From assembly GCA_018664825.1 (NCBI GenBank), contig JABJNO010000017.1, positions 1-50,742 on the forward strand: a DNA stretch of 50,742 nt. Reading direction: 5' to 3'. The notes beneath the pieces are model-generated. The model was not told the DNA's origin. It saw only the letters and a list, made by a program, of their open reading frames with translations, and did no database searches. Positions 1-50,742 of this stretch are shown here, one piece after another. This DNA is from Candidatus Parcubacteria bacterium (lineage in GTDB: Bacteria > Patescibacteriota > Patescibacteriia > UBA1558 > GWA2-36-10). Position 1 is the first letter of the stretch; each line of letters opens with the position of its first letter. Both the position numbers and the translations under genes were made by a program.

Positions 1-44
1 AACGTGTTCTCAAGTTGGTGCCTACTCACCACTAATCAAAAACA

Positions 45-75
45 AACCCCCTTTATATTACAAAGGGGGTTTTTA
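45..75. terminator. Bidirectional intrinsic terminator
   Basis: aaCCCCCTTTatattacAAAGGGGGtttttatt; 8-bp stem with T/A tracts on both sides, next to the end of the minus-strand CDS at 91. Confidence 0.75.
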
Positions 76-90
76 TTATAGAGAAATAGT

Positions 91-1977
91 TTATTGTAAG
101 ATTATTCTACCTTGCTTGATTTGGTTTTTGTATGATTCATCTATCTCTGACCAATCTATAAATTTATTTAAAAATACGTCCCTCTCCCCTGCCTTCATCA
201 AAGATAACTGACTACCGGTAGACAAAATAGGAAATAAATATATTTGGTAATTACCTTGCTCATAATGTATACCTACTCCGAGTTCTTGTTGGGTATCTTC
301 AGAAAAATATTGATCAAAAACAAAATTTCCCAATGAATAAAATATTGGTTTATTTTTGTATATTTCCATACCTTGGACCACATGAGGATGGTGACCGATT
401 ATGATATCAGCGCCAGCATCTATAATCTGATGAGCGAGTTCTTGTTGAGTGGTGTTGAATTGGTGTTCGTACTCCACTCCCCAATGTACTTGAGCTACTA
501 CCAAATCATTTTCATTTTTTAGACTTTTTATTTTATCAAGTGCTTTATCTACATCAAAAGGATTATAAACCATACTAAATGCAGCTATGCCTACTTTTTG
601 TTTGGCCACAGCAAGACTTGTTTCGCTGCAGTCATCTACAACAGCATCTCCACAACCTGTAAAATTTATATCTAAGTTTCTAAGATTTTGAGCAGTCTCC
701 TCCATCCCTCGATATCCTTGATCTATGATGTGATTGTTTGCTAGGGCAAAAAAGTTGAAGTAATATTTATCTCTTATATCTTTTATATATTTTGGATCGA
801 TTGCAAAGTCTATACTAGCCTCAGGTGGATAATGTGCACCGTTGTTGGTCAGTGCTCCTTCTAGGTTGGCACTGACAATATCAGGGCTCATAAAAAATCT
901 ATTTTCTTCACCACCCAAAGTATCAAAAATATACCCAATACCCTTTGTATCTACTTTATCTTTTACATTTCTGTCGAGCATCATATCACCAAAAAATAAC
1001 ATACTTATACTATTTTGAGTGCTTGGTGGGCCATCGCCAAAATAATAATATAGATGACTAGTACCTGGCTCGTCTGGATTTTTGAGTAGTGTGCTAGAGT
1101 TTGTATGAAAAACTAAATTTGATTTTTGAGTGTTTATATTTTCTAGGTATTTTAAAACAGCATAAATAGAAGCTGGTGAGTCAATTTCTAAATTATGTAT
1201 TCTTTCAAAATCAAAATCTTCAATCACAGCTTTACTCAAATCATCATGAAAATCAGCCACTAGACTTGGTTGGTAGTGAGAAAAATCTACACTAGCTAAA
1301 ACCAAAGTTTTTTCTTTGTTAGTATTGTTTATAATTTGTTTGGCCAAAAAGTCCAAGTCTTCTTTGTTAGTGTTTAGTTTTAATATAATTGGCAAAACCT
1401 TGGCATCGGGCAAACTATTTTTAATAAACGGAATCAAACCAGATATAGAGTGTTCGTTGACAAAGGGGCCTTCATCAATGGCTACATTTTTGTCAGAAAC
1501 AAGTTTTTTGCCCAGCTCCAAGTCAGGTAACAAATCTCCATAGGGTGTGTTCCATTTATTTTGGGAGATGATTATGTTTGTAGGACCTACATCAAAGTGA
1601 TTTGGGCCTATCAATATGACAGTTTCATAATCTGTATCAGGTAATCCCATAAACCAAGCAGCGATTTTTTCTTTGGCAAAAAGATGATGTGGAATTATTC
1701 CACCATAGACTTTATCCTTTGCTATTTTTATATCACTACTACCATGTTTATAGGCCTGGTCATAAAAAGATTTTTTCATGTGATAAGAATCATGACTAGC
1801 CAGTAGTGAGTTTTTATCTTTTCCGGGTAATTTTATCTTTTCTATAGACTGCAAAAGATTTTGATTGCCACTATCCAACAATATATAAATCAGTCCTACT
1901 TGAGATAAAAGTAGGACCAATATTAGAGTAATTATTTTTTTATGTTTGTTTAGCATTAGCGTAATGCTCCACCCCAC
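91..1977 (-). CDS. Memo-like (AmmeMemoRadiSam B-type) domain fused to a CapA-type (PGA_cap) metallophosphoesterase domain
   Basis: N-terminal TM; Memo motifs GGIIPHHLFA, VILIGPNHFDVG, LASVDFSHYQP; CapA motifs MLFFGDMMLDRNV, ANLEGALTNNG, FALANNHIIDQG, IIIGHHPHVVQGMEIYKNKPIFYSLGNFVFD. Confidence 0.85.
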   Translation of the reverse strand: MGWSITLMLNKHKKIITLILVLLLSQVGLIYILLDSGNQNLLQSIEKIKLPGKDKNSLLASHDSYHMKKSFYDQAYKHGSSDIKIAKDKVYGGIIPHHLFAKEKIAAWFMGLPDTDYETVILIGPNHFDVGPTNIIISQNKWNTPYGDLLPDLELGKKLVSDKNVAIDEGPFVNEHSISGLIPFIKNSLPDAKVLPIILKLNTNKEDLDFLAKQIINNTNKEKTLVLASVDFSHYQPSLVADFHDDLSKAVIEDFDFERIHNLEIDSPASIYAVLKYLENINTQKSNLVFHTNSSTLLKNPDEPGTSHLYYYFGDGPPSTQNSISMLFFGDMMLDRNVKDKVDTKGIGYIFDTLGGEENRFFMSPDIVSANLEGALTNNGAHYPPEASIDFAIDPKYIKDIRDKYYFNFFALANNHIIDQGYRGMEETAQNLRNLDINFTGCGDAVVDDCSETSLAVAKQKVGIAAFSMVYNPFDVDKALDKIKSLKNENDLVVAQVHWGVEYEHQFNTTQQELAHQIIDAGADIIIGHHPHVVQGMEIYKNKPIFYSLGNFVFDQYFSEDTQQELGVGIHYEQGNYQIYLFPILSTGSQLSLMKAGERDVFLNKFIDWSEIDESYKNQIKQGRIILQ

Positions 1978-3752
1978 TCAATCAGGACAAATCCTTTTCG
2001 AGCTGGAGCTTGTAATATTTGTGGCTGGACATTTATCTTTTTGTTCAAGCCTTTATAATCCATAAATACACGAATAATTGTATCAGGTTGAGGACTTACT
2101 TCTAGTGGAGCAAGTCTATCAAACTCAGGTTGTGGTACAAAAGTAATAAAGTAATATGGTTTTTCTTGCATCTTTGGTGCCCAGAATTCGATAAATTCGT
2201 TGTATTCTGCTGGAACCAAGCCTTGTTTGGCTAGCGAATCAACTAAGAAAGTTTTGACGTCTTCTTTGGCTACTACAAAGCCCTGTTTGGGCATAGTATA
2301 ATCTATTCCCAGTCCTTCCCAGAATAAATATGGATAAGTTTGTTTATCGTCGTAGTTGTACAAAGTACCATCTGGGTCAGCTTTGACAAACCAACCATCT
2401 TTGTAGGCAGGCTCAGTGATAGTTAGGCCTTTGTTTGGACTTACTTTGACAGCGATGTTAGTGGTTTTTTCTGGATAAAGATAAATCACAGGCTTAGCCA
2501 TTTCAGCGGCAGGCATATAGGCGGCATTTCTAAATTCTAGAATATTACCAAAAGGATCTTCCCAAAATATAATAGGATGTTTTGTCAAAAAATCTTCATA
2601 GCTAATTTTGTCATCTTTAGGTGAATAAATTCCGTCATACATTTTTTCAAAAATATTTTTTGTATCATTGTCCCGTTCTTTGACATCTGTATCTTTGAGT
2701 TCATATATAGGATCATTGGTATTTGTATATCCGGTAATTTTTAGATCATCTATGCCGTCAATATAATTGGCTCTTGCATGGGCAGCTCCTCTAAATATAG
2801 AGCCAACGTGTTGTTGTAAAAAGGCTTCTTCGTTTTGGACATTACCAGACCAAGTTATATCAAAAATATGTGGATTTTTGCCAAAATATTGGGCAGGATC
2901 TCCTTCTTTGCCTGCAAAGTTGAGCTCTATCCTATAATCTCTAATTGTATGATCTTCTGCTTCAGTAAAATAATACAAGGCAGAGCCTGCAGCAGAAGGT
3001 TCGTAAATGTATTTACCAGGAGCATATTCAAATAGTTCTTTGTAGTCCTCAGTAGAATTATCAAATTTTTTATAAGTAGTATATTCATATTTGACGAGAG
3101 CGAGGTTTGAGCTAGGAATATCTATAGAGTCTGGAGTTTCTAGATTTTTTATTTTAATACCTGCATTTTTTATACATAGGTATTCGTATCTATTATTGTC
3201 ACAGATATTATATTCACCCTTATTTAGTACTATTACATCATCTCCGTGTTTTATAGCGGTATGTTGGGAAATTCCCATTTCTTGAATGAATACATAATAT
3301 ACGAGATCACCCATATATTCTCCTTCAATTATTTTCCCTTTTTTTTCTGCAGATAGTGTATCAAGTTCAAGATATTTATAGTTTTGTTGTTGTAGGGCGA
3401 TTTTATCTTCTCCAAAAAATTCTTCAAGAATTACTGGTTCATTTTCCGGAAACCATTCAACCAAAATTTCACCCTCGGTCAAATCTACAACAACTTCATC
3501 ATTAGTATCGTCGTCTTCTTGATCATCATCTACTAGATCATCATCTGGGACATCATTTGTATTTTCATTGACAATTGGATTTGTATTGGTATTGTCGCCT
3601 GAGTCTTTTTTATTAAACAAATAATAAACAGTAAATATATTACTGACAACTAACAAAACTACCAAAATAGACAAAGTAATTTTGAAAGGGTCGTATTTTT
3701 CTGTTTCGTGACCATGATGATCATGGTGGTCTTGGTGTTCTAAATTTTCCAT
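1956..3752 (-). CDS. Membrane-anchored extracytoplasmic protein of unknown function with His-rich N-terminus
   Basis: MENLEHQDHHDHHGHE, single TM, acidic linker, long soluble domain. Confidence 0.7.
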   Translation of the reverse strand: MENLEHQDHHDHHGHETEKYDPFKITLSILVVLLVVSNIFTVYYLFNKKDSGDNTNTNPIVNENTNDVPDDDLVDDDQEDDDTNDEVVVDLTEGEILVEWFPENEPVILEEFFGEDKIALQQQNYKYLELDTLSAEKKGKIIEGEYMGDLVYYVFIQEMGISQHTAIKHGDDVIVLNKGEYNICDNNRYEYLCIKNAGIKIKNLETPDSIDIPSSNLALVKYEYTTYKKFDNSTEDYKELFEYAPGKYIYEPSAAGSALYYFTEAEDHTIRDYRIELNFAGKEGDPAQYFGKNPHIFDITWSGNVQNEEAFLQQHVGSIFRGAAHARANYIDGIDDLKITGYTNTNDPIYELKDTDVKERDNDTKNIFEKMYDGIYSPKDDKISYEDFLTKHPIIFWEDPFGNILEFRNAAYMPAAEMAKPVIYLYPEKTTNIAVKVSPNKGLTITEPAYKDGWFVKADPDGTLYNYDDKQTYPYLFWEGLGIDYTMPKQGFVVAKEDVKTFLVDSLAKQGLVPAEYNEFIEFWAPKMQEKPYYFITFVPQPEFDRLAPLEVSPQPDTIIRVFMDYKGLNKKINVQPQILQAPARKGFVLIEWGGALR

Positions 3753-3797
3753 ATTTTTTGTAATTAAAAAGATAGCCTGATGCTATCTTTTATTTTT

Positions 3798-5057
3798 TTA
3801 AGGTAAATAGTTTAAAGGGTTGATAGGAATACCATTCATACGAAGCTCAAGGTGTAGATGAGGTCCTGTGGATAGTGAGCCCGCTCCTCTGGTACCTGGT
3901 AAGCCACCAGAATAGCCAATAATCTGTCCCTTACCAACCAACTGGTCATTTGATACAGAAATTTGATTGACGTGTCCATAGACAGTAGATAAGCCATCGG
4001 CATGGATGAGCATAATATAGCTATAACCTGTCTGTCCACCGTCTCTAGCCTTGGCTACATAGCCTGTATCAGCAGCGACTATAGGAGAGCCTTGTGGAGT
4101 AGCGATATCTATGGCTGGATGCTCAAAAATATATCTATAAGGATAATCAGGATCATGGAAATAAGCAGTCACTCGACGTGAGCTGACTGGCCACATTAGA
4201 CCTTCACTAGTAATTTGTTCTTCTTTGAGCTGACGATTTAGTTTTTCACGAGCTACTTTTTCTAGATAAACAATATCAGAATTGGCCTGTTCTTGTTCTT
4301 CTTTGGCTTGTTGTAATAATTGTTGAAATTTTGATTCCTGTCCTTCAGTGACAATCATCAAGGTGTTTTTGGTAGATTTTTGGCTATCTAAAGTGCCTTT
4401 TTTGTTGTCCAAAATTCCTTTTAGTGTATCGAGCTCTGTCCTTTCTGTTTCTAGCGAAGTTTGGTCACCCACTAGAGCAATCTTTACTCCGTTTAGATCA
4501 TCTACTTCGCCCACCAAACTGTCTTGCATACTCTCTAGACGATCAAGTTCAGATATAAAATCACTAAAATTGTCATTGAGTAATAAAATTTCTAGAGTAC
4601 TACTTTTTTGTTGTTGGACATGTAGATCACGTAATACTTCAGCGATTGTTTCTTTTTGGTCACCTATCTCTCTTTCCTTGGCTTGTATTTTTAGTTGTGT
4701 ATTTTCTATTTTCAAATTTATAGTTTCCATTTCTAGCTCAGCAGATTGGACTTCGAGATTTATCTTGGCAATACTTTGATTGAGGGTGCTGACTTGATTT
4801 GATAAAGTGGCCAATTCTTTTTGTTTGGCATTGATATTTTTTTTATAAACCCCTACTTGGCGGTTGAGTTCTTGGATTTCAGACCTTTTTTCATTGATAT
4901 CTTGGTTGATTTGCCAGACTTCTGCGTTTTCTACATCATCTAGTGTATATTCGGTAGCGCCTATACCAAAAGGATAAAAAAACAAACTCAAAATAGAGAT
5001 TATTAGAGTTAGTTTAAATGATTTTTTCATTTTTGTTTCAAGTGTTTGCATGGGCAA
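3798..5057 (-). CDS. M23-family murein peptidase with N-terminal coiled coil (EnvC-like)
   Basis: Signal peptide, long coiled coil, HPAIDIATPQGSPIVAADTGYV...YGHVNQI...GPHLHLELRMNG. Confidence 0.88.
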   Translation of the reverse strand: MPMQTLETKMKKSFKLTLIISILSLFFYPFGIGATEYTLDDVENAEVWQINQDINEKRSEIQELNRQVGVYKKNINAKQKELATLSNQVSTLNQSIAKINLEVQSAELEMETINLKIENTQLKIQAKEREIGDQKETIAEVLRDLHVQQQKSSTLEILLLNDNFSDFISELDRLESMQDSLVGEVDDLNGVKIALVGDQTSLETERTELDTLKGILDNKKGTLDSQKSTKNTLMIVTEGQESKFQQLLQQAKEEQEQANSDIVYLEKVAREKLNRQLKEEQITSEGLMWPVSSRRVTAYFHDPDYPYRYIFEHPAIDIATPQGSPIVAADTGYVAKARDGGQTGYSYIMLIHADGLSTVYGHVNQISVSNDQLVGKGQIIGYSGGLPGTRGAGSLSTGPHLHLELRMNGIPINPLNYLP

Positions 5058-5104
5058 ATTTTTTGTACAATTTATTATACCACAAATCTATAGATATAAC
5101 AAAA

Positions 5105-5581
5105 TTATACTTTGTGAGATTTCATTTTATAAAGTAGCTTATAAACTTTTTCTGCTTCTTTATGAATGGCGGGTATTAGCCTTATCATAGCCTTTGAGTC
5201 AAATCTATTCAAAACTTCAAATGATTTATAGCCTATGTTATCTCGGTGTCCCGTGGATATAGATATGGGCATACTAGCCGCTTCCATTACTTCAGTAATA
5301 GCTGCATTGTAGGCTTGGCACTGGAGTTTATTTGTACCAGTGTAGGCTAGGGCAATTAATTTGTCGACAGAAGAAGGGTTTGTATCAAACTCTACTTTTA
5401 CTAATTCAGCCGGTGGAATGAATTCTGTAACCCTCTCCCCAAGATAATTAATTAAAAAAGCAGAACCTTTTTCTGCTTCTCTGGCATGCCTAAATTCATT
5501 TGTAGAAAAAAAATTATTAAAGATACCAAATTGATCCTGGGCTTCTTTGAGTTTATCTTTTAGCATTTGGCAAGTATCCAT
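5105..5581 (-). CDS. Hypothetical protein, tandem paralog of 5583..6059
   Basis: ORF; shared EF/HIPPAELVKVEFDTN, LQCQAYNAAI, LIPAIHKEAEKVYKLL motifs. Confidence 0.65.
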   Translation of the reverse strand: MDTCQMLKDKLKEAQDQFGIFNNFFSTNEFRHAREAEKGSAFLINYLGERVTEFIPPAELVKVEFDTNPSSVDKLIALAYTGTNKLQCQAYNAAITEVMEAASMPISISTGHRDNIGYKSFEVLNRFDSKAMIRLIPAIHKEAEKVYKLLYKMKSHKV

Positions 5582-5582
5582 A

Positions 5583-6059
5583 TTATTTTTTACTCCTCAT
5601 TTCTTTCAAGAGTTTTTTATATTTTTTTTCAGCAAGTTTATGAAATTCTGGTATTAACCTTTTTCGCTTATCAGTGTTTCCGGTGTATCTATTGATTCCA
5701 AATTTGAAAGTCATATGGCCTATGGCCTCTTTGGTTGTTAGGCGTGGACGTAAATCTCCTAATTTTTTTTCTAATATTTCGTCGATAGCTAGATTATAAG
5801 CCTGGCATTGCAGTCGGTTGTTACCAAAATAAGCAAACATAAACTCGTCAGGAAGATTGGTATCTATCTCTACTCTTACTAGTTCGGGCGGTGGAATGTG
5901 CTCTTGTGCTCTTTCTCGGAGGTGGTCTATAGAGGGGGTAAGTAATTCTCCATCGCTTTTAGCTATAACAAAATTTTTCTTGGATACAGCATTTTTAAAA
6001 TCTTCAAAAATGTTTTGAGTTATTCGTAGGTCTACTTTTAGTTCATCACAAAAGTTCAT
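5583..6059 (-). CDS. Hypothetical protein, tandem paralog of 5105..5581
   Basis: HIPPPELVRVEIDTN, LQCQAYNLAIDE, LIPEFHKLAEKKYKKLL. Confidence 0.65.
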   Translation of the reverse strand: MNFCDELKVDLRITQNIFEDFKNAVSKKNFVIAKSDGELLTPSIDHLRERAQEHIPPPELVRVEIDTNLPDEFMFAYFGNNRLQCQAYNLAIDEILEKKLGDLRPRLTTKEAIGHMTFKFGINRYTGNTDKRKRLIPEFHKLAEKKYKKLLKEMRSKK

Positions 6060-6060
6060 A

Positions 6061-7485
6061 TTATCCTAATTTATCCAAAGCTTGTTTTATCCTATTGAGA
6101 CTCTCCTCTTTCCCCAAAAAGTCCATGATTTCTGCTGGTGATGGACTTTTTTGTAAACCAGAAACAGCTATCCGTAGTGGCCAAAAAATATCTCCAGGAG
6201 AAAAATCACTATTGTTGACTAGATTTTCCAAAGTAGTATGCAAAAATTCTTTTTCCCAGTCTTTATCTTTGGTGGTTTCTAGTTTGTCATAGGCAAGTTT
6301 CATGCCTTGTTTGGTTTTGTTCAAATCACTTTTTTTGAAAACCAATTCTTCGGTTTCGTATCTTGGGAGTTTATGCAAAAAGGCAGTCATTTCATCTAGT
6401 TGGGCTAGATATTCTACTCTACTACCAAATAGTTTGAGTACATCCTCAGGCCTATCTTTAAAATTTGTGAGAAATTCGGCTGTAGTATTTAGCAGTGTTT
6501 TATAAGAATCGTCTTTATTTTCTATAATTTGACGGACATATTCAGAGTTGTACCAATTTAGTTTATTGATATCAAAGACAGCTCCTGCTTTGTTGATATT
6601 GGCAATAGAAAATTCTTTGATAAGCTCTTCTAAACTAAAAATTTCTCTATCATCCCCGGGATTCCAGCCCAACATAGCAACATAGTTTATCAAAACTTCT
6701 TTGAGATAGCCTTTGGCCAAAAAGTCTTCGACAGCTACGTCACCTTGTCTTTTGGAAAGTTTTGATTTGTCTGGATTGAGTAAAAGTGGAAGATGTACAA
6801 AAGTCGGTAGATCATAGTCAAATGCTCTATAAAGTAAAATATGTTTTGGTAATGACGGTAGCCATTCTTCACCGCGGATTACGTGAGTGACTTTCATCTC
6901 GTGATCATCCAAGATGTTGGCCAGATGATAAGTAGGATATCCGTCGGACTTCAAAATCACCAAGTCATCTAGATCTTCACTTTTGACAGAAATTTTGCCA
7001 TAGACCATGTCCTCTGCTTTGATGATTTCATTGTCAGGTATTTTGAAACGGATTACATGATTTTCGTCTTCTTTTAGCTTTTTGTCTATATCCTCTTCTG
7101 ATAAATCACAACAATGCCGGTCATATTTTGGTACTTGCTTGTTGGCTTGTTGTCCTTTACGTAGCTCATCCAATCTTTCGGAGCTACAAAAGCAATAATA
7201 AGCTTTTTTTTCTTTAATAAGCTTTTCGGCGGCTTTGTTGTATTTTTTGAGCCTGTCTGACTGTTTTTCAATTTTTCCGTCAGGGTTTAGCCCCATTTTA
7301 TTTAGGATTTCTATCATATTCTCCTCTGCCCCAGGGACAAGACGACTTCGGTCAGTATCTTCTATTCGTAGCAAAAAATCACCATCGTTTTGTTTGGCGT
7401 AGAGATAGTTGAATAAGGCAGTTCGCAAGCTTCCGATATGCATGTACCCAGTAGGACTGGGAGCAAATCTAGTTTTTGTTTTCAT
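6061..7485 (-). CDS. gltX: Glutamate--tRNA ligase
   Basis: RFAPSPTGYMHIGSLRTALFNYLYA; KLSKRQGDV (KMSKS-type); full length. Confidence 0.95.
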   Translation of the reverse strand: MKTKTRFAPSPTGYMHIGSLRTALFNYLYAKQNDGDFLLRIEDTDRSRLVPGAEENMIEILNKMGLNPDGKIEKQSDRLKKYNKAAEKLIKEKKAYYCFCSSERLDELRKGQQANKQVPKYDRHCCDLSEEDIDKKLKEDENHVIRFKIPDNEIIKAEDMVYGKISVKSEDLDDLVILKSDGYPTYHLANILDDHEMKVTHVIRGEEWLPSLPKHILLYRAFDYDLPTFVHLPLLLNPDKSKLSKRQGDVAVEDFLAKGYLKEVLINYVAMLGWNPGDDREIFSLEELIKEFSIANINKAGAVFDINKLNWYNSEYVRQIIENKDDSYKTLLNTTAEFLTNFKDRPEDVLKLFGSRVEYLAQLDEMTAFLHKLPRYETEELVFKKSDLNKTKQGMKLAYDKLETTKDKDWEKEFLHTTLENLVNNSDFSPGDIFWPLRIAVSGLQKSPSPAEIMDFLGKEESLNRIKQALDKLG

Positions 7486-7490
7486 ATATT

Positions 7491-8213
7491 TTATTTTTTA
7501 AATCTATCCAATAATACCAAAATAGGGAAAATAATGACAGCTCGATTGATTCTCTGGATGCGCCAAGGTTGGCGGAGTAAGCGCCAAAGCCATTCGAGTC
7601 CTAGGCTACGGAATATTTTGGGAGCTCGCTTGATAGTGCCAGACATAAAATCAAATGTTCCGCCCACTCCAGCAGCAACACGAATACTTGGGAGTTTTGG
7701 CAAGTTTTCATAAATCCACATGTCTTGCCTGGGAGCTCCATAGCCCGCCAAGATAATATGTGGTTCAAATATTTTGGCTTTTTCCAAAGCAGATTTTTCA
7801 TCGGCAACCTGAAAATCAAGGTGGGGATATTTTTGTTTGATGGTCATAAAAAAATTACCTGCCTTGGTCAGACCCTTGCTATACAAACAAAACAATATTT
7901 TATAATTTTTGTTTATAGCTATATTGATCAAAATTTCCGTAAGTCTGACGCCAGTCAATCGATCATCTAGAGATACTTGGCTTCCCAAAAATTGCAAAGC
8001 TTTTATGATGCCTGCTCCATCTATAGTAGCTAGGGATGATTCATTGATGATTTTTTTGAATTCTTTGTTTTCTCGGCTAGCCACAATAAACTCAGGATTG
8101 ACAGTCATTATTTGATGTTGAGAGTCAGAGCTCAAAAAACTTTGTAGCATATCTTTGGCTACGTGGTTTGGGCAAGTCTGTATTTTTACTCCTAGGAGTT
8201 TATAAGTCTTCAT
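7491..8213 (-). CDS. WecG/TagA/CpsF family glycosyltransferase
   Basis: TVNPEFIV, DGAGI, AGYGAPRQDMWI, GVGGTFDFMSGTIKRAPKIFRSLGLEWLWRLLRQPWR. Confidence 0.92.
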   Translation of the reverse strand: MKTYKLLGVKIQTCPNHVAKDMLQSFLSSDSQHQIMTVNPEFIVASRENKEFKKIINESSLATIDGAGIIKALQFLGSQVSLDDRLTGVRLTEILINIAINKNYKILFCLYSKGLTKAGNFFMTIKQKYPHLDFQVADEKSALEKAKIFEPHIILAGYGAPRQDMWIYENLPKLPSIRVAAGVGGTFDFMSGTIKRAPKIFRSLGLEWLWRLLRQPWRIQRINRAVIIFPILVLLDRFKK

Positions 8214-8761
8214 AAATCAAAAGTTTGTAGAATAGTATACTCCGGACCTTGTTTGGTCAGAACACTTTCTCGTAATTCAAAATTTGGTACATTAAAGATT
8301 TTGTTTATTTTCCATTTTTCAAAATCAGCAAATTCTGAGAACTCGGCAGATTGTTTGACTCTAGCTATGGTCAGGTGGGTGGTAAAGCGACGTATTTCTT
8401 TGTTGACTAGATTGGCATCAAACAAAACTTGTTCTATGTTATCAAACAATTTTTGGATATCTTTGTTTTCTTTGAAACCAAGGACTAGGGTCTGGGGTCT
8501 CTTGGAATTAAATATTTTTGGTTTGTCTATTTCTAATTCTAGGTTTTCTATCTGAGTATCTACTTTTTCAAGAGCCTCAATAATGGCTGGCACCCTATCT
8601 ATAGGAGTGGTACCCAAAAACTTCATAGACAAATGGATATTAAAATCCTCAACTGGCTTGATTTTTTCCCATGGTAAATCTAGATTTAAAAATTCTTTGG
8701 AAATCCTTTTGACAATCCCTGGGTCGACTGGCAAACTAATAAATAATCTGGCTGTATTCAT
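8210..8761 (-). CDS. thpR: RNA 2',3'-cyclic phosphodiesterase (2H/LigT family)
   Basis: Two HxT/S-type motifs: NIHLSMKFLG and FTTHLTIAR. Confidence 0.8.
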   Translation of the reverse strand: MNTARLFISLPVDPGIVKRISKEFLNLDLPWEKIKPVEDFNIHLSMKFLGTTPIDRVPAIIEALEKVDTQIENLELEIDKPKIFNSKRPQTLVLGFKENKDIQKLFDNIEQVLFDANLVNKEIRRFTTHLTIARVKQSAEFSEFADFEKWKINKIFNVPNFELRESVLTKQGPEYTILQTFDL

Positions 8762-8872
8762 GTCCTAATTCTATCTCAAATGTCTCCAAAAATCAATTTT
8801 TTGATCCTAGGTTATTTTTGGTTTTTTTGGTATAATGAATAGACAAAAATAATTAACAAATTTATAAAAAAT

Positions 8873-10336
8873 ATGCTCAATAAGTTTAATAGAATTATTG
8901 CTATTTTTACGTTATTTTCAATGTTTTTACCATTTGCTGCTTCAGCTGAGGATTTTGATTACAACAATATCTTATCCGATGAAGAGGCCATGGATTATGC
9001 TTCAATGACCAAGGGTGATATTCAAGATTTTTTTAAAGAACAAAACAGTTTTTTGAAAAACTATTGGTATGAAGGCAACAATCCAGACCCCTCTCAAGTA
9101 GATATGGGTGTAGATGAAAAGTATATAGAAAAAAGACAGGCAGCTGAGATTATTTATAACGCTGCTCAAGAAGCAAAAATAAATCCAAAATTTTTATTGA
9201 CCTTGTTACAAAAAGAGCAAAGTTTGATAGAAAATGATAGTCCGAGTATTCGAAACTTGGATTATGCTATGGGATATTATTGCTATGATGGGCAACCCTG
9301 CAACCCAAAGTTTAAAGGCTTTGGTAAACAAGTCAGGGGCACTGCTCTACAATTTCAGTACTATATAGACAATATTTATGAATACAATTATCAACCAAAC
9401 AAGAGTTCTTGCATTGATGATGCCACCCCTTATCTTCCTTGTACAGCGACCGCTACCCAGATAAAACCTGAAAATAAAATCACAGCCGCTATGTATGTGT
9501 ATACTCCACATGTTCACGGAAACAAACTTTTTTCAAATCTATGGAATAGATATGATTTTAGTGGGGTTGTTGGTAGTATCGATATTTTGACTGGAATATT
9601 CCCCAATGGAGCTCTTGTAAAAGCTAGAGACGGAGAAGATACGGCTGTTTATTTGATTCAGAGTGGCCAAAAGAGAGCTTTTAGCTCAATGAATGCCTTG
9701 GTCTCACGCTTTGATCCACAACTAGTATTGAATGTAGAGAGTAGTGAACTTGCCAAATATGCAGAAGGATTAAATATTGAACACATGAATTATTCTGTAT
9801 TAGAAGTACCTTCTGGTGATAAATATTTGATTGATGGACTTACCAAGCGCTTGATTGCTGGTGATGAAGTTTTTCGTCAATTGGGCATAAATCCAGAAGA
9901 GGTGGAAAATGTCGAAGAAGCTGATCTAGCTGCTTATCAAATTGGTGAGGCATTGGCAGATACTGATTCAAGTCCTTTTGAACAATTGATGCAAGATCCT
10001 ACAACTGGTGGAGTTTATTATGTAAAAGATGGTAAAAAAGCCCCAATTATTGATCCGAGTATTTTGGAGATGAATTACTCAGATATAAAAATAAAAGAAG
10101 TAACTACCAAGACCTTGGATGACCTTGTAAAGATTGCCCCAGTAAAACTTGAAAACGGTAGTTTGATAATGAAAGATTCTAATCCAGATGTTTATGTAGT
10201 TTATGAAGGCAAACGTCGTTTGATTCCTGATGGAGCTACTTTTGAAAAACTTGGCTATAGTTGGGCAAATATTTATACAGTTCCAACCAAAGTCATGAAT
10301 TTTCATGCAACTGAAGTACCAATTTCAACCAATTAA
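8873..10336 (+). CDS. Secreted protein with lysozyme/transglycosylase-like N-terminal half and C-terminal repeats
   Basis: Signal peptide; INPKFLLTLLQKEQSLIEND...AMGYYCYDGQPCN; repeats of the type GDKYLIDGLTKRLI / VYVVYEGKRRLIPD. Confidence 0.6.
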   Translation: MLNKFNRIIAIFTLFSMFLPFAASAEDFDYNNILSDEEAMDYASMTKGDIQDFFKEQNSFLKNYWYEGNNPDPSQVDMGVDEKYIEKRQAAEIIYNAAQEAKINPKFLLTLLQKEQSLIENDSPSIRNLDYAMGYYCYDGQPCNPKFKGFGKQVRGTALQFQYYIDNIYEYNYQPNKSSCIDDATPYLPCTATATQIKPENKITAAMYVYTPHVHGNKLFSNLWNRYDFSGVVGSIDILTGIFPNGALVKARDGEDTAVYLIQSGQKRAFSSMNALVSRFDPQLVLNVESSELAKYAEGLNIEHMNYSVLEVPSGDKYLIDGLTKRLIAGDEVFRQLGINPEEVENVEEADLAAYQIGEALADTDSSPFEQLMQDPTTGGVYYVKDGKKAPIIDPSILEMNYSDIKIKEVTTKTLDDLVKIAPVKLENGSLIMKDSNPDVYVVYEGKRRLIPDGATFEKLGYSWANIYTVPTKVMNFHATEVPISTN

Positions 10337-10339
10337 TAT

Positions 10340-11125
10340 ATGTTGACTCTTGCTTGTTTTGTCCCCCACTCTCCTGTCTTGATTCCGGAAGTAGGGAAAA
10401 AAAACGTAGAACAATTGAATGACACGATAAAAGCTTACCAATCTCTGGAGCATGATCTTTATTCTATGAAACCAGATGTTATTTTGGTTATCTCTCCTCA
10501 CTCTGAGCAAAGGAGCGAGGCTTTTGTCATCAATCAAAGTCCTAAACTAAAAGTTGACTTTAAAAAATTTGGTGATTTGGTTACCAAATTTGAGTTTAAA
10601 AATGATATTGGTTTTGGTTATCAGATCAAAGAATTGGTAGAGACTGAGATGCCGGTAGTTTTGAGTGCTCAAGAAGAGCTTGATTATGGAGCTGGTGTAC
10701 CATTGTTTTTTTTAGCTCAACATTTACCAAAAACAAAAGTAATAAATATCAGTTATTCGGATCTAGACAATGAGCTTCATCTTGAGTTTGGTAGGAAAAT
10801 AAGAAAACAAATAAACCTGACTGGCAAACGAGTGGCCGTAGTTGCTTCTGGGGACCTATCTCACAAGCTTCACGAAGATTCACCAGCTGGATATTCACCT
10901 CGTGGTCAAGAGTTTGATCAAAAGATTATCAAGCTACTGGCAGACAAGGATATCAAAGGTCTAGCTGGGCTTGATCCAGAGCTAGTCAAAGAATCTGGTG
11001 AATGTGGCTACAAATCTTTACTTATTTTGATGGGAATATTGGAAGATATAAATTATCAACCAGAGAAAATGAGCTACCAATCCCCTTTTGGTATTGGGTA
11101 TTTGGTAGAAAACTTCAAAATGTAA
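10340..11125 (+). CDS. LigB/Memo-type protein (class III extradiol dioxygenase-like; AmmeMemoRadiSam system type)
   Basis: ACFVPHSPVLIPEVG, VILVISPHSE, VPLFFLAQHLP, VAVVASGDLSHKLHEDSPAGYSPRGQEFD. Confidence 0.8.
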   Translation: MLTLACFVPHSPVLIPEVGKKNVEQLNDTIKAYQSLEHDLYSMKPDVILVISPHSEQRSEAFVINQSPKLKVDFKKFGDLVTKFEFKNDIGFGYQIKELVETEMPVVLSAQEELDYGAGVPLFFLAQHLPKTKVINISYSDLDNELHLEFGRKIRKQINLTGKRVAVVASGDLSHKLHEDSPAGYSPRGQEFDQKIIKLLADKDIKGLAGLDPELVKESGECGYKSLLILMGILEDINYQPEKMSYQSPFGIGYLVENFKM

Positions 11126-11163
11126 TAATTTAATTTGAAAAAGCTAGCTTCCAATTAAAAAAT

Positions 11164-11193
11164 ACCGTTCAAATATACATTTGGGCGGTTTTA
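11164..11193 (+). terminator. Intrinsic terminator
   Basis: CCGttCAAATatacATTTGggCGGtttt. Confidence 0.5.
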
Positions 11194-11288
11194 TATTTGA
11201 TTTCTTTATGATTTAGGCGTAAACTCAAAAAGTTAGCGTTGTTTGAAAGTTAAACCTTCTAGAAATAGAAAGAAAGTGAGGTAGTCCA

Positions 11289-12827
11289 ATGGAAAAGTTG
11301 AACATTGTTGGAATTGAGGCCAAATCCTCTGGTTTGCATGTTTATTCTAAGCATGCTGATAATCCCAGAACAGGATTGCCACGTCTATTGACCCCGCTCG
11401 ATCAGCTTGGACACAATTGCAAGATTTATTGCGAAGAGTTGCCGGATTCACGGGTCGATTGGGATATTGTAGCCGAGGCTCATATAGTGATGATTTCATC
11501 TATCACTTCAACCGCACCTCGAGCCTATGACTTGGCTCGTAGGGTTCGAGAGGTCAATCCAAGAGCCACTATTTTGGGTGGTGGTCCACACTTTACCTTT
11601 GAGTACCAAGAGGCACTCGAAAACGGAATTGATTTTGTTTTTCTGCATTGGGCAGACATCAGTTTCTTTGAGTGGCTGGATTGGTATCAGTCGTTGCTAA
11701 ATCCGTGTGAGATTTCGGCTGTTGATCTTGAAGCTCTCCACGGAATTCGTGGTTTAGCCTTTATGATTGCCAATCATCCTCACAAGACCAAGCGTCCTGT
11801 AGAAGTCGATCCCGACACCTGGCCTACTCCAGATTTTCGTCTGGTACAAGGGTACAAGCCCAAGTTTATTGTCCTGATTACATCCGAAGGATGTGATCAC
11901 AACTGTGAGTTTTGCTCAATCTGGGCTATGTACGGTGCCAAATATCGTGCTCGCTCAACTGACAAGGTCATCGAAGATATTCGGTTTTACCGAGAGCTCT
12001 ACGGTAATATACCCATCTTTGTTGGCGATGATAACATGGCAGCTGACACCCTAAACCTCAAAAGAGAGATTGTAGTATCAGGTGAAGATCGTCTGCGCAA
12101 CATTTGTCAGGGCATCATCGATGCTGGTCTTCATGGTAGCTATTCTTGTCAGGTTCGTCTGGCTTTGGGTGATCATCCAGAATTATTGGATTTGATGGCT
12201 CAAGCTGGATTTGATCGAGCTTGTATTGGTTACGAATCGGTAGAACCAGAAAACTTCAAAGCCACTGACGGAAAGCTAGATTTTGACCGCATGGAAGAGC
12301 AGACCGCTGCTTTTCATAGGCACGGTATAGCTATTCACGCTATGTGGGTCCTGGGTTTTGCGGCTGACACTGTAGATACAGTCAAAAAGACCCTCAAGCT
12401 TTGCATGAAGTGGAAAATTGAGACCAATCAATTTATGATCTTGGTACCTATTCCCGGATCTCCGCTTCGGAAGAGACTCCTCAAGCAAGGTAGGGTCCTT
12501 CACAATGACTGGGAAAAATACGATGGACGCCATGTTGTTTTTGAGCCTGAGCTTATCGGAGCTCGCGAACTTCAGGTGGCCGTAGTGCTTGATGCTATGC
12601 CCAAGATTTACAACTTATTCCAGACTTTCCGTATTTACCTCGATGGTAATATGCGGACTCTTGGGAGATGCTTGAGTCATCGGGCGCCTCATCCCAGAAT
12701 TGAGTTTAAGAGTCATCTTGGCACTTTGGCCATGCGTTTGGTAGGATTCAACACTGTTAGGAGAGTCAAAAAAGATACTCTGAAGTATCTGGAGACATTA
12801 AGAAGGTTTAGTAAGTCTGTTGCTTAG
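11289..12827 (+). CDS. B12-binding-domain radical SAM protein
   Basis: N-terminal cobalamin-binding-like region (ATILGGGPHFTF); CDHNCEFCS (CxxxCxxC); VGDDNM; preceded by aagtgagg SD-like sequence. Confidence 0.88.
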   Translation: MEKLNIVGIEAKSSGLHVYSKHADNPRTGLPRLLTPLDQLGHNCKIYCEELPDSRVDWDIVAEAHIVMISSITSTAPRAYDLARRVREVNPRATILGGGPHFTFEYQEALENGIDFVFLHWADISFFEWLDWYQSLLNPCEISAVDLEALHGIRGLAFMIANHPHKTKRPVEVDPDTWPTPDFRLVQGYKPKFIVLITSEGCDHNCEFCSIWAMYGAKYRARSTDKVIEDIRFYRELYGNIPIFVGDDNMAADTLNLKREIVVSGEDRLRNICQGIIDAGLHGSYSCQVRLALGDHPELLDLMAQAGFDRACIGYESVEPENFKATDGKLDFDRMEEQTAAFHRHGIAIHAMWVLGFAADTVDTVKKTLKLCMKWKIETNQFMILVPIPGSPLRKRLLKQGRVLHNDWEKYDGRHVVFEPELIGARELQVAVVLDAMPKIYNLFQTFRIYLDGNMRTLGRCLSHRAPHPRIEFKSHLGTLAMRLVGFNTVRRVKKDTLKYLETLRRFSKSVA

Positions 12828-12841
12828 GCAACAGTTTTGTG

Positions 12842-12885
12842 CCCGCGGTTTCGTATTAGCGAAACCGCGGGTTTTTATTTTTTTA
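12842..12885 (+). terminator. Strong intrinsic terminator
   Basis: CCCGCGGTTTCGtattagCGAAACCGCGGGtttttattttttt. Confidence 0.9.
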
Positions 12886-13399
12886 TAATATTTTGAATAA
12901 ATTTATTTTTGAGAGCAGTATATTTTGGTCGGTCATCAGCATATTTTAAAAATAAATCCTGTTTTAGTTTTTGGTATTCATCTCGAGCAGATTTATCTTT
13001 TATCAAGTAGTCACGAAATTGTATAAGATTTTTCCAATCTTGACCTTGATGTTTTTCAATGTGTAGGTAAATTGTACGGTTTTCTTCTGGACCCTTGGCC
13101 AAAAACACTCTATTTTCTGAGCTGGCATCGGGACGAAAATGGTAGCCGATTTTTTCTAAAGGCTCTAAACATATTTTAGCTTTATCTATATCCTCTACTG
13201 CTAGAGCAATATCAATAATTGGCTTGGCAGAAATTTTTGGAATAGCAGTGCTACCAACATGTTGGATGTCGATTATTTTTATACGTGGAGATAAAGTTTT
13301 TTCTAGTAGTTCTTTTTCTGTCAAAAATAATTTTGGCCAACTTTTATTGTAGGGTGAAAGTTTTACAATGCCTCTTTTTAGACCAATTTCTTTAGCCAT
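12875..13399 (-). CDS. GrpB family protein (nucleotidyltransferase-like)
   Basis: VKLSPYNKSWPKLFLTEKELL, IQHVGSTAIPKISAKPIIDIALAV. Confidence 0.88.
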   Translation of the reverse strand: MAKEIGLKRGIVKLSPYNKSWPKLFLTEKELLEKTLSPRIKIIDIQHVGSTAIPKISAKPIIDIALAVEDIDKAKICLEPLEKIGYHFRPDASSENRVFLAKGPEENRTIYLHIEKHQGQDWKNLIQFRDYLIKDKSARDEYQKLKQDLFLKYADDRPKYTALKNKFIQNIIKK

Positions 13400-13994
13400 T
13401 ATTTTTCATATAGATAAATATCATAGTACCAGCTACAAGTAGCCCGGTTAGTAGGAATATTGCATAGAGAATTCTTTTTTGTTGTTCACTTTTTGGTTTT
13501 TGCTTATTTTTCCATTGTTTTTTCTTTTGCCCAATAACAAAAGTAACAAACAGCGCAATCCAAATAGGAATCATAGAAGAGCTATCATTATCACTATCAC
13601 TATTGCTAGAGTCTAGAGTACCTTCAGGACTAAATATATACATCGCAACTACAATAAGTAGTACGCCAATTGCACTGAAAATACTAAATTTTATTTTTTT
13701 CTTTTGGTCAATAGTGGTATTGCTTCCTTGCTTGGTGTTTTTCCATCTGTCCAATGTAGGCATTAGCGCAGTAAACTTTTTTTTGGCATCATATTCAGAA
13801 ATGTTTTTTTTGGACATTTCTATAGATGTCATTTTATCAATCTGTCCTTGCATAGTAGCGTGTGGATTGGTAAAAAATCCACCTTGAAAACAATTGCGAC
13901 AATATGTCCCATTTGATTTTCCATCTTTGGTAGTACCAAAGTCTCCGTGTTTTTCCATTGGCACGCCACAACTTTGGCATAGTACTTTTTGCAT
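13392..13994 (-). CDS. Zinc-ribbon membrane protein
   Basis: CQSCGVPM...YCRNC zinc ribbon, two TM segments. Confidence 0.7.
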   Translation of the reverse strand: MQKVLCQSCGVPMEKHGDFGTTKDGKSNGTYCRNCFQGGFFTNPHATMQGQIDKMTSIEMSKKNISEYDAKKKFTALMPTLDRWKNTKQGSNTTIDQKKKIKFSIFSAIGVLLIVVAMYIFSPEGTLDSSNSDSDNDSSSMIPIWIALFVTFVIGQKKKQWKNKQKPKSEQQKRILYAIFLLTGLLVAGTMIFIYMKNNG

Positions 13995-13998
13995 AGTT

Positions 13999-14466
13999 TT
14001 ATATTAATTTTTTCATTGGCTGTATTTTGAGTCCGTGGAAAGTCCGTACTCCAGTAGTTTTTTTGTAGCCTACTTTTGTATAAAAAGGTACAGCGTATAG
14101 TGAGGCTCGTATTCTTATTTCTTTTGAACCTATTTTTTTGACGCTAGTTTCAAATTTTTGCATTAGTTGACGACCAATACCCATTTTGTGATAAGTGCCA
14201 TCTACAAAAAGATTGGTACCTCTATTTTTGCGTCCTCGGACCATACCAACTATTTTGTTTTTGTAAACCGCAACATAAATAAAAGCGGAGTTCAAAAAAT
14301 TTTCCTCTAGATTTTTCAAATCATTTTTCTTTGGATCTACTCTATCAATATAATCTTGAATAGCTTTTTTACTACCTTCTGTTTTATTGAATTTGGCATA
14401 GGTGTGAGAGATCAGCCGAGCAACATCTTTGGTGTCAGCTTTTTTGAATTGGCGGATTTTGACCAT
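13999..14466 (-). CDS. GNAT family N-acetyltransferase
   Basis: VDGTYHKMGIGRQLMQKFE, AVPFYTKVGYKKT. Confidence 0.82.
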   Translation of the reverse strand: MVKIRQFKKADTKDVARLISHTYAKFNKTEGSKKAIQDYIDRVDPKKNDLKNLEENFLNSAFIYVAVYKNKIVGMVRGRKNRGTNLFVDGTYHKMGIGRQLMQKFETSVKKIGSKEIRIRASLYAVPFYTKVGYKKTTGVRTFHGLKIQPMKKLI

Positions 14467-14725
14467 GTTTTTGAGCTACTAATTTAAAAAAATATTTCCA
14501 TTGTTGGTTTCCTTGAGCCAACTCTCTTGTGTCATCAAGGCATTTTTCTACAAAACTTTTGTCATTATCTTTGCATATTTTAAAAACAGAGCCGCGCTTG
14601 AAGTTTGGCACTCCCAATTCTTCGATGATTTTTAAAGCAAAATCCTGCCATTGATAAGCAGGGGCCTTTATAGTAGGTTTGTCTTCTTTTTTCTTATCTT
14701 GAAAGATATCTGATATTTGTTGCAT
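14435..14725 (-). CDS. Small hypothetical protein
   Basis: Start reassigned to MQQISDIFQ; the upstream part of the ORF is AT-rich translated intergenic sequence. Confidence 0.6.
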   Translation of the reverse strand: MQQISDIFQDKKKEDKPTIKAPAYQWQDFALKIIEELGVPNFKRGSVFKICKDNDKSFVEKCLDDTRELAQGNQQWKYFFKLVAQKHGQNPPIQKS

Positions 14726-14809
14726 AATTAAATTATACCAGATAAAAAAACCTTTATATAGTTGACAAAACACCTTATTTATATTATAGTATAGACTGAT
14801 TATTTTATT

Positions 14810-16111
14810 ATGAAAAATCGAGAGAAAAACCCCAATAACCAAGAAGAAGAAAATGTATCTAATACAGATGAAAAACCGGTTTTTAATACTGATAAAATAG
14901 TAGAAGATGTAGCACAAAGACCTGAATTGTTAGAATATTTTGATTGTGATAGTGAAAAATTTAAACTAGCCATTCAAAAAGCTATTGATAAAATATTTGC
15001 CACTGTCGAATCTCCGGACGATCAGGATGCCATTGCTAGCTTACTAGAATCTTTTACTAGTCATCTAGTTGAAAAACAAAACACTAGAGATACTGAGTTT
15101 GTTCATGGAGCTGGCACTTTTGCCCTTAAAGGAATAATTGAAGATGCTCAGATTATACGTCGTGGAAAAGGAGTTGGTGGAGCTGATGTTGAAATGGGAC
15201 ATGAAATTTCTGATACAGAAGAAGGTAAAAAAGAAACTTATATTTCCGTTTCAATGAATAGCGATGTAGGCTATGCTATATCATATGCTTATGCTCGTGG
15301 ATTTGAAAGACCAGAAACAAAGCAAGATTTATTGTTAGATTCAAATAAAATAAATGGAACAAATGTTCACTTGGAAGTTTTTAGGGGTATGTCTGCTGAA
15401 GAAAAAAAAGATTTTCAAGAAAAATACCCACATATTACCGAAGAATTTATAGCTCAAGTTAGTGAACGTCCTCATTATTTTGATCCAGTCATTGAAAAGG
15501 AAAAGACCTTTATCTATCAAGAAGTTATTGATAGACTAAACTTAGAAGGAGTCGTTCCTGATTCTCCTATGGGTACTACAAATGTTGGAGAAATACAACA
15601 CTTAATAGGTAAAGTAAATAACAATGAAGTTTTAAATACTATATTTGCAAGTTTAAAAAAAGAAATCGAAACTTATCCAGACACAGAAATATCAAGAATT
15701 GTAGTCAGATATCAAGCCATGCTTGATAGGACAAAAGAAAGGTTGGGTCAATATGAATCTTTAGATGAAGATGAGAGAAAATCTTGGACTCATCAACATC
15801 CAGTTATGTTTGGTATCAAAAAGCCAGGGGTAAAAGATTTGAAAATTAGAGATAAAAATGCTGACGGTCAAGATATTCAGCCATTTGGTCAAGAAAGACG
15901 TATTTATGATGATATTGATTTGATGGCCATAAGTACTATTGAAGTGCCTCAGGCTATGATTCCTGAAGTAAAAAAAATGTTAGAACAAAAAGTTGCAACT
16001 ATTTCAGATGCAATATTGATAGAACATATATCCAAAATAAAAATAAGCCCACTTGAATATTATGAGATCGAAAGAGTCATAAAAGATCAAGTAAGAGAAT
16101 TACAAGAATAA
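14810..16111 (+). CDS. Hypothetical protein, possibly with an ADP-ribosyltransferase-like fold
   Basis: HGAGTFALKGIIEDAQIIRRG...YISVSMNSDVGYAISYAYARGF; weak pattern resemblance only. Confidence 0.55.
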   Translation: MKNREKNPNNQEEENVSNTDEKPVFNTDKIVEDVAQRPELLEYFDCDSEKFKLAIQKAIDKIFATVESPDDQDAIASLLESFTSHLVEKQNTRDTEFVHGAGTFALKGIIEDAQIIRRGKGVGGADVEMGHEISDTEEGKKETYISVSMNSDVGYAISYAYARGFERPETKQDLLLDSNKINGTNVHLEVFRGMSAEEKKDFQEKYPHITEEFIAQVSERPHYFDPVIEKEKTFIYQEVIDRLNLEGVVPDSPMGTTNVGEIQHLIGKVNNNEVLNTIFASLKKEIETYPDTEISRIVVRYQAMLDRTKERLGQYESLDEDERKSWTHQHPVMFGIKKPGVKDLKIRDKNADGQDIQPFGQERRIYDDIDLMAISTIEVPQAMIPEVKKMLEQKVATISDAILIEHISKIKISPLEYYEIERVIKDQVRELQE

Positions 16112-16113
16112 TT

Positions 16114-16608
16114 ATGTTAAAAATAGCCAAATATCCAGAACAGATTTTGCGCCAAACCGCTAAGCCAATTAGCGATTTTAATGATGATTTAAAGGCATTG
16201 GCCGATGAAATGGCTGAGGTTATGTATAAGGATGATGGCATTGGTTTGGCTGCTCCACAGGTCAGCAAAAGCATGAGATTGATCGTAGTAGGAACCTCTA
16301 GAGGTAAATATAGAGTTTATGTAAATCCAGAAATCACTTTTTTTTCAAAAGACAAAGGCAGAAGTGAAGAAGGTTGTTTGTCATTGCCGCAGATATTTGG
16401 TTGGGTTACTAGAGCAAAGAAAATTCATGTCAAATATCAAGATCTAGAAGGTAATGTTTATAAAGAAAAATTAAAAGGTTTGGAATCTATTGTTTTACAA
16501 CATGAACTGGATCACTTAAATGGAATTTTATTTATTGACCGAGCTGAAAAAATCAGCAAAGGTCGAGAACTTTTAGATAGCTTAAAAGCAAAACTTGATG
16601 AAAAGTAA
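16114..16608 (+). CDS. def: Peptide deformylase
   Basis: GIGLAAPQV, EEGCLSLP, QHELDHLNG. Confidence 0.95.
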   Translation: MLKIAKYPEQILRQTAKPISDFNDDLKALADEMAEVMYKDDGIGLAAPQVSKSMRLIVVGTSRGKYRVYVNPEITFFSKDKGRSEEGCLSLPQIFGWVTRAKKIHVKYQDLEGNVYKEKLKGLESIVLQHELDHLNGILFIDRAEKISKGRELLDSLKAKLDEK

Positions 16609-17506
16609 ATTAATATTTTGGGGCACTCCTCTATTTGCGGTGCCTAGTCTAAAATCTTTGCATGATTTGGCTTTGGTGAGTGCTGTAATAAGTCAGCCTG
16701 ACAGACCAGCTGGTCGTGGTAAAAAACTTGTTTCCTCACCAGTCAAAGAATATGCCAAACAAAATAATATAGATGTTTTAGAGCCTAGTCATTTGGACGA
16801 GGCTTTTGTGCTTGAGCTAAAAAAATACCTACCAGCTACTTTTGTAGTAGTTGCTTATGGCAAGATTATTCCCCAAGATGTGTTGGATTTGTCTGAGCTT
16901 TTGGCTCTCAATATTCATCCTTCTGCCCTACCAATTTTGCGTGGACCATCCCCTATTCAAACGGCTATTTTAAAAGGTTTCGAGACCACAGCAGTGTCAT
17001 TGATGCAATTGGACAAAAAAATGGACCATGGGCCAATTTTAGGCCAAATTGAGGCCAAAATAGAGCCAAACGAAGATTATATTGAGCTATCTGAGAGGCT
17101 ATCTAGTATAGGAGCTGATTTGTTGACCAACAAGATACGAGATTATCTTGATGGCAAGCTCACTCCCCAGGTTCAGGATGACTCACAGGCCACTTTTTGT
17201 AAGATGATAAAAAAAGAAGATGGTAAGATAGATTGGCAAGATACAGCGATTAATATTCACAACAAAGTCCGAGCCTATCGTGCTTGGCCCTCTGCCTTTA
17301 CTACTATCAAAGATATTGATATAAAAATTATCAAAACAAAAATTGTAGATAAAAATCTACAACCAGCGGAAATATTTATTGAAAAAGATGAATTTATAAT
17401 CGGTACAGGAGACAAATCTTTGCAAGTGTTGGAGCTCCAGCCAAGTGGAAAAAAAATAATGACAGCTTCGGAATTTTTACGAGGCTACCAAAATAAACTA
17501 AAATAA
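16598..17506 (+). CDS. fmt: Methionyl-tRNA formyltransferase
   Basis: FWGTPLFAVPSL, HPSALPILRGPSPIQTAI, KMIKKEDGKIDW; ATG at 16598 overlaps the end of def. Confidence 0.94.
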   Translation: MKSKLIFWGTPLFAVPSLKSLHDLALVSAVISQPDRPAGRGKKLVSSPVKEYAKQNNIDVLEPSHLDEAFVLELKKYLPATFVVVAYGKIIPQDVLDLSELLALNIHPSALPILRGPSPIQTAILKGFETTAVSLMQLDKKMDHGPILGQIEAKIEPNEDYIELSERLSSIGADLLTNKIRDYLDGKLTPQVQDDSQATFCKMIKKEDGKIDWQDTAINIHNKVRAYRAWPSAFTTIKDIDIKIIKTKIVDKNLQPAEIFIEKDEFIIGTGDKSLQVLELQPSGKKIMTASEFLRGYQNKLK

Positions 17507-17507
17507 A

Positions 17508-17538
17508 AAAACACCCTGACTAATCAAGGTGTTTTTTA
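17508..17538 (+). terminator. Intrinsic terminator, likely bidirectional
   Basis: aaaaaACACCctgactaatcaaGGTGTtttttt. Confidence 0.75.
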
Positions 17539-17543
17539 GTTTT

Positions 17544-17981
17544 TTATTCTTTAACTTGAAATGGCTCAGGTCTAATAAATTTTGTGCCTGGTATTATAAT
17601 TTCACCCTTGATGTTACCAGCTTCCTTGAGTCTATCGGCTTCTTCTTTGAGTGCTTCATCAATCAGTATATCACCATCAACATGTAGAGTGTCAGGTAAG
17701 CTGTTAATTTTTACGCCCTTAATATCCAAGGATCCTTGAACATGCAAGTTTTCAGGAAGCTTAGCAATATCCAGGTGTGTCAATTCTAAATTACCATGAA
17801 CATTTAAACCATCTGGTAATTCTTTTATTTCACTACCATACAAGTTTAAACTTCTTTGTATATGATCTGGATTTTCAGCTAATATAGCTTCAAATTGTTC
17901 TTTAGTAAGAGCGGTTCTGTGCTCTTCGGGTTCTTGTTTTAAATCTATTGGTTGTTCTTCTGGTTGTTCTCCAATTTTCAT
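17544..17981 (-). CDS. Short repeat protein (leucine-rich/beta-repeat-like), paralog of 49145..49705
   Basis: Repeats LPDGLNVHGNLELTHLDIAKLPENLHVQGSLDIKGVKINSLPDTLHVDGDILID. Confidence 0.65.
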   Translation of the reverse strand: MKIGEQPEEQPIDLKQEPEEHRTALTKEQFEAILAENPDHIQRSLNLYGSEIKELPDGLNVHGNLELTHLDIAKLPENLHVQGSLDIKGVKINSLPDTLHVDGDILIDEALKEEADRLKEAGNIKGEIIIPGTKFIRPEPFQVKE

Positions 17982-18073
17982 AATGTTTATAGTTTAATTA
18001 TTACAATATAATAATATCAAATTTTAAAATTCTAGTAAATATTGATCAAAATAAAGAAATATTTTTTTGATTT

Positions 18074-18391
18074 CTAAATTTCGTCGTAAGACATTCCAGA
18101 TTCTGCTTCCAAAACTTGTCTACGTCCAGCTTTACCATTTTCATCACTGGCAAGCTCAACCATTCTTTTGGCTGCTACCCAGTCCTCTTTTTTTCTATAA
18201 GCTCTAAACAAATCACGACTACGATCATCTAGCCAACCTTCGTCATAATTTGGTTTATCCTTGTTATCCAGCATCCATTGCTCAGCTGCATTCAAATAAC
18301 CCTGATCTATTGCTTCATTGAAATGAGATGTTTTTCCAATAACAGGACGTTGTTCAACTGCTGATTTTAAAATTTCACCTTCATGGTTCAT
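18074..18391 (-). CDS. Hypothetical protein
   Basis: Isolated ORF in tandem with same-strand genes. Confidence 0.5.
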   Translation of the reverse strand: MNHEGEILKSAVEQRPVIGKTSHFNEAIDQGYLNAAEQWMLDNKDKPNYDEGWLDDRSRDLFRAYRKKEDWVAAKRMVELASDENGKAGRRQVLEAESGMSYDEI

Positions 18392-18412
18392 ATGTATTTT
18401 GTTTAATTATTT

Positions 18413-18979
18413 TTATTTATCTTTTCTATTTTTTAATTCCAAAAAAGCTCGTTGGACTAGCTCAAGGTATTTGTTATGTATTTCTTGGCTTTTGACTCGG
18501 GCTTTTTTGATGTCAGCTGCAGAAATATCTTCTTTTCTTAATTTAGTCAATTCAGCGTTCAATTGTTTACTCAATTCAGCACTTTGTTGTTGGTAATAGT
18601 TACTTCCATCCCCATCAAACATTACCAATATTGTGGCCAGTTGAGTGCCTAGTTTATCAACATTGATTATTATTTCTTTGACTACTTCAAGAAGTTTTTC
18701 TCCGCTGTCACCAATTTTTTCAATAATTTCACTACTAAGATGAGACATCATATCTTCAAAAGAAAGGGATTCTTCTGGATTGTCCAAGCCTTTTTCTTGA
18801 CGATGTCTTTCGACTTGCCTTGCTTCTATAGTTTTTTGATCTTCAGGTTGATTGGCCTTCATCTTTTCTAGGATGGCTTTTTTTTGGTTTTCATAATCTA
18901 CTGCAGTTGTATCCAGGGCATTTAGCTGATCCATCAACTCATCACTTGATAGTTTATCTTGTGGTTTATCAAAACTCAT
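18413..18979 (-). CDS. Hypothetical charged helical protein
   Basis: ORF; N-terminal motif resembles that of 45535..45975. Confidence 0.55.
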   Translation of the reverse strand: MSFDKPQDKLSSDELMDQLNALDTTAVDYENQKKAILEKMKANQPEDQKTIEARQVERHRQEKGLDNPEESLSFEDMMSHLSSEIIEKIGDSGEKLLEVVKEIIINVDKLGTQLATILVMFDGDGSNYYQQQSAELSKQLNAELTKLRKEDISAADIKKARVKSQEIHNKYLELVQRAFLELKNRKDK

Positions 18980-18983
18980 ATTT

Positions 18984-20546
18984 TTATCTTAATAATTCTT
19001 TGGCTTTTTTCAATTGCTCGTCAGAATAAAGTGTATTTTCTACTACATAATCAGGAACCAGTCCCACATCTTGGAGTGATTTGCTATCAGAAGTGAGCCA
19101 TTCAAAAACCGTAAACTTCAAAGCTGAGCCATCAGGGAAATTTTGAATAGATTGGCCTGTACCTTTACCAAAAGTAGTTTGCCCTACTACTTGAGCTACG
19201 TTATTTTCATCCAAGGCTGAGGTAAATATCTCACTCGCCGAAGCTGAGCCCTCATTTACCAGGATGATAGTCGGGATATTTATTTCTCTATCTATGCGAG
19301 AAGTATATTGAAATGTTTGTTCAGGGAATTTTTCTTGCATTATCAAAGCACCTTCGGGCAGCCAATAATCTGCCAGTTGAACAGCTGAGTTTGTATAACC
19401 ACCTGGATTGTTTCGCAAATCTATAATCAATCCATCAGTAGAACCATCAACCACTTTTGCACGAGCAGAATCAAATTCATTTTTTAGATTTATAGAAAAT
19501 ATATTTATTTTTATATAAGCAATATTGTTGTCCAGTTTTTTACTCTCAACATTTGGCAAATTTATTTCTTCTCGAATAATAGATACTTTGAAAGTTTCAT
19601 TTGTACTTGGTCGGTAGATTTCCAAAATCACAGTTGTACCCGCCTCACCCTTTATCAAGGCAACTGCATCATCCAGAGTAAAACCACGAATATCTACATC
19701 GTCTACTATCCAGATCTGATCTTGAGCCTGAAGTCCAGCTTTTTGCGCTGGAGAGCCATTGAGTGGAGAGATAATCATTAGGACATCTTCGAGGGTTTCA
19801 ACCATTGCTCCGATTCCTTGGACAGATGATCCGCCGGACAATTTTTTCTTAAAAGCACTACTGTCTTTGGGAGTAAAAAATTCTGTGTAGGGATCCTCTA
19901 AAGAATCAGCCATACCTTTTAGTGAGCCATAAAACAATGTTTTATCGTCTGCTTTGTCAGCTTGGTAGTAGTTGTTTTGTAATAATCGATAAAGTTCCCA
20001 ATAATTTTCAAAATCAAATTCATCTTTATCGGTTTCAATAAAATTTTTGTTTTCAGTGACTGGGAAAATTTTTAATTTGGAAGAAGACATATCGATAGCC
20101 AGGGCTTTTAGAGTATCCAGTCCTTTTTTACCGTTTTGGATAAGATGGCGTCTATTATCAAGTGGGTTTACATACCAAGCTTCACCATTTTCTTCTACTT
20201 GGAGTAAAAATTGTCCTCGTTTTTTGTAGCTTAGTTCATAATCAATATCGGTACTAGAAGAGTCAATAGCAATGCTCTCGAGATCTTTATTGTGTATACC
20301 AACACCAAAAGTTTTTAGTAGCCTAGAAACATCTATACCATCTTCTAGTGAATATCTTTCGTGTGTTTCTGGGTCTATATACCAATAGTTTTTATCAAAA
20401 TCCGTATCCTCTACCAGTATACTGCCAGCATATCTTTCTTTGGTCACCTCAGGATCCCAGCCGATGATTATGGTTGCTGCCTGAGAATTTTGAGCATAAA
20501 AAAATACTGCACAAAATACAATCAAAAAAGTAAATAGTTTCTTCAT
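18984..20546 (-). CDS. S41 family C-terminal processing peptidase
   Basis: PDZ domain GIGAMVE...SPAQKAGLQAQDQIWIVDD; catalytic GSASASEIFTSALDEN and FGKGTGQ. Confidence 0.92.
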   Translation of the reverse strand: MKKLFTFLIVFCAVFFYAQNSQAATIIIGWDPEVTKERYAGSILVEDTDFDKNYWYIDPETHERYSLEDGIDVSRLLKTFGVGIHNKDLESIAIDSSSTDIDYELSYKKRGQFLLQVEENGEAWYVNPLDNRRHLIQNGKKGLDTLKALAIDMSSSKLKIFPVTENKNFIETDKDEFDFENYWELYRLLQNNYYQADKADDKTLFYGSLKGMADSLEDPYTEFFTPKDSSAFKKKLSGGSSVQGIGAMVETLEDVLMIISPLNGSPAQKAGLQAQDQIWIVDDVDIRGFTLDDAVALIKGEAGTTVILEIYRPSTNETFKVSIIREEINLPNVESKKLDNNIAYIKINIFSINLKNEFDSARAKVVDGSTDGLIIDLRNNPGGYTNSAVQLADYWLPEGALIMQEKFPEQTFQYTSRIDREINIPTIILVNEGSASASEIFTSALDENNVAQVVGQTTFGKGTGQSIQNFPDGSALKFTVFEWLTSDSKSLQDVGLVPDYVVENTLYSDEQLKKAKELLR

Positions 20547-20564
20547 ATATTTATGTTATTATTA

Positions 20565-22082
20565 TTAATCAGTTTTTTTCTTTTCTGTTACCCAAAAACC
20601 TAGGTATTTACCGAGCATCAATCTGGTTTGAGCATCGGTGGCTGGTATTGAGCCAAAAATAATCATAGTAATCGGGAATATAATCCATTGGACAAACATC
20701 AAGATATAGCGAAATATTTTGTTCCAGAAATTTGTCTTAAATTTTTGAGGCATCGGTGGTAGGATAATCACACTCATGATAGCTACCAAAAAAATACCAA
20801 TCAGACCAAAGCGCATCAAATTTTCTAGCATCAATGGTGCATTTTGAGCAAGTACAGAAGTCAGTCCTTGTTTTTCAGCAAAGTAAAGAGGTAAGTAACC
20901 CATGACAAGGATAATCAAAGGGGCGGTTGCCCAAGAATAAACTCCTTCAGTTTGATTCCAAGTATAAATTATTTTTTTGTTCAAAGGAATTTTTTTGTTC
21001 TGAGAAAAAAGCCAAATCATATATGGAAAGTGCTCTACTCCATAGCCCCAGCGTCTCATTTGCTTGTATTGATTTTGGAGGCTACGCCACAAATTACCGA
21101 CATAGACAGTGTCCATGGAGACGGGAATATGCATCGGCTCTACCTGGTAGTCTCCATCATAATGAATAAAGCATTGTAAAAATATTCTAGAGTCTTCGGT
21201 CACGATATTGTTTTGCCAAAAATTGACATCTACCAAAGCCTGCCAACTCATACTATGTGAAGAAAAAGTAAAGAGTCTATCGGGCCTTGCAAGATCTGTT
21301 AGTAGCCAAAAAGTAGTAGAATTTGAGACTACGCGAGTAAAAATATCTGATTGCCAGGCATTGTTGTGATAAAAAGCCATTGGTTGAAAACTGGCTCGGT
21401 ATGGATTTTTGTGTGAGATAAACTTGTGAGTCAAATAAGCAAAATAATCAGGATGAGGAATAGTATCAATATCAAAGGCAGAGACAATCAATTTTTTATA
21501 ATCAAAGCCATGTTCGTCAATATATTTTTTGGCTTCATGCCCAGCATAATATAGATTTGATCCTTTACCAACCATCTCTCCTGGCAGACCAAGTGGATGG
21601 ATAGTAATCAAGATATCATAAAAATATTTTCCGTATTTTTCTTTTATTTTTTTAGCAATTTTTGAAAATTCTTCAGTAAATTTTTCTTCACCAGCTAAAA
21701 CCAATATCATTTTTTTGTGGTCGTATTTGGTTTTTATCAATTGATGAAAAGTGTTGTCGACTACTTCAAATGGCTCTCCGGCAGTGGGTAAAAATAAAAC
21801 ATGATAATACTCGTGCCATCTTTTGTGATGAGTACTTTTGAGAAATTTCCACCAGTCAGTTTTGATTGTATGACGATATTTGAACCAAGAGGTCAATAAA
21901 AATATTAGCATATAAGTAATGCGCAGGACAAAATAGGTATCAAAGGCAATTACAAAATATATACCATAAAGTGGTGATATAATAGATAAAGCAACCACAC
22001 CAATAAAAGTAGCCCAAACTAAAAATCCAGGGATGATTTCTAAAATTCTGTATTTATAATAGTTTTTATAGATTTTTTTCAT
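20565..22082 (-). CDS. Membrane glycosyltransferase, family 2-like
   Basis: Multiple TM; VSAFDIDTIPHPDYFAYL, TEDSRIFLQC, QYKQMRRWGYGVEH (QxxRW-like). Confidence 0.82.
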   Translation of the reverse strand: MKKIYKNYYKYRILEIIPGFLVWATFIGVVALSIISPLYGIYFVIAFDTYFVLRITYMLIFLLTSWFKYRHTIKTDWWKFLKSTHHKRWHEYYHVLFLPTAGEPFEVVDNTFHQLIKTKYDHKKMILVLAGEEKFTEEFSKIAKKIKEKYGKYFYDILITIHPLGLPGEMVGKGSNLYYAGHEAKKYIDEHGFDYKKLIVSAFDIDTIPHPDYFAYLTHKFISHKNPYRASFQPMAFYHNNAWQSDIFTRVVSNSTTFWLLTDLARPDRLFTFSSHSMSWQALVDVNFWQNNIVTEDSRIFLQCFIHYDGDYQVEPMHIPVSMDTVYVGNLWRSLQNQYKQMRRWGYGVEHFPYMIWLFSQNKKIPLNKKIIYTWNQTEGVYSWATAPLIILVMGYLPLYFAEKQGLTSVLAQNAPLMLENLMRFGLIGIFLVAIMSVIILPPMPQKFKTNFWNKIFRYILMFVQWIIFPITMIIFGSIPATDAQTRLMLGKYLGFWVTEKKKTD

Positions 22083-23167
22083 AATGCATATTTGTCAGCT
22101 TCGATTCCTACTGCCTTTGATATGTGACCAAAATTGTCTTGTTTTAGATGTTTATCTAATCCTTTGTTTATAGCGTGGATACTCATTGGTCCACCGTAGA
22201 TAAAGCCAGTTGCAATCTGCAATAGATCAGCTCCTGCTTTTATCTTGTCGTAGGCGTCTGTTGCATCAAAGATACCTCCGACACCAACAATTTTATATTT
22301 ATTTTCACCATTTTTATAAAGATAACTAATGATTTTATTTGACTGAAGGGCAATGGATTTACCAGATACTCCACCTTGTTTGTCTCGATTTTTTGATTTT
22401 AGATTTAGGTGGTCTCTTTTTTTTGAGAGATTGCAAGCTACAATAGCAGCTACTTTATATTTTTTGGCAAGATAAATAATATCATCTAGCTCAGCAGTGT
22501 TTAGGTCGGGACCAATTTTTAGCCAAATCGGTTGATTGTATTTATTTAGTGAGGCTATATTGTTTAGGATGGGTTCCAAGATTTCTTTTTTTTGTAAGCC
22601 CGTAAAGTCTTTTACATTGGGACAGCTCAGATTGATAGTGATGATGTCACCAAGGCCATTGAGAAATTCAAAGGCCATGCCATAGTCTTCGGCAGCACCT
22701 TCCATTGGTGCTCTGGTTGATTTGGCAATACTGACAGACCATAGAGTCTTTTTATTTTTACCTTGCTGTTTTATTTTATCTACCATGGCTGCTGCTCCTG
22801 GATTGGGAATTCCATAGTAGACTACAATACCCCTGTCTTTTGGTAGGCGCCATAGTCTAGGTTTGGGGTTACCTGGTTGTTCTAGGTTGGTGATTGATCC
22901 AATTTGTACCCAACCAAAACCAAAGGCAGGCCAAGCGTTTGGTACAGCAGCGTGTTTGTCCATACCAGCAGCTAGACCAATGGGGGTTTTAAAATCCAGA
23001 CCCCAGATTTGTTGTTTGAGCCTGAGTGAGTCTACTCGAGTTATACGGTTGACGATATTATAAAAAAAGCTGTAGTTCAGTATTTTTAGATATTTGATAG
23101 TAAAGCTGTGGACTTTTTCAGCATCAAATAAAAATAAAATTGGTCGAATAATTTTTTGGTACAGCAT
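22079..23167 (-). CDS. pyrD: Dihydroorotate dehydrogenase (class 2-like)
   Basis: GLDFKTPIGLAAGMDKHA, GFGWVQIGSIT, INLSCPNVKDFTGLQ, VGVGGIFDATDAYDKIKAGADLLQIATGFIYGGP. Confidence 0.93.
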   Translation of the reverse strand: MLYQKIIRPILFLFDAEKVHSFTIKYLKILNYSFFYNIVNRITRVDSLRLKQQIWGLDFKTPIGLAAGMDKHAAVPNAWPAFGFGWVQIGSITNLEQPGNPKPRLWRLPKDRGIVVYYGIPNPGAAAMVDKIKQQGKNKKTLWSVSIAKSTRAPMEGAAEDYGMAFEFLNGLGDIITINLSCPNVKDFTGLQKKEILEPILNNIASLNKYNQPIWLKIGPDLNTAELDDIIYLAKKYKVAAIVACNLSKKRDHLNLKSKNRDKQGGVSGKSIALQSNKIISYLYKNGENKYKIVGVGGIFDATDAYDKIKAGADLLQIATGFIYGGPMSIHAINKGLDKHLKQDNFGHISKAVGIEADKYAL

Positions 23168-23436
23168 TATTTTTGTTTTTTAATTTCAATCACAGAATTA
23201 TTAAAAAGAAGATTATAAATCACATTGACTAATCGAGTATCTAGGTTGTGTACAGAGGCCTTGTATTTTACTTTATTGAGGACTTCTTGTTCACGCTTGT
23301 AGTCACGGATTTGTCCATTTACTTTGACTTTGGCCAAGTCCTTGGCTAGTTTGTTACGCTTGGCCAAAAGACCTATGATCTCCTGATCGATATCATCAAT
23401 ATTTTCTCTTATTTTAGCTAGTTTTTTATTATCCAT
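23167..23436 (-). CDS. Chorismate mutase (AroQ type II)
   Basis: IRENIDDIDQEIIGLLAKRNKLAKDLAKVK. Confidence 0.83.
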   Translation of the reverse strand: MDNKKLAKIRENIDDIDQEIIGLLAKRNKLAKDLAKVKVNGQIRDYKREQEVLNKVKYKASVHNLDTRLVNVIYNLLFNNSVIEIKKQK

Positions 23437-23508
23437 AACTTAAATTTAGTAGCTATAATTTACCAGAAATCAGTATATTTTTCAACCTATAGTAAAAAGA
23501 CCTATATT

Positions 23509-23973
23509 TTAGGTCTCTATGATTTCATGACTGATTATCTTGTCTTTTTTATCAAAATGAAATTTGCCTTTAAATGTTTTGTTTTCCAAAAAAAGCGGAA
23601 ACCAATATGGATCATCGGACCACATTTTTTTGAAAGGAATCTCAGAAACATCAAACCAAGCTGGTTTCATCTCCTCTGTTTCTTCGGGTGTGCCACCATA
23701 TTTGGTACTTTTAAAAATATGTACTTCCAAGATTTCATCTTTATGCTCAAAACTAAAATCTATCTCTCCAAGTTTTCGTAAATCAAGTAATTCTATACTA
23801 GCTTCTTCAAAAGTTTCTCGAACTGCAGACTCTTCTATTGTTTCATCCTTTTCTACTTTACCACCAAAACCATTCCATCTATTCATACCAAAACCACGTT
23901 TTTTGAGCCCTAACAAAACCTTGTCCTCTTGATGGACAATAGCGATGGTCATTATAATTTTTTTAGTAGGCAT
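23509..23973 (-). CDS. NUDIX hydrolase (8-oxo-dGTPase-like)
   Basis: GFGGKVEKDETIEESAVRETFEEASIEL Nudix box. Confidence 0.9.
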   Translation of the reverse strand: MPTKKIIMTIAIVHQEDKVLLGLKKRGFGMNRWNGFGGKVEKDETIEESAVRETFEEASIELLDLRKLGEIDFSFEHKDEILEVHIFKSTKYGGTPEETEEMKPAWFDVSEIPFKKMWSDDPYWFPLFLENKTFKGKFHFDKKDKIISHEIIET

Positions 23974-23977
23974 AAAA

Positions 23978-24400
23978 TTATTTAAGCAAATCTATAAAAT
24001 CTTCAATACCTACCAATGTATCAAGTTTTTTTATTTCTTGTTTTGTAAACCAGTTTACGTCGGAAACTTCTTGATCCATTGGACGTGGATTTCCAGAGAC
24101 TATTTGGGCTTCATAACACATAACTATTACGTGGATTTGATTTCCGCCAGCCCTTGCCCACACCTTGGATTGTATTTTTGGTAGAATTTTTTTGATCAAG
24201 ACATCACAACCTATTTCTTCTTGGCATTCTCTTATTAGGGCTTCTTCAGGACTTTCTCCAAAATCTATTTTTCCTCCAGGAAACTCCCATTTTCCATGAG
24301 CAGTAGCTATAGCGGGGTCATTTCTTTGTTGTAAAAGTATTTTCCCTTCTTTATTTTTTATAAGTGCTATGACAGCTGTTAGTTGTTTTTTATTTCCCAT
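23978..24400 (-). CDS. NUDIX hydrolase
   Basis: GKWEFPGGKIDFGESPEEALIRECQEEIGCDV. Confidence 0.9.
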   Translation of the reverse strand: MGNKKQLTAVIALIKNKEGKILLQQRNDPAIATAHGKWEFPGGKIDFGESPEEALIRECQEEIGCDVLIKKILPKIQSKVWARAGGNQIHVIVMCYEAQIVSGNPRPMDQEVSDVNWFTKQEIKKLDTLVGIEDFIDLLK

Positions 24401-24408
24401 AGTTTTTT

Positions 24409-24942
24409 CTATCCTTTGGCACGTTTTAGGATTTCATTTATAACATCCGATTTACCAGAATCATATTTGTGATAATTATTGGCATATTTTGCGTACAATT
24501 CTTTTTTTGTATTGATGTATAGTTCTCGATCTTCTTTGTTGTTTAGGATGTGATTTCGAAAAGCAAGAATACTATCAATTTTGGGATGACCTTGAGGAAG
24601 TGTATGCACACTAGTGATTCTTTTGCCCTCTTCATTGTCTTCGGTAAAATATTCTTCACCAACTTTTATATAATCACCACGAGAAGTAAAACCATTTTTA
24701 GCCATTTTATCAACAACGGTTTTATCTCGGACATCATCCAGATCTTTCACTTCTACCATAATATCAATTTGTGTTTTAGCTATCATGTTTGGTATAGAAG
24801 TACTGCCGATATGATATACATTTAGTACTGTATCTCCCATAACCTCCAAAATCAATTTCTTCTTGGCCTCAAAAAGCTTGGGCCAGCTTGGGTCATATGG
24901 AGATAGTTTGAAAGGCCTGTGTGGTTTTGTGTTATTTCCCAT
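24409..24942 (-). CDS. GrpB family protein (second copy)
   Basis: FKLSPYDPSWPKLFEAKKKLI, VYHIGSTSIPNMIAKTQIDIMVEV. Confidence 0.88.
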   Translation of the reverse strand: MGNNTKPHRPFKLSPYDPSWPKLFEAKKKLILEVMGDTVLNVYHIGSTSIPNMIAKTQIDIMVEVKDLDDVRDKTVVDKMAKNGFTSRGDYIKVGEEYFTEDNEEGKRITSVHTLPQGHPKIDSILAFRNHILNNKEDRELYINTKKELYAKYANNYHKYDSGKSDVINEILKRAKG

Positions 24943-24943
24943 G

Positions 24944-25471
24944 TTATTTTTTTTCTTGAAGTTTTTTTTCTAATTCCTGCATCTCTTGTTCATAATCAGA
25001 AAACTTTCCAAGTCCCACTTCTTCTCTTCTTTTATTTAGTTCTTCTATATTTTCAATTGGTCGAGGTCCAAAATTTCCTTGGTCATCTGTATAGAATTGG
25101 GTTCCAAAGATTTGTGGCCGGCCGCTATTTACTAGTATTCTATCCGTTAGGTAGGCTTCGTTTTTCTTTTCGGCCTCACCTTTGGTAGTTGCCTCTTTTA
25201 ACAATTCAAGAGCTTGTTTTTGAAAATCTATATCATGATCAGCATGTTGTATCAAGAGCCATGCCCCATAAGCAGCCTCTGCTCCTACTAGAGATTTTCC
25301 TGGCCAACCAAATTCAGTTATGATTTCTTTCATGCGGAGAGCATTTTGTCTATCAATTTCTGGATCACACTGATTGGTTTCTCTCATATTTTGATCAACC
25401 TCAACCATCGCTAGGATTTCTTGTTGTAGCGGTTGATTGATATTTTCTATTTGCTCCATTTTATTTCCCAT
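24944..25471 (-). CDS. DUF6624-like protein
   Basis: DRQNALRMKEIITEFGWPGKSLVGAEAAYGAWLLIQHADHDIDFQ...YLTDRILVNSGRPQIFGTQF; start ambiguous (ATG 25471 or 25459). Confidence 0.7.
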   Translation of the reverse strand: MGNKMEQIENINQPLQQEILAMVEVDQNMRETNQCDPEIDRQNALRMKEIITEFGWPGKSLVGAEAAYGAWLLIQHADHDIDFQKQALELLKEATTKGEAEKKNEAYLTDRILVNSGRPQIFGTQFYTDDQGNFGPRPIENIEELNKRREEVGLGKFSDYEQEMQELEKKLQEKK

Positions 25472-28214
25472 GACATTTTTTGTATTTCTTACCAGATCCA
25501 CAAGGACAAGGGTCATTGCGACCTACTTTGTTACCTTCGTCGTTTCGAGGTTTTGATTCTATCACCTGGTCTTTTTCTTGTCGGTTTTGTACTTGTTTTT
25601 GAAAAGGAGAAAATCCAGCTTTTTGCTCTTGGAATTTGGCCTCAGCTTCACCTGGCATTTGCCTGGCTACCTTGGAGCGAGCTACACCTATTTTATAAAT
25701 AGAATAAACAATTTGTTTACGTATAGAATCAAGCAAGGTGTTGAAAAGATTATAAGCTTCGCGCTTGTATTCTACTAGTGGATCTCGTTGGCCGTAGCCT
25801 TGGAGACCAATACCAGTACGGAGTTTGTCCATAGCTGTCAGGTGCTCTACCCAAAGTGTATCAATACTACGCAATACTATACCTCTTTCTACTAGTTGCA
25901 TTGGTTGGAATTCTTTGTTTGGACTTTCGACACTGGTATTTACTTCGGCTGTGATGCCCAAGTATTTTTCTTTGGCTATAGAGTTTAGATAGTCTATTAC
26001 CTCTCCTCGTTTATCATGAGAGTTTTCTTTTTGGTTGTTGGCTAGTAGTTCTTTGGTTTTCTTTTCTTCATCAGAAGTGATTGGGAAAATTGACTTGATA
26101 GTTTCCAGGATTTCCTTGGGATCAAAGTCTCCTGCATTTTTTTCGGCCAAAGTATGAAAAGAAACCACATTTTCAATTTCTTTAAAAACATATTCTAGTA
26201 CTATATCTTGAGAAGTTTTGTCTATTTGTTTTTCGTTGTCAGAAAATAATTGTAAAAGTTCTTGACGTGAATCATAAATTACATGACGATGTTTGTTTAT
26301 TACATCATCGTACTCTACTAGATGTTTGCGGATATCAAAGTTGTGACCCTCTACTTTTTTTTGGGCACCTTCGATAGAATTTGAAATCATTTTGTTTTCA
26401 ATAGCAGTGTCATCGGCTAGTCCTAGTCTTTCCATGACAGTTTTGATTCGGTCAGAACCAAATATCCTCATCAGATCATCTTCTAATGAAATATAAAATT
26501 GACTACTTCCAGCGTCACCCTGACGTCCAGCCCGACCACGGAGCTGATTGTCTATACGACGAGATTCGTGTCTTTCTGTACCGACTACATGTAAACCACC
26601 TACGGCTTTGATTTCGTCATTTTTTTCTTTATCAAATGGTGCACCACCCAAAATAATATCAACACCACGACCAGCCATATTGGTAGCCACCGTGACAGCA
26701 CCCTTACGTCCAGCTTGGGCAATTATTTCAGCTTCTTTTTCGTGAAATTTGGCGTTGAGTAGTTTGTGAGGGACACCAGCTTTTTCCAAAAATTTTCCTA
26801 ATAGTTCATTTTTTTCTATAGAAATAGTACCAACCAAGACAGGTTGACCTTTGGCATGTCTCTCTTTAATTTCTTTGACAATAGACATCAATTTACCACG
26901 TTCATTTTTGTAAATTTTATCTCTCATGTCATCACGAGCAAAAGGCTTGTTAGTAGGGATGACGGTCACATCAAGACTATAGATTTTGGCCATCTCCTCT
27001 GCTTCGGTAGCAGCTGTACCAGTCATACCAGCTAGCTTGCTAAACATTCTAAAATAATTTTGAAAAGTGACAGTAGCTAGGGTCATACTTTCTTTTTGTA
27101 TTTCTACACCTTCTTTGGCTTCGATAGCCTGGTGAAGGCCTTCACTATATCTTCGGCCTTGCATCATACGACCAGTAAACTCATCTATGATGACCACTTC
27201 ATTGTCCCTGACCACATAATCTCTGTCTTTTACAAACAAAGTCTTGGCTTTTAAGGCAGATTCAATATAATGGACAGTGCCTACGCCATCACTTTCATAA
27301 ATATTATCAATTCCTAATTGTTTTTCCATTTTAGTGACACCTTCTTCGGTCAAGGTGACTGCTTTCATTTTTTCATCAATATTGTAGTCAGTATTTTCTA
27401 CTAGACTACTTATCATTTGAGAAAATTGTTGATATTTGGTGGCAGTACTTTCGGCTGGAGCAGATATAATCAATGGAGTTCGAGCTTCATCAATCAAAAT
27501 ACTATCGACTTCATCGACAATAGCATAATGCAATCCTCTTTGGACTTGCATGTTATGATCTTGGGCCATATTGTCACGCAGATAATCAAAGCCAAATTCA
27601 TTGTTGGTACCATAAGTAATATCAGCGGCATAGGCCTCTTTTCTTTCTACTGGCTTGAGATAATCCATTTCTACTTTGACTACTAGATCATCCTGATTTT
27701 TGGCAGATTCGTTATCTGGGTCATATAAGAAAGATGCTTCATGGGTGATTATACCAGTGCTCAGTCCTAGGAAATTATAAATTTTGGCCATCCAGACAGC
27801 ATCACGCTTGGCTAGATAATCATTGACAGTGATCAGATGTACACCATTGCCTGCTAGAGCATTTAGATAAATCGGTAAGGTAGACATCAAGGTTTTACCT
27901 TCACCTGTTTTCATTTCAGCGATTTGCCCTTGGTGTAGGACAATGCCAGCAATCAACTGGACATCATAATGCCGTTGACCCAAAGTACGCTTGGCCGCTT
28001 CTCGGACAAGAGCAAAAGCAGGTACCATAACTTCATCTAGCTTGGTACCATCTTTTATATTTTTTTTGAGCTCTAAACTTTTATTTTTTATCTCCTCATC
28101 AGAGAATGCCTCATATTCTTTTTCCAGGCCATTGATTTCGTCAATTTGTGGTTGCAAGCTTTTCAAGAATTTTTCATTGGCATCTCCAAAGAATTTATTC
28201 AAAAATTTCATCAT
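25461..28214 (-). CDS. secA: Preprotein translocase subunit SecA
   Basis: MKTGEGKTL, DEVDSILIDEARTPLIIS, GRAGRQGD, C-terminal zinc motif CPCGSGKKYKKCHGK. Confidence 0.97.
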   Translation of the reverse strand: MMKFLNKFFGDANEKFLKSLQPQIDEINGLEKEYEAFSDEEIKNKSLELKKNIKDGTKLDEVMVPAFALVREAAKRTLGQRHYDVQLIAGIVLHQGQIAEMKTGEGKTLMSTLPIYLNALAGNGVHLITVNDYLAKRDAVWMAKIYNFLGLSTGIITHEASFLYDPDNESAKNQDDLVVKVEMDYLKPVERKEAYAADITYGTNNEFGFDYLRDNMAQDHNMQVQRGLHYAIVDEVDSILIDEARTPLIISAPAESTATKYQQFSQMISSLVENTDYNIDEKMKAVTLTEEGVTKMEKQLGIDNIYESDGVGTVHYIESALKAKTLFVKDRDYVVRDNEVVIIDEFTGRMMQGRRYSEGLHQAIEAKEGVEIQKESMTLATVTFQNYFRMFSKLAGMTGTAATEAEEMAKIYSLDVTVIPTNKPFARDDMRDKIYKNERGKLMSIVKEIKERHAKGQPVLVGTISIEKNELLGKFLEKAGVPHKLLNAKFHEKEAEIIAQAGRKGAVTVATNMAGRGVDIILGGAPFDKEKNDEIKAVGGLHVVGTERHESRRIDNQLRGRAGRQGDAGSSQFYISLEDDLMRIFGSDRIKTVMERLGLADDTAIENKMISNSIEGAQKKVEGHNFDIRKHLVEYDDVINKHRHVIYDSRQELLQLFSDNEKQIDKTSQDIVLEYVFKEIENVVSFHTLAEKNAGDFDPKEILETIKSIFPITSDEEKKTKELLANNQKENSHDKRGEVIDYLNSIAKEKYLGITAEVNTSVESPNKEFQPMQLVERGIVLRSIDTLWVEHLTAMDKLRTGIGLQGYGQRDPLVEYKREAYNLFNTLLDSIRKQIVYSIYKIGVARSKVARQMPGEAEAKFQEQKAGFSPFQKQVQNRQEKDQVIESKPRNDEGNKVGRNDPCPCGSGKKYKKCHGK

Positions 28215-28217
28215 ATA

Positions 28218-28580
28218 TTAGTCTTCACTTCTTTTCCAGAATTTTAGTGATTTAAAGTATCTTCTTTTTTTACGTTGTTTGCTGATATTTTTTTCTTTGT
28301 ACTTCACCAGTTGTCTAGCTACTATATCTTGGACAATATCTACTGCCGCATAAGCATCACTGTTTGTCTCTGATACTTGGATAGTATGTTTGTTTGGCAT
28401 AGTGATATTGAGACCAACGGTAAAGACTTCACCTTTTTTGTGGTGTTGGTCTCGAGCCAGCTCAATATTGACTGATTCAATATCATTTTTATATTTTTTT
28501 AGACCTTGCAATTTTTCTTTCAAGTATTTTTTGAAAGCAGGTGTTAGGTCGAATTTTTTATTATAAATTTTAATATTCAT
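28218..28580 (-). CDS. Ribosome hibernation promoting factor / RaiA family
   Basis: MNIKIYNKKFDLTPAFKKYLKEKLQGLKKY...DAYAAVDIVQDIVARQLVKYKEK. Confidence 0.9.
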   Translation of the reverse strand: MNIKIYNKKFDLTPAFKKYLKEKLQGLKKYKNDIESVNIELARDQHHKKGEVFTVGLNITMPNKHTIQVSETNSDAYAAVDIVQDIVARQLVKYKEKNISKQRKKRRYFKSLKFWKRSED

Positions 28581-28638
28581 ATCTTTAAATTTAGGCTATT
28601 TATACATTAAACTTACCAAATAGCGTAGTGATTGGCAA

Positions 28639-30519
28639 TTATTTTAGAGTCGCTTTGATACGACGGATTCCAGCTGAGCTGGATTGTTCTTTTTTGATTT
28701 TAAAGGTCCCAAGTTCATTGGTGTTTTCGACGTGTGGTCCGCCACAAATTTCTTTGGAAAATTTACCAATTTTGTAGACTTTTACCATCTCACCATATTT
28801 TTTATCAAATAGACCGATAGCGCCTTGTTCTTTGGCTTGGGCTACTGACATTTCTTCGAATACTATTTCTAGTCCAGCCTGGATTTGTTGATTGACTAGC
28901 TCCTCTACTTTTTGTTTTTCTTCATCGGTCAGCTTGTCTGGATGGACAAAGTCAAAGCGTAATCTTTTTTCATTTATATTACTACCTTTTTGTTCAACGT
29001 GGTCTCCTAGAATATCTCGCAAAGCCTGATGGAGTAAGTGAGTAGCGGTATGATATTTGCGAGACATCTCGCCATCATCAGCTAGTCCACCCTTGAACAT
29101 ACCAGCAGAAGCAGTTCGAGAAAGTTCTTGGTGTTTTTTAAACTCAGCTTCAAATTTTTCTTCAATGTTATCTTCAATTTTTACAGTATGAAACTCATGA
29201 GATTCAAAAAACTTTATTTCTTCTAAGCTCATTTCTAAAGGAAATCCGTAAGTTGAAAATATAATGAATAAATCTTTTGCTGTAGCTTTGATAATTTTAC
29301 TTCTAACATCAGTTCTTTTTTGTTCAGCTAGTTCTTTAATTGGATCAACTTCAAATCCTAAAACTAATCTATGGATTTTTTTTCGGCCTTTTTGCATAGT
29401 AAGGCGAAATTTTTCTTCCTCTTTACTTAGCTCGGAATTTATAAATTCTTTATTCTTTATTAATTCTGGATAATCTGATTTGTATAAGTTTATTATTGTT
29501 TCGGCTAGACTTAGACAAAAATTTTCTTTTATACCTAACAAAAATGCAAAACGGATAGCTCGCCTGATCAAACGACGTAAAACATAGTTTTGATCTTTGT
29601 TGCCAGGAGCAATACCCTTGGCGTCGCCCATGATAAATATTGCACTACGGATATGGTCAGCTATAATTCTCATTGAACGAACATCTTCATCCCAACAATC
29701 AGGTTTTTCATCAAAGCCGAGGTCGCCTTTTTCAAATTTATATTTTTTGCCAGACAAATCCTCTATTTTTTTGATGATTGGTTGCCAGAGCTCGGTCAGG
29801 TAGTTGTCATCAAAGCCATTGAGTACTGCTAGAGTTCTCTCGAATCCCATGCCTGTGTCGATATTTTTTTGTTTGAGTGGCTCGTATTTGCCGTCAGCTG
29901 TTTTGTTGTACTGCATGATGACGTCATTCCAAAGTTCTACCCATCTTGTGTCTTCTGGATCAAAATTGTTTGGCGCAGACTCAGTACCTGTCCAATAAAA
30001 TATTTCTGTATCCGGACCACAGGGTCCAGTTTGTCCAGCTGGACCCCACCAATTATCTTTTTTACCCAAATAGCCAATTTTATTTACACCAATTTTTTTC
30101 CAAATTTCAGCACTTTCTTCATCTCTAGGTACGTTTTGATCTCCAGCGAATACTGTTACAGCTAATTTTTCTTTTTTTATACCCAAAACTTCCGTCAAAA
30201 ATTCCCAAGAAAATTCTATGGTTTCTTTTTTGAAATAATCACCCAAAGACCAATTGCCGAGCATCTCAAAAAAAGTATGATGAGTAGCATCACCTACTTC
30301 ATCAATATCTCCAGTACGGATACATTTTTGGACACTGGTAAGACGCTTGCCTTCTGGGTGTTTTTCACCCATCAGGTATGGTACTAGTGGATGCATACCC
30401 GCAGTAGTAAATAGTACAGTCGGATCATTGTCGGGAATCAGAGAAGCAGAACCAATGATTTTATGGTTTTTTGATTCAAAATATTTTAAGAAAGTTTTCC
30501 TCAATTCCGGAGCTGTCAT
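28639..30519 (-). CDS. alaS: Alanine--tRNA ligase, short form without the C-terminal (DHHA1/C-Ala) region
   Basis: FTTAGMHPLVPYLMGEKHPEGKRLTSVQKCIRTGDIDEVGD; editing motifs HTATHLLHQALR and EICGGPHVENT; ends at 626 aa. Confidence 0.95.
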   Translation of the reverse strand: MTAPELRKTFLKYFESKNHKIIGSASLIPDNDPTVLFTTAGMHPLVPYLMGEKHPEGKRLTSVQKCIRTGDIDEVGDATHHTFFEMLGNWSLGDYFKKETIEFSWEFLTEVLGIKKEKLAVTVFAGDQNVPRDEESAEIWKKIGVNKIGYLGKKDNWWGPAGQTGPCGPDTEIFYWTGTESAPNNFDPEDTRWVELWNDVIMQYNKTADGKYEPLKQKNIDTGMGFERTLAVLNGFDDNYLTELWQPIIKKIEDLSGKKYKFEKGDLGFDEKPDCWDEDVRSMRIIADHIRSAIFIMGDAKGIAPGNKDQNYVLRRLIRRAIRFAFLLGIKENFCLSLAETIINLYKSDYPELIKNKEFINSELSKEEEKFRLTMQKGRKKIHRLVLGFEVDPIKELAEQKRTDVRSKIIKATAKDLFIIFSTYGFPLEMSLEEIKFFESHEFHTVKIEDNIEEKFEAEFKKHQELSRTASAGMFKGGLADDGEMSRKYHTATHLLHQALRDILGDHVEQKGSNINEKRLRFDFVHPDKLTDEEKQKVEELVNQQIQAGLEIVFEEMSVAQAKEQGAIGLFDKKYGEMVKVYKIGKFSKEICGGPHVENTNELGTFKIKKEQSSSAGIRRIKATLK

Positions 30520-30604
30520 TTAAGTGTTTTTTTAGTGTTTAGATCTACTAAATTATAGGAAATTTGGGAGAAATAGTCAATGATTTGGGATAAATTTACT
30601 ATTA

Positions 30605-30633
30605 TTGACAAAATAGCCAAAATATGATATAGT
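30605..30633 (+). promoter_or_regulatory. Sigma70-type promoter
   Basis: TTGACA-17-TATAGT. Confidence 0.8.
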
Positions 30634-30690
30634 ATATAGTCCTAATGTACGTTTAAAACGGCTGAAAAGCCACAAAATAAGGAGAGAGTG

Positions 30691-30936
30691 ATGAGAAGTT
30701 TACTTGATAAACAGATAGCGCTGTTCGCAGTTTTTGCGATGGTAGTAACATCTTTACCTACTGGCATTATCATTATGCGCACAGGAGGAATCCCTCCCTA
30801 CGGAGGCTTCTACCTTGCCAGTATTTCTATGCTGGGCTTGGGTGTGTTCGCTATTGTCCATGTTTGTAAGATGAATAATATTGTAACCGCTCGTTCGAAT
30901 ACGTTTGAAATATCTCAAACCTCAGGAGAAGAATAA
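30691..30936 (+). CDS. Small two-TM membrane protein
   Basis: SD aaggag; two hydrophobic segments. Confidence 0.65.
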   Translation: MRSLLDKQIALFAVFAMVVTSLPTGIIIMRTGGIPPYGGFYLASISMLGLGVFAIVHVCKMNNIVTARSNTFEISQTSGEE

Positions 30937-31280
30937 TGAACTGGAAAAGCGTTGAAGCCAAGTTTGGCGAAGGCATAGCATCTCGTTGCTACAATGCCTG
31001 GCACTCTGTGTTTGGTGGTGGCCCTGATCACCATTCGGTGACCGTTGGTCTGTTTCTCGAGCAGTACGTACTTGTACTAGCTCAGATGATTCACGATCCT
31101 GGTGAGGACAAGGTCAATACCAACAACTTGATGATGGAATTGCTCCGTCGGAGCTATCCTCCGCTCTCTATTGTGAGTGGCAAGCCGACCAAGAGTCGAT
31201 TGATTCAGCTCACTACTGCTCTCCGTAAAAACGGGATCTCTACTGATCCCGAACTGGCTGGTCATTTTTCTAAAAAATGA
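30936..31280 (+). CDS. Hypothetical soluble protein
   Basis: SD aggagaag; start overlaps the upstream stop. Confidence 0.65.
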   Translation: MNWKSVEAKFGEGIASRCYNAWHSVFGGGPDHHSVTVGLFLEQYVLVLAQMIHDPGEDKVNTNNLMMELLRRSYPPLSIVSGKPTKSRLIQLTTALRKNGISTDPELAGHFSKK

Positions 31281-31300
31281 TCGATGAAAAGGAGAATATC

Positions 31301-31612
31301 ATGGCGATTCCCCAGATGTGTATTGACGAAGGTCAAAAAGCTACTGTTGAACGACGTCGTTTCGAAAAACTCCGTAAAGCCAAGTTGGCTACCAGCCTTG
31401 GCAAAACCAAGGCACTAGCGGCCCTAGCTACTCGCAAAAGCGAGTCCGAGACTAGGGAGCAGGTCAACAATGGCCGACTGTACGCTGGAAGTTCGATGTA
31501 CTTCTATTGCAGTTGTGGGGATGTTTCTGACATCAAGGGTGAGGGTTTTACTGATCCTCCCAACCACACTTGCCGTCAGTGTAAGGCTCTCAAAGACAAG
31601 GGCTGGCTCTAG
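31301..31612 (+). CDS. Hypothetical protein with C-terminal Cys-rich (zinc-ribbon-like) segment
   Basis: SD aaaggag; CSCG...HTCRQC. Confidence 0.65.
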   Translation: MAIPQMCIDEGQKATVERRRFEKLRKAKLATSLGKTKALAALATRKSESETREQVNNGRLYAGSSMYFYCSCGDVSDIKGEGFTDPPNHTCRQCKALKDKGWL

Positions 31613-31623
31613 CTAGCCATCGA

Positions 31624-31657
31624 GCCCACCGAATTATTTCGGTGGGCTTTCTTTTTT
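31624..31657 (+). terminator. Strong intrinsic terminator
   Basis: GCCCACCGAAttatTTCGGTGGGCtttctttttt. Confidence 0.9.
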
Positions 31658-31948
31658 GGCAAAAAGAAAGCCCCAAGTAAAAACTCGGGGCTTTGGTAAG
31701 GGGTCGGTGATCCCGGGGGATTGGAAGGATGCTGTCATACGACAGCAGGGATACACCGACCCGCATTGAGGGTCATCATGAAACACGAGTGTTGGGTTGG
31801 GCCCAATTGTTGAAATAAAACTCGAGTTTGCATGATGACCCATGCGCGTGGGTATGGGAGTCGCTGATGGTCAATCAAATGTGTGTATTCTCCGTCGCCT
31901 TAGGAGAAAACTTGGGTGCTTACCACCAGCGACTGTTAAGGTACTGAT
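31658..31948 (-). ncRNA. Putative structured ncRNA with its own promoter and terminator
   Basis: Minus-strand promoter TTGACA-17-TATGAT (31955-31983); stems GTCGCTGGTGG/CCATCAGCGAC, GGGTCATCATG/CATGATGACCC, GGGTCGGTG/CACCGACCC, hairpin GCTGTCgtatGACAGC; terminator AAAGCCCCGAG...CTTGGGGCTTTctttttg. Confidence 0.75.
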
Positions 31949-31954
31949 ATTTTT

Positions 31955-31983
31955 ATCATATTTCAGATACCAGCTTTTGTCAA
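31955..31983 (-). promoter_or_regulatory. Promoter of the 31658-31948 RNA
   Basis: TTGACA-17-TATGAT on minus strand. Confidence 0.8.
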
Positions 31984-31989
31984 TTTAAA

Positions 31990-32233
31990 AAAAGAACCCC
32001 GCATCTTTTAGATACGGGGTTTGAAAGGGTGGGCTACCACCTGGCAATTGCTTGTTTGTGGTGTTGCTCCGTGAGTAGAACCTTCGGGTATAGCTCAGTT
32101 GAGCAGCTCTTTTGGTATCAGAATTGATTGTTATTACCAACCATCTCTAGAAAATGATCGGCTTACCAATCCACATTCCTGGACAACGAGTCCACACAAT
32201 ATACCTGCAGTAGCCCATCTATAACGAACGAAC
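31990..32233 (-). ncRNA. Putative structured ncRNA with its own promoter and terminator
   Basis: Minus-strand promoter TTGACA-17-TAATGT (32240-32268); long-range stem GGGCTAC/GTAGCCC; hairpins TGGACtcgttGTCCA, GATTGGtaagCCGATC, GCTCaactGAGC; terminator AACCCCGTATctaaaaGATGCGGGGTTcttttttt. Confidence 0.75.
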
Positions 32234-32239
32234 TTAAGT

Positions 32240-32268
32240 ACATTATATATATTTGTAAGTTTTGTCAA
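32240..32268 (-). promoter_or_regulatory. Promoter of the 31990-32233 RNA
   Basis: TTGACA-17-TAATGT on minus strand. Confidence 0.75.
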
Positions 32269-32271
32269 TAC

Positions 32272-32700
32272 TTAGATCATAAAGACCAATACAGCGGCTG
32301 TCACAAAGCTTAGGATGATGCCGTTTATCAGTTCTATAAATAGTAGTTTTTTTGGATAGGAAGTAAGCATGTTCATATCAAAAAATCTTGGGATTATCCG
32401 AATACCAATCAACATAAAGGCAAGTACTAGAGCCATAGAGCCAAGATCTCCGTTGATAATATGAAGTCCGGGTTTTAGGTAAGAGTAAGTAGTGGCTGCT
32501 ATAAAACTTGGTATAAACATCCCTAGAAAAAACATATCAATCATAAATTTTTTGTCAGTACTATGATTATTTATGGCTGGATGTTTTTTGTGTTTTTTAT
32601 AAATTTTGGTAACAAAAGGATTCATATAAAGCATAGCAGCAACTAGGTGTGTGATTAGGGCTGCGACCACTGATCCTACAATTACAAAAGTAAAATTCAT
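32272..32700 (-). CDS. Four-TM membrane protein (DUF1761-like)
   Basis: Hydrophobicity pattern; VVAALITHLVAAMLYMNP; family call tentative. Confidence 0.6.
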   Translation of the reverse strand: MNFTFVIVGSVVAALITHLVAAMLYMNPFVTKIYKKHKKHPAINNHSTDKKFMIDMFFLGMFIPSFIAATTYSYLKPGLHIINGDLGSMALVLAFMLIGIRIIPRFFDMNMLTSYPKKLLFIELINGIILSFVTAAVLVFMI

Positions 32701-32755
32701 AATTTTTATTTTAAATATTTTTTACTTATTAATAATACCATTTTTATTTGATAAT

Positions 32756-32783
32756 AAAAAGGCTACCAAAGTTTTGGTAGCCT
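32756..32783 (-). terminator. Intrinsic terminator
   Basis: minus: AAGGCTACCaaaactttGGTAGCCTTtttatt. Confidence 0.8.
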
Positions 32784-33130
32784 TAACGGGGTATCCCGGT
32801 AAAGAGCGCGATTAGCCAGATGAACCAAGCGTAGACTGAGAAGCGGTGAAAAAGTTTGGCTGAAGTGCCGTCAGTTTTGAAAGCTTTGATTGCCCAGGCA
32901 AGATGAAATCCCATAATGACGAGAGCAATGTAGCCAAAGGCTCCGTGAGTGTGTAGCTTTGCGCCGTTGGTCTGAAGCCCCATGATAGAGGTGCCAATCA
33001 AATCGCAGATAAATGCAAATATAAAGGTAACAATCATCCAGTGTTTGAGTTGGTGTTTGATTTTTTCTGACCAGATTGACAGAGAGTATAGCAACAAGGC
33101 CATAGTGATAAAACAAATAGAAATCGTCAT
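32783..33130 (-). CDS. Four-TM membrane protein (HsmA/TIGR03987-like)
   Basis: SD gggaggtggagga-ATG; FICDLIGTSIMG...HTHGAFGYIALVIMGFHLAWAI...FHRFSVYAWFIWLIALFTG. Confidence 0.65.
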   Translation of the reverse strand: MTISICFITMALLLYSLSIWSEKIKHQLKHWMIVTFIFAFICDLIGTSIMGLQTNGAKLHTHGAFGYIALVIMGFHLAWAIKAFKTDGTSAKLFHRFSVYAWFIWLIALFTGIPR

Positions 33131-33172
33131 TCCTCCACCTCCCTATGGTTAAGAGTACAAATATACTTCTTG

Positions 33173-33230
33173 AAGTTAATACTTTTTAGGTGTTGTGTCA
33201 ATTGACATAAAATGACTTTTATGTTATACA
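33173..33230. promoter_or_regulatory. Divergent promoter pair with abutting -35 boxes
   Basis: Plus: TTGACA(33202)-17-TATACA; minus: TTGACA(33201-33196)-17-TAACTT; palindrome TGTCAATTGACA. Confidence 0.75.
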
Positions 33231-33275
33231 TATCAGGTTAATTGAACCTTAAATAAACCCAAAAAGGAGAAAATT

Positions 33276-33524
33276 ATGCTGGGACAAGTCATTATTGGGC
33301 TAGTATTGTTTGCTGTGCTTTACCTTGTGTGTTGGTTGGCCTTTGGTCTTCGTTTTTTCAAGAAATGTTCTGAATGTAACAGTCGGAGAACCATAACCCA
33401 CACCGTTGATGATCTCGTAGATATCAAGGTTCCCAATAATCATGGGGAAAATAACGTATCTATGGATATCACAATATGTCATTGTGGGCATCATACCCAT
33501 GAAAAATTCGTAAGTAAAAAATAA
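33276..33524 (+). CDS. Small TM protein with Cys/His-rich soluble domain
   Basis: SD aaaaaggag; CSECN...CHCGHHTH. Confidence 0.65.
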   Translation: MLGQVIIGLVLFAVLYLVCWLAFGLRFFKKCSECNSRRTITHTVDDLVDIKVPNNHGENNVSMDITICHCGHHTHEKFVSKK

Positions 33525-33545
33525 CCTTTTAAAAAGGAGCCTGTC

Positions 33546-33830
33546 ATGGAAAAAGCTGGTGACGGCAATGTCGTTGATCTCCTGATGGAAAATCTCACAG
33601 CCATAGATGATGAGCGCAAAGAAAACTGCATTCATTGTGGTAATGAGTGGTATGCCATTCACCATAAAGATGGCGTATGCCATAGTTGTCAACAAAAAGG
33701 CCTACCTGGCCGTACTGCACTCGAACGTCGAGAGAACATCCAAGCCAAAGTTGCCTGGGCAGTCGGTATCGGTGCCCTACTCTTCCTTTTGGGTATGAGC
33801 CTGGCTGGCAAGTTGCCCGCAATTGGATAA
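33546..33830 (+). CDS. Small zinc-ribbon protein with C-terminal TM
   Basis: SD aaaaaggag; CIHCG...CHSCQQKG; C-terminal hydrophobic segment. Confidence 0.65.
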   Translation: MEKAGDGNVVDLLMENLTAIDDERKENCIHCGNEWYAIHHKDGVCHSCQQKGLPGRTALERRENIQAKVAWAVGIGALLFLLGMSLAGKLPAIG

Positions 33831-33835
33831 AAAAC

Positions 33836-33867
33836 AACCCCCGTTTAGCAAAAACGGGGGTTTTTAT
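33836..33867 (+). terminator. Intrinsic terminator
   Basis: AACCCCCGTTTagcaAAAACGGGGGTTttta. Confidence 0.88.
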
Positions 33868-33877
33868 TAGCTTTGTA

Positions 33878-33906
33878 TTGACAAAATAGCAGTTATATGA
33901 TATGAT
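33878..33906 (+). promoter_or_regulatory. Sigma70-type promoter
   Basis: TTGACA-17-TATGAT (TTGACAAAATAG variant). Confidence 0.8.
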
Positions 33907-33996
33907 AATAAAATTATTTATAGTACATATCAATTTATATAATCAGAGAAAACGGTGTGAAATGTTTCTAAATTGTTCTAAGCCAAGGAGGATGTT

Positions 33997-34401
33997 ATGA
34001 GTCACGAGCCCGAAGTCAATCTCGAAACCACTGCACAGGATCACCCAAGTCCTCCCCGCAATCAGCAGGGATTCTGGGAAGGAATTCATTCTTACCTGAC
34101 CGAAATCGACAACTCTCTTAGTCCCGAGGATATCCTCGACCTTCTGACTCGTGCAACCAAGAATCCGGATTCTGTTCAATTTGATCCTAATTCTACTCAG
34201 CTTCCCCTAGGAGCTCACACTCAGATGTGGACCCGTATGGGTCTCTTCCTGGCGCTGGTCAAACAGCAAAATTGGACTGCTGAGCAGGTATTGGCTCAGC
34301 TCAACCTGGCCGCTACTGGTCAACATGAGAAACTCACCAAGCCCTGTCATATGCTGATTCAGCCTGGGGCTACTCTGGTTCCGCCGGAACATCGGCGATA
34401 A
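33997..34401 (+). CDS. Hypothetical soluble protein
   Basis: SD aaggagg; own promoter and terminator. Confidence 0.65.
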   Translation: MSHEPEVNLETTAQDHPSPPRNQQGFWEGIHSYLTEIDNSLSPEDILDLLTRATKNPDSVQFDPNSTQLPLGAHTQMWTRMGLFLALVKQQNWTAEQVLAQLNLAATGQHEKLTKPCHMLIQPGATLVPPEHRR

Positions 34402-34405
34402 CAAG

Positions 34406-34435
34406 AAACCCTTCCTCTTTCGAGGAAGGGTTTTT
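34406..34435 (+). terminator. Intrinsic terminator
   Basis: AAACCCTTCCTCtttcGAGGAAGGGTTTtt. Confidence 0.9.
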
Positions 34436-34474
34436 AACTTTCTACTCCTTTGAATTGTTCAAAGGGTTTTATTA

Positions 34475-34503
34475 TTGACAAAATAGTGATTTTATGTTAT
34501 TCT
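34475..34503 (+). promoter_or_regulatory. Sigma70-type promoter
   Basis: TTGACA-17-TATTCT. Confidence 0.75.
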
Positions 34504-34561
34504 AAGACGTTCTTTTAAAAAACAATTTTACTTTCAAAACAAGCAAAACAAGGAGAAAGAG

Positions 34562-35185
34562 ATGGAAACCATCACCACCGACATGATTCCTTATGGGAAT
34601 CTAGCTACTTGGTGGGCAGGTGGTTTTTACCTGCTCAACAAGATTTTTTTTAGCCAAGCTGAACGTTGTAAAGTAGATTCCAAAAAACGAGTGCTCAAAA
34701 TTTTTGGTTGGGCAGTTTATCTAGTAGGCTTACCTGCTTGGTGTTATCTGTTTTATTGGCGCAAGGATTCGATTGCCTTTTATGTCGAGATCAGCGGTGC
34801 TGTGATTATGATCCTGGGACTTATTGTTGCCTGGATTGGCATCAAAAAAACTCCCAAGTGGTTTGTAGTCATCGGCTTTGTTGCTGTTGGTATCGGTATG
34901 AAGTATAGCTTTCAGGATTTTGGTATCATGCAAGAGACCAAGCAGTGGCTCGAGCTAGGTATTTCTATCGGCTTTTTGGCCGGTACCCTACTCCTCGCTC
35001 TTGAGCGACGTAGTGGTTATCTCTGGTTCGTGTTTATGAATATCTCTTGCGCATTGTTGATGGGCATCGAACACAAAAGTGTTGTTCTAACTGTTCAGCA
35101 AATTGTCTCGCTTTACTTTGTGTATGATGCTTGGCGTCATTTTAGGCCAAGTGTAGACTCAATCGATGAAAGGAGAAATCAATGA
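34562..35185 (+). CDS. Multi-TM membrane protein (PnuC/YgjV-like topology, tentative)
   Basis: SD aaggag; ~7 hydrophobic segments. Confidence 0.65.
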   Translation: METITTDMIPYGNLATWWAGGFYLLNKIFFSQAERCKVDSKKRVLKIFGWAVYLVGLPAWCYLFYWRKDSIAFYVEISGAVIMILGLIVAWIGIKKTPKWFVVIGFVAVGIGMKYSFQDFGIMQETKQWLELGISIGFLAGTLLLALERRSGYLWFVFMNISCALLMGIEHKSVVLTVQQIVSLYFVYDAWRHFRPSVDSIDERRNQ

Positions 35186-35757
35186 AGATTGAAGCGTTAA
35201 TCGGAATGACTCTCATAGCCCTGACCATGTTTTGGACTTCTTATCGTCGAGGAGATCTCACGGGTTTTCAAGCCAGTCAGAATGGCATCAAAGGTTTTTC
35301 GGCCATCAGTCATACTGGCTTATGGGGAGTTTTGTTGATTATCCCAACTCTGTGTGGGGTTATTTGGACTTACGAGGAGTCTTGGACTCATGAACAGCTT
35401 TTGCCAGCCTTGGTAGTCGGAGCCGTCATCAATCATTTGATGCATACTCTCTGGCTCTTTACCTCTCCTGATGATCACAATCTGAACCATGGTAGTTTGA
35501 CCAGAGCTGGTAAGCTCCATTATCTCTTTATGTTCTTTACCCTGGCTTCAGTGACGCTGTTTTACTTCTGTACTCCAGAAGTCAGTAGCGAGCACTTGCT
35601 TAGTGTCAGTATGTTACTTGGTGTTTATGTCACCATGAATACCTTGGTACTCAACTTGATCCGTCAAAAAAAGCTCGATGTCGTAGCACTTCTCACAACC
35701 CTGGTTGTCTGGGGAGTGCTCCTCTATCAGCTTTGGAAGTCAGCGGCAAACACTTGA
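35182..35757 (+). CDS. Multi-TM membrane protein
   Basis: SD aaaggag; ATGA overlap with the upstream gene; ~6 hydrophobic segments. Confidence 0.65.
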   Translation: MKIEALIGMTLIALTMFWTSYRRGDLTGFQASQNGIKGFSAISHTGLWGVLLIIPTLCGVIWTYEESWTHEQLLPALVVGAVINHLMHTLWLFTSPDDHNLNHGSLTRAGKLHYLFMFFTLASVTLFYFCTPEVSSEHLLSVSMLLGVYVTMNTLVLNLIRQKKLDVVALLTTLVVWGVLLYQLWKSAANT

Positions 35758-35794
35758 TAGTGTTGGTATGCTGCTTTTTGAAAAGTAAAATAAT

Positions 35795-35826
35795 ACGGGT
35801 GCGAATTTATTCGCACCCGTTTTTTT
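35795..35826 (+). terminator. Intrinsic terminator
   Basis: ACGGGTGCGAAtttaTTCGCACCCGTttttttt. Confidence 0.9.
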
Positions 35827-36064
35827 ATCCAGAAATTTCCTGGTAGTCTTCAGGATCTTGATCCCAGCTAGGAACAAAGATCCAGAGAAGTATGTAGATG
35901 CCGAGACCGACACCATAGTAGCAGAGGGCGGCGGCCCACAGGAGCCTGATAATCCAGGTTTTGACTCCTAACTTGTAGGCCAATCCAGCGGCTACGCCAC
36001 CAATCCAGTGATCGTCCTCTATCTTACGGAAACTTCTTGATTTTAGTTTATCTATTTCACTCAT
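35825..36064 (-). CDS. PspC domain-containing protein
   Basis: SFRKIEDDHWIGGVAAGLAYKLGVKTWIIRLLWAAALCYYGVGLGIYILLWIFVPSW; SD aggaggt; minus promoter TTGACA-17-TAAGAT (36120-36148). Confidence 0.88.
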   Translation of the reverse strand: MSEIDKLKSRSFRKIEDDHWIGGVAAGLAYKLGVKTWIIRLLWAAALCYYGVGLGIYILLWIFVPSWDQDPEDYQEISG

Positions 36065-36171
36065 GTTTTACCTCCTAAGTAGTTTTATGAGTTCTTGAAT
36101 GTACTTTTGCGGATAATTTATCTTATTAAAAATAAGAGTATTTGTCAATTTTATGTTATAATACACGGGTT

Positions 36172-36654
36172 ATGAATAAAAAAGGCTTTACATTATTGGA
36201 AATGCTTTTGGTGATTGCCATTGTTGGTATCTTGTCTTCTGTTACAGTAGTAAACTTGAGTCAGCTCAAAGCCAAGGCTCGGGATGCAAATCGTATATCA
36301 GATGTTGAACAAATCCAAAAAGTTGTTGAAATATATTTTGATGACTATGGTGAATATCCAAACACTAGCTGCCAAGGTCTAGCGGGTATAGTTGGTTGTG
36401 CATCGGCATTAAATTCAGGTACCTGGATTTCAGATTTAAATATGATCTTGCCAAATGATCCTATTCATGGACAAGAGGGTCATATATCGGATTATAGTGA
36501 TAATGTGCATTCGTATATTTTTACTAGAGGTGCTGGGATACCAGAAGAATATTATTATATTTTATTCAAAAGAGAGGCTGGTGCTCAGACAGACGAATGC
36601 GATGGAAGTCCTTATGTTGGTTGGTCTTGTCTGGGTGGTGGGGATTTACCTTAA
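36172..36654 (+). CDS. Type IV pilin / pseudopilin-like protein
   Basis: MNKKGFTLLEMLLVIAIVGILSSV; TATAAT -10 close to the start codon. Confidence 0.9.
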   Translation: MNKKGFTLLEMLLVIAIVGILSSVTVVNLSQLKAKARDANRISDVEQIQKVVEIYFDDYGEYPNTSCQGLAGIVGCASALNSGTWISDLNMILPNDPIHGQEGHISDYSDNVHSYIFTRGAGIPEEYYYILFKREAGAQTDECDGSPYVGWSCLGGGDLP

Positions 36655-36670
36655 ATAAAATTTTAGCTCA

Positions 36671-36707
36671 AAAACACCTAAAGTATAATTGAGTAGGTGT
36701 TTTTTTA
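36671..36707 (+). terminator. Intrinsic terminator
   Basis: AAAACACCTAaagtataattgagTAGGTGTTtttttt. Confidence 0.7.
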
Positions 36708-36740
36708 TTTACTTCATTAGGAAAGAGCTTTTGATGGTAT

Positions 36741-36769
36741 TTGACATAATAATAAAATTATCTTAATAT
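36741..36769 (+). promoter_or_regulatory. Promoter of the L1-stalk-like RNA
   Basis: TTGACA-17-TAATAT. Confidence 0.85.
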
Positions 36770-36775
36770 CAGCTT

Positions 36776-37006
36776 AGTTCATTGATAAGGTGCTCGGAAA
36801 AACAAAAGCCGTTTGGGGTGTAATGGTTCGAATCCTAACATTTGGGCGGAGATCTATATCTTTTGTTGTAGAATACGTGGGAGACTTTGACGTTGTGACG
36901 CTAGTCACAAAATAGTCGTCAGTGAAATACCACTGCTTAAGATCTCTAGATCAAAACCTCCGAGCACCCACTTACATCAAGCCTCTAGAATATCTAGAGG
37001 CTTTTT
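36776..37006 (+). ncRNA. Putative structured ncRNA containing a 23S rRNA L1-stalk-like (H75-H78) domain
   Basis: Closing stem GGTGCTCGG(36789-36797)/CCGAGCACC(36960-36968); L1-stalk-like ttgTAGAATAcGTGGGAGACTTTGAcgTTGTGACgctaGTCACAAaatAGTCGTCAGTGAAATACCACtg; terminator GCCTCTAGAatatCTAGAGGCttttta. Confidence 0.85.
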
Positions 37007-37015
37007 ATTTTAAAA

Positions 37016-37044
37016 TAAAAAGACACACTATGACAGTGTGTCTT
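37016..37044 (-). terminator. Intrinsic terminator
   Basis: minus: AAGACACACTgtcatAGTGTGTCTTttta. Confidence 0.8.
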
Positions 37045-37213
37045 GTTTTGGATCTTCTCGGAGACACTCGGGTACATGATTCATCACTCGATGAAATTCT
37101 TCGTCAATTTCTTGGCGGATTACTTTGGGGTCTAGTGAAAGTCCTTTCTCGGTTCTGATTGCAATGGCACGAGCCAAAAAAACATCACGGATAATCCAAA
37201 CTGGACCTTGCAT
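37028..37213 (-). CDS. Small hypothetical protein (61 aa)
   Basis: SD aaaggag; own terminator. Confidence 0.6.
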   Translation of the reverse strand: MQGPVWIIRDVFLARAIAIRTEKGLSLDPKVIRQEIDEEFHRVMNHVPECLREDPKQDTLS

Positions 37214-37261
37214 TGTAGTCTCCTTTGCTTTTGGTTTGTATGAACGATTATATTTTATATA

Positions 37262-37462
37262 TTATTCTTTTGATTCATCAGACATTTTTTGTAAAATAAT
37301 GATTCTTTGTTGTTCTCTTATAAGTTTATCTTTGTAAGATATTTTTACTTCTTGCCAAACATAAAGTGCAGTTATAAAAATAACGGAAATAAAAATAAAA
37401 ATTATCATAATTTCATAAATATTATGAAATCCCTTTCGATTTTTAGGTAGATGCATGTTCAT
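37262..37462 (-). CDS. Small membrane protein
   Basis: One TM plus coiled tail; tandem with 37466. Confidence 0.5.
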   Translation of the reverse strand: MNMHLPKNRKGFHNIYEIMIIFIFISVIFITALYVWQEVKISYKDKLIREQQRIIILQKMSDESKE

Positions 37463-37465
37463 ATT

Positions 37466-37867
37466 TTAAATATTGAAAACAAAGTCAAAGAGAATACCAG
37501 CAATCAAAGCAATACCTGAAAGAATAAAGATAACATAATAATTCCATCTTTCTTTGGATGAAACCAAAGTTCTCAGTATATATTCCAAAGCCTTGTTGTC
37601 ATCTGGAGTGAGTTCGTCTAGAGTATTGGCGTCTAGTTTTTCTTTTAATCTATGCTCCACTATCAAGTTGGAACGTTTTTTTGATATATCAAAGCGATGA
37701 ATAAAGTATAAGATAAATCCAATAGTACCAACATACCAAGATATTTTTACCCAAGTATCACTATAATAGTTCAATACTATGATAGCTCGATAAGCTAGTG
37801 TAGCTACGATGCCTGCCCAAAAATAAAAAAGTCGAACTGATTTTGGGCTTGTTTTTATATCTTCCAT
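37466..37867 (-). CDS. Multi-TM membrane protein
   Basis: Three hydrophobic segments. Confidence 0.6.
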   Translation of the reverse strand: MEDIKTSPKSVRLFYFWAGIVATLAYRAIIVLNYYSDTWVKISWYVGTIGFILYFIHRFDISKKRSNLIVEHRLKEKLDANTLDELTPDDNKALEYILRTLVSSKERWNYYVIFILSGIALIAGILFDFVFNI

Positions 37868-37936
37868 ATTTAAATAATTTATTTATTATGTTTATATTAT
37901 ATCAAAAATAATATATTTTAGCGATTTTAATATATA

Positions 37937-37965
37937 TTGACAAAATAGTGTATTTATGCTATTAT
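37937..37965 (+). promoter_or_regulatory. Sigma70-type promoter
   Basis: TTGACA-17-TATTAT. Confidence 0.8.
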
Positions 37966-38012
37966 ATATAGTTCATTGTTCGTCGAAAAATTTCAAATCT
38001 TAGGAGGTCGTG

Positions 38013-38723
38013 ATGACAAGGTTACTATCTTGGTTTCAAGTCATCAAGACTTGGGCGAAATCTAGAATAGTTGAGATACTATTTTGGTTCCAGGTCATCA
38101 TGATCTGGGTTTATGCAATTCCACAAGCCAAACACCTGATCGCTGGTAAGACCACGGGTCTCACCCTCGCTCTTTGGCTCTGTTTCTTGGGCTATCTTGT
38201 AGTAGGGCTCTCGTTGTCTATCCTGGCTTATCGTGAGCCGATCCTAAACAAGGAAACAGAAGAAGAAAGATTAAAGGAAAAGAAAAAACGTCTTTATACT
38301 ATCCTCATCTTTGCTCTGATTGGCCTTGTGATGTTTGGCCTTTTTCTCTTGGCCATCAAAACTGTCCGATGGACAACTGGAGATACTGCCGTCAGTATAG
38401 TAGTCGTCGTCCTATCGATACTTACGAGTTGTTATTTTCGTAGTATCAAGGATCCGATGGCTCGTGGTTGGCTAGCAGTATGGTGCAAAGGAGTGGCTCA
38501 GCTTTGGGCAGGTTACGTGATGTTTACATCCGTCAGTTCAGAGTGGATACCTCCATTGTCTATGTTGGCTACCCACGGTACTATGTGGACTCGTTTTTTC
38601 CAAGTATACTCCCAAGGTAAAAGTGGTGGTTGGGATAGACCAACCAAGGGTCTGATGTTGGGCGAAAGTTCCAATGTCATTTCTTGGTCATTGGTCACCA
38701 TCCTCTGGTTTTTTCTAAGATAA
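38013..38723 (+). CDS. PQ-loop-like multi-TM membrane protein
   Basis: VIMIWVYAIPQAKHLIAGKTTGLTLALWLCFLGYLVVGLSL; SD aggagg. Confidence 0.65.
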   Translation: MTRLLSWFQVIKTWAKSRIVEILFWFQVIMIWVYAIPQAKHLIAGKTTGLTLALWLCFLGYLVVGLSLSILAYREPILNKETEEERLKEKKKRLYTILIFALIGLVMFGLFLLAIKTVRWTTGDTAVSIVVVVLSILTSCYFRSIKDPMARGWLAVWCKGVAQLWAGYVMFTSVSSEWIPPLSMLATHGTMWTRFFQVYSQGKSGGWDRPTKGLMLGESSNVISWSLVTILWFFLR

Positions 38724-38730
38724 CAAAAAC

Positions 38731-38760
38731 AGGACCAGCAAGAAATTGCTGGTCCTTTTC
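38731..38760 (+). terminator. Intrinsic terminator
   Basis: AGGACCAGCAAgaaaTTGCTGGTCCTttt. Confidence 0.88.
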
Positions 38761-38804
38761 ATTTTAATCAAAAAAGCTCTACTAGATAGTAGGGCTTTGT
38801 TTTA

Positions 38805-38985
38805 AAGTAAAAGGAAAACCCGCGAAAGTTTTCCAGGGAAGAAGATGGTTGGGTTGATACTCTTTGTCCGAAGACTCTGAATTTTGGCCACTGACCAGTT
38901 CTTGAATTTGTCGCATGCGACATGGTGTCCGTAAGGACGTCTGGGCTTTCGCGGGTGATTACCTAACTGATTACTCAGTAGGTAC
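38805..38985 (-). ncRNA. Putative structured ncRNA, family copy 1
   Basis: Shares promoter and most sequence blocks with 44512-44684; long-range stem CCCGCGAAAG/CTTTCGCGGG; hairpins ACCTACTGAgtaaTCAGTTAGGT, GTCcttacGGAC, TGGTCagtGGCCA, GTC(ttcg)GAC; 3' hairpin GGAAAAC...GTTTTCC then TTTTACTTT. Confidence 0.8.
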
Positions 38986-38990
38986 TCGTT

Positions 38991-39018
38991 ATATTATCAG
39001 ACTGACAGAATCTGTCAA
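38991..39018 (-). promoter_or_regulatory. Promoter of ncRNA copy 1
   Basis: TTGACA-16-TAATAT on minus strand. Confidence 0.8.
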
Positions 39019-39146
39019 GCGATTTATGCGAGAGTTATCAACAATATAAAATCTGGTAGATAAAAGTCGACTAAATTACGTTGTAGCCAAATGGATACAA
39101 AAAAACTTTTATAGCGTCTTGTGGGTATAGTGGTTGTTGTTCAGAC

Positions 39147-39175
39147 TTGACAAAATACATTTTTTAGTGTAGAAT
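39147..39175 (+). promoter_or_regulatory. Promoter of the DEAD-box helicase gene
   Basis: TTGACA-17-TAGAAT, about 95 nt upstream of the start codon. Confidence 0.75.
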
Positions 39176-39272
39176 ATTCTATTATTATGCTTCAACTTTA
39201 AAGAAGCAGACTCGGAACCTCTCGTTTTATATAGATACGACCAGATGGATCATTGGGTCGTAATTTTTATAT

Positions 39273-40616
39273 ATGACAAAAACAACAAGTAAAGACTTGG
39301 ATTTTAATGGATTGGGTATCTCTCCAAGCATATTAAAGCAATTGAAAAAATTGAACTTTAATATACCAACACCTATACAACATCAATCAATACCTATTGC
39401 TATAAAAGGTCAGGACATGATGGGCATTGCCCAGACTGGTACTGGTAAGACTTTGGCTTTTGGTATTCCAATGCTACAAATAGTACAGGCCAACAATAGT
39501 GCTGGTCTAGTAGTTTTGCCTACTCGTGAGCTAGCTGCTCAAGTAGATCAATCTCTCAAAACACTTGGGAGTGCTTTTGGTATCCGTACAGCTATTTTGA
39601 TTGGCGGAACTCCAATAGAACCTCAAATGAGAGCATTGAACAAAAGACCTCATGTCATCATAGCTACTCCTGGAAGATTGATAGATCATATCAATAGAAA
39701 GAGAGCTATCTTGAGCAATGTAAAAATTTTGGTATTGGACGAAGCTGATCGTATGCTCGATATGGGATTTGAGCCAGATATCAAAAGAATATTAGCCGCT
39801 ATCCCCGCTGGCAGACGTCAGACTATGCTTTTTTCAGCTACTATGCCGATGAAAATAACCAAGCTAGCCGAAGGCTATTTGCGCTCACCTATCCGAGTAG
39901 AAGTTGCTCCAGCTGGAAGTACTGCCAAAAGTATAGAGCAAGAAGTATTTATTATACCCAAACCAAAGAAACTTTCTTTATTGGACAGTCTGTTGTCTGA
40001 ATACAAAGAGCGTGTGCTTGTATTTAGCAGAACCAAGCATGGTGCAAAAAAGATTACTAGAACACTAAACTCACTAGGACACAAAGCTGCAGAAATACAT
40101 TCAAATAGATCATTGACCCAACGAACTAGAGCTCTCAAGGATTTCAAATCCGGTGCAGTTCGAGTTTTGATAGCTACTGATATTGCTTCACGTGGTATTG
40201 ATGTCAAAGATATAGAATTGGTAATCAATTATGATTTACCTGAGCAGGCCGAAGATTATGTTCATCGTATTGGACGTACTGGTAGAGCTGGTAAAAAAGG
40301 TAAAGCCATTTCATTTGTTGCCCCTGATCAAAAAAGAGATTTATTTTTAATCGAACGACTTGTTCGTGTAAAATTACCCATCAAACCATTGCCTGAAATG
40401 AAGGAGCATATTTCTATACCAAAAGAGCCAATCAGAAGAAGTTTTGTTGGGCGAGGTAGTAGATCAGCTAGTGGAAGATCCACAGGTGGTAGATCTGGTA
40501 GATCTGGTAGATCTAGCAGGCCAAGTAGACCAAATAAACCAGCCAAGAGTTCTGGTGGTTTCAAAAGTCGTCGTCGTAGACCAGGTAAAAGTGCTCGTAA
40601 CAAGACTAGTCAATAA
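39273..40616 (+). CDS. DEAD-box RNA helicase (RhlE-like)
   Basis: AQTGTGKT, PTRELA, VLDEADRMLDMGF, SAT, HRIGRTGRAG, Gly/Arg/Ser-rich C-terminus. Confidence 0.95.
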   Translation: MTKTTSKDLDFNGLGISPSILKQLKKLNFNIPTPIQHQSIPIAIKGQDMMGIAQTGTGKTLAFGIPMLQIVQANNSAGLVVLPTRELAAQVDQSLKTLGSAFGIRTAILIGGTPIEPQMRALNKRPHVIIATPGRLIDHINRKRAILSNVKILVLDEADRMLDMGFEPDIKRILAAIPAGRRQTMLFSATMPMKITKLAEGYLRSPIRVEVAPAGSTAKSIEQEVFIIPKPKKLSLLDSLLSEYKERVLVFSRTKHGAKKITRTLNSLGHKAAEIHSNRSLTQRTRALKDFKSGAVRVLIATDIASRGIDVKDIELVINYDLPEQAEDYVHRIGRTGRAGKKGKAISFVAPDQKRDLFLIERLVRVKLPIKPLPEMKEHISIPKEPIRRSFVGRGSRSASGRSTGGRSGRSGRSSRPSRPNKPAKSSGGFKSRRRRPGKSARNKTSQ

Positions 40617-41116
40617 TGAGAGTACCTATTCGAAAAGCTGGTAAATATACTTTTATAAAACCCGATCCATATATTACTCAAGAAAAATTTGATGAGCTCG
40701 TCAAAAATCTAGAAAGATTGAAAAAAGTTGTTCAACCAAAGCTGATAGGAGAAGTCAAAAGATTGGGAGAAATGGGAGATTTTTCTGAAAATACAGCATA
40801 TCAAATGGCCAAAGGTAAGCTACGTGGTATAAATCAAAAGATAATCCAGACTGAAAAACAACTTGGCATTGCCAAAATTATCAAGACAGACAAAAATGCT
40901 CTGGTAGTTCAGATAGGTAGTAGAGTGATTGTTGAAATAAACAAACAAACTCAAAAATTTCAGATTTTGGGATCACTAGAAACTAGTCCTGGTACAGGAA
41001 CAATTTCTCATCAGTCCCCTCTTGGCAAAGCTTTGCTGAATAAAAAACTGGGAGATGTAGTACAAGTAAAAACTGAGGACAGGAAAATAGAATATAAAAT
41101 AATAAATATAGAATAA
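40616..41116 (+). CDS. GreA/GreB family transcription elongation factor
   Basis: GDFSENTAYQMAKGKLRGINQKI; SHQSPLGKALLNKKLGDVVQV. Confidence 0.88.
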   Translation: MRVPIRKAGKYTFIKPDPYITQEKFDELVKNLERLKKVVQPKLIGEVKRLGEMGDFSENTAYQMAKGKLRGINQKIIQTEKQLGIAKIIKTDKNALVVQIGSRVIVEINKQTQKFQILGSLETSPGTGTISHQSPLGKALLNKKLGDVVQVKTEDRKIEYKIINIE

Positions 41117-41141
41117 AAAACTACCCACCGGGTAGTTTTTT
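41116..41141 (+). terminator. Intrinsic terminator
   Basis: AAAAACTACCcaccGGGTAGTTTTTT. Confidence 0.8.
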
Positions 41142-41180
41142 GATAGACTTTTCACAATTTAACAAAATTATGCTATATTT

Positions 41181-41645
41181 ATGCATATGGAATTAATACT
41201 TATAGGTTTACATGCTGGAATTGGAGAGATCGGAGCTTTGTCTTTTTTATGGGTGTTCATAGAATTGCTTAGTCCCAATCTCCAACGAGTAGCCAGAGCA
41301 AAGGTTGCTGCTATGATAGGCGTAGTGGCGTTATTTACTTCATGGATTATAGGAGGTTATTATTATGTGACTTTTTATGGAGCAAATGTAAAACCAGCAA
41401 TCAAGGCTGGTCCTATGCCTTGGGCACATCTGGTCATGACAGAAACCAAAGAACACGTTTTTCTCTTTTTGCCATTTTTGGCAATTTTAATCTTGGGCTT
41501 GATACACGCACACAAAGAACAATTGCTAAAAGGTGAACGTATCAAATCAATTCTTATTTTAAGTCTCTTGGTATTTTTGATTAGTATGGCTATGGCTGGT
41601 ATGGGCTATATGATATCAAGTGGTTTTAGGAGCGCTATTACATAA
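41181..41645 (+). CDS. Four-TM membrane protein with conserved-looking His residues
   Basis: GLHAGIGEIG, WAHLVMTETKEH, IHAHKEQ. Confidence 0.65.
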   Translation: MHMELILIGLHAGIGEIGALSFLWVFIELLSPNLQRVARAKVAAMIGVVALFTSWIIGGYYYVTFYGANVKPAIKAGPMPWAHLVMTETKEHVFLFLPFLAILILGLIHAHKEQLLKGERIKSILILSLLVFLISMAMAGMGYMISSGFRSAIT

Positions 41646-41649
41646 ATAT

Positions 41650-41955
41650 ATGAAGAAAATAAATCCACAAGCATTAGCAAGATCTACTTCATTTACAATT
41701 ATTCTAATTGTTATAATGACTATATGGTCAGAGCTTCATTCTGCATTCAAAGGTGTTTTGACAGATATGAGTGGCCATCACTGGGTAAGTAAAGGTATAA
41801 TTTCTCTGGTATTTTTTGCAATAATGTATTTCCTTATGCACAAAAAAGCCGTTGGTCACGATGCCAAACAATGTGAGATGGGTCCTGTATGGATGACAGT
41901 CGCCGGTGGCCTGATTATTTTTATCTTTTATCTCTGGCATTATCTAGCAGCCTAA
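41650..41955 (+). CDS. Small multi-TM membrane protein
   Basis: Start reassigned to MKKINPQAL; three TM segments. Confidence 0.6.
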   Translation: MKKINPQALARSTSFTIILIVIMTIWSELHSAFKGVLTDMSGHHWVSKGIISLVFFAIMYFLMHKKAVGHDAKQCEMGPVWMTVAGGLIIFIFYLWHYLAA

Positions 41956-41974
41956 GTACAATAAACATCAAATA

Positions 41975-42003
41975 AAAAATCACCCAGCTGGGTGATTTTT
42001 AGT
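41975..42003. terminator. Bidirectional intrinsic terminator
   Basis: AAAAATCACCCAGCTGGGTGATTTTT. Confidence 0.8.
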
Positions 42004-42012
42004 TTTGATTTT

Positions 42013-43632
42013 TTATTCTACCAAGCTTTTACCCTGCCATTTCATCTGACGAAGCATAGCTAGTTCTGCTTCGCTTGGTTTGTGAAATATTTCATCATAT
42101 TCATACTCTGTTGGGTCAGTGTCATATTCAGCGTCTACTTCATCCATTTTTGCTTCTGCACTTTCAGGAGTATTACCCATTGCACCATTGTATATTCTAG
42201 CTAAATATTCATTTAAAAAACTCTCAAACTCATCTTTTTCTCTACTATCGTCTTGTTCTTCTTTAGTTAATTCAGCAAAATTTTCAGGTTTAGGCTTTAT
42301 GTCCGTTAAGTCATGTTTGGTAGTTATTTCTGTAGAAAAATTTTCAATAGCTTCATCATCACTTAAGTCTAGATCCTCAATATTAAAACCAATATCTGAA
42401 TAATATGGCAGATCATCTCCAAATCTATCTCTCTGTCCTTTTAGAGACATAGTTAGTAGCTCAGCTGTACCGGGACCTTCGTAGCCTTCTGCTCCTAGTT
42501 TTGTCTTAAAAAAATCATGAAAAGCTTCGTGTGGTAGGCAGGTTTCGGTGATGACTTTTTGTTTTTCATTGCTAGCCATATAATCAGCCAAATCTTGCTC
42601 TACTTTTTCTTTGTGTTTAGAAATAAGTGCTGGTATTTCAGATGGATTTGTGGCAGGACCAGAAATCTGCTCCATGGCATCCCAAATCTCTTCAATTTTT
42701 TGTCTTTTTTCATCTCTTGATAGGTTTGAGCGCTCTACTTGCGTTAACAGGGTAAGTCTTTCAGCTGTAATAGCTGTCGCAACTGCTGCCATTTCTAGTT
42801 GAGCTTTTTTTCTTTCTTTATCATTATCTTGGTCCAAAAATATAGCCTCAGTCGAATGTTGATAAAAAGCTCCATAAGCAAATCTACCAATATCCCCAAA
42901 GTCTACTTGGACAACTTCAAGGCTCTCATCATCAAAAGAAATCTCTCCACTAGCAATAGCTTTGTCTAGAGCTTCTTTTAGGGGGTCTGTATTTGTAAAC
43001 ATCTCATAAGGTTCGGGTATTTCCAATGAGTGGACACTTACCTCGTCTACAAAACTGCATTGCTCTAAGCCATCTTTAATCTCAGATTCAGATAAGGTAG
43101 TTTCGTGTTCTGAGTATTGATCGATTAATTCATTTACTTCTTCTAGGTCTTCATTTTCTTGTTCAGTTGTTTGTTCGCTCGCCTCACCCGTTTTGCTAAA
43201 AAGGCCAAGCTCAGCACCAGCAGCAACGCCAGCGGCTGTTTTGGTAGATATATCAACAAATTTTCTTCTAGACATTTGGCCTGGTTCGCCCGTTTCATCT
43301 GTATCTTCAGGAATAGAATCAGCAGAAACTAGACTCTTTATTTTATCTTTTGTGGTAATTACCAAAGTGTTAATAGTTTCAGTAATTTGAGACATTTTTT
43401 CTTTGGCAGTATCCAAAAAACCAGAACCACCTTCTACTTCTTCGGCTTTTAGACCACTAGCAGCTTCGCTCAAAAGATTTTCTCCACTTTCTATCACCTC
43501 AGTAGAGTTATCATCAATTTTGGCCTCTACTACTTCTGGGGATTCGGTTGTATTTTCTACTGCTGATTCAACACTAGATTCTTGTTGCCCTTCATTTGAA
43601 CTTGGGTTTTCTGAACTTGAGTTTTCAAACAT
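42013..43632 (-). CDS. Acidic protein with an internal Tat-like motif and HEXXH; candidate metallopeptidase
   Basis: MSRRKFVDISTKTAAGVAAGAELGLF internal segment; ETCLPHEAFHDFFKTKLG. Confidence 0.6.
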   Translation of the reverse strand: MFENSSSENPSSNEGQQESSVESAVENTTESPEVVEAKIDDNSTEVIESGENLLSEAASGLKAEEVEGGSGFLDTAKEKMSQITETINTLVITTKDKIKSLVSADSIPEDTDETGEPGQMSRRKFVDISTKTAAGVAAGAELGLFSKTGEASEQTTEQENEDLEEVNELIDQYSEHETTLSESEIKDGLEQCSFVDEVSVHSLEIPEPYEMFTNTDPLKEALDKAIASGEISFDDESLEVVQVDFGDIGRFAYGAFYQHSTEAIFLDQDNDKERKKAQLEMAAVATAITAERLTLLTQVERSNLSRDEKRQKIEEIWDAMEQISGPATNPSEIPALISKHKEKVEQDLADYMASNEKQKVITETCLPHEAFHDFFKTKLGAEGYEGPGTAELLTMSLKGQRDRFGDDLPYYSDIGFNIEDLDLSDDEAIENFSTEITTKHDLTDIKPKPENFAELTKEEQDDSREKDEFESFLNEYLARIYNGAMGNTPESAEAKMDEVDAEYDTDPTEYEYDEIFHKPSEAELAMLRQMKWQGKSLVE

Positions 43633-43641
43633 AATAAAATA

Positions 43642-43797
43642 TTATAATTCTCTTCTAATTTTCTCCAATTTTTTTTGTTCTACTTGGTTTATAAAATCAT
43701 TGATAACCTTTGACTGCTCTTTTTGCAATTCACGAAGTTTATCAATATATTCATCGTATATATCTTCTATTTTGTTTTTTTCGTCTTTTTTATCCAT
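43642..43797 (-). CDS. Small charged coiled protein (51 aa)
   Basis: Not in the ORF track: MDKKDEKNKIEDIYDEYIDKLRELQKEQSKVINDFINQVEQKKLEKIRREL; directly upstream of 42013..43632. Confidence 0.5.
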   Translation of the reverse strand: MDKKDEKNKIEDIYDEYIDKLRELQKEQSKVINDFINQVEQKKLEKIRREL

Positions 43798-43838
43798 AAT
43801 ATTAACGCATCTTGGATGATTTTTAGTTTTGAAATTTT

Positions 43839-44447
43839 TTATTCAACGAAAGTAAAACTTTTTACCACTGCTTCAAAAATAGATTGATTTTGTGGTAAAT
43901 CACTAGATACATACATCAAACGAAAAGTCTGTTCACCTTTTTCAAAATGATATTCAATCATTTTATTTTCATTAGTCTGTATTTCAAATCGTGTAGCTGG
44001 CTGTCCGGCTACAGTAATTTGTTTGCTGGCGTATCCTGTCATATTTTTTTTGAGCTCTTCCAAATCAAATCTTGATTTTTCTATTACAATTTGTCCCAAA
44101 TATTCAGACCCTAGACCAATGAGAGCATTTTTGTCTGATATAAAATAATCATCTATCAATTCATTTGTACCAGCGGCAGTCAAATTATTTTTCATAAAAT
44201 GTTGCCAATACCAATTGTCAGGCCTCATGATTGTATAGCCCATTGCTTTGTTTTCATACAATACATAGTCAACATCGACAGCTACTACAGTAGTATCTTT
44301 TTTTGTATCTTTTTTAGTAGTGTCAGCATCCTTGGTATCCTCTACTTGATTTGTGTCTAAAGGTTTATCTTCCTCTACATTTTTTGAGGTACATCCTGCA
44401 CCCATCAACAAAGGCACGACAAGTAAAAGTAATAATGTTTTTTTCAT
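43839..44447 (-). CDS. Putative lipoprotein
   Basis: Lipobox LLMGAGC; PsbP/DUF-like C-terminal pattern YTIMRPDNWYW. Confidence 0.7.
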   Translation of the reverse strand: MKKTLLLLLVVPLLMGAGCTSKNVEEDKPLDTNQVEDTKDADTTKKDTKKDTTVVAVDVDYVLYENKAMGYTIMRPDNWYWQHFMKNNLTAAGTNELIDDYFISDKNALIGLGSEYLGQIVIEKSRFDLEELKKNMTGYASKQITVAGQPATRFEIQTNENKMIEYHFEKGEQTFRLMYVSSDLPQNQSIFEAVVKSFTFVE

Positions 44448-44511
44448 AGTTTTTGTATTTTAGTATTTATAAACTTATTATATCAAAAAATCGCCTATTG
44501 GGCGATTTTGA

Positions 44512-44684
44512 AGTAAAAGGAAAACCCGCGAAAGTTTTCCAGAAGAAGAGTTTTTAGGTTGGGTTGTTACTCGTTGTCCGAAGACTCTGAATTTTTGGCC
44601 ACTGACCATTCTTCTTGTTTCTTTTGACGGAAACGTTCTAGTTGCTTTCGCGGGTGATTACCGAACTGATTACTCAGTAGGTAC
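44512..44684 (-). ncRNA. Putative structured ncRNA, family copy 2
   Basis: Same conserved blocks as 38805-38985; variable internal segment; conserved promoter TTGACA-16-TAATAT. Confidence 0.8.
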
Positions 44685-44689
44685 TCGTT

Positions 44690-44717
44690 ATATTAGCAGA
44701 CCCACAGGATCTGTCAA
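44690..44717 (-). promoter_or_regulatory. Promoter of ncRNA copy 2
   Basis: TTGACA-16-TAATAT on minus strand. Confidence 0.8.
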
Positions 44718-44734
44718 ATATAGTTATCCACAGG

Positions 44735-45256
44735 CTATTTTAGTAGGCCAGTTTTTGACTGAATCCAGTTCCAAGGAGTGGCCTGCATATAATGTAATAG
44801 GTATTCTTGAGCCATTTTTGGTACTAGTAATATAAATAATACTATAAATAATCTTTTTGTAGTAAGCTGAAATTTTTTGAAATAACGATTGCGGGCTGCC
44901 CAAAATAAAAACCAATTTTCAAACAAATTTGGGAATACAAAAAGTAAAACTCGGGTATGTGTAATTTCAAAAAGAACCACGCCTATCAATCTATAGACAA
45001 ACAAGATAATAGAAGTTTTTTTGGCTAGTCCGTGCCACTTTAGACTGACAATAAAAGAAAAAGCTAGATAATACATATCAAGTCCTTTATCTAGTGCTGA
45101 ATAATTGGCAAAATCCCCCATCTGGAATACATCTATCAATATCACGTCAATTGCATCAAGCACAAGGGCTATCACTGTCCCCCAAAAGGGCCAACGAAAG
45201 ATTGAAAGTGGTACGATTAATCTTAGTAGTATGACTATTAGTGGTCCTAATTCCAT
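44735..45256 (-). CDS. Multi-TM membrane protein, paralog of 49709..50248
   Basis: GPLIVILLRLIVPLSIFRWPFWGTVIALVLDAIDVILID...ITHTRVLLFVFPNLFENWFLFWAARN. Confidence 0.75.
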   Translation of the reverse strand: MELGPLIVILLRLIVPLSIFRWPFWGTVIALVLDAIDVILIDVFQMGDFANYSALDKGLDMYYLAFSFIVSLKWHGLAKKTSIILFVYRLIGVVLFEITHTRVLLFVFPNLFENWFLFWAARNRYFKKFQLTTKRLFIVLFILLVPKMAQEYLLHYMQATPWNWIQSKTGLLK

Positions 45257-45316
45257 ATTATTTTGGTTATTTTTTTATAAACAAAAAAGGGGTACAAATG
45301 TACGCCCTCTCAGAGA

Positions 45317-45436
45317 TTATTTCTTCTTTTTATTTTTTTTGGCTTCTAGCATTACTCTTTTTGCTTCCAATCTTTTTGGAGTTTTTTTGGAGCTAGATTT
45401 TTGCTTTCTGCCGACTGGATGTCTTCTTTTGGCCAT
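45317..45436 (-). CDS. Very basic 39-aa protein
   Basis: Not in the ORF track: MAKRRHPVGRKQKSSSKKTPKRLEAKRVMLEAKKNKKKK. Confidence 0.5.
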   Translation of the reverse strand: MAKRRHPVGRKQKSSSKKTPKRLEAKRVMLEAKKNKKKK

Positions 45437-45534
45437 ATTGTTAGTTTATATTGATTACTCAAGTATACTAGCTGTTTTTGGGGATTATGGCAATAGTTGA
45501 GCCTACAATGCAGCATAGCTAATCACAATTTCTA

Positions 45535-45975
45535 CTATCTTAAATCCTTCCAAACATCTCCATCTGGGTTTTCTTTTGCCTGTTTACCCAACAACTCTTG
45601 TTCTCTCTTTTTTAACCCTCTTGTCATTTCTTTTGCTATAGGATCATCGGGGTTGGGCATGTCAGCTATAGCCTTTCTTGTGGCTTCAAGTTGTTTTCTA
45701 GTTTTTTCAGCATCCTCTGTTTCTATGTTCTTATCTTTCAAAAATTCTTCTACGCCTACACTTTCTGTGTTATCTGGTGATTCGCCAGAGGTTTCTTTAA
45801 TTTCTTTCATTTTATCTAAAAGTTCAGCTTTTTTTGTTTCAAAATCAGGGTCGTCTTTATCAAGCTTACTAAGATTATCCAATAGATCATCCATTGTATC
45901 AGGCTCCTTATCGTGTTTTTTTTCTTCCCCATCTTCATTGGATGGTGACTCTGATGGTAAGTCAAAATTTGGCAT
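45535..45975 (-). CDS. Hypothetical acidic helical protein
   Basis: ORF; motif shared with 18413..18979. Confidence 0.55.
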   Translation of the reverse strand: MPNFDLPSESPSNEDGEEKKHDKEPDTMDDLLDNLSKLDKDDPDFETKKAELLDKMKEIKETSGESPDNTESVGVEEFLKDKNIETEDAEKTRKQLEATRKAIADMPNPDDPIAKEMTRGLKKREQELLGKQAKENPDGDVWKDLR

Positions 45976-46027
45976 AGCTATTATTTAATGATTATATTTA
46001 TTTTACCTTATTTTTATAAAAATAAAA

Positions 46028-46055
46028 AGGGCATTTCGTAAATACGAAACGCCCT
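46028..46055 (-). terminator. Intrinsic terminator
   Basis: minus: GGGCGTTTCGtatttaCGAAATGCCCttttta. Confidence 0.88.
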
Positions 46056-46061
46056 GTTGGT

Positions 46062-46841
46062 TTACTTGACTCCGCAGAGCAGAATCAGTCTTTTGTCTTT
46101 ATCAAGGCCCATGGGGATACAACAATTGTTGAAGCTTGGTCCAGTGAGCAAAAACAGCAAACTCATAAACTGGATATCCAGTTGTAGTCCGCATGCCACA
46201 ATAGCAAACAAAAATGTCCTAAACAAGACATAATGTAGTCTGGGGATCATGGTATGGTGCATACCGTAGCGAAATGCGAGCTCCATGGCGTGCATAGTTG
46301 CCAGACCATCACAAGCATCTCGCAATTTTTCACTGTCTTCGGGATTGCCTTCAAACCATGCCTTGGCCTTGGGATGAGGATTGTCCATAATGTGTTGGAA
46401 CAATCTTTCGGAAGTAGTGACAATGTGGAGATCATCAGGGTTGATACAACAGATATCACTCAGATTAGCACCAACCTCCTTATACCAGAAGATGGCTTTT
46501 TTGAGTTCGTCAATATAACCGCGCCAATCCGAGGGAAAAGCTGATTCCTGATTGTTACCCAATTGAATAGGCATGGATAATCTGATCAACTTGCGAGCAA
46601 GGTAATCTCCTTGCTTGGGAAATAGATCGTGGGTCAGTTCACACAGTTCTTGACTGAGCTCTTGTAGCTTGCGTCCGAAGTTTGGTTGGTTAACTATAGC
46701 TTGGAGCTGTACGTTGATTCCTGGTAGGTCTCGAGCTCCTGATTGTACTGAGCCTGTCAGGCTAGCTACTAGATCAAAAAAACGTTTGTAGTCTCGGCTG
46801 CTATCCACAGCGCACCATCCTTGTTGAAATGAACAGGCCAA
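46062..46841 (-). CDS. Hypothetical protein
   Basis: Long ORF with TTG at 46841; a GTG after aagga at ~46806 is also possible. Confidence 0.6.
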   Translation of the reverse strand: MACSFQQGWCAVDSSRDYKRFFDLVASLTGSVQSGARDLPGINVQLQAIVNQPNFGRKLQELSQELCELTHDLFPKQGDYLARKLIRLSMPIQLGNNQESAFPSDWRGYIDELKKAIFWYKEVGANLSDICCINPDDLHIVTTSERLFQHIMDNPHPKAKAWFEGNPEDSEKLRDACDGLATMHAMELAFRYGMHHTMIPRLHYVLFRTFLFAIVACGLQLDIQFMSLLFLLTGPSFNNCCIPMGLDKDKRLILLCGVK

Positions 46842-46899
46842 TCCGCTATGAACAGATTGGGTTATCTATGTGTTTAGATAACATTTAGACCTTAACACC

Positions 46900-46959
46900 T
46901 ATCTTTAAATAAGGCAAAAAGCCTTAAATATTGACAAAACATATAATATATGTTATAAA
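46900..46959 (+). promoter_or_regulatory. Promoter with conserved upstream block
   Basis: TATCTTTAAATAaGGCAAAAAGCcTtAaATATTGACAAAA; TTGACA-17-TATAAA. Confidence 0.8.
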
Positions 46960-47006
46960 TAGGTGTTTCGAATAGTTGTTTCAAAACGAATTAAGGAGGC
47001 ATAATT

Positions 47007-47522
47007 GTGAGCGATCAGCTAAAATCTCTCAAGGCTAGACTGACGAGTCACTTGGAAACCTTGTTTCCACCCGAGGCTGTTCAATACATTGTTGAACGCG
47101 TCTTGGTGGTCACCAATCTCTACGACCAACCCCCTGAGGCTCTGTCTCTAGCGGTTGAAAGGATGGAGAAAATCTCCAAGGTCTTTAGTAGCAAGCAGTT
47201 GCTACTTTTCCTCAAGAGAGTCAACCCGACGATTATTCGTCAGTTTGATTTTTTGGAAATCGGAGATGTTGGACTGGATGCAGCCAAATGTATCATGGAG
47301 GGAGCAGAGCTTGCCGAGTATCGTGATTATTATCACCGACGCAAGGCTGAGGCTATCAGCCAAAGAAAAGCTGATATGCTGCAACTCCAAGATGATTATA
47401 TCTGGGAAATTTTGACCAGTAAAAATTGGCGCAAGATCAAGCCATCGACTGGTCATGTCAACGAGATGCCCCGAGCCAGAGCTATTTCTACTCCAATGGG
47501 TGGTCAACCCAAAAAGAGATAG
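47007..47522 (+). CDS. Hypothetical soluble helical protein
   Basis: GTG start after SD aaggagg; own promoter and terminator. Confidence 0.65.
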   Translation: MSDQLKSLKARLTSHLETLFPPEAVQYIVERVLVVTNLYDQPPEALSLAVERMEKISKVFSSKQLLLFLKRVNPTIIRQFDFLEIGDVGLDAAKCIMEGAELAEYRDYYHRRKAEAISQRKADMLQLQDDYIWEILTSKNWRKIKPSTGHVNEMPRARAISTPMGGQPKKR

Positions 47523-47543
47523 ACAGTTCTATCACAAAACACA

Positions 47544-47575
47544 AGAGCTCTTCTGAGGAAGAGCTCTTTTTATTT
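47544..47575 (+). terminator. Intrinsic terminator
   Basis: AGAGCTCTTCtgagGAAGAGCTCTttttattt. Confidence 0.9.
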
Positions 47576-47600
47576 AAATTGGTGAAGAGTATTTCAAAAT

Positions 47601-47804
47601 TTATAATAATCCAGAATAAGATCCCATAATAGTATTCATCATACTAGGTAAAATAAATATCAAGATAATAATAGGTATAACAAATAATAATAGAGTTATG
47701 ACTAGGCTCCAAACAAACATTTTTTTGGTCGTAGCTATAGTCTGATGGATCTGATTTATTTTGGTATCCATATCCTCTATTTTTTTGTATAATTTTTCGT
47801 CCAT
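47601..47804 (-). CDS. Small membrane protein
   Basis: ORF with one or two TM segments. Confidence 0.5.
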   Translation of the reverse strand: MDEKLYKKIEDMDTKINQIHQTIATTKKMFVWSLVITLLLFVIPIIILIFILPSMMNTIMGSYSGLL

Positions 47805-47808
47805 AGTT

Positions 47809-48102
47809 TTAAATTGTAAATTTTATAATAATATATGACATAATAACTATATAAAATGATATAAAGAACAAATAAGTCAATCTAGCCTCTCTCTTTTTTA
47901 AAGCCCAGAGCAATAAAAGTGGTAACAACGGAAGTAAATATAAGGGTCTAAGGTCTCCACCTTTTATAATGTCCAACATAGGAAATTTGATAGACATCAA
48001 ATACATAAAAAGAATATAGAATAAAAAAGAAAGAATTCCAAAAATCCAAATTGTGTTTGTGTTTATTTTTAAGCTTAGTTCTTTTACTTTTTCTGAGGGC
48101 AT
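47809..48102 (-). CDS. Small membrane protein
   Basis: ORF with three TM segments. Confidence 0.5.
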   Translation of the reverse strand: MPSEKVKELSLKINTNTIWIFGILSFLFYILFMYLMSIKFPMLDIIKGGDLRPLYLLPLLPLLLLWALKKREARLTYLFFISFYIVIMSYIIIKFTI

Positions 48103-48197
48103 TTTCTTATTTAAAATTTTAAAACATGGCCCAGGCCACCTTCTCCGGCTTCGCCATTCACCTTGTTTTTATTATATCTTATTTTATGTAAATAAAA

Positions 48198-48224
48198 AAG
48201 GCGTATGTTTTTAACATACGCCTT
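48198..48224 (-). terminator. Intrinsic terminator
   Basis: minus: AAGGCGTATGTTaaaAACATACGCCTTttttatt. Confidence 0.85.
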
Positions 48225-48230
48225 GTAGAT

Positions 48231-48422
48231 TTATTCTTTCATTTTTGGAAGACTGGGAAAGCGTCCTGGTCTATTGTATATCCCACCTCGTAGACGGCAT
48301 GTTTCTGTGCAATGTTTACAATCGGATCGATCTGGAGTAGGACGTCCTGGTCTGCCCAAGTGTGTCATAAGGCAAATCATTTGATCACTGGGCAATGAAC
48401 TCGTTGGCTCGGGAATGTGCAT
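48231..48422 (-). CDS. Small Cys/Arg-rich protein
   Basis: SD gaggtc before ATG 48422; CLMTHLG...CKHCTETC. Confidence 0.55.
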   Translation of the reverse strand: MHIPEPTSSLPSDQMICLMTHLGRPGRPTPDRSDCKHCTETCRLRGGIYNRPGRFPSLPKMKE

Positions 48423-48487
48423 GTTTTGACCTCTTTTTTTATTCAAAATGAAAGGATTGTACGTTTTTCACATAAATACTAACATTT

Positions 48488-48545
48488 ATCTTTAAATAGG
48501 GCAAAAAGCTTATATATTGACAAAATTGACTAAATATGATATACT
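48488..48545 (+). promoter_or_regulatory. Promoter with conserved upstream block
   Basis: TATCTTTAAATAgGGCAAAAAGCttatATATTGACAAAA; TTGACA-17-TATACT. Confidence 0.8.
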
Positions 48546-48618
48546 ATGATGTTCCCTCGAGTAAAGATGGGGTTTAATACTCCTCCTTTGCGAACTTGTC
48601 CCTTACAAAAGGAAGAAT

Positions 48619-49041
48619 ATGCGTTTTCAAATCTTCTTAAATTCAGTAGTCGCTTTTTTGACCCTGGGTTTTTTCTTTATCACTCTCAACGTATCAACCG
48701 AAAAGGCCCCTGAAAATGCCACTGTCGCTGCTATGTGTGTAGTTGTAGTACTTTTGTGGTTGTATGAAGTGATTGACTGGACAGCACTGCTTCCGGTTGC
48801 TGCTAGTGTTTCGCTTGTTATGGCGGTTACTATAGCTCACAACTGGCTTGGTGTTGGCTTCGCCATTGTTTTGGCTTTACTGCTATTGATTGCCTCTTTT
48901 ATTAGCTGCAAGAGCTTTGCCAAAGAACAGAAGCTAAACCAAAAAGGAGTACTAGCAATAATGATCGTGCAGTTTACGATTACTTCGTTGTCGATGCAGT
49001 TGGGTATCCGCGAGTATATTCTTCGTACGATCAGCACTTAG
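48619..49041 (+). CDS. Four-TM membrane protein
   Basis: SD aaaggaag; hydrophobic profile. Confidence 0.65.
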   Translation: MRFQIFLNSVVAFLTLGFFFITLNVSTEKAPENATVAAMCVVVVLLWLYEVIDWTALLPVAASVSLVMAVTIAHNWLGVGFAIVLALLLLIASFISCKSFAKEQKLNQKGVLAIMIVQFTITSLSMQLGIREYILRTIST

Positions 49042-49102
49042 TGTTGATCCCAAGCAATCCTCATACCAGGAATATCTAGGTATGTCTAGTATCAGGATTG
49101 TC

Positions 49103-49132
49103 AGAGCTCTTCTCCGGAAGAGCTCTTTTTAT
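49103..49132 (+). terminator. Intrinsic terminator
   Basis: AGAGCTCTTCtccgGAAGAGCTCTttttattt. Confidence 0.9.
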
Positions 49133-49144
49133 TTTAACTTTATC

Positions 49145-49705
49145 TTATTCTATTACAATATTTCCTTTTATTCTACCAAGTTTTTTCAACCTATCAGCAT
49201 CTGCTTTTAGATTTTCATTTATGTATAGACTTCTTTCTACGTACAAGCTGTCTGGCAGAGAAGTAACATGAACATCTCTAAGCATCAGATGTTCTCCTAC
49301 GCTCAGGTTCTCTGGCAGGGACTTTATCTGGCTCCCTGAAAGATATAAATTTTCGCTTATACTCAGATTGTCCGGTAGTGAGGTAAAAGGACAGCTCGCA
49401 TAATTGAAGGTTCCTTTTCCAATAATCTTTCCTTGTTTTTTATCTATAACAAAAAATTTCTCAATATATTCTTCTGCTTCTTGAGTAGTTTTTCTAAAAT
49501 TTCCCTCCAAAAGCATAGCCATTAGTTGTTTTTTGACTGCTTCGGTAGTAAAAATTAACTTACCCAAACCTTCTATAGCTTCCTGGAGTTGAGTTTGTAG
49601 TTTTCTGCTTTCTTCAAAGTCTTTTTTAGCAAAAGCCAAACCAAACCCCAGGTACAATGGTGGTATGTTTTGAAATTGATCTTTTAGTTCTTGGCAGTTC
49701 AGCAT
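49145..49705 (-). CDS. Short repeat protein, paralog of 17544..17981
   Basis: LPDNLSISENLYLSGSQIKSLPENLSVGEHLMLRDVHVTSLPDSLYVERSLYINENLKADADRLKKLGRIKGNIVIE. Confidence 0.7.
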   Translation of the reverse strand: MLNCQELKDQFQNIPPLYLGFGLAFAKKDFEESRKLQTQLQEAIEGLGKLIFTTEAVKKQLMAMLLEGNFRKTTQEAEEYIEKFFVIDKKQGKIIGKGTFNYASCPFTSLPDNLSISENLYLSGSQIKSLPENLSVGEHLMLRDVHVTSLPDSLYVERSLYINENLKADADRLKKLGRIKGNIVIE

Positions 49706-49708
49706 AAT

Positions 49709-50248
49709 TTAATGAGATTTGTGAAGATTGAACATTTCTTCAATTTGTGACCAAGGATCAATAAGTTTCCAGTGCAACATCCACTCCTGAAACATCTTTG
49801 GTATCAGTAATGCTATCAAAGCAATTGTTAAATTCTTTTTTGTAGGTTTCAAACGTTTGAACCATTTATTTCTAGCTTCCCAAAACAAAAAGAAATTTTC
49901 AAACATATTTGGGAAAAAGAACAATAGTATTCTAATATTAGTTATTTCCATCAAAATAACTCCTATAATTCTGTATACGAAAAGTATTATACTAATTTTC
50001 TTTGGTAATCTATCAGCCCAGCGAAGACTGACTATAAAACTAAAAATCAAATAATAAGAATCCAATATCTTATCTGCAGGTGTATACCATCCTTCTGGCA
50101 TCGCTCCAACACCTATAAAGGTAATCATAACTACATCTAATGCATCAACCAACAATGAGGCGACTGTCCCCCAAAATGGATACTTTAGTATTGATAAAGG
50201 TACTACAAGTCTAATAATCAATACAATAATTGGCCCGGTCATGTCCAT
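49709..50248 (-). CDS. Multi-TM membrane protein, paralog of 44735..45256
   Basis: GPIIVLIIRLVVPLSILKYPFWGTVASLLVDALDVVMI...ITNIRILLFFFPNMFENFFLFWEARNKWFKRL. Confidence 0.75.
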   Translation of the reverse strand: MDMTGPIIVLIIRLVVPLSILKYPFWGTVASLLVDALDVVMITFIGVGAMPEGWYTPADKILDSYYLIFSFIVSLRWADRLPKKISIILFVYRIIGVILMEITNIRILLFFFPNMFENFFLFWEARNKWFKRLKPTKKNLTIALIALLIPKMFQEWMLHWKLIDPWSQIEEMFNLHKSH

Positions 50249-50259
50249 ATTTTTTTATT

Positions 50260-50742
50260 TTACTTTATTAAGTTTTTAATCATATTTTTTTTATTTCCAG
50301 CTCCTTTTTCACCAAGCCTCAATATTTCTCTAAATTTTTTTTCATTTTCCAATAAACGATAATTACTAGTGGATGGTACTATCAAAATATATTTATCTTT
50401 TTTTAGTGATTTTATTTTTTCTGCTACAATTTGTTTTTGCATTATCTTTATACTAGCTTGTAAAATTTTTACCAAGTTAATATTTTTTTCATTCTTCAAG
50501 ATTTTGAAAGGAGAAACATCTACCAAAATGTAATGCTTGATTTCATCGGGAAGAATAGAAAAAGGCAGTTCGTTTATGACTCCGCCATCAATATAGTATT
50601 CATTTTTTATATTCAAAGGACTAAAAACCCCAGGTACAGCAATACTAGCTCTGATTGCCTTTATTATGCTACCTCTACTAAAAACAACTTCTTTGCCAGT
50701 AGAGACATTGGTAGAGTTTATATAAAGTGGAGTTTGTAAATC
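50260..50742 (-). CDS. Patatin-like phospholipase, C-terminal part (5' end beyond window)
   Basis: Frame stays open to the window edge: DLQTPLYINSTNVSTGKEVVFSRGSIIKAIRASIAVPGVFSP...YYIDGGV (patatin DGG motif). Confidence 0.8.
   Translation of the reverse strand, partial: DLQTPLYINSTNVSTGKEVVFSRGSIIKAIRASIAVPGVFSPLNIKNEYYIDGGVINELPFSILPDEIKHYILVDVSPFKILKNEKNINLVKILQASIKIMQKQIVAEKIKSLKKDKYILIVPSTSNYRLLENEKKFREILRLGEKGAGNKKNMIKNLIK

What the first reader, a model, noticed from the sequence alone, without database searches (positions are those of the whole stretch)
36776..37006. Stand-alone small RNA carrying a 23S rRNA L1-stalk (H75-H78) mimic
Seen directly: TTGACA-17-TAATAT promoter, ~230-nt unit, perfect 9-bp closing stem GGTGCTCGG/CCGAGCACC, intrinsic terminator, no convincing ORF. 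The core TTGTAGAATAcGTGGGAGACTTTGAcgTTGTGACgctaGTCACAAaatAGTCGTCAGTGAAATACCACtg follows, in order and spacing, the bacterial 23S L1-stalk sequence as I recall it (GTAGGATAGGTGGGAGGCTTTGAAG...GGACGCCAGTC...GAAATACCACC). GTGG/CCAC, GAC/GTC and a perfect H78-like TTGTGAC-gcta-GTCACAA hairpin all form, and H75-like arms GATCTA/TAGATC flank them. It is not part of an rRNA operon. Inference: it may bind ribosomal protein uL1 (sponge or autoregulator), mimic the E-site stalk, or be a specialised RNA derived from rRNA. I know of no described free-standing L1-stalk RNA.
Basis: partly seen in the sequence, partly recalled or inferred. Interest (0 to 1): 0.95.

Follow-up and report, generated by a model that had tools for sequence, protein, structure and literature searches.

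The report
RNA joining tRNA elbow and L1-stalk
Some ultra-small bacteria (Patescibacteria) carry a gene for a roughly 180-250-nucleotide RNA, outside any ribosomal RNA operon, that contains a copy of the ribosome's L1 stalk next to a copy of the tRNA 'elbow' that the stalk normally grips; no such free-standing RNA was found in Rfam or in the papers searched.

Summary
Window 36858-36943 matches the bacterial 23S model at the L1 stalk (40.7 bits, E 4e-11). It lies inside a unit of promoter, 10-bp closing stem and intrinsic terminator, far from any rRNA operon. It is not a lone decayed fragment: I recovered 28 members, none inside a 23S gene. Fourteen are among 381 genomes of the window's class. 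Fourteen more come from a GTDB scan whose 18 hits were all stand-alone; 15 are named as Patescibacteria. Helices change in sequence but keep pairing (permutation 0/10000 or 0/20000).

Directly upstream is a tRNA-like elbow: a short acceptor-like stem, a variable region and a true T-arm (UUCRA loop), 44-48 nt from the stalk in nearly every member. The stalk's double T-loop residues, which stack on a tRNA elbow, are kept.

A uL1 sponge or regulator is unlikely as the general role: 9 carriers have no detectable rplA. It does not replace tmRNA, and it does not compensate for a shortened 23S stalk. Best reading: a new structured ncRNA class whose elbow docks on its own (or a partner's) double T-loop, rebuilding the E-site tRNA/L1-stalk contact outside the ribosome. 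Docking and cellular role are inferred.

The parts
36741..36769 (+). promoter-like site TTGACA-17-TAATAT
   Evidence: similar sites upstream of most other members
36789..36798 (+). P1 closing stem, 5' strand (GGTGCTCGGA)
   Evidence: pairing conserved with different sequences, permutation 0/10000
36799..36824 (+). AAAAC linker, P2 5' strand and D-like region containing GG; P2 itself is poorly defined in this copy
   Evidence: P2 over members, permutation 0/20000
36825..36835 (+). T-arm GG-TTCGAAT-CC, with the tRNA T-loop consensus
   Evidence: only 2 canonical pairs next to the loop in this copy, 5 in several others
36849..36855 (+). stalk basal stem at H76 position, 5' strand (GAGATCT)
   Evidence: basal stem covaries in the family, permutation 0/10000
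36868..36876 (+). double T-loop strand 1 (GTAGAATAC; E. coli 2112-2120)
   Evidence: A2114, G2115, U2118, A2119 invariant in 26 members
36877..36880 (+). H77 5' strand GTGG, pairs with 36930-36933
36883..36917 (+). H78 arm: GAC ... TTGTGAC-GCTA-GTCACAA ... GTC
   Evidence: 96-100% of cells paired, many double changes
36923..36933 (+). double T-loop strand 2 (TGAAATACC; E. coli 2167-2175) running into H77 3' strand CCAC
   Evidence: U2167, A2171, A2173 invariant in 26 members
36940..36946 (+). stalk basal stem, 3' strand (AGATCTC)
36858..36943 (+). whole match to bacterial LSU rRNA, L1 stalk
36959..36968 (+). P1 closing stem, 3' strand (TCCGAGCACC)
36979..37010 (+). intrinsic terminator (11-bp stem, T-rich tail)
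   Evidence: 20 of 28 members have one by the same kind of scan

Best explanation
It is one member of a new, Patescibacteria-associated class of free-standing structured RNA, about 180-250 nt. A covarying stem P1 closes two modules. (1) A tRNA-like elbow: acceptor-like stem P2, a variable D-like region, and a T-arm whose 3' side leads straight into P2. (2) A complete L1 stalk: basal stem at the H76 position, double T-loop, H77 and H78. Shown by comparison of sequences: the family, its helices, the near-constant spacing, the retained double T-loop and T-loop residues, the usual promoter and terminator, and independence from rplA, from the state of the 23S stalk and from tmRNA. Inferred: the double T-loop stacks on the elbow of the same molecule (or of a second copy), as the 23S L1 stalk stacks on an E-site tRNA, giving a compact RNA that rebuilds the E-site tRNA/L1-stalk contact outside the ribosome. 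I think it most likely acts in trans on translation, as a mimic or competitor for something that normally meets the L1 stalk plus tRNA elbow. That last step is the weakest.
For: LSU stalk match. The first four further members were found by the stalk alone (model positions 71-157, 80-152, 91-145) and all four proved, after the fact, to have a T-arm upstream. T-arm to stalk gap 44-48 nt in 11 of 13 members, including lineages far apart (for G116 the script picked a wrong anchor, the gap is really 42, and G012 has an insertion). GTDB scan: 18 of 18 hits outside 23S genes. Covariation: 84% cells paired against 63.5% shuffled, score 0.615 against 0.221, slid controls 0.10-0.22. P1 and basal stem 0/10000, P2 0/20000 in native-versus-swapped permutations. 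Double T-loop and T-loop residues conserved. rplA not detected in 9 carriers. [quoted passage not shown]
Against: No expression data and no 3D model; docking in cis is inferred from spacing and residue conservation only. G2112 and A2169, the two stacking residues, are each kept in only 19 of 26 members. One member (G012) has a long insertion between elbow and stalk. The D-loop partner of the T-loop is not established. Distribution is patchy (14 of 381 class genomes), so it is accessory, not core. No conserved neighbour gene points to a function.
Confidence: 0.45

Rival explanations
1. uL1 binding: the RNA is a decoy or trans-acting regulator for ribosomal protein uL1.
For: It carries the uL1-binding region of 23S; rplA is present in the window genome (G000:C7) and in all 14 carriers of the class.
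Against: PF00687 not detected in 9 of the 14 GTDB carriers, in lineages such as Wolfebacteria and Kaiserbacteria, in keeping with the published loss of rplA in Paceibacteria (PMC12641178); the stalk is about as well kept in those genomes. Some of those assemblies may be incomplete.
Confidence: 0.08
2. tRNA-binding RNA: the double T-loop captures cellular tRNAs by the elbow, and the built-in elbow is an internal competitor that closes the RNA when tRNA is scarce (a free-standing sensor, working like the elbow clamp of T-boxes or RNase P).
For: Same double T-loop device as three known elbow-binding RNAs; its residues are conserved.
Against: No specifier loop or acceptor-end pairing was identified; nothing regulated downstream, the RNA ends at its own terminator.
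Confidence: 0.18
3. Ribosome-binding RNA: the elbow enters the E site and the stalk module mimics or displaces the 23S stalk, for instance in hibernation or 50S assembly.
For: Both modules are E-site components; Patescibacteria have reduced ribosome biogenesis factors and class-specific H78 changes (PMC12641178).
Against: Carriers include genomes with a full and with a shortened 23S stalk, so there is no simple link to stalk state; no module for 16S or mRNA was recognised.
Confidence: 0.2
4. A trans-encoded piece of a split 23S rRNA, supplying a stalk that the 23S lacks.
For: Some carriers (G088, G101) have a 23S whose H78 is replaced by a UUCG-capped stub.
Against: The 23S of at least nine carriers keeps a full-length stalk match (G068, G170, G384, G387, G389, G390, G394, G395, G396); the stalk here is closed by its own stems with no free ends to join 23S.
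Confidence: 0.03
5. A decayed 23S fragment without function.
For: Clear 23S ancestry or similarity of the stalk part.
Against: 28 members, conserved architecture absent from 23S, strong covariation, promoters and terminators.
Confidence: 0.02

Closest known systems
L1 stalk of bacterial 23S rRNA (H76-H77-H78, RF02541 positions about 2128-2213)
   Same: Sequence, order and spacing of double T-loop, H77 and H78; residues A2114, G2115, U2118, A2119, U2167, A2171, A2173 invariant.
   Different: Free-standing gene with its own usual promoter and terminator; closed by P1; an elbow precedes it; H76 and H77 often differ in sequence from 23S while still pairing (GCGA/TCGC in G372, TCAG/CTGA in G012).
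Interdigitated double T-loop RNAs that grip the tRNA elbow (RNase P, T-box stem I)
   Same: Carries the same kind of elbow-binding device.
   Different: Its double T-loop is of the L1-stalk type, and it also carries an elbow in the same molecule; no catalytic domain, specifier or antiterminator seen.
tRNA-like domain of tmRNA
   Same: Stem, D-like region and T-arm in the same order.
   Different: P2 continues into the RNA with no free CCA end; no tag frame identified; 25 of 28 carriers have a separate tmRNA above cut-off.
L1-stalk mimics in r-protein mRNA leaders (L1 autoregulation)
   Same: Idea of a stalk-like RNA outside the ribosome (from general knowledge).
   Different: Not in an mRNA leader; next to no r-protein operon in most carriers; found in genomes without detected rplA.

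Membership tests
bacterial 23S rRNA gene (RF02541) | complete or near-complete LSU rRNA around the stalk | tested here: not met
   only 86 nt match in the window; no LSU gene around any of the GTDB hits
L1-stalk structural element | H77, H78 and double T-loop residues | tested here: met
L1-stalk structural element | binds uL1 | not testable with these tools
   rplA not detected in 9 of 28 carriers, so not a general requirement
tRNA elbow | T-arm with UUCRA T-loop continuous with an acceptor-like stem | tested here: met
   window copy has a weak T-stem
tRNA elbow | D-loop GG pairing with the T-loop (G19-C56) | tested here: inconclusive
   GG present in 19 of 20 D-like regions inspected, but not aligned or tested for covariation
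tmRNA (RF00023) | match to the family and replacement of tmRNA | tested here: not met
   no match in the window; 25 of 28 carriers have a separate tmRNA above cut-off
T-box riboswitch | Rfam match; regulated gene downstream | tested here: not met
   no Rfam match; the RNA ends at its own terminator
RNase P RNA | Rfam match | tested here: not met
   a separate RNase P gene lies near the member in L142
free-standing ncRNA gene | transcribed | not testable with these tools
   promoter and terminator only

The most novel reading that the evidence does not exclude
A new class of non-coding RNA that rebuilds the ribosomal E-site contact outside the ribosome: a double T-loop of L1-stalk type docked on a tRNA-like elbow in one molecule or between two copies, working without uL1 and acting on translation in trans. 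It would be a fourth kind of RNA using interdigitated T-loops for an elbow, and the first seen with both partners encoded together.
Probability: 0.45. Interest if true: 0.95.

Novelty: categorically new. Interest (0 to 1): 0.9.

Why it matters
Three RNA classes (23S, RNase P, T-box) were known to use interdigitated T-loops for tRNA elbows, and a review predicted more (PMC4810234). Here is a well-supported candidate with both partners in one small RNA. It gives a minimal system, present even in genomes without detected uL1, to study elbow/L1-stalk recognition, and a possible unknown translation-related RNA in Patescibacteria, whose reduced ribosome biogenesis is an open question (PMC12641178).

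Tried and rejected
Decayed 23S fragment: rejected by covariation and distribution. uL1-only function: unlikely, rplA not detected in 9 carriers. Compensation for a shortened 23S stalk: carriers have both kinds. I first read the UUCG-capped 23S stalks as loss of the double T-loop head; E. coli numbering shows that only H78 is lost and the double T-loop strands remain, and H78 loss is already published (PMC12641178). tmRNA substitute: rejected. Mobile element: no hit in the viral collection by pattern; phage and plasmid hits cover only the stalk part and are 23S or unannotated; gene context is varied housekeeping genes. Phylogeny of stalks: stand-alone stalks are no closer to each other (0.62) than to 23S stalks (0.63), so single or repeated origin cannot be told. 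First P2 test over a wide region was weak (216/10000) and was repeated with tighter limits in the 20 members with a clear P1 (0/20000); the tighter limits were chosen after seeing the first result.

Full report
What is there. The window holds a promoter-like site (36741-36769), a 180-nt unit closed by a 10-bp stem (36789-36798 with 36959-36968) and an intrinsic terminator (36979-37003). Its 3' half matches the bacterial 23S model at the L1 stalk (36858-36943, 40.7 bits, E 4.3e-11). The fold is much more stable than shuffles (z -5.4). uL1 is encoded elsewhere (G000:C7).

A family. A same-family genome (G010, titled Candidatus Parcubacteria) has the unit at 74% identity over the core, with a closing stem, promoter-like site and terminator of its own. 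A model from these two (R1) gave 216 and 190 bits for them, against about 45-69 bits for 23S stalks. Weaker R1 hits outside 23S led to four more members in other genera or families. These were found by the stalk part only, and each showed a tRNA-like T-arm upstream afterwards, which makes the T-arm an independent finding. A model from six (R2), then one from 27 (R3), gave 14 carriers among 381 genomes of the class. A pattern of T-arm plus stalk run over 84,980 GTDB species genomes hit 18 places; none lies in a 23S gene, 15 bear Patescibacteria names (CPR2, Wolfebacteria, Kaiserbacteria, Woykebacteria, Falkowbacteria, Kerfeldbacteria, Parcubacteria, Paceibacterota), two are 'bacterium' and one is a 'Woesearchaeota' assembly. 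Four of the 18 are genomes already found, so the set is 28. The pattern requires parts of the T-arm and stalk, so conservation at those positions in the 14 new ones is by construction; the stems and the double T-loop positions outside the pattern are not. The class is probably ABY1, judged from the Falkowbacteria and Kerfeldbacteria names (general knowledge).

Architecture. P1 - A-rich linker ending in AAC - P2 - D-like region of about 20-60 nt, nearly always with GG - T-arm - P2' - GG - junction - basal stalk stem at the H76 position - double T-loop strand 1 - H77 - H78 - double T-loop strand 2 - H77' - basal stem' - linker - P1' - terminator. The gap between T-arm and stalk is 44-48 nt in nearly all members, although the stems in between share no sequence.

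Covariation. On 27 members, 84.2% of cells pair against 63.5% in shuffles; 188 against 66 cells with changes on both sides; covariation score 0.615 against 0.221 and 0.10-0.22 for slid structures. Related sequences can inflate the first control, but not the slid one. P1 and the basal stem: native pairings beat swapped ones in 10000 of 10000 permutations. P2: weak in a wide search (216 of 10000) and 0 of 20000 in a narrower one on 20 members. In the window copy P2 is not well defined, and the T-stem has only two canonical pairs beside the loop.

Function of the parts. By E. coli numbering the double T-loop positions A2114, G2115, U2118, A2119, U2167, A2171 and A2173 are invariant in 26 members, G2168 in 24, and the elbow-stacking G2112 and A2169 in 19 each. 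The T-loop follows the tRNA consensus. In the ribosome the G2112-A2169 pair stacks on the G19-C56 pair of the tRNA elbow (PMC5309774); 23S, RNase P and T-boxes all use interdigitated T-loops for this (PMC4810234). Having both partners at near-fixed distance in one RNA suggests docking in cis or between copies; this is inference.

What it is not. rplA was not detected in 9 of the 14 GTDB carriers, in line with published loss in Paceibacteria (PMC12641178), so uL1 is unlikely to be the general partner. The 23S stalk of carriers is full-length in at least nine and lacks H78 in others: in G088 and G101 the alignment shows a UUCG stub, and G084, G299, G103 and G203 have similarly short or low-scoring matches. 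So the RNA does not simply stand in for a missing stalk. H78 loss itself is already known (PMC12641178). Twenty-five of 28 carriers have a tmRNA above cut-off and the others weak matches. Neighbours are unrelated housekeeping genes in most carriers, though the window and G010 share a small zinc-ribbon gene and a PspC-like gene nearby. In the window no Rfam family reaches its gathering score; the LSU model does so on the stalk part of some other members. Seven literature searches turned up no description of such an RNA.

Limits. Everything rests on assembled metagenome sequences; there is no expression evidence; the tools hold no RNA 3D prediction; model E-values are rough. Identity as a real RNA class: about 0.95. 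Docking mechanism: about 0.45.

Noticed in passing
L145, L146, L153, L154 (23S genes of G088, G101, G118, G036): The 23S H78 is replaced by a short UUCG-capped stub while the double T-loop strands remain; H78 loss is already described in PMC12641178, the exact stub was seen here.
   Followed up: partly
L144:845-954: A member of the family sits in an assembly titled Candidatus Woesearchaeota (an archaeon); either a misbinned Patescibacteria contig or transfer.
   Followed up: no
window 33546-33830 and 35825-36064; L002 1787-2044 and 2577-2792: A small zinc-ribbon-like protein gene (CIHCG...CHSCQQKGLPGRT) and a PspC-like gene lie near the RNA in both the window and G010: partial synteny in the family.
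   Followed up: partly
window 37020-37044: A second terminator-like inverted repeat directly behind the RNA's terminator, T-rich on the minus strand, probably ending the minus-strand ORF 37028-37213 or acting both ways.
   Followed up: no
window 28639-30519; L069; L207: alaS (judged from the translated starts) lies near the RNA in three carriers: 6 kb away in the window, next to it in G012 and G389; the window copy is short (626 aa). Possibly chance.
   Followed up: no
L206 and L208 (G387, G392): In two Wolfebacteria the RNA lies between uvrA and uvrB genes (judged from the translated starts), so its position is kept between these relatives.
   Followed up: no
G012, L069:5172-5289: This member has an extra hairpin region between elbow and stalk (gap 82 nt instead of 44-48), a natural test of the fixed-spacing idea.
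   Followed up: partly
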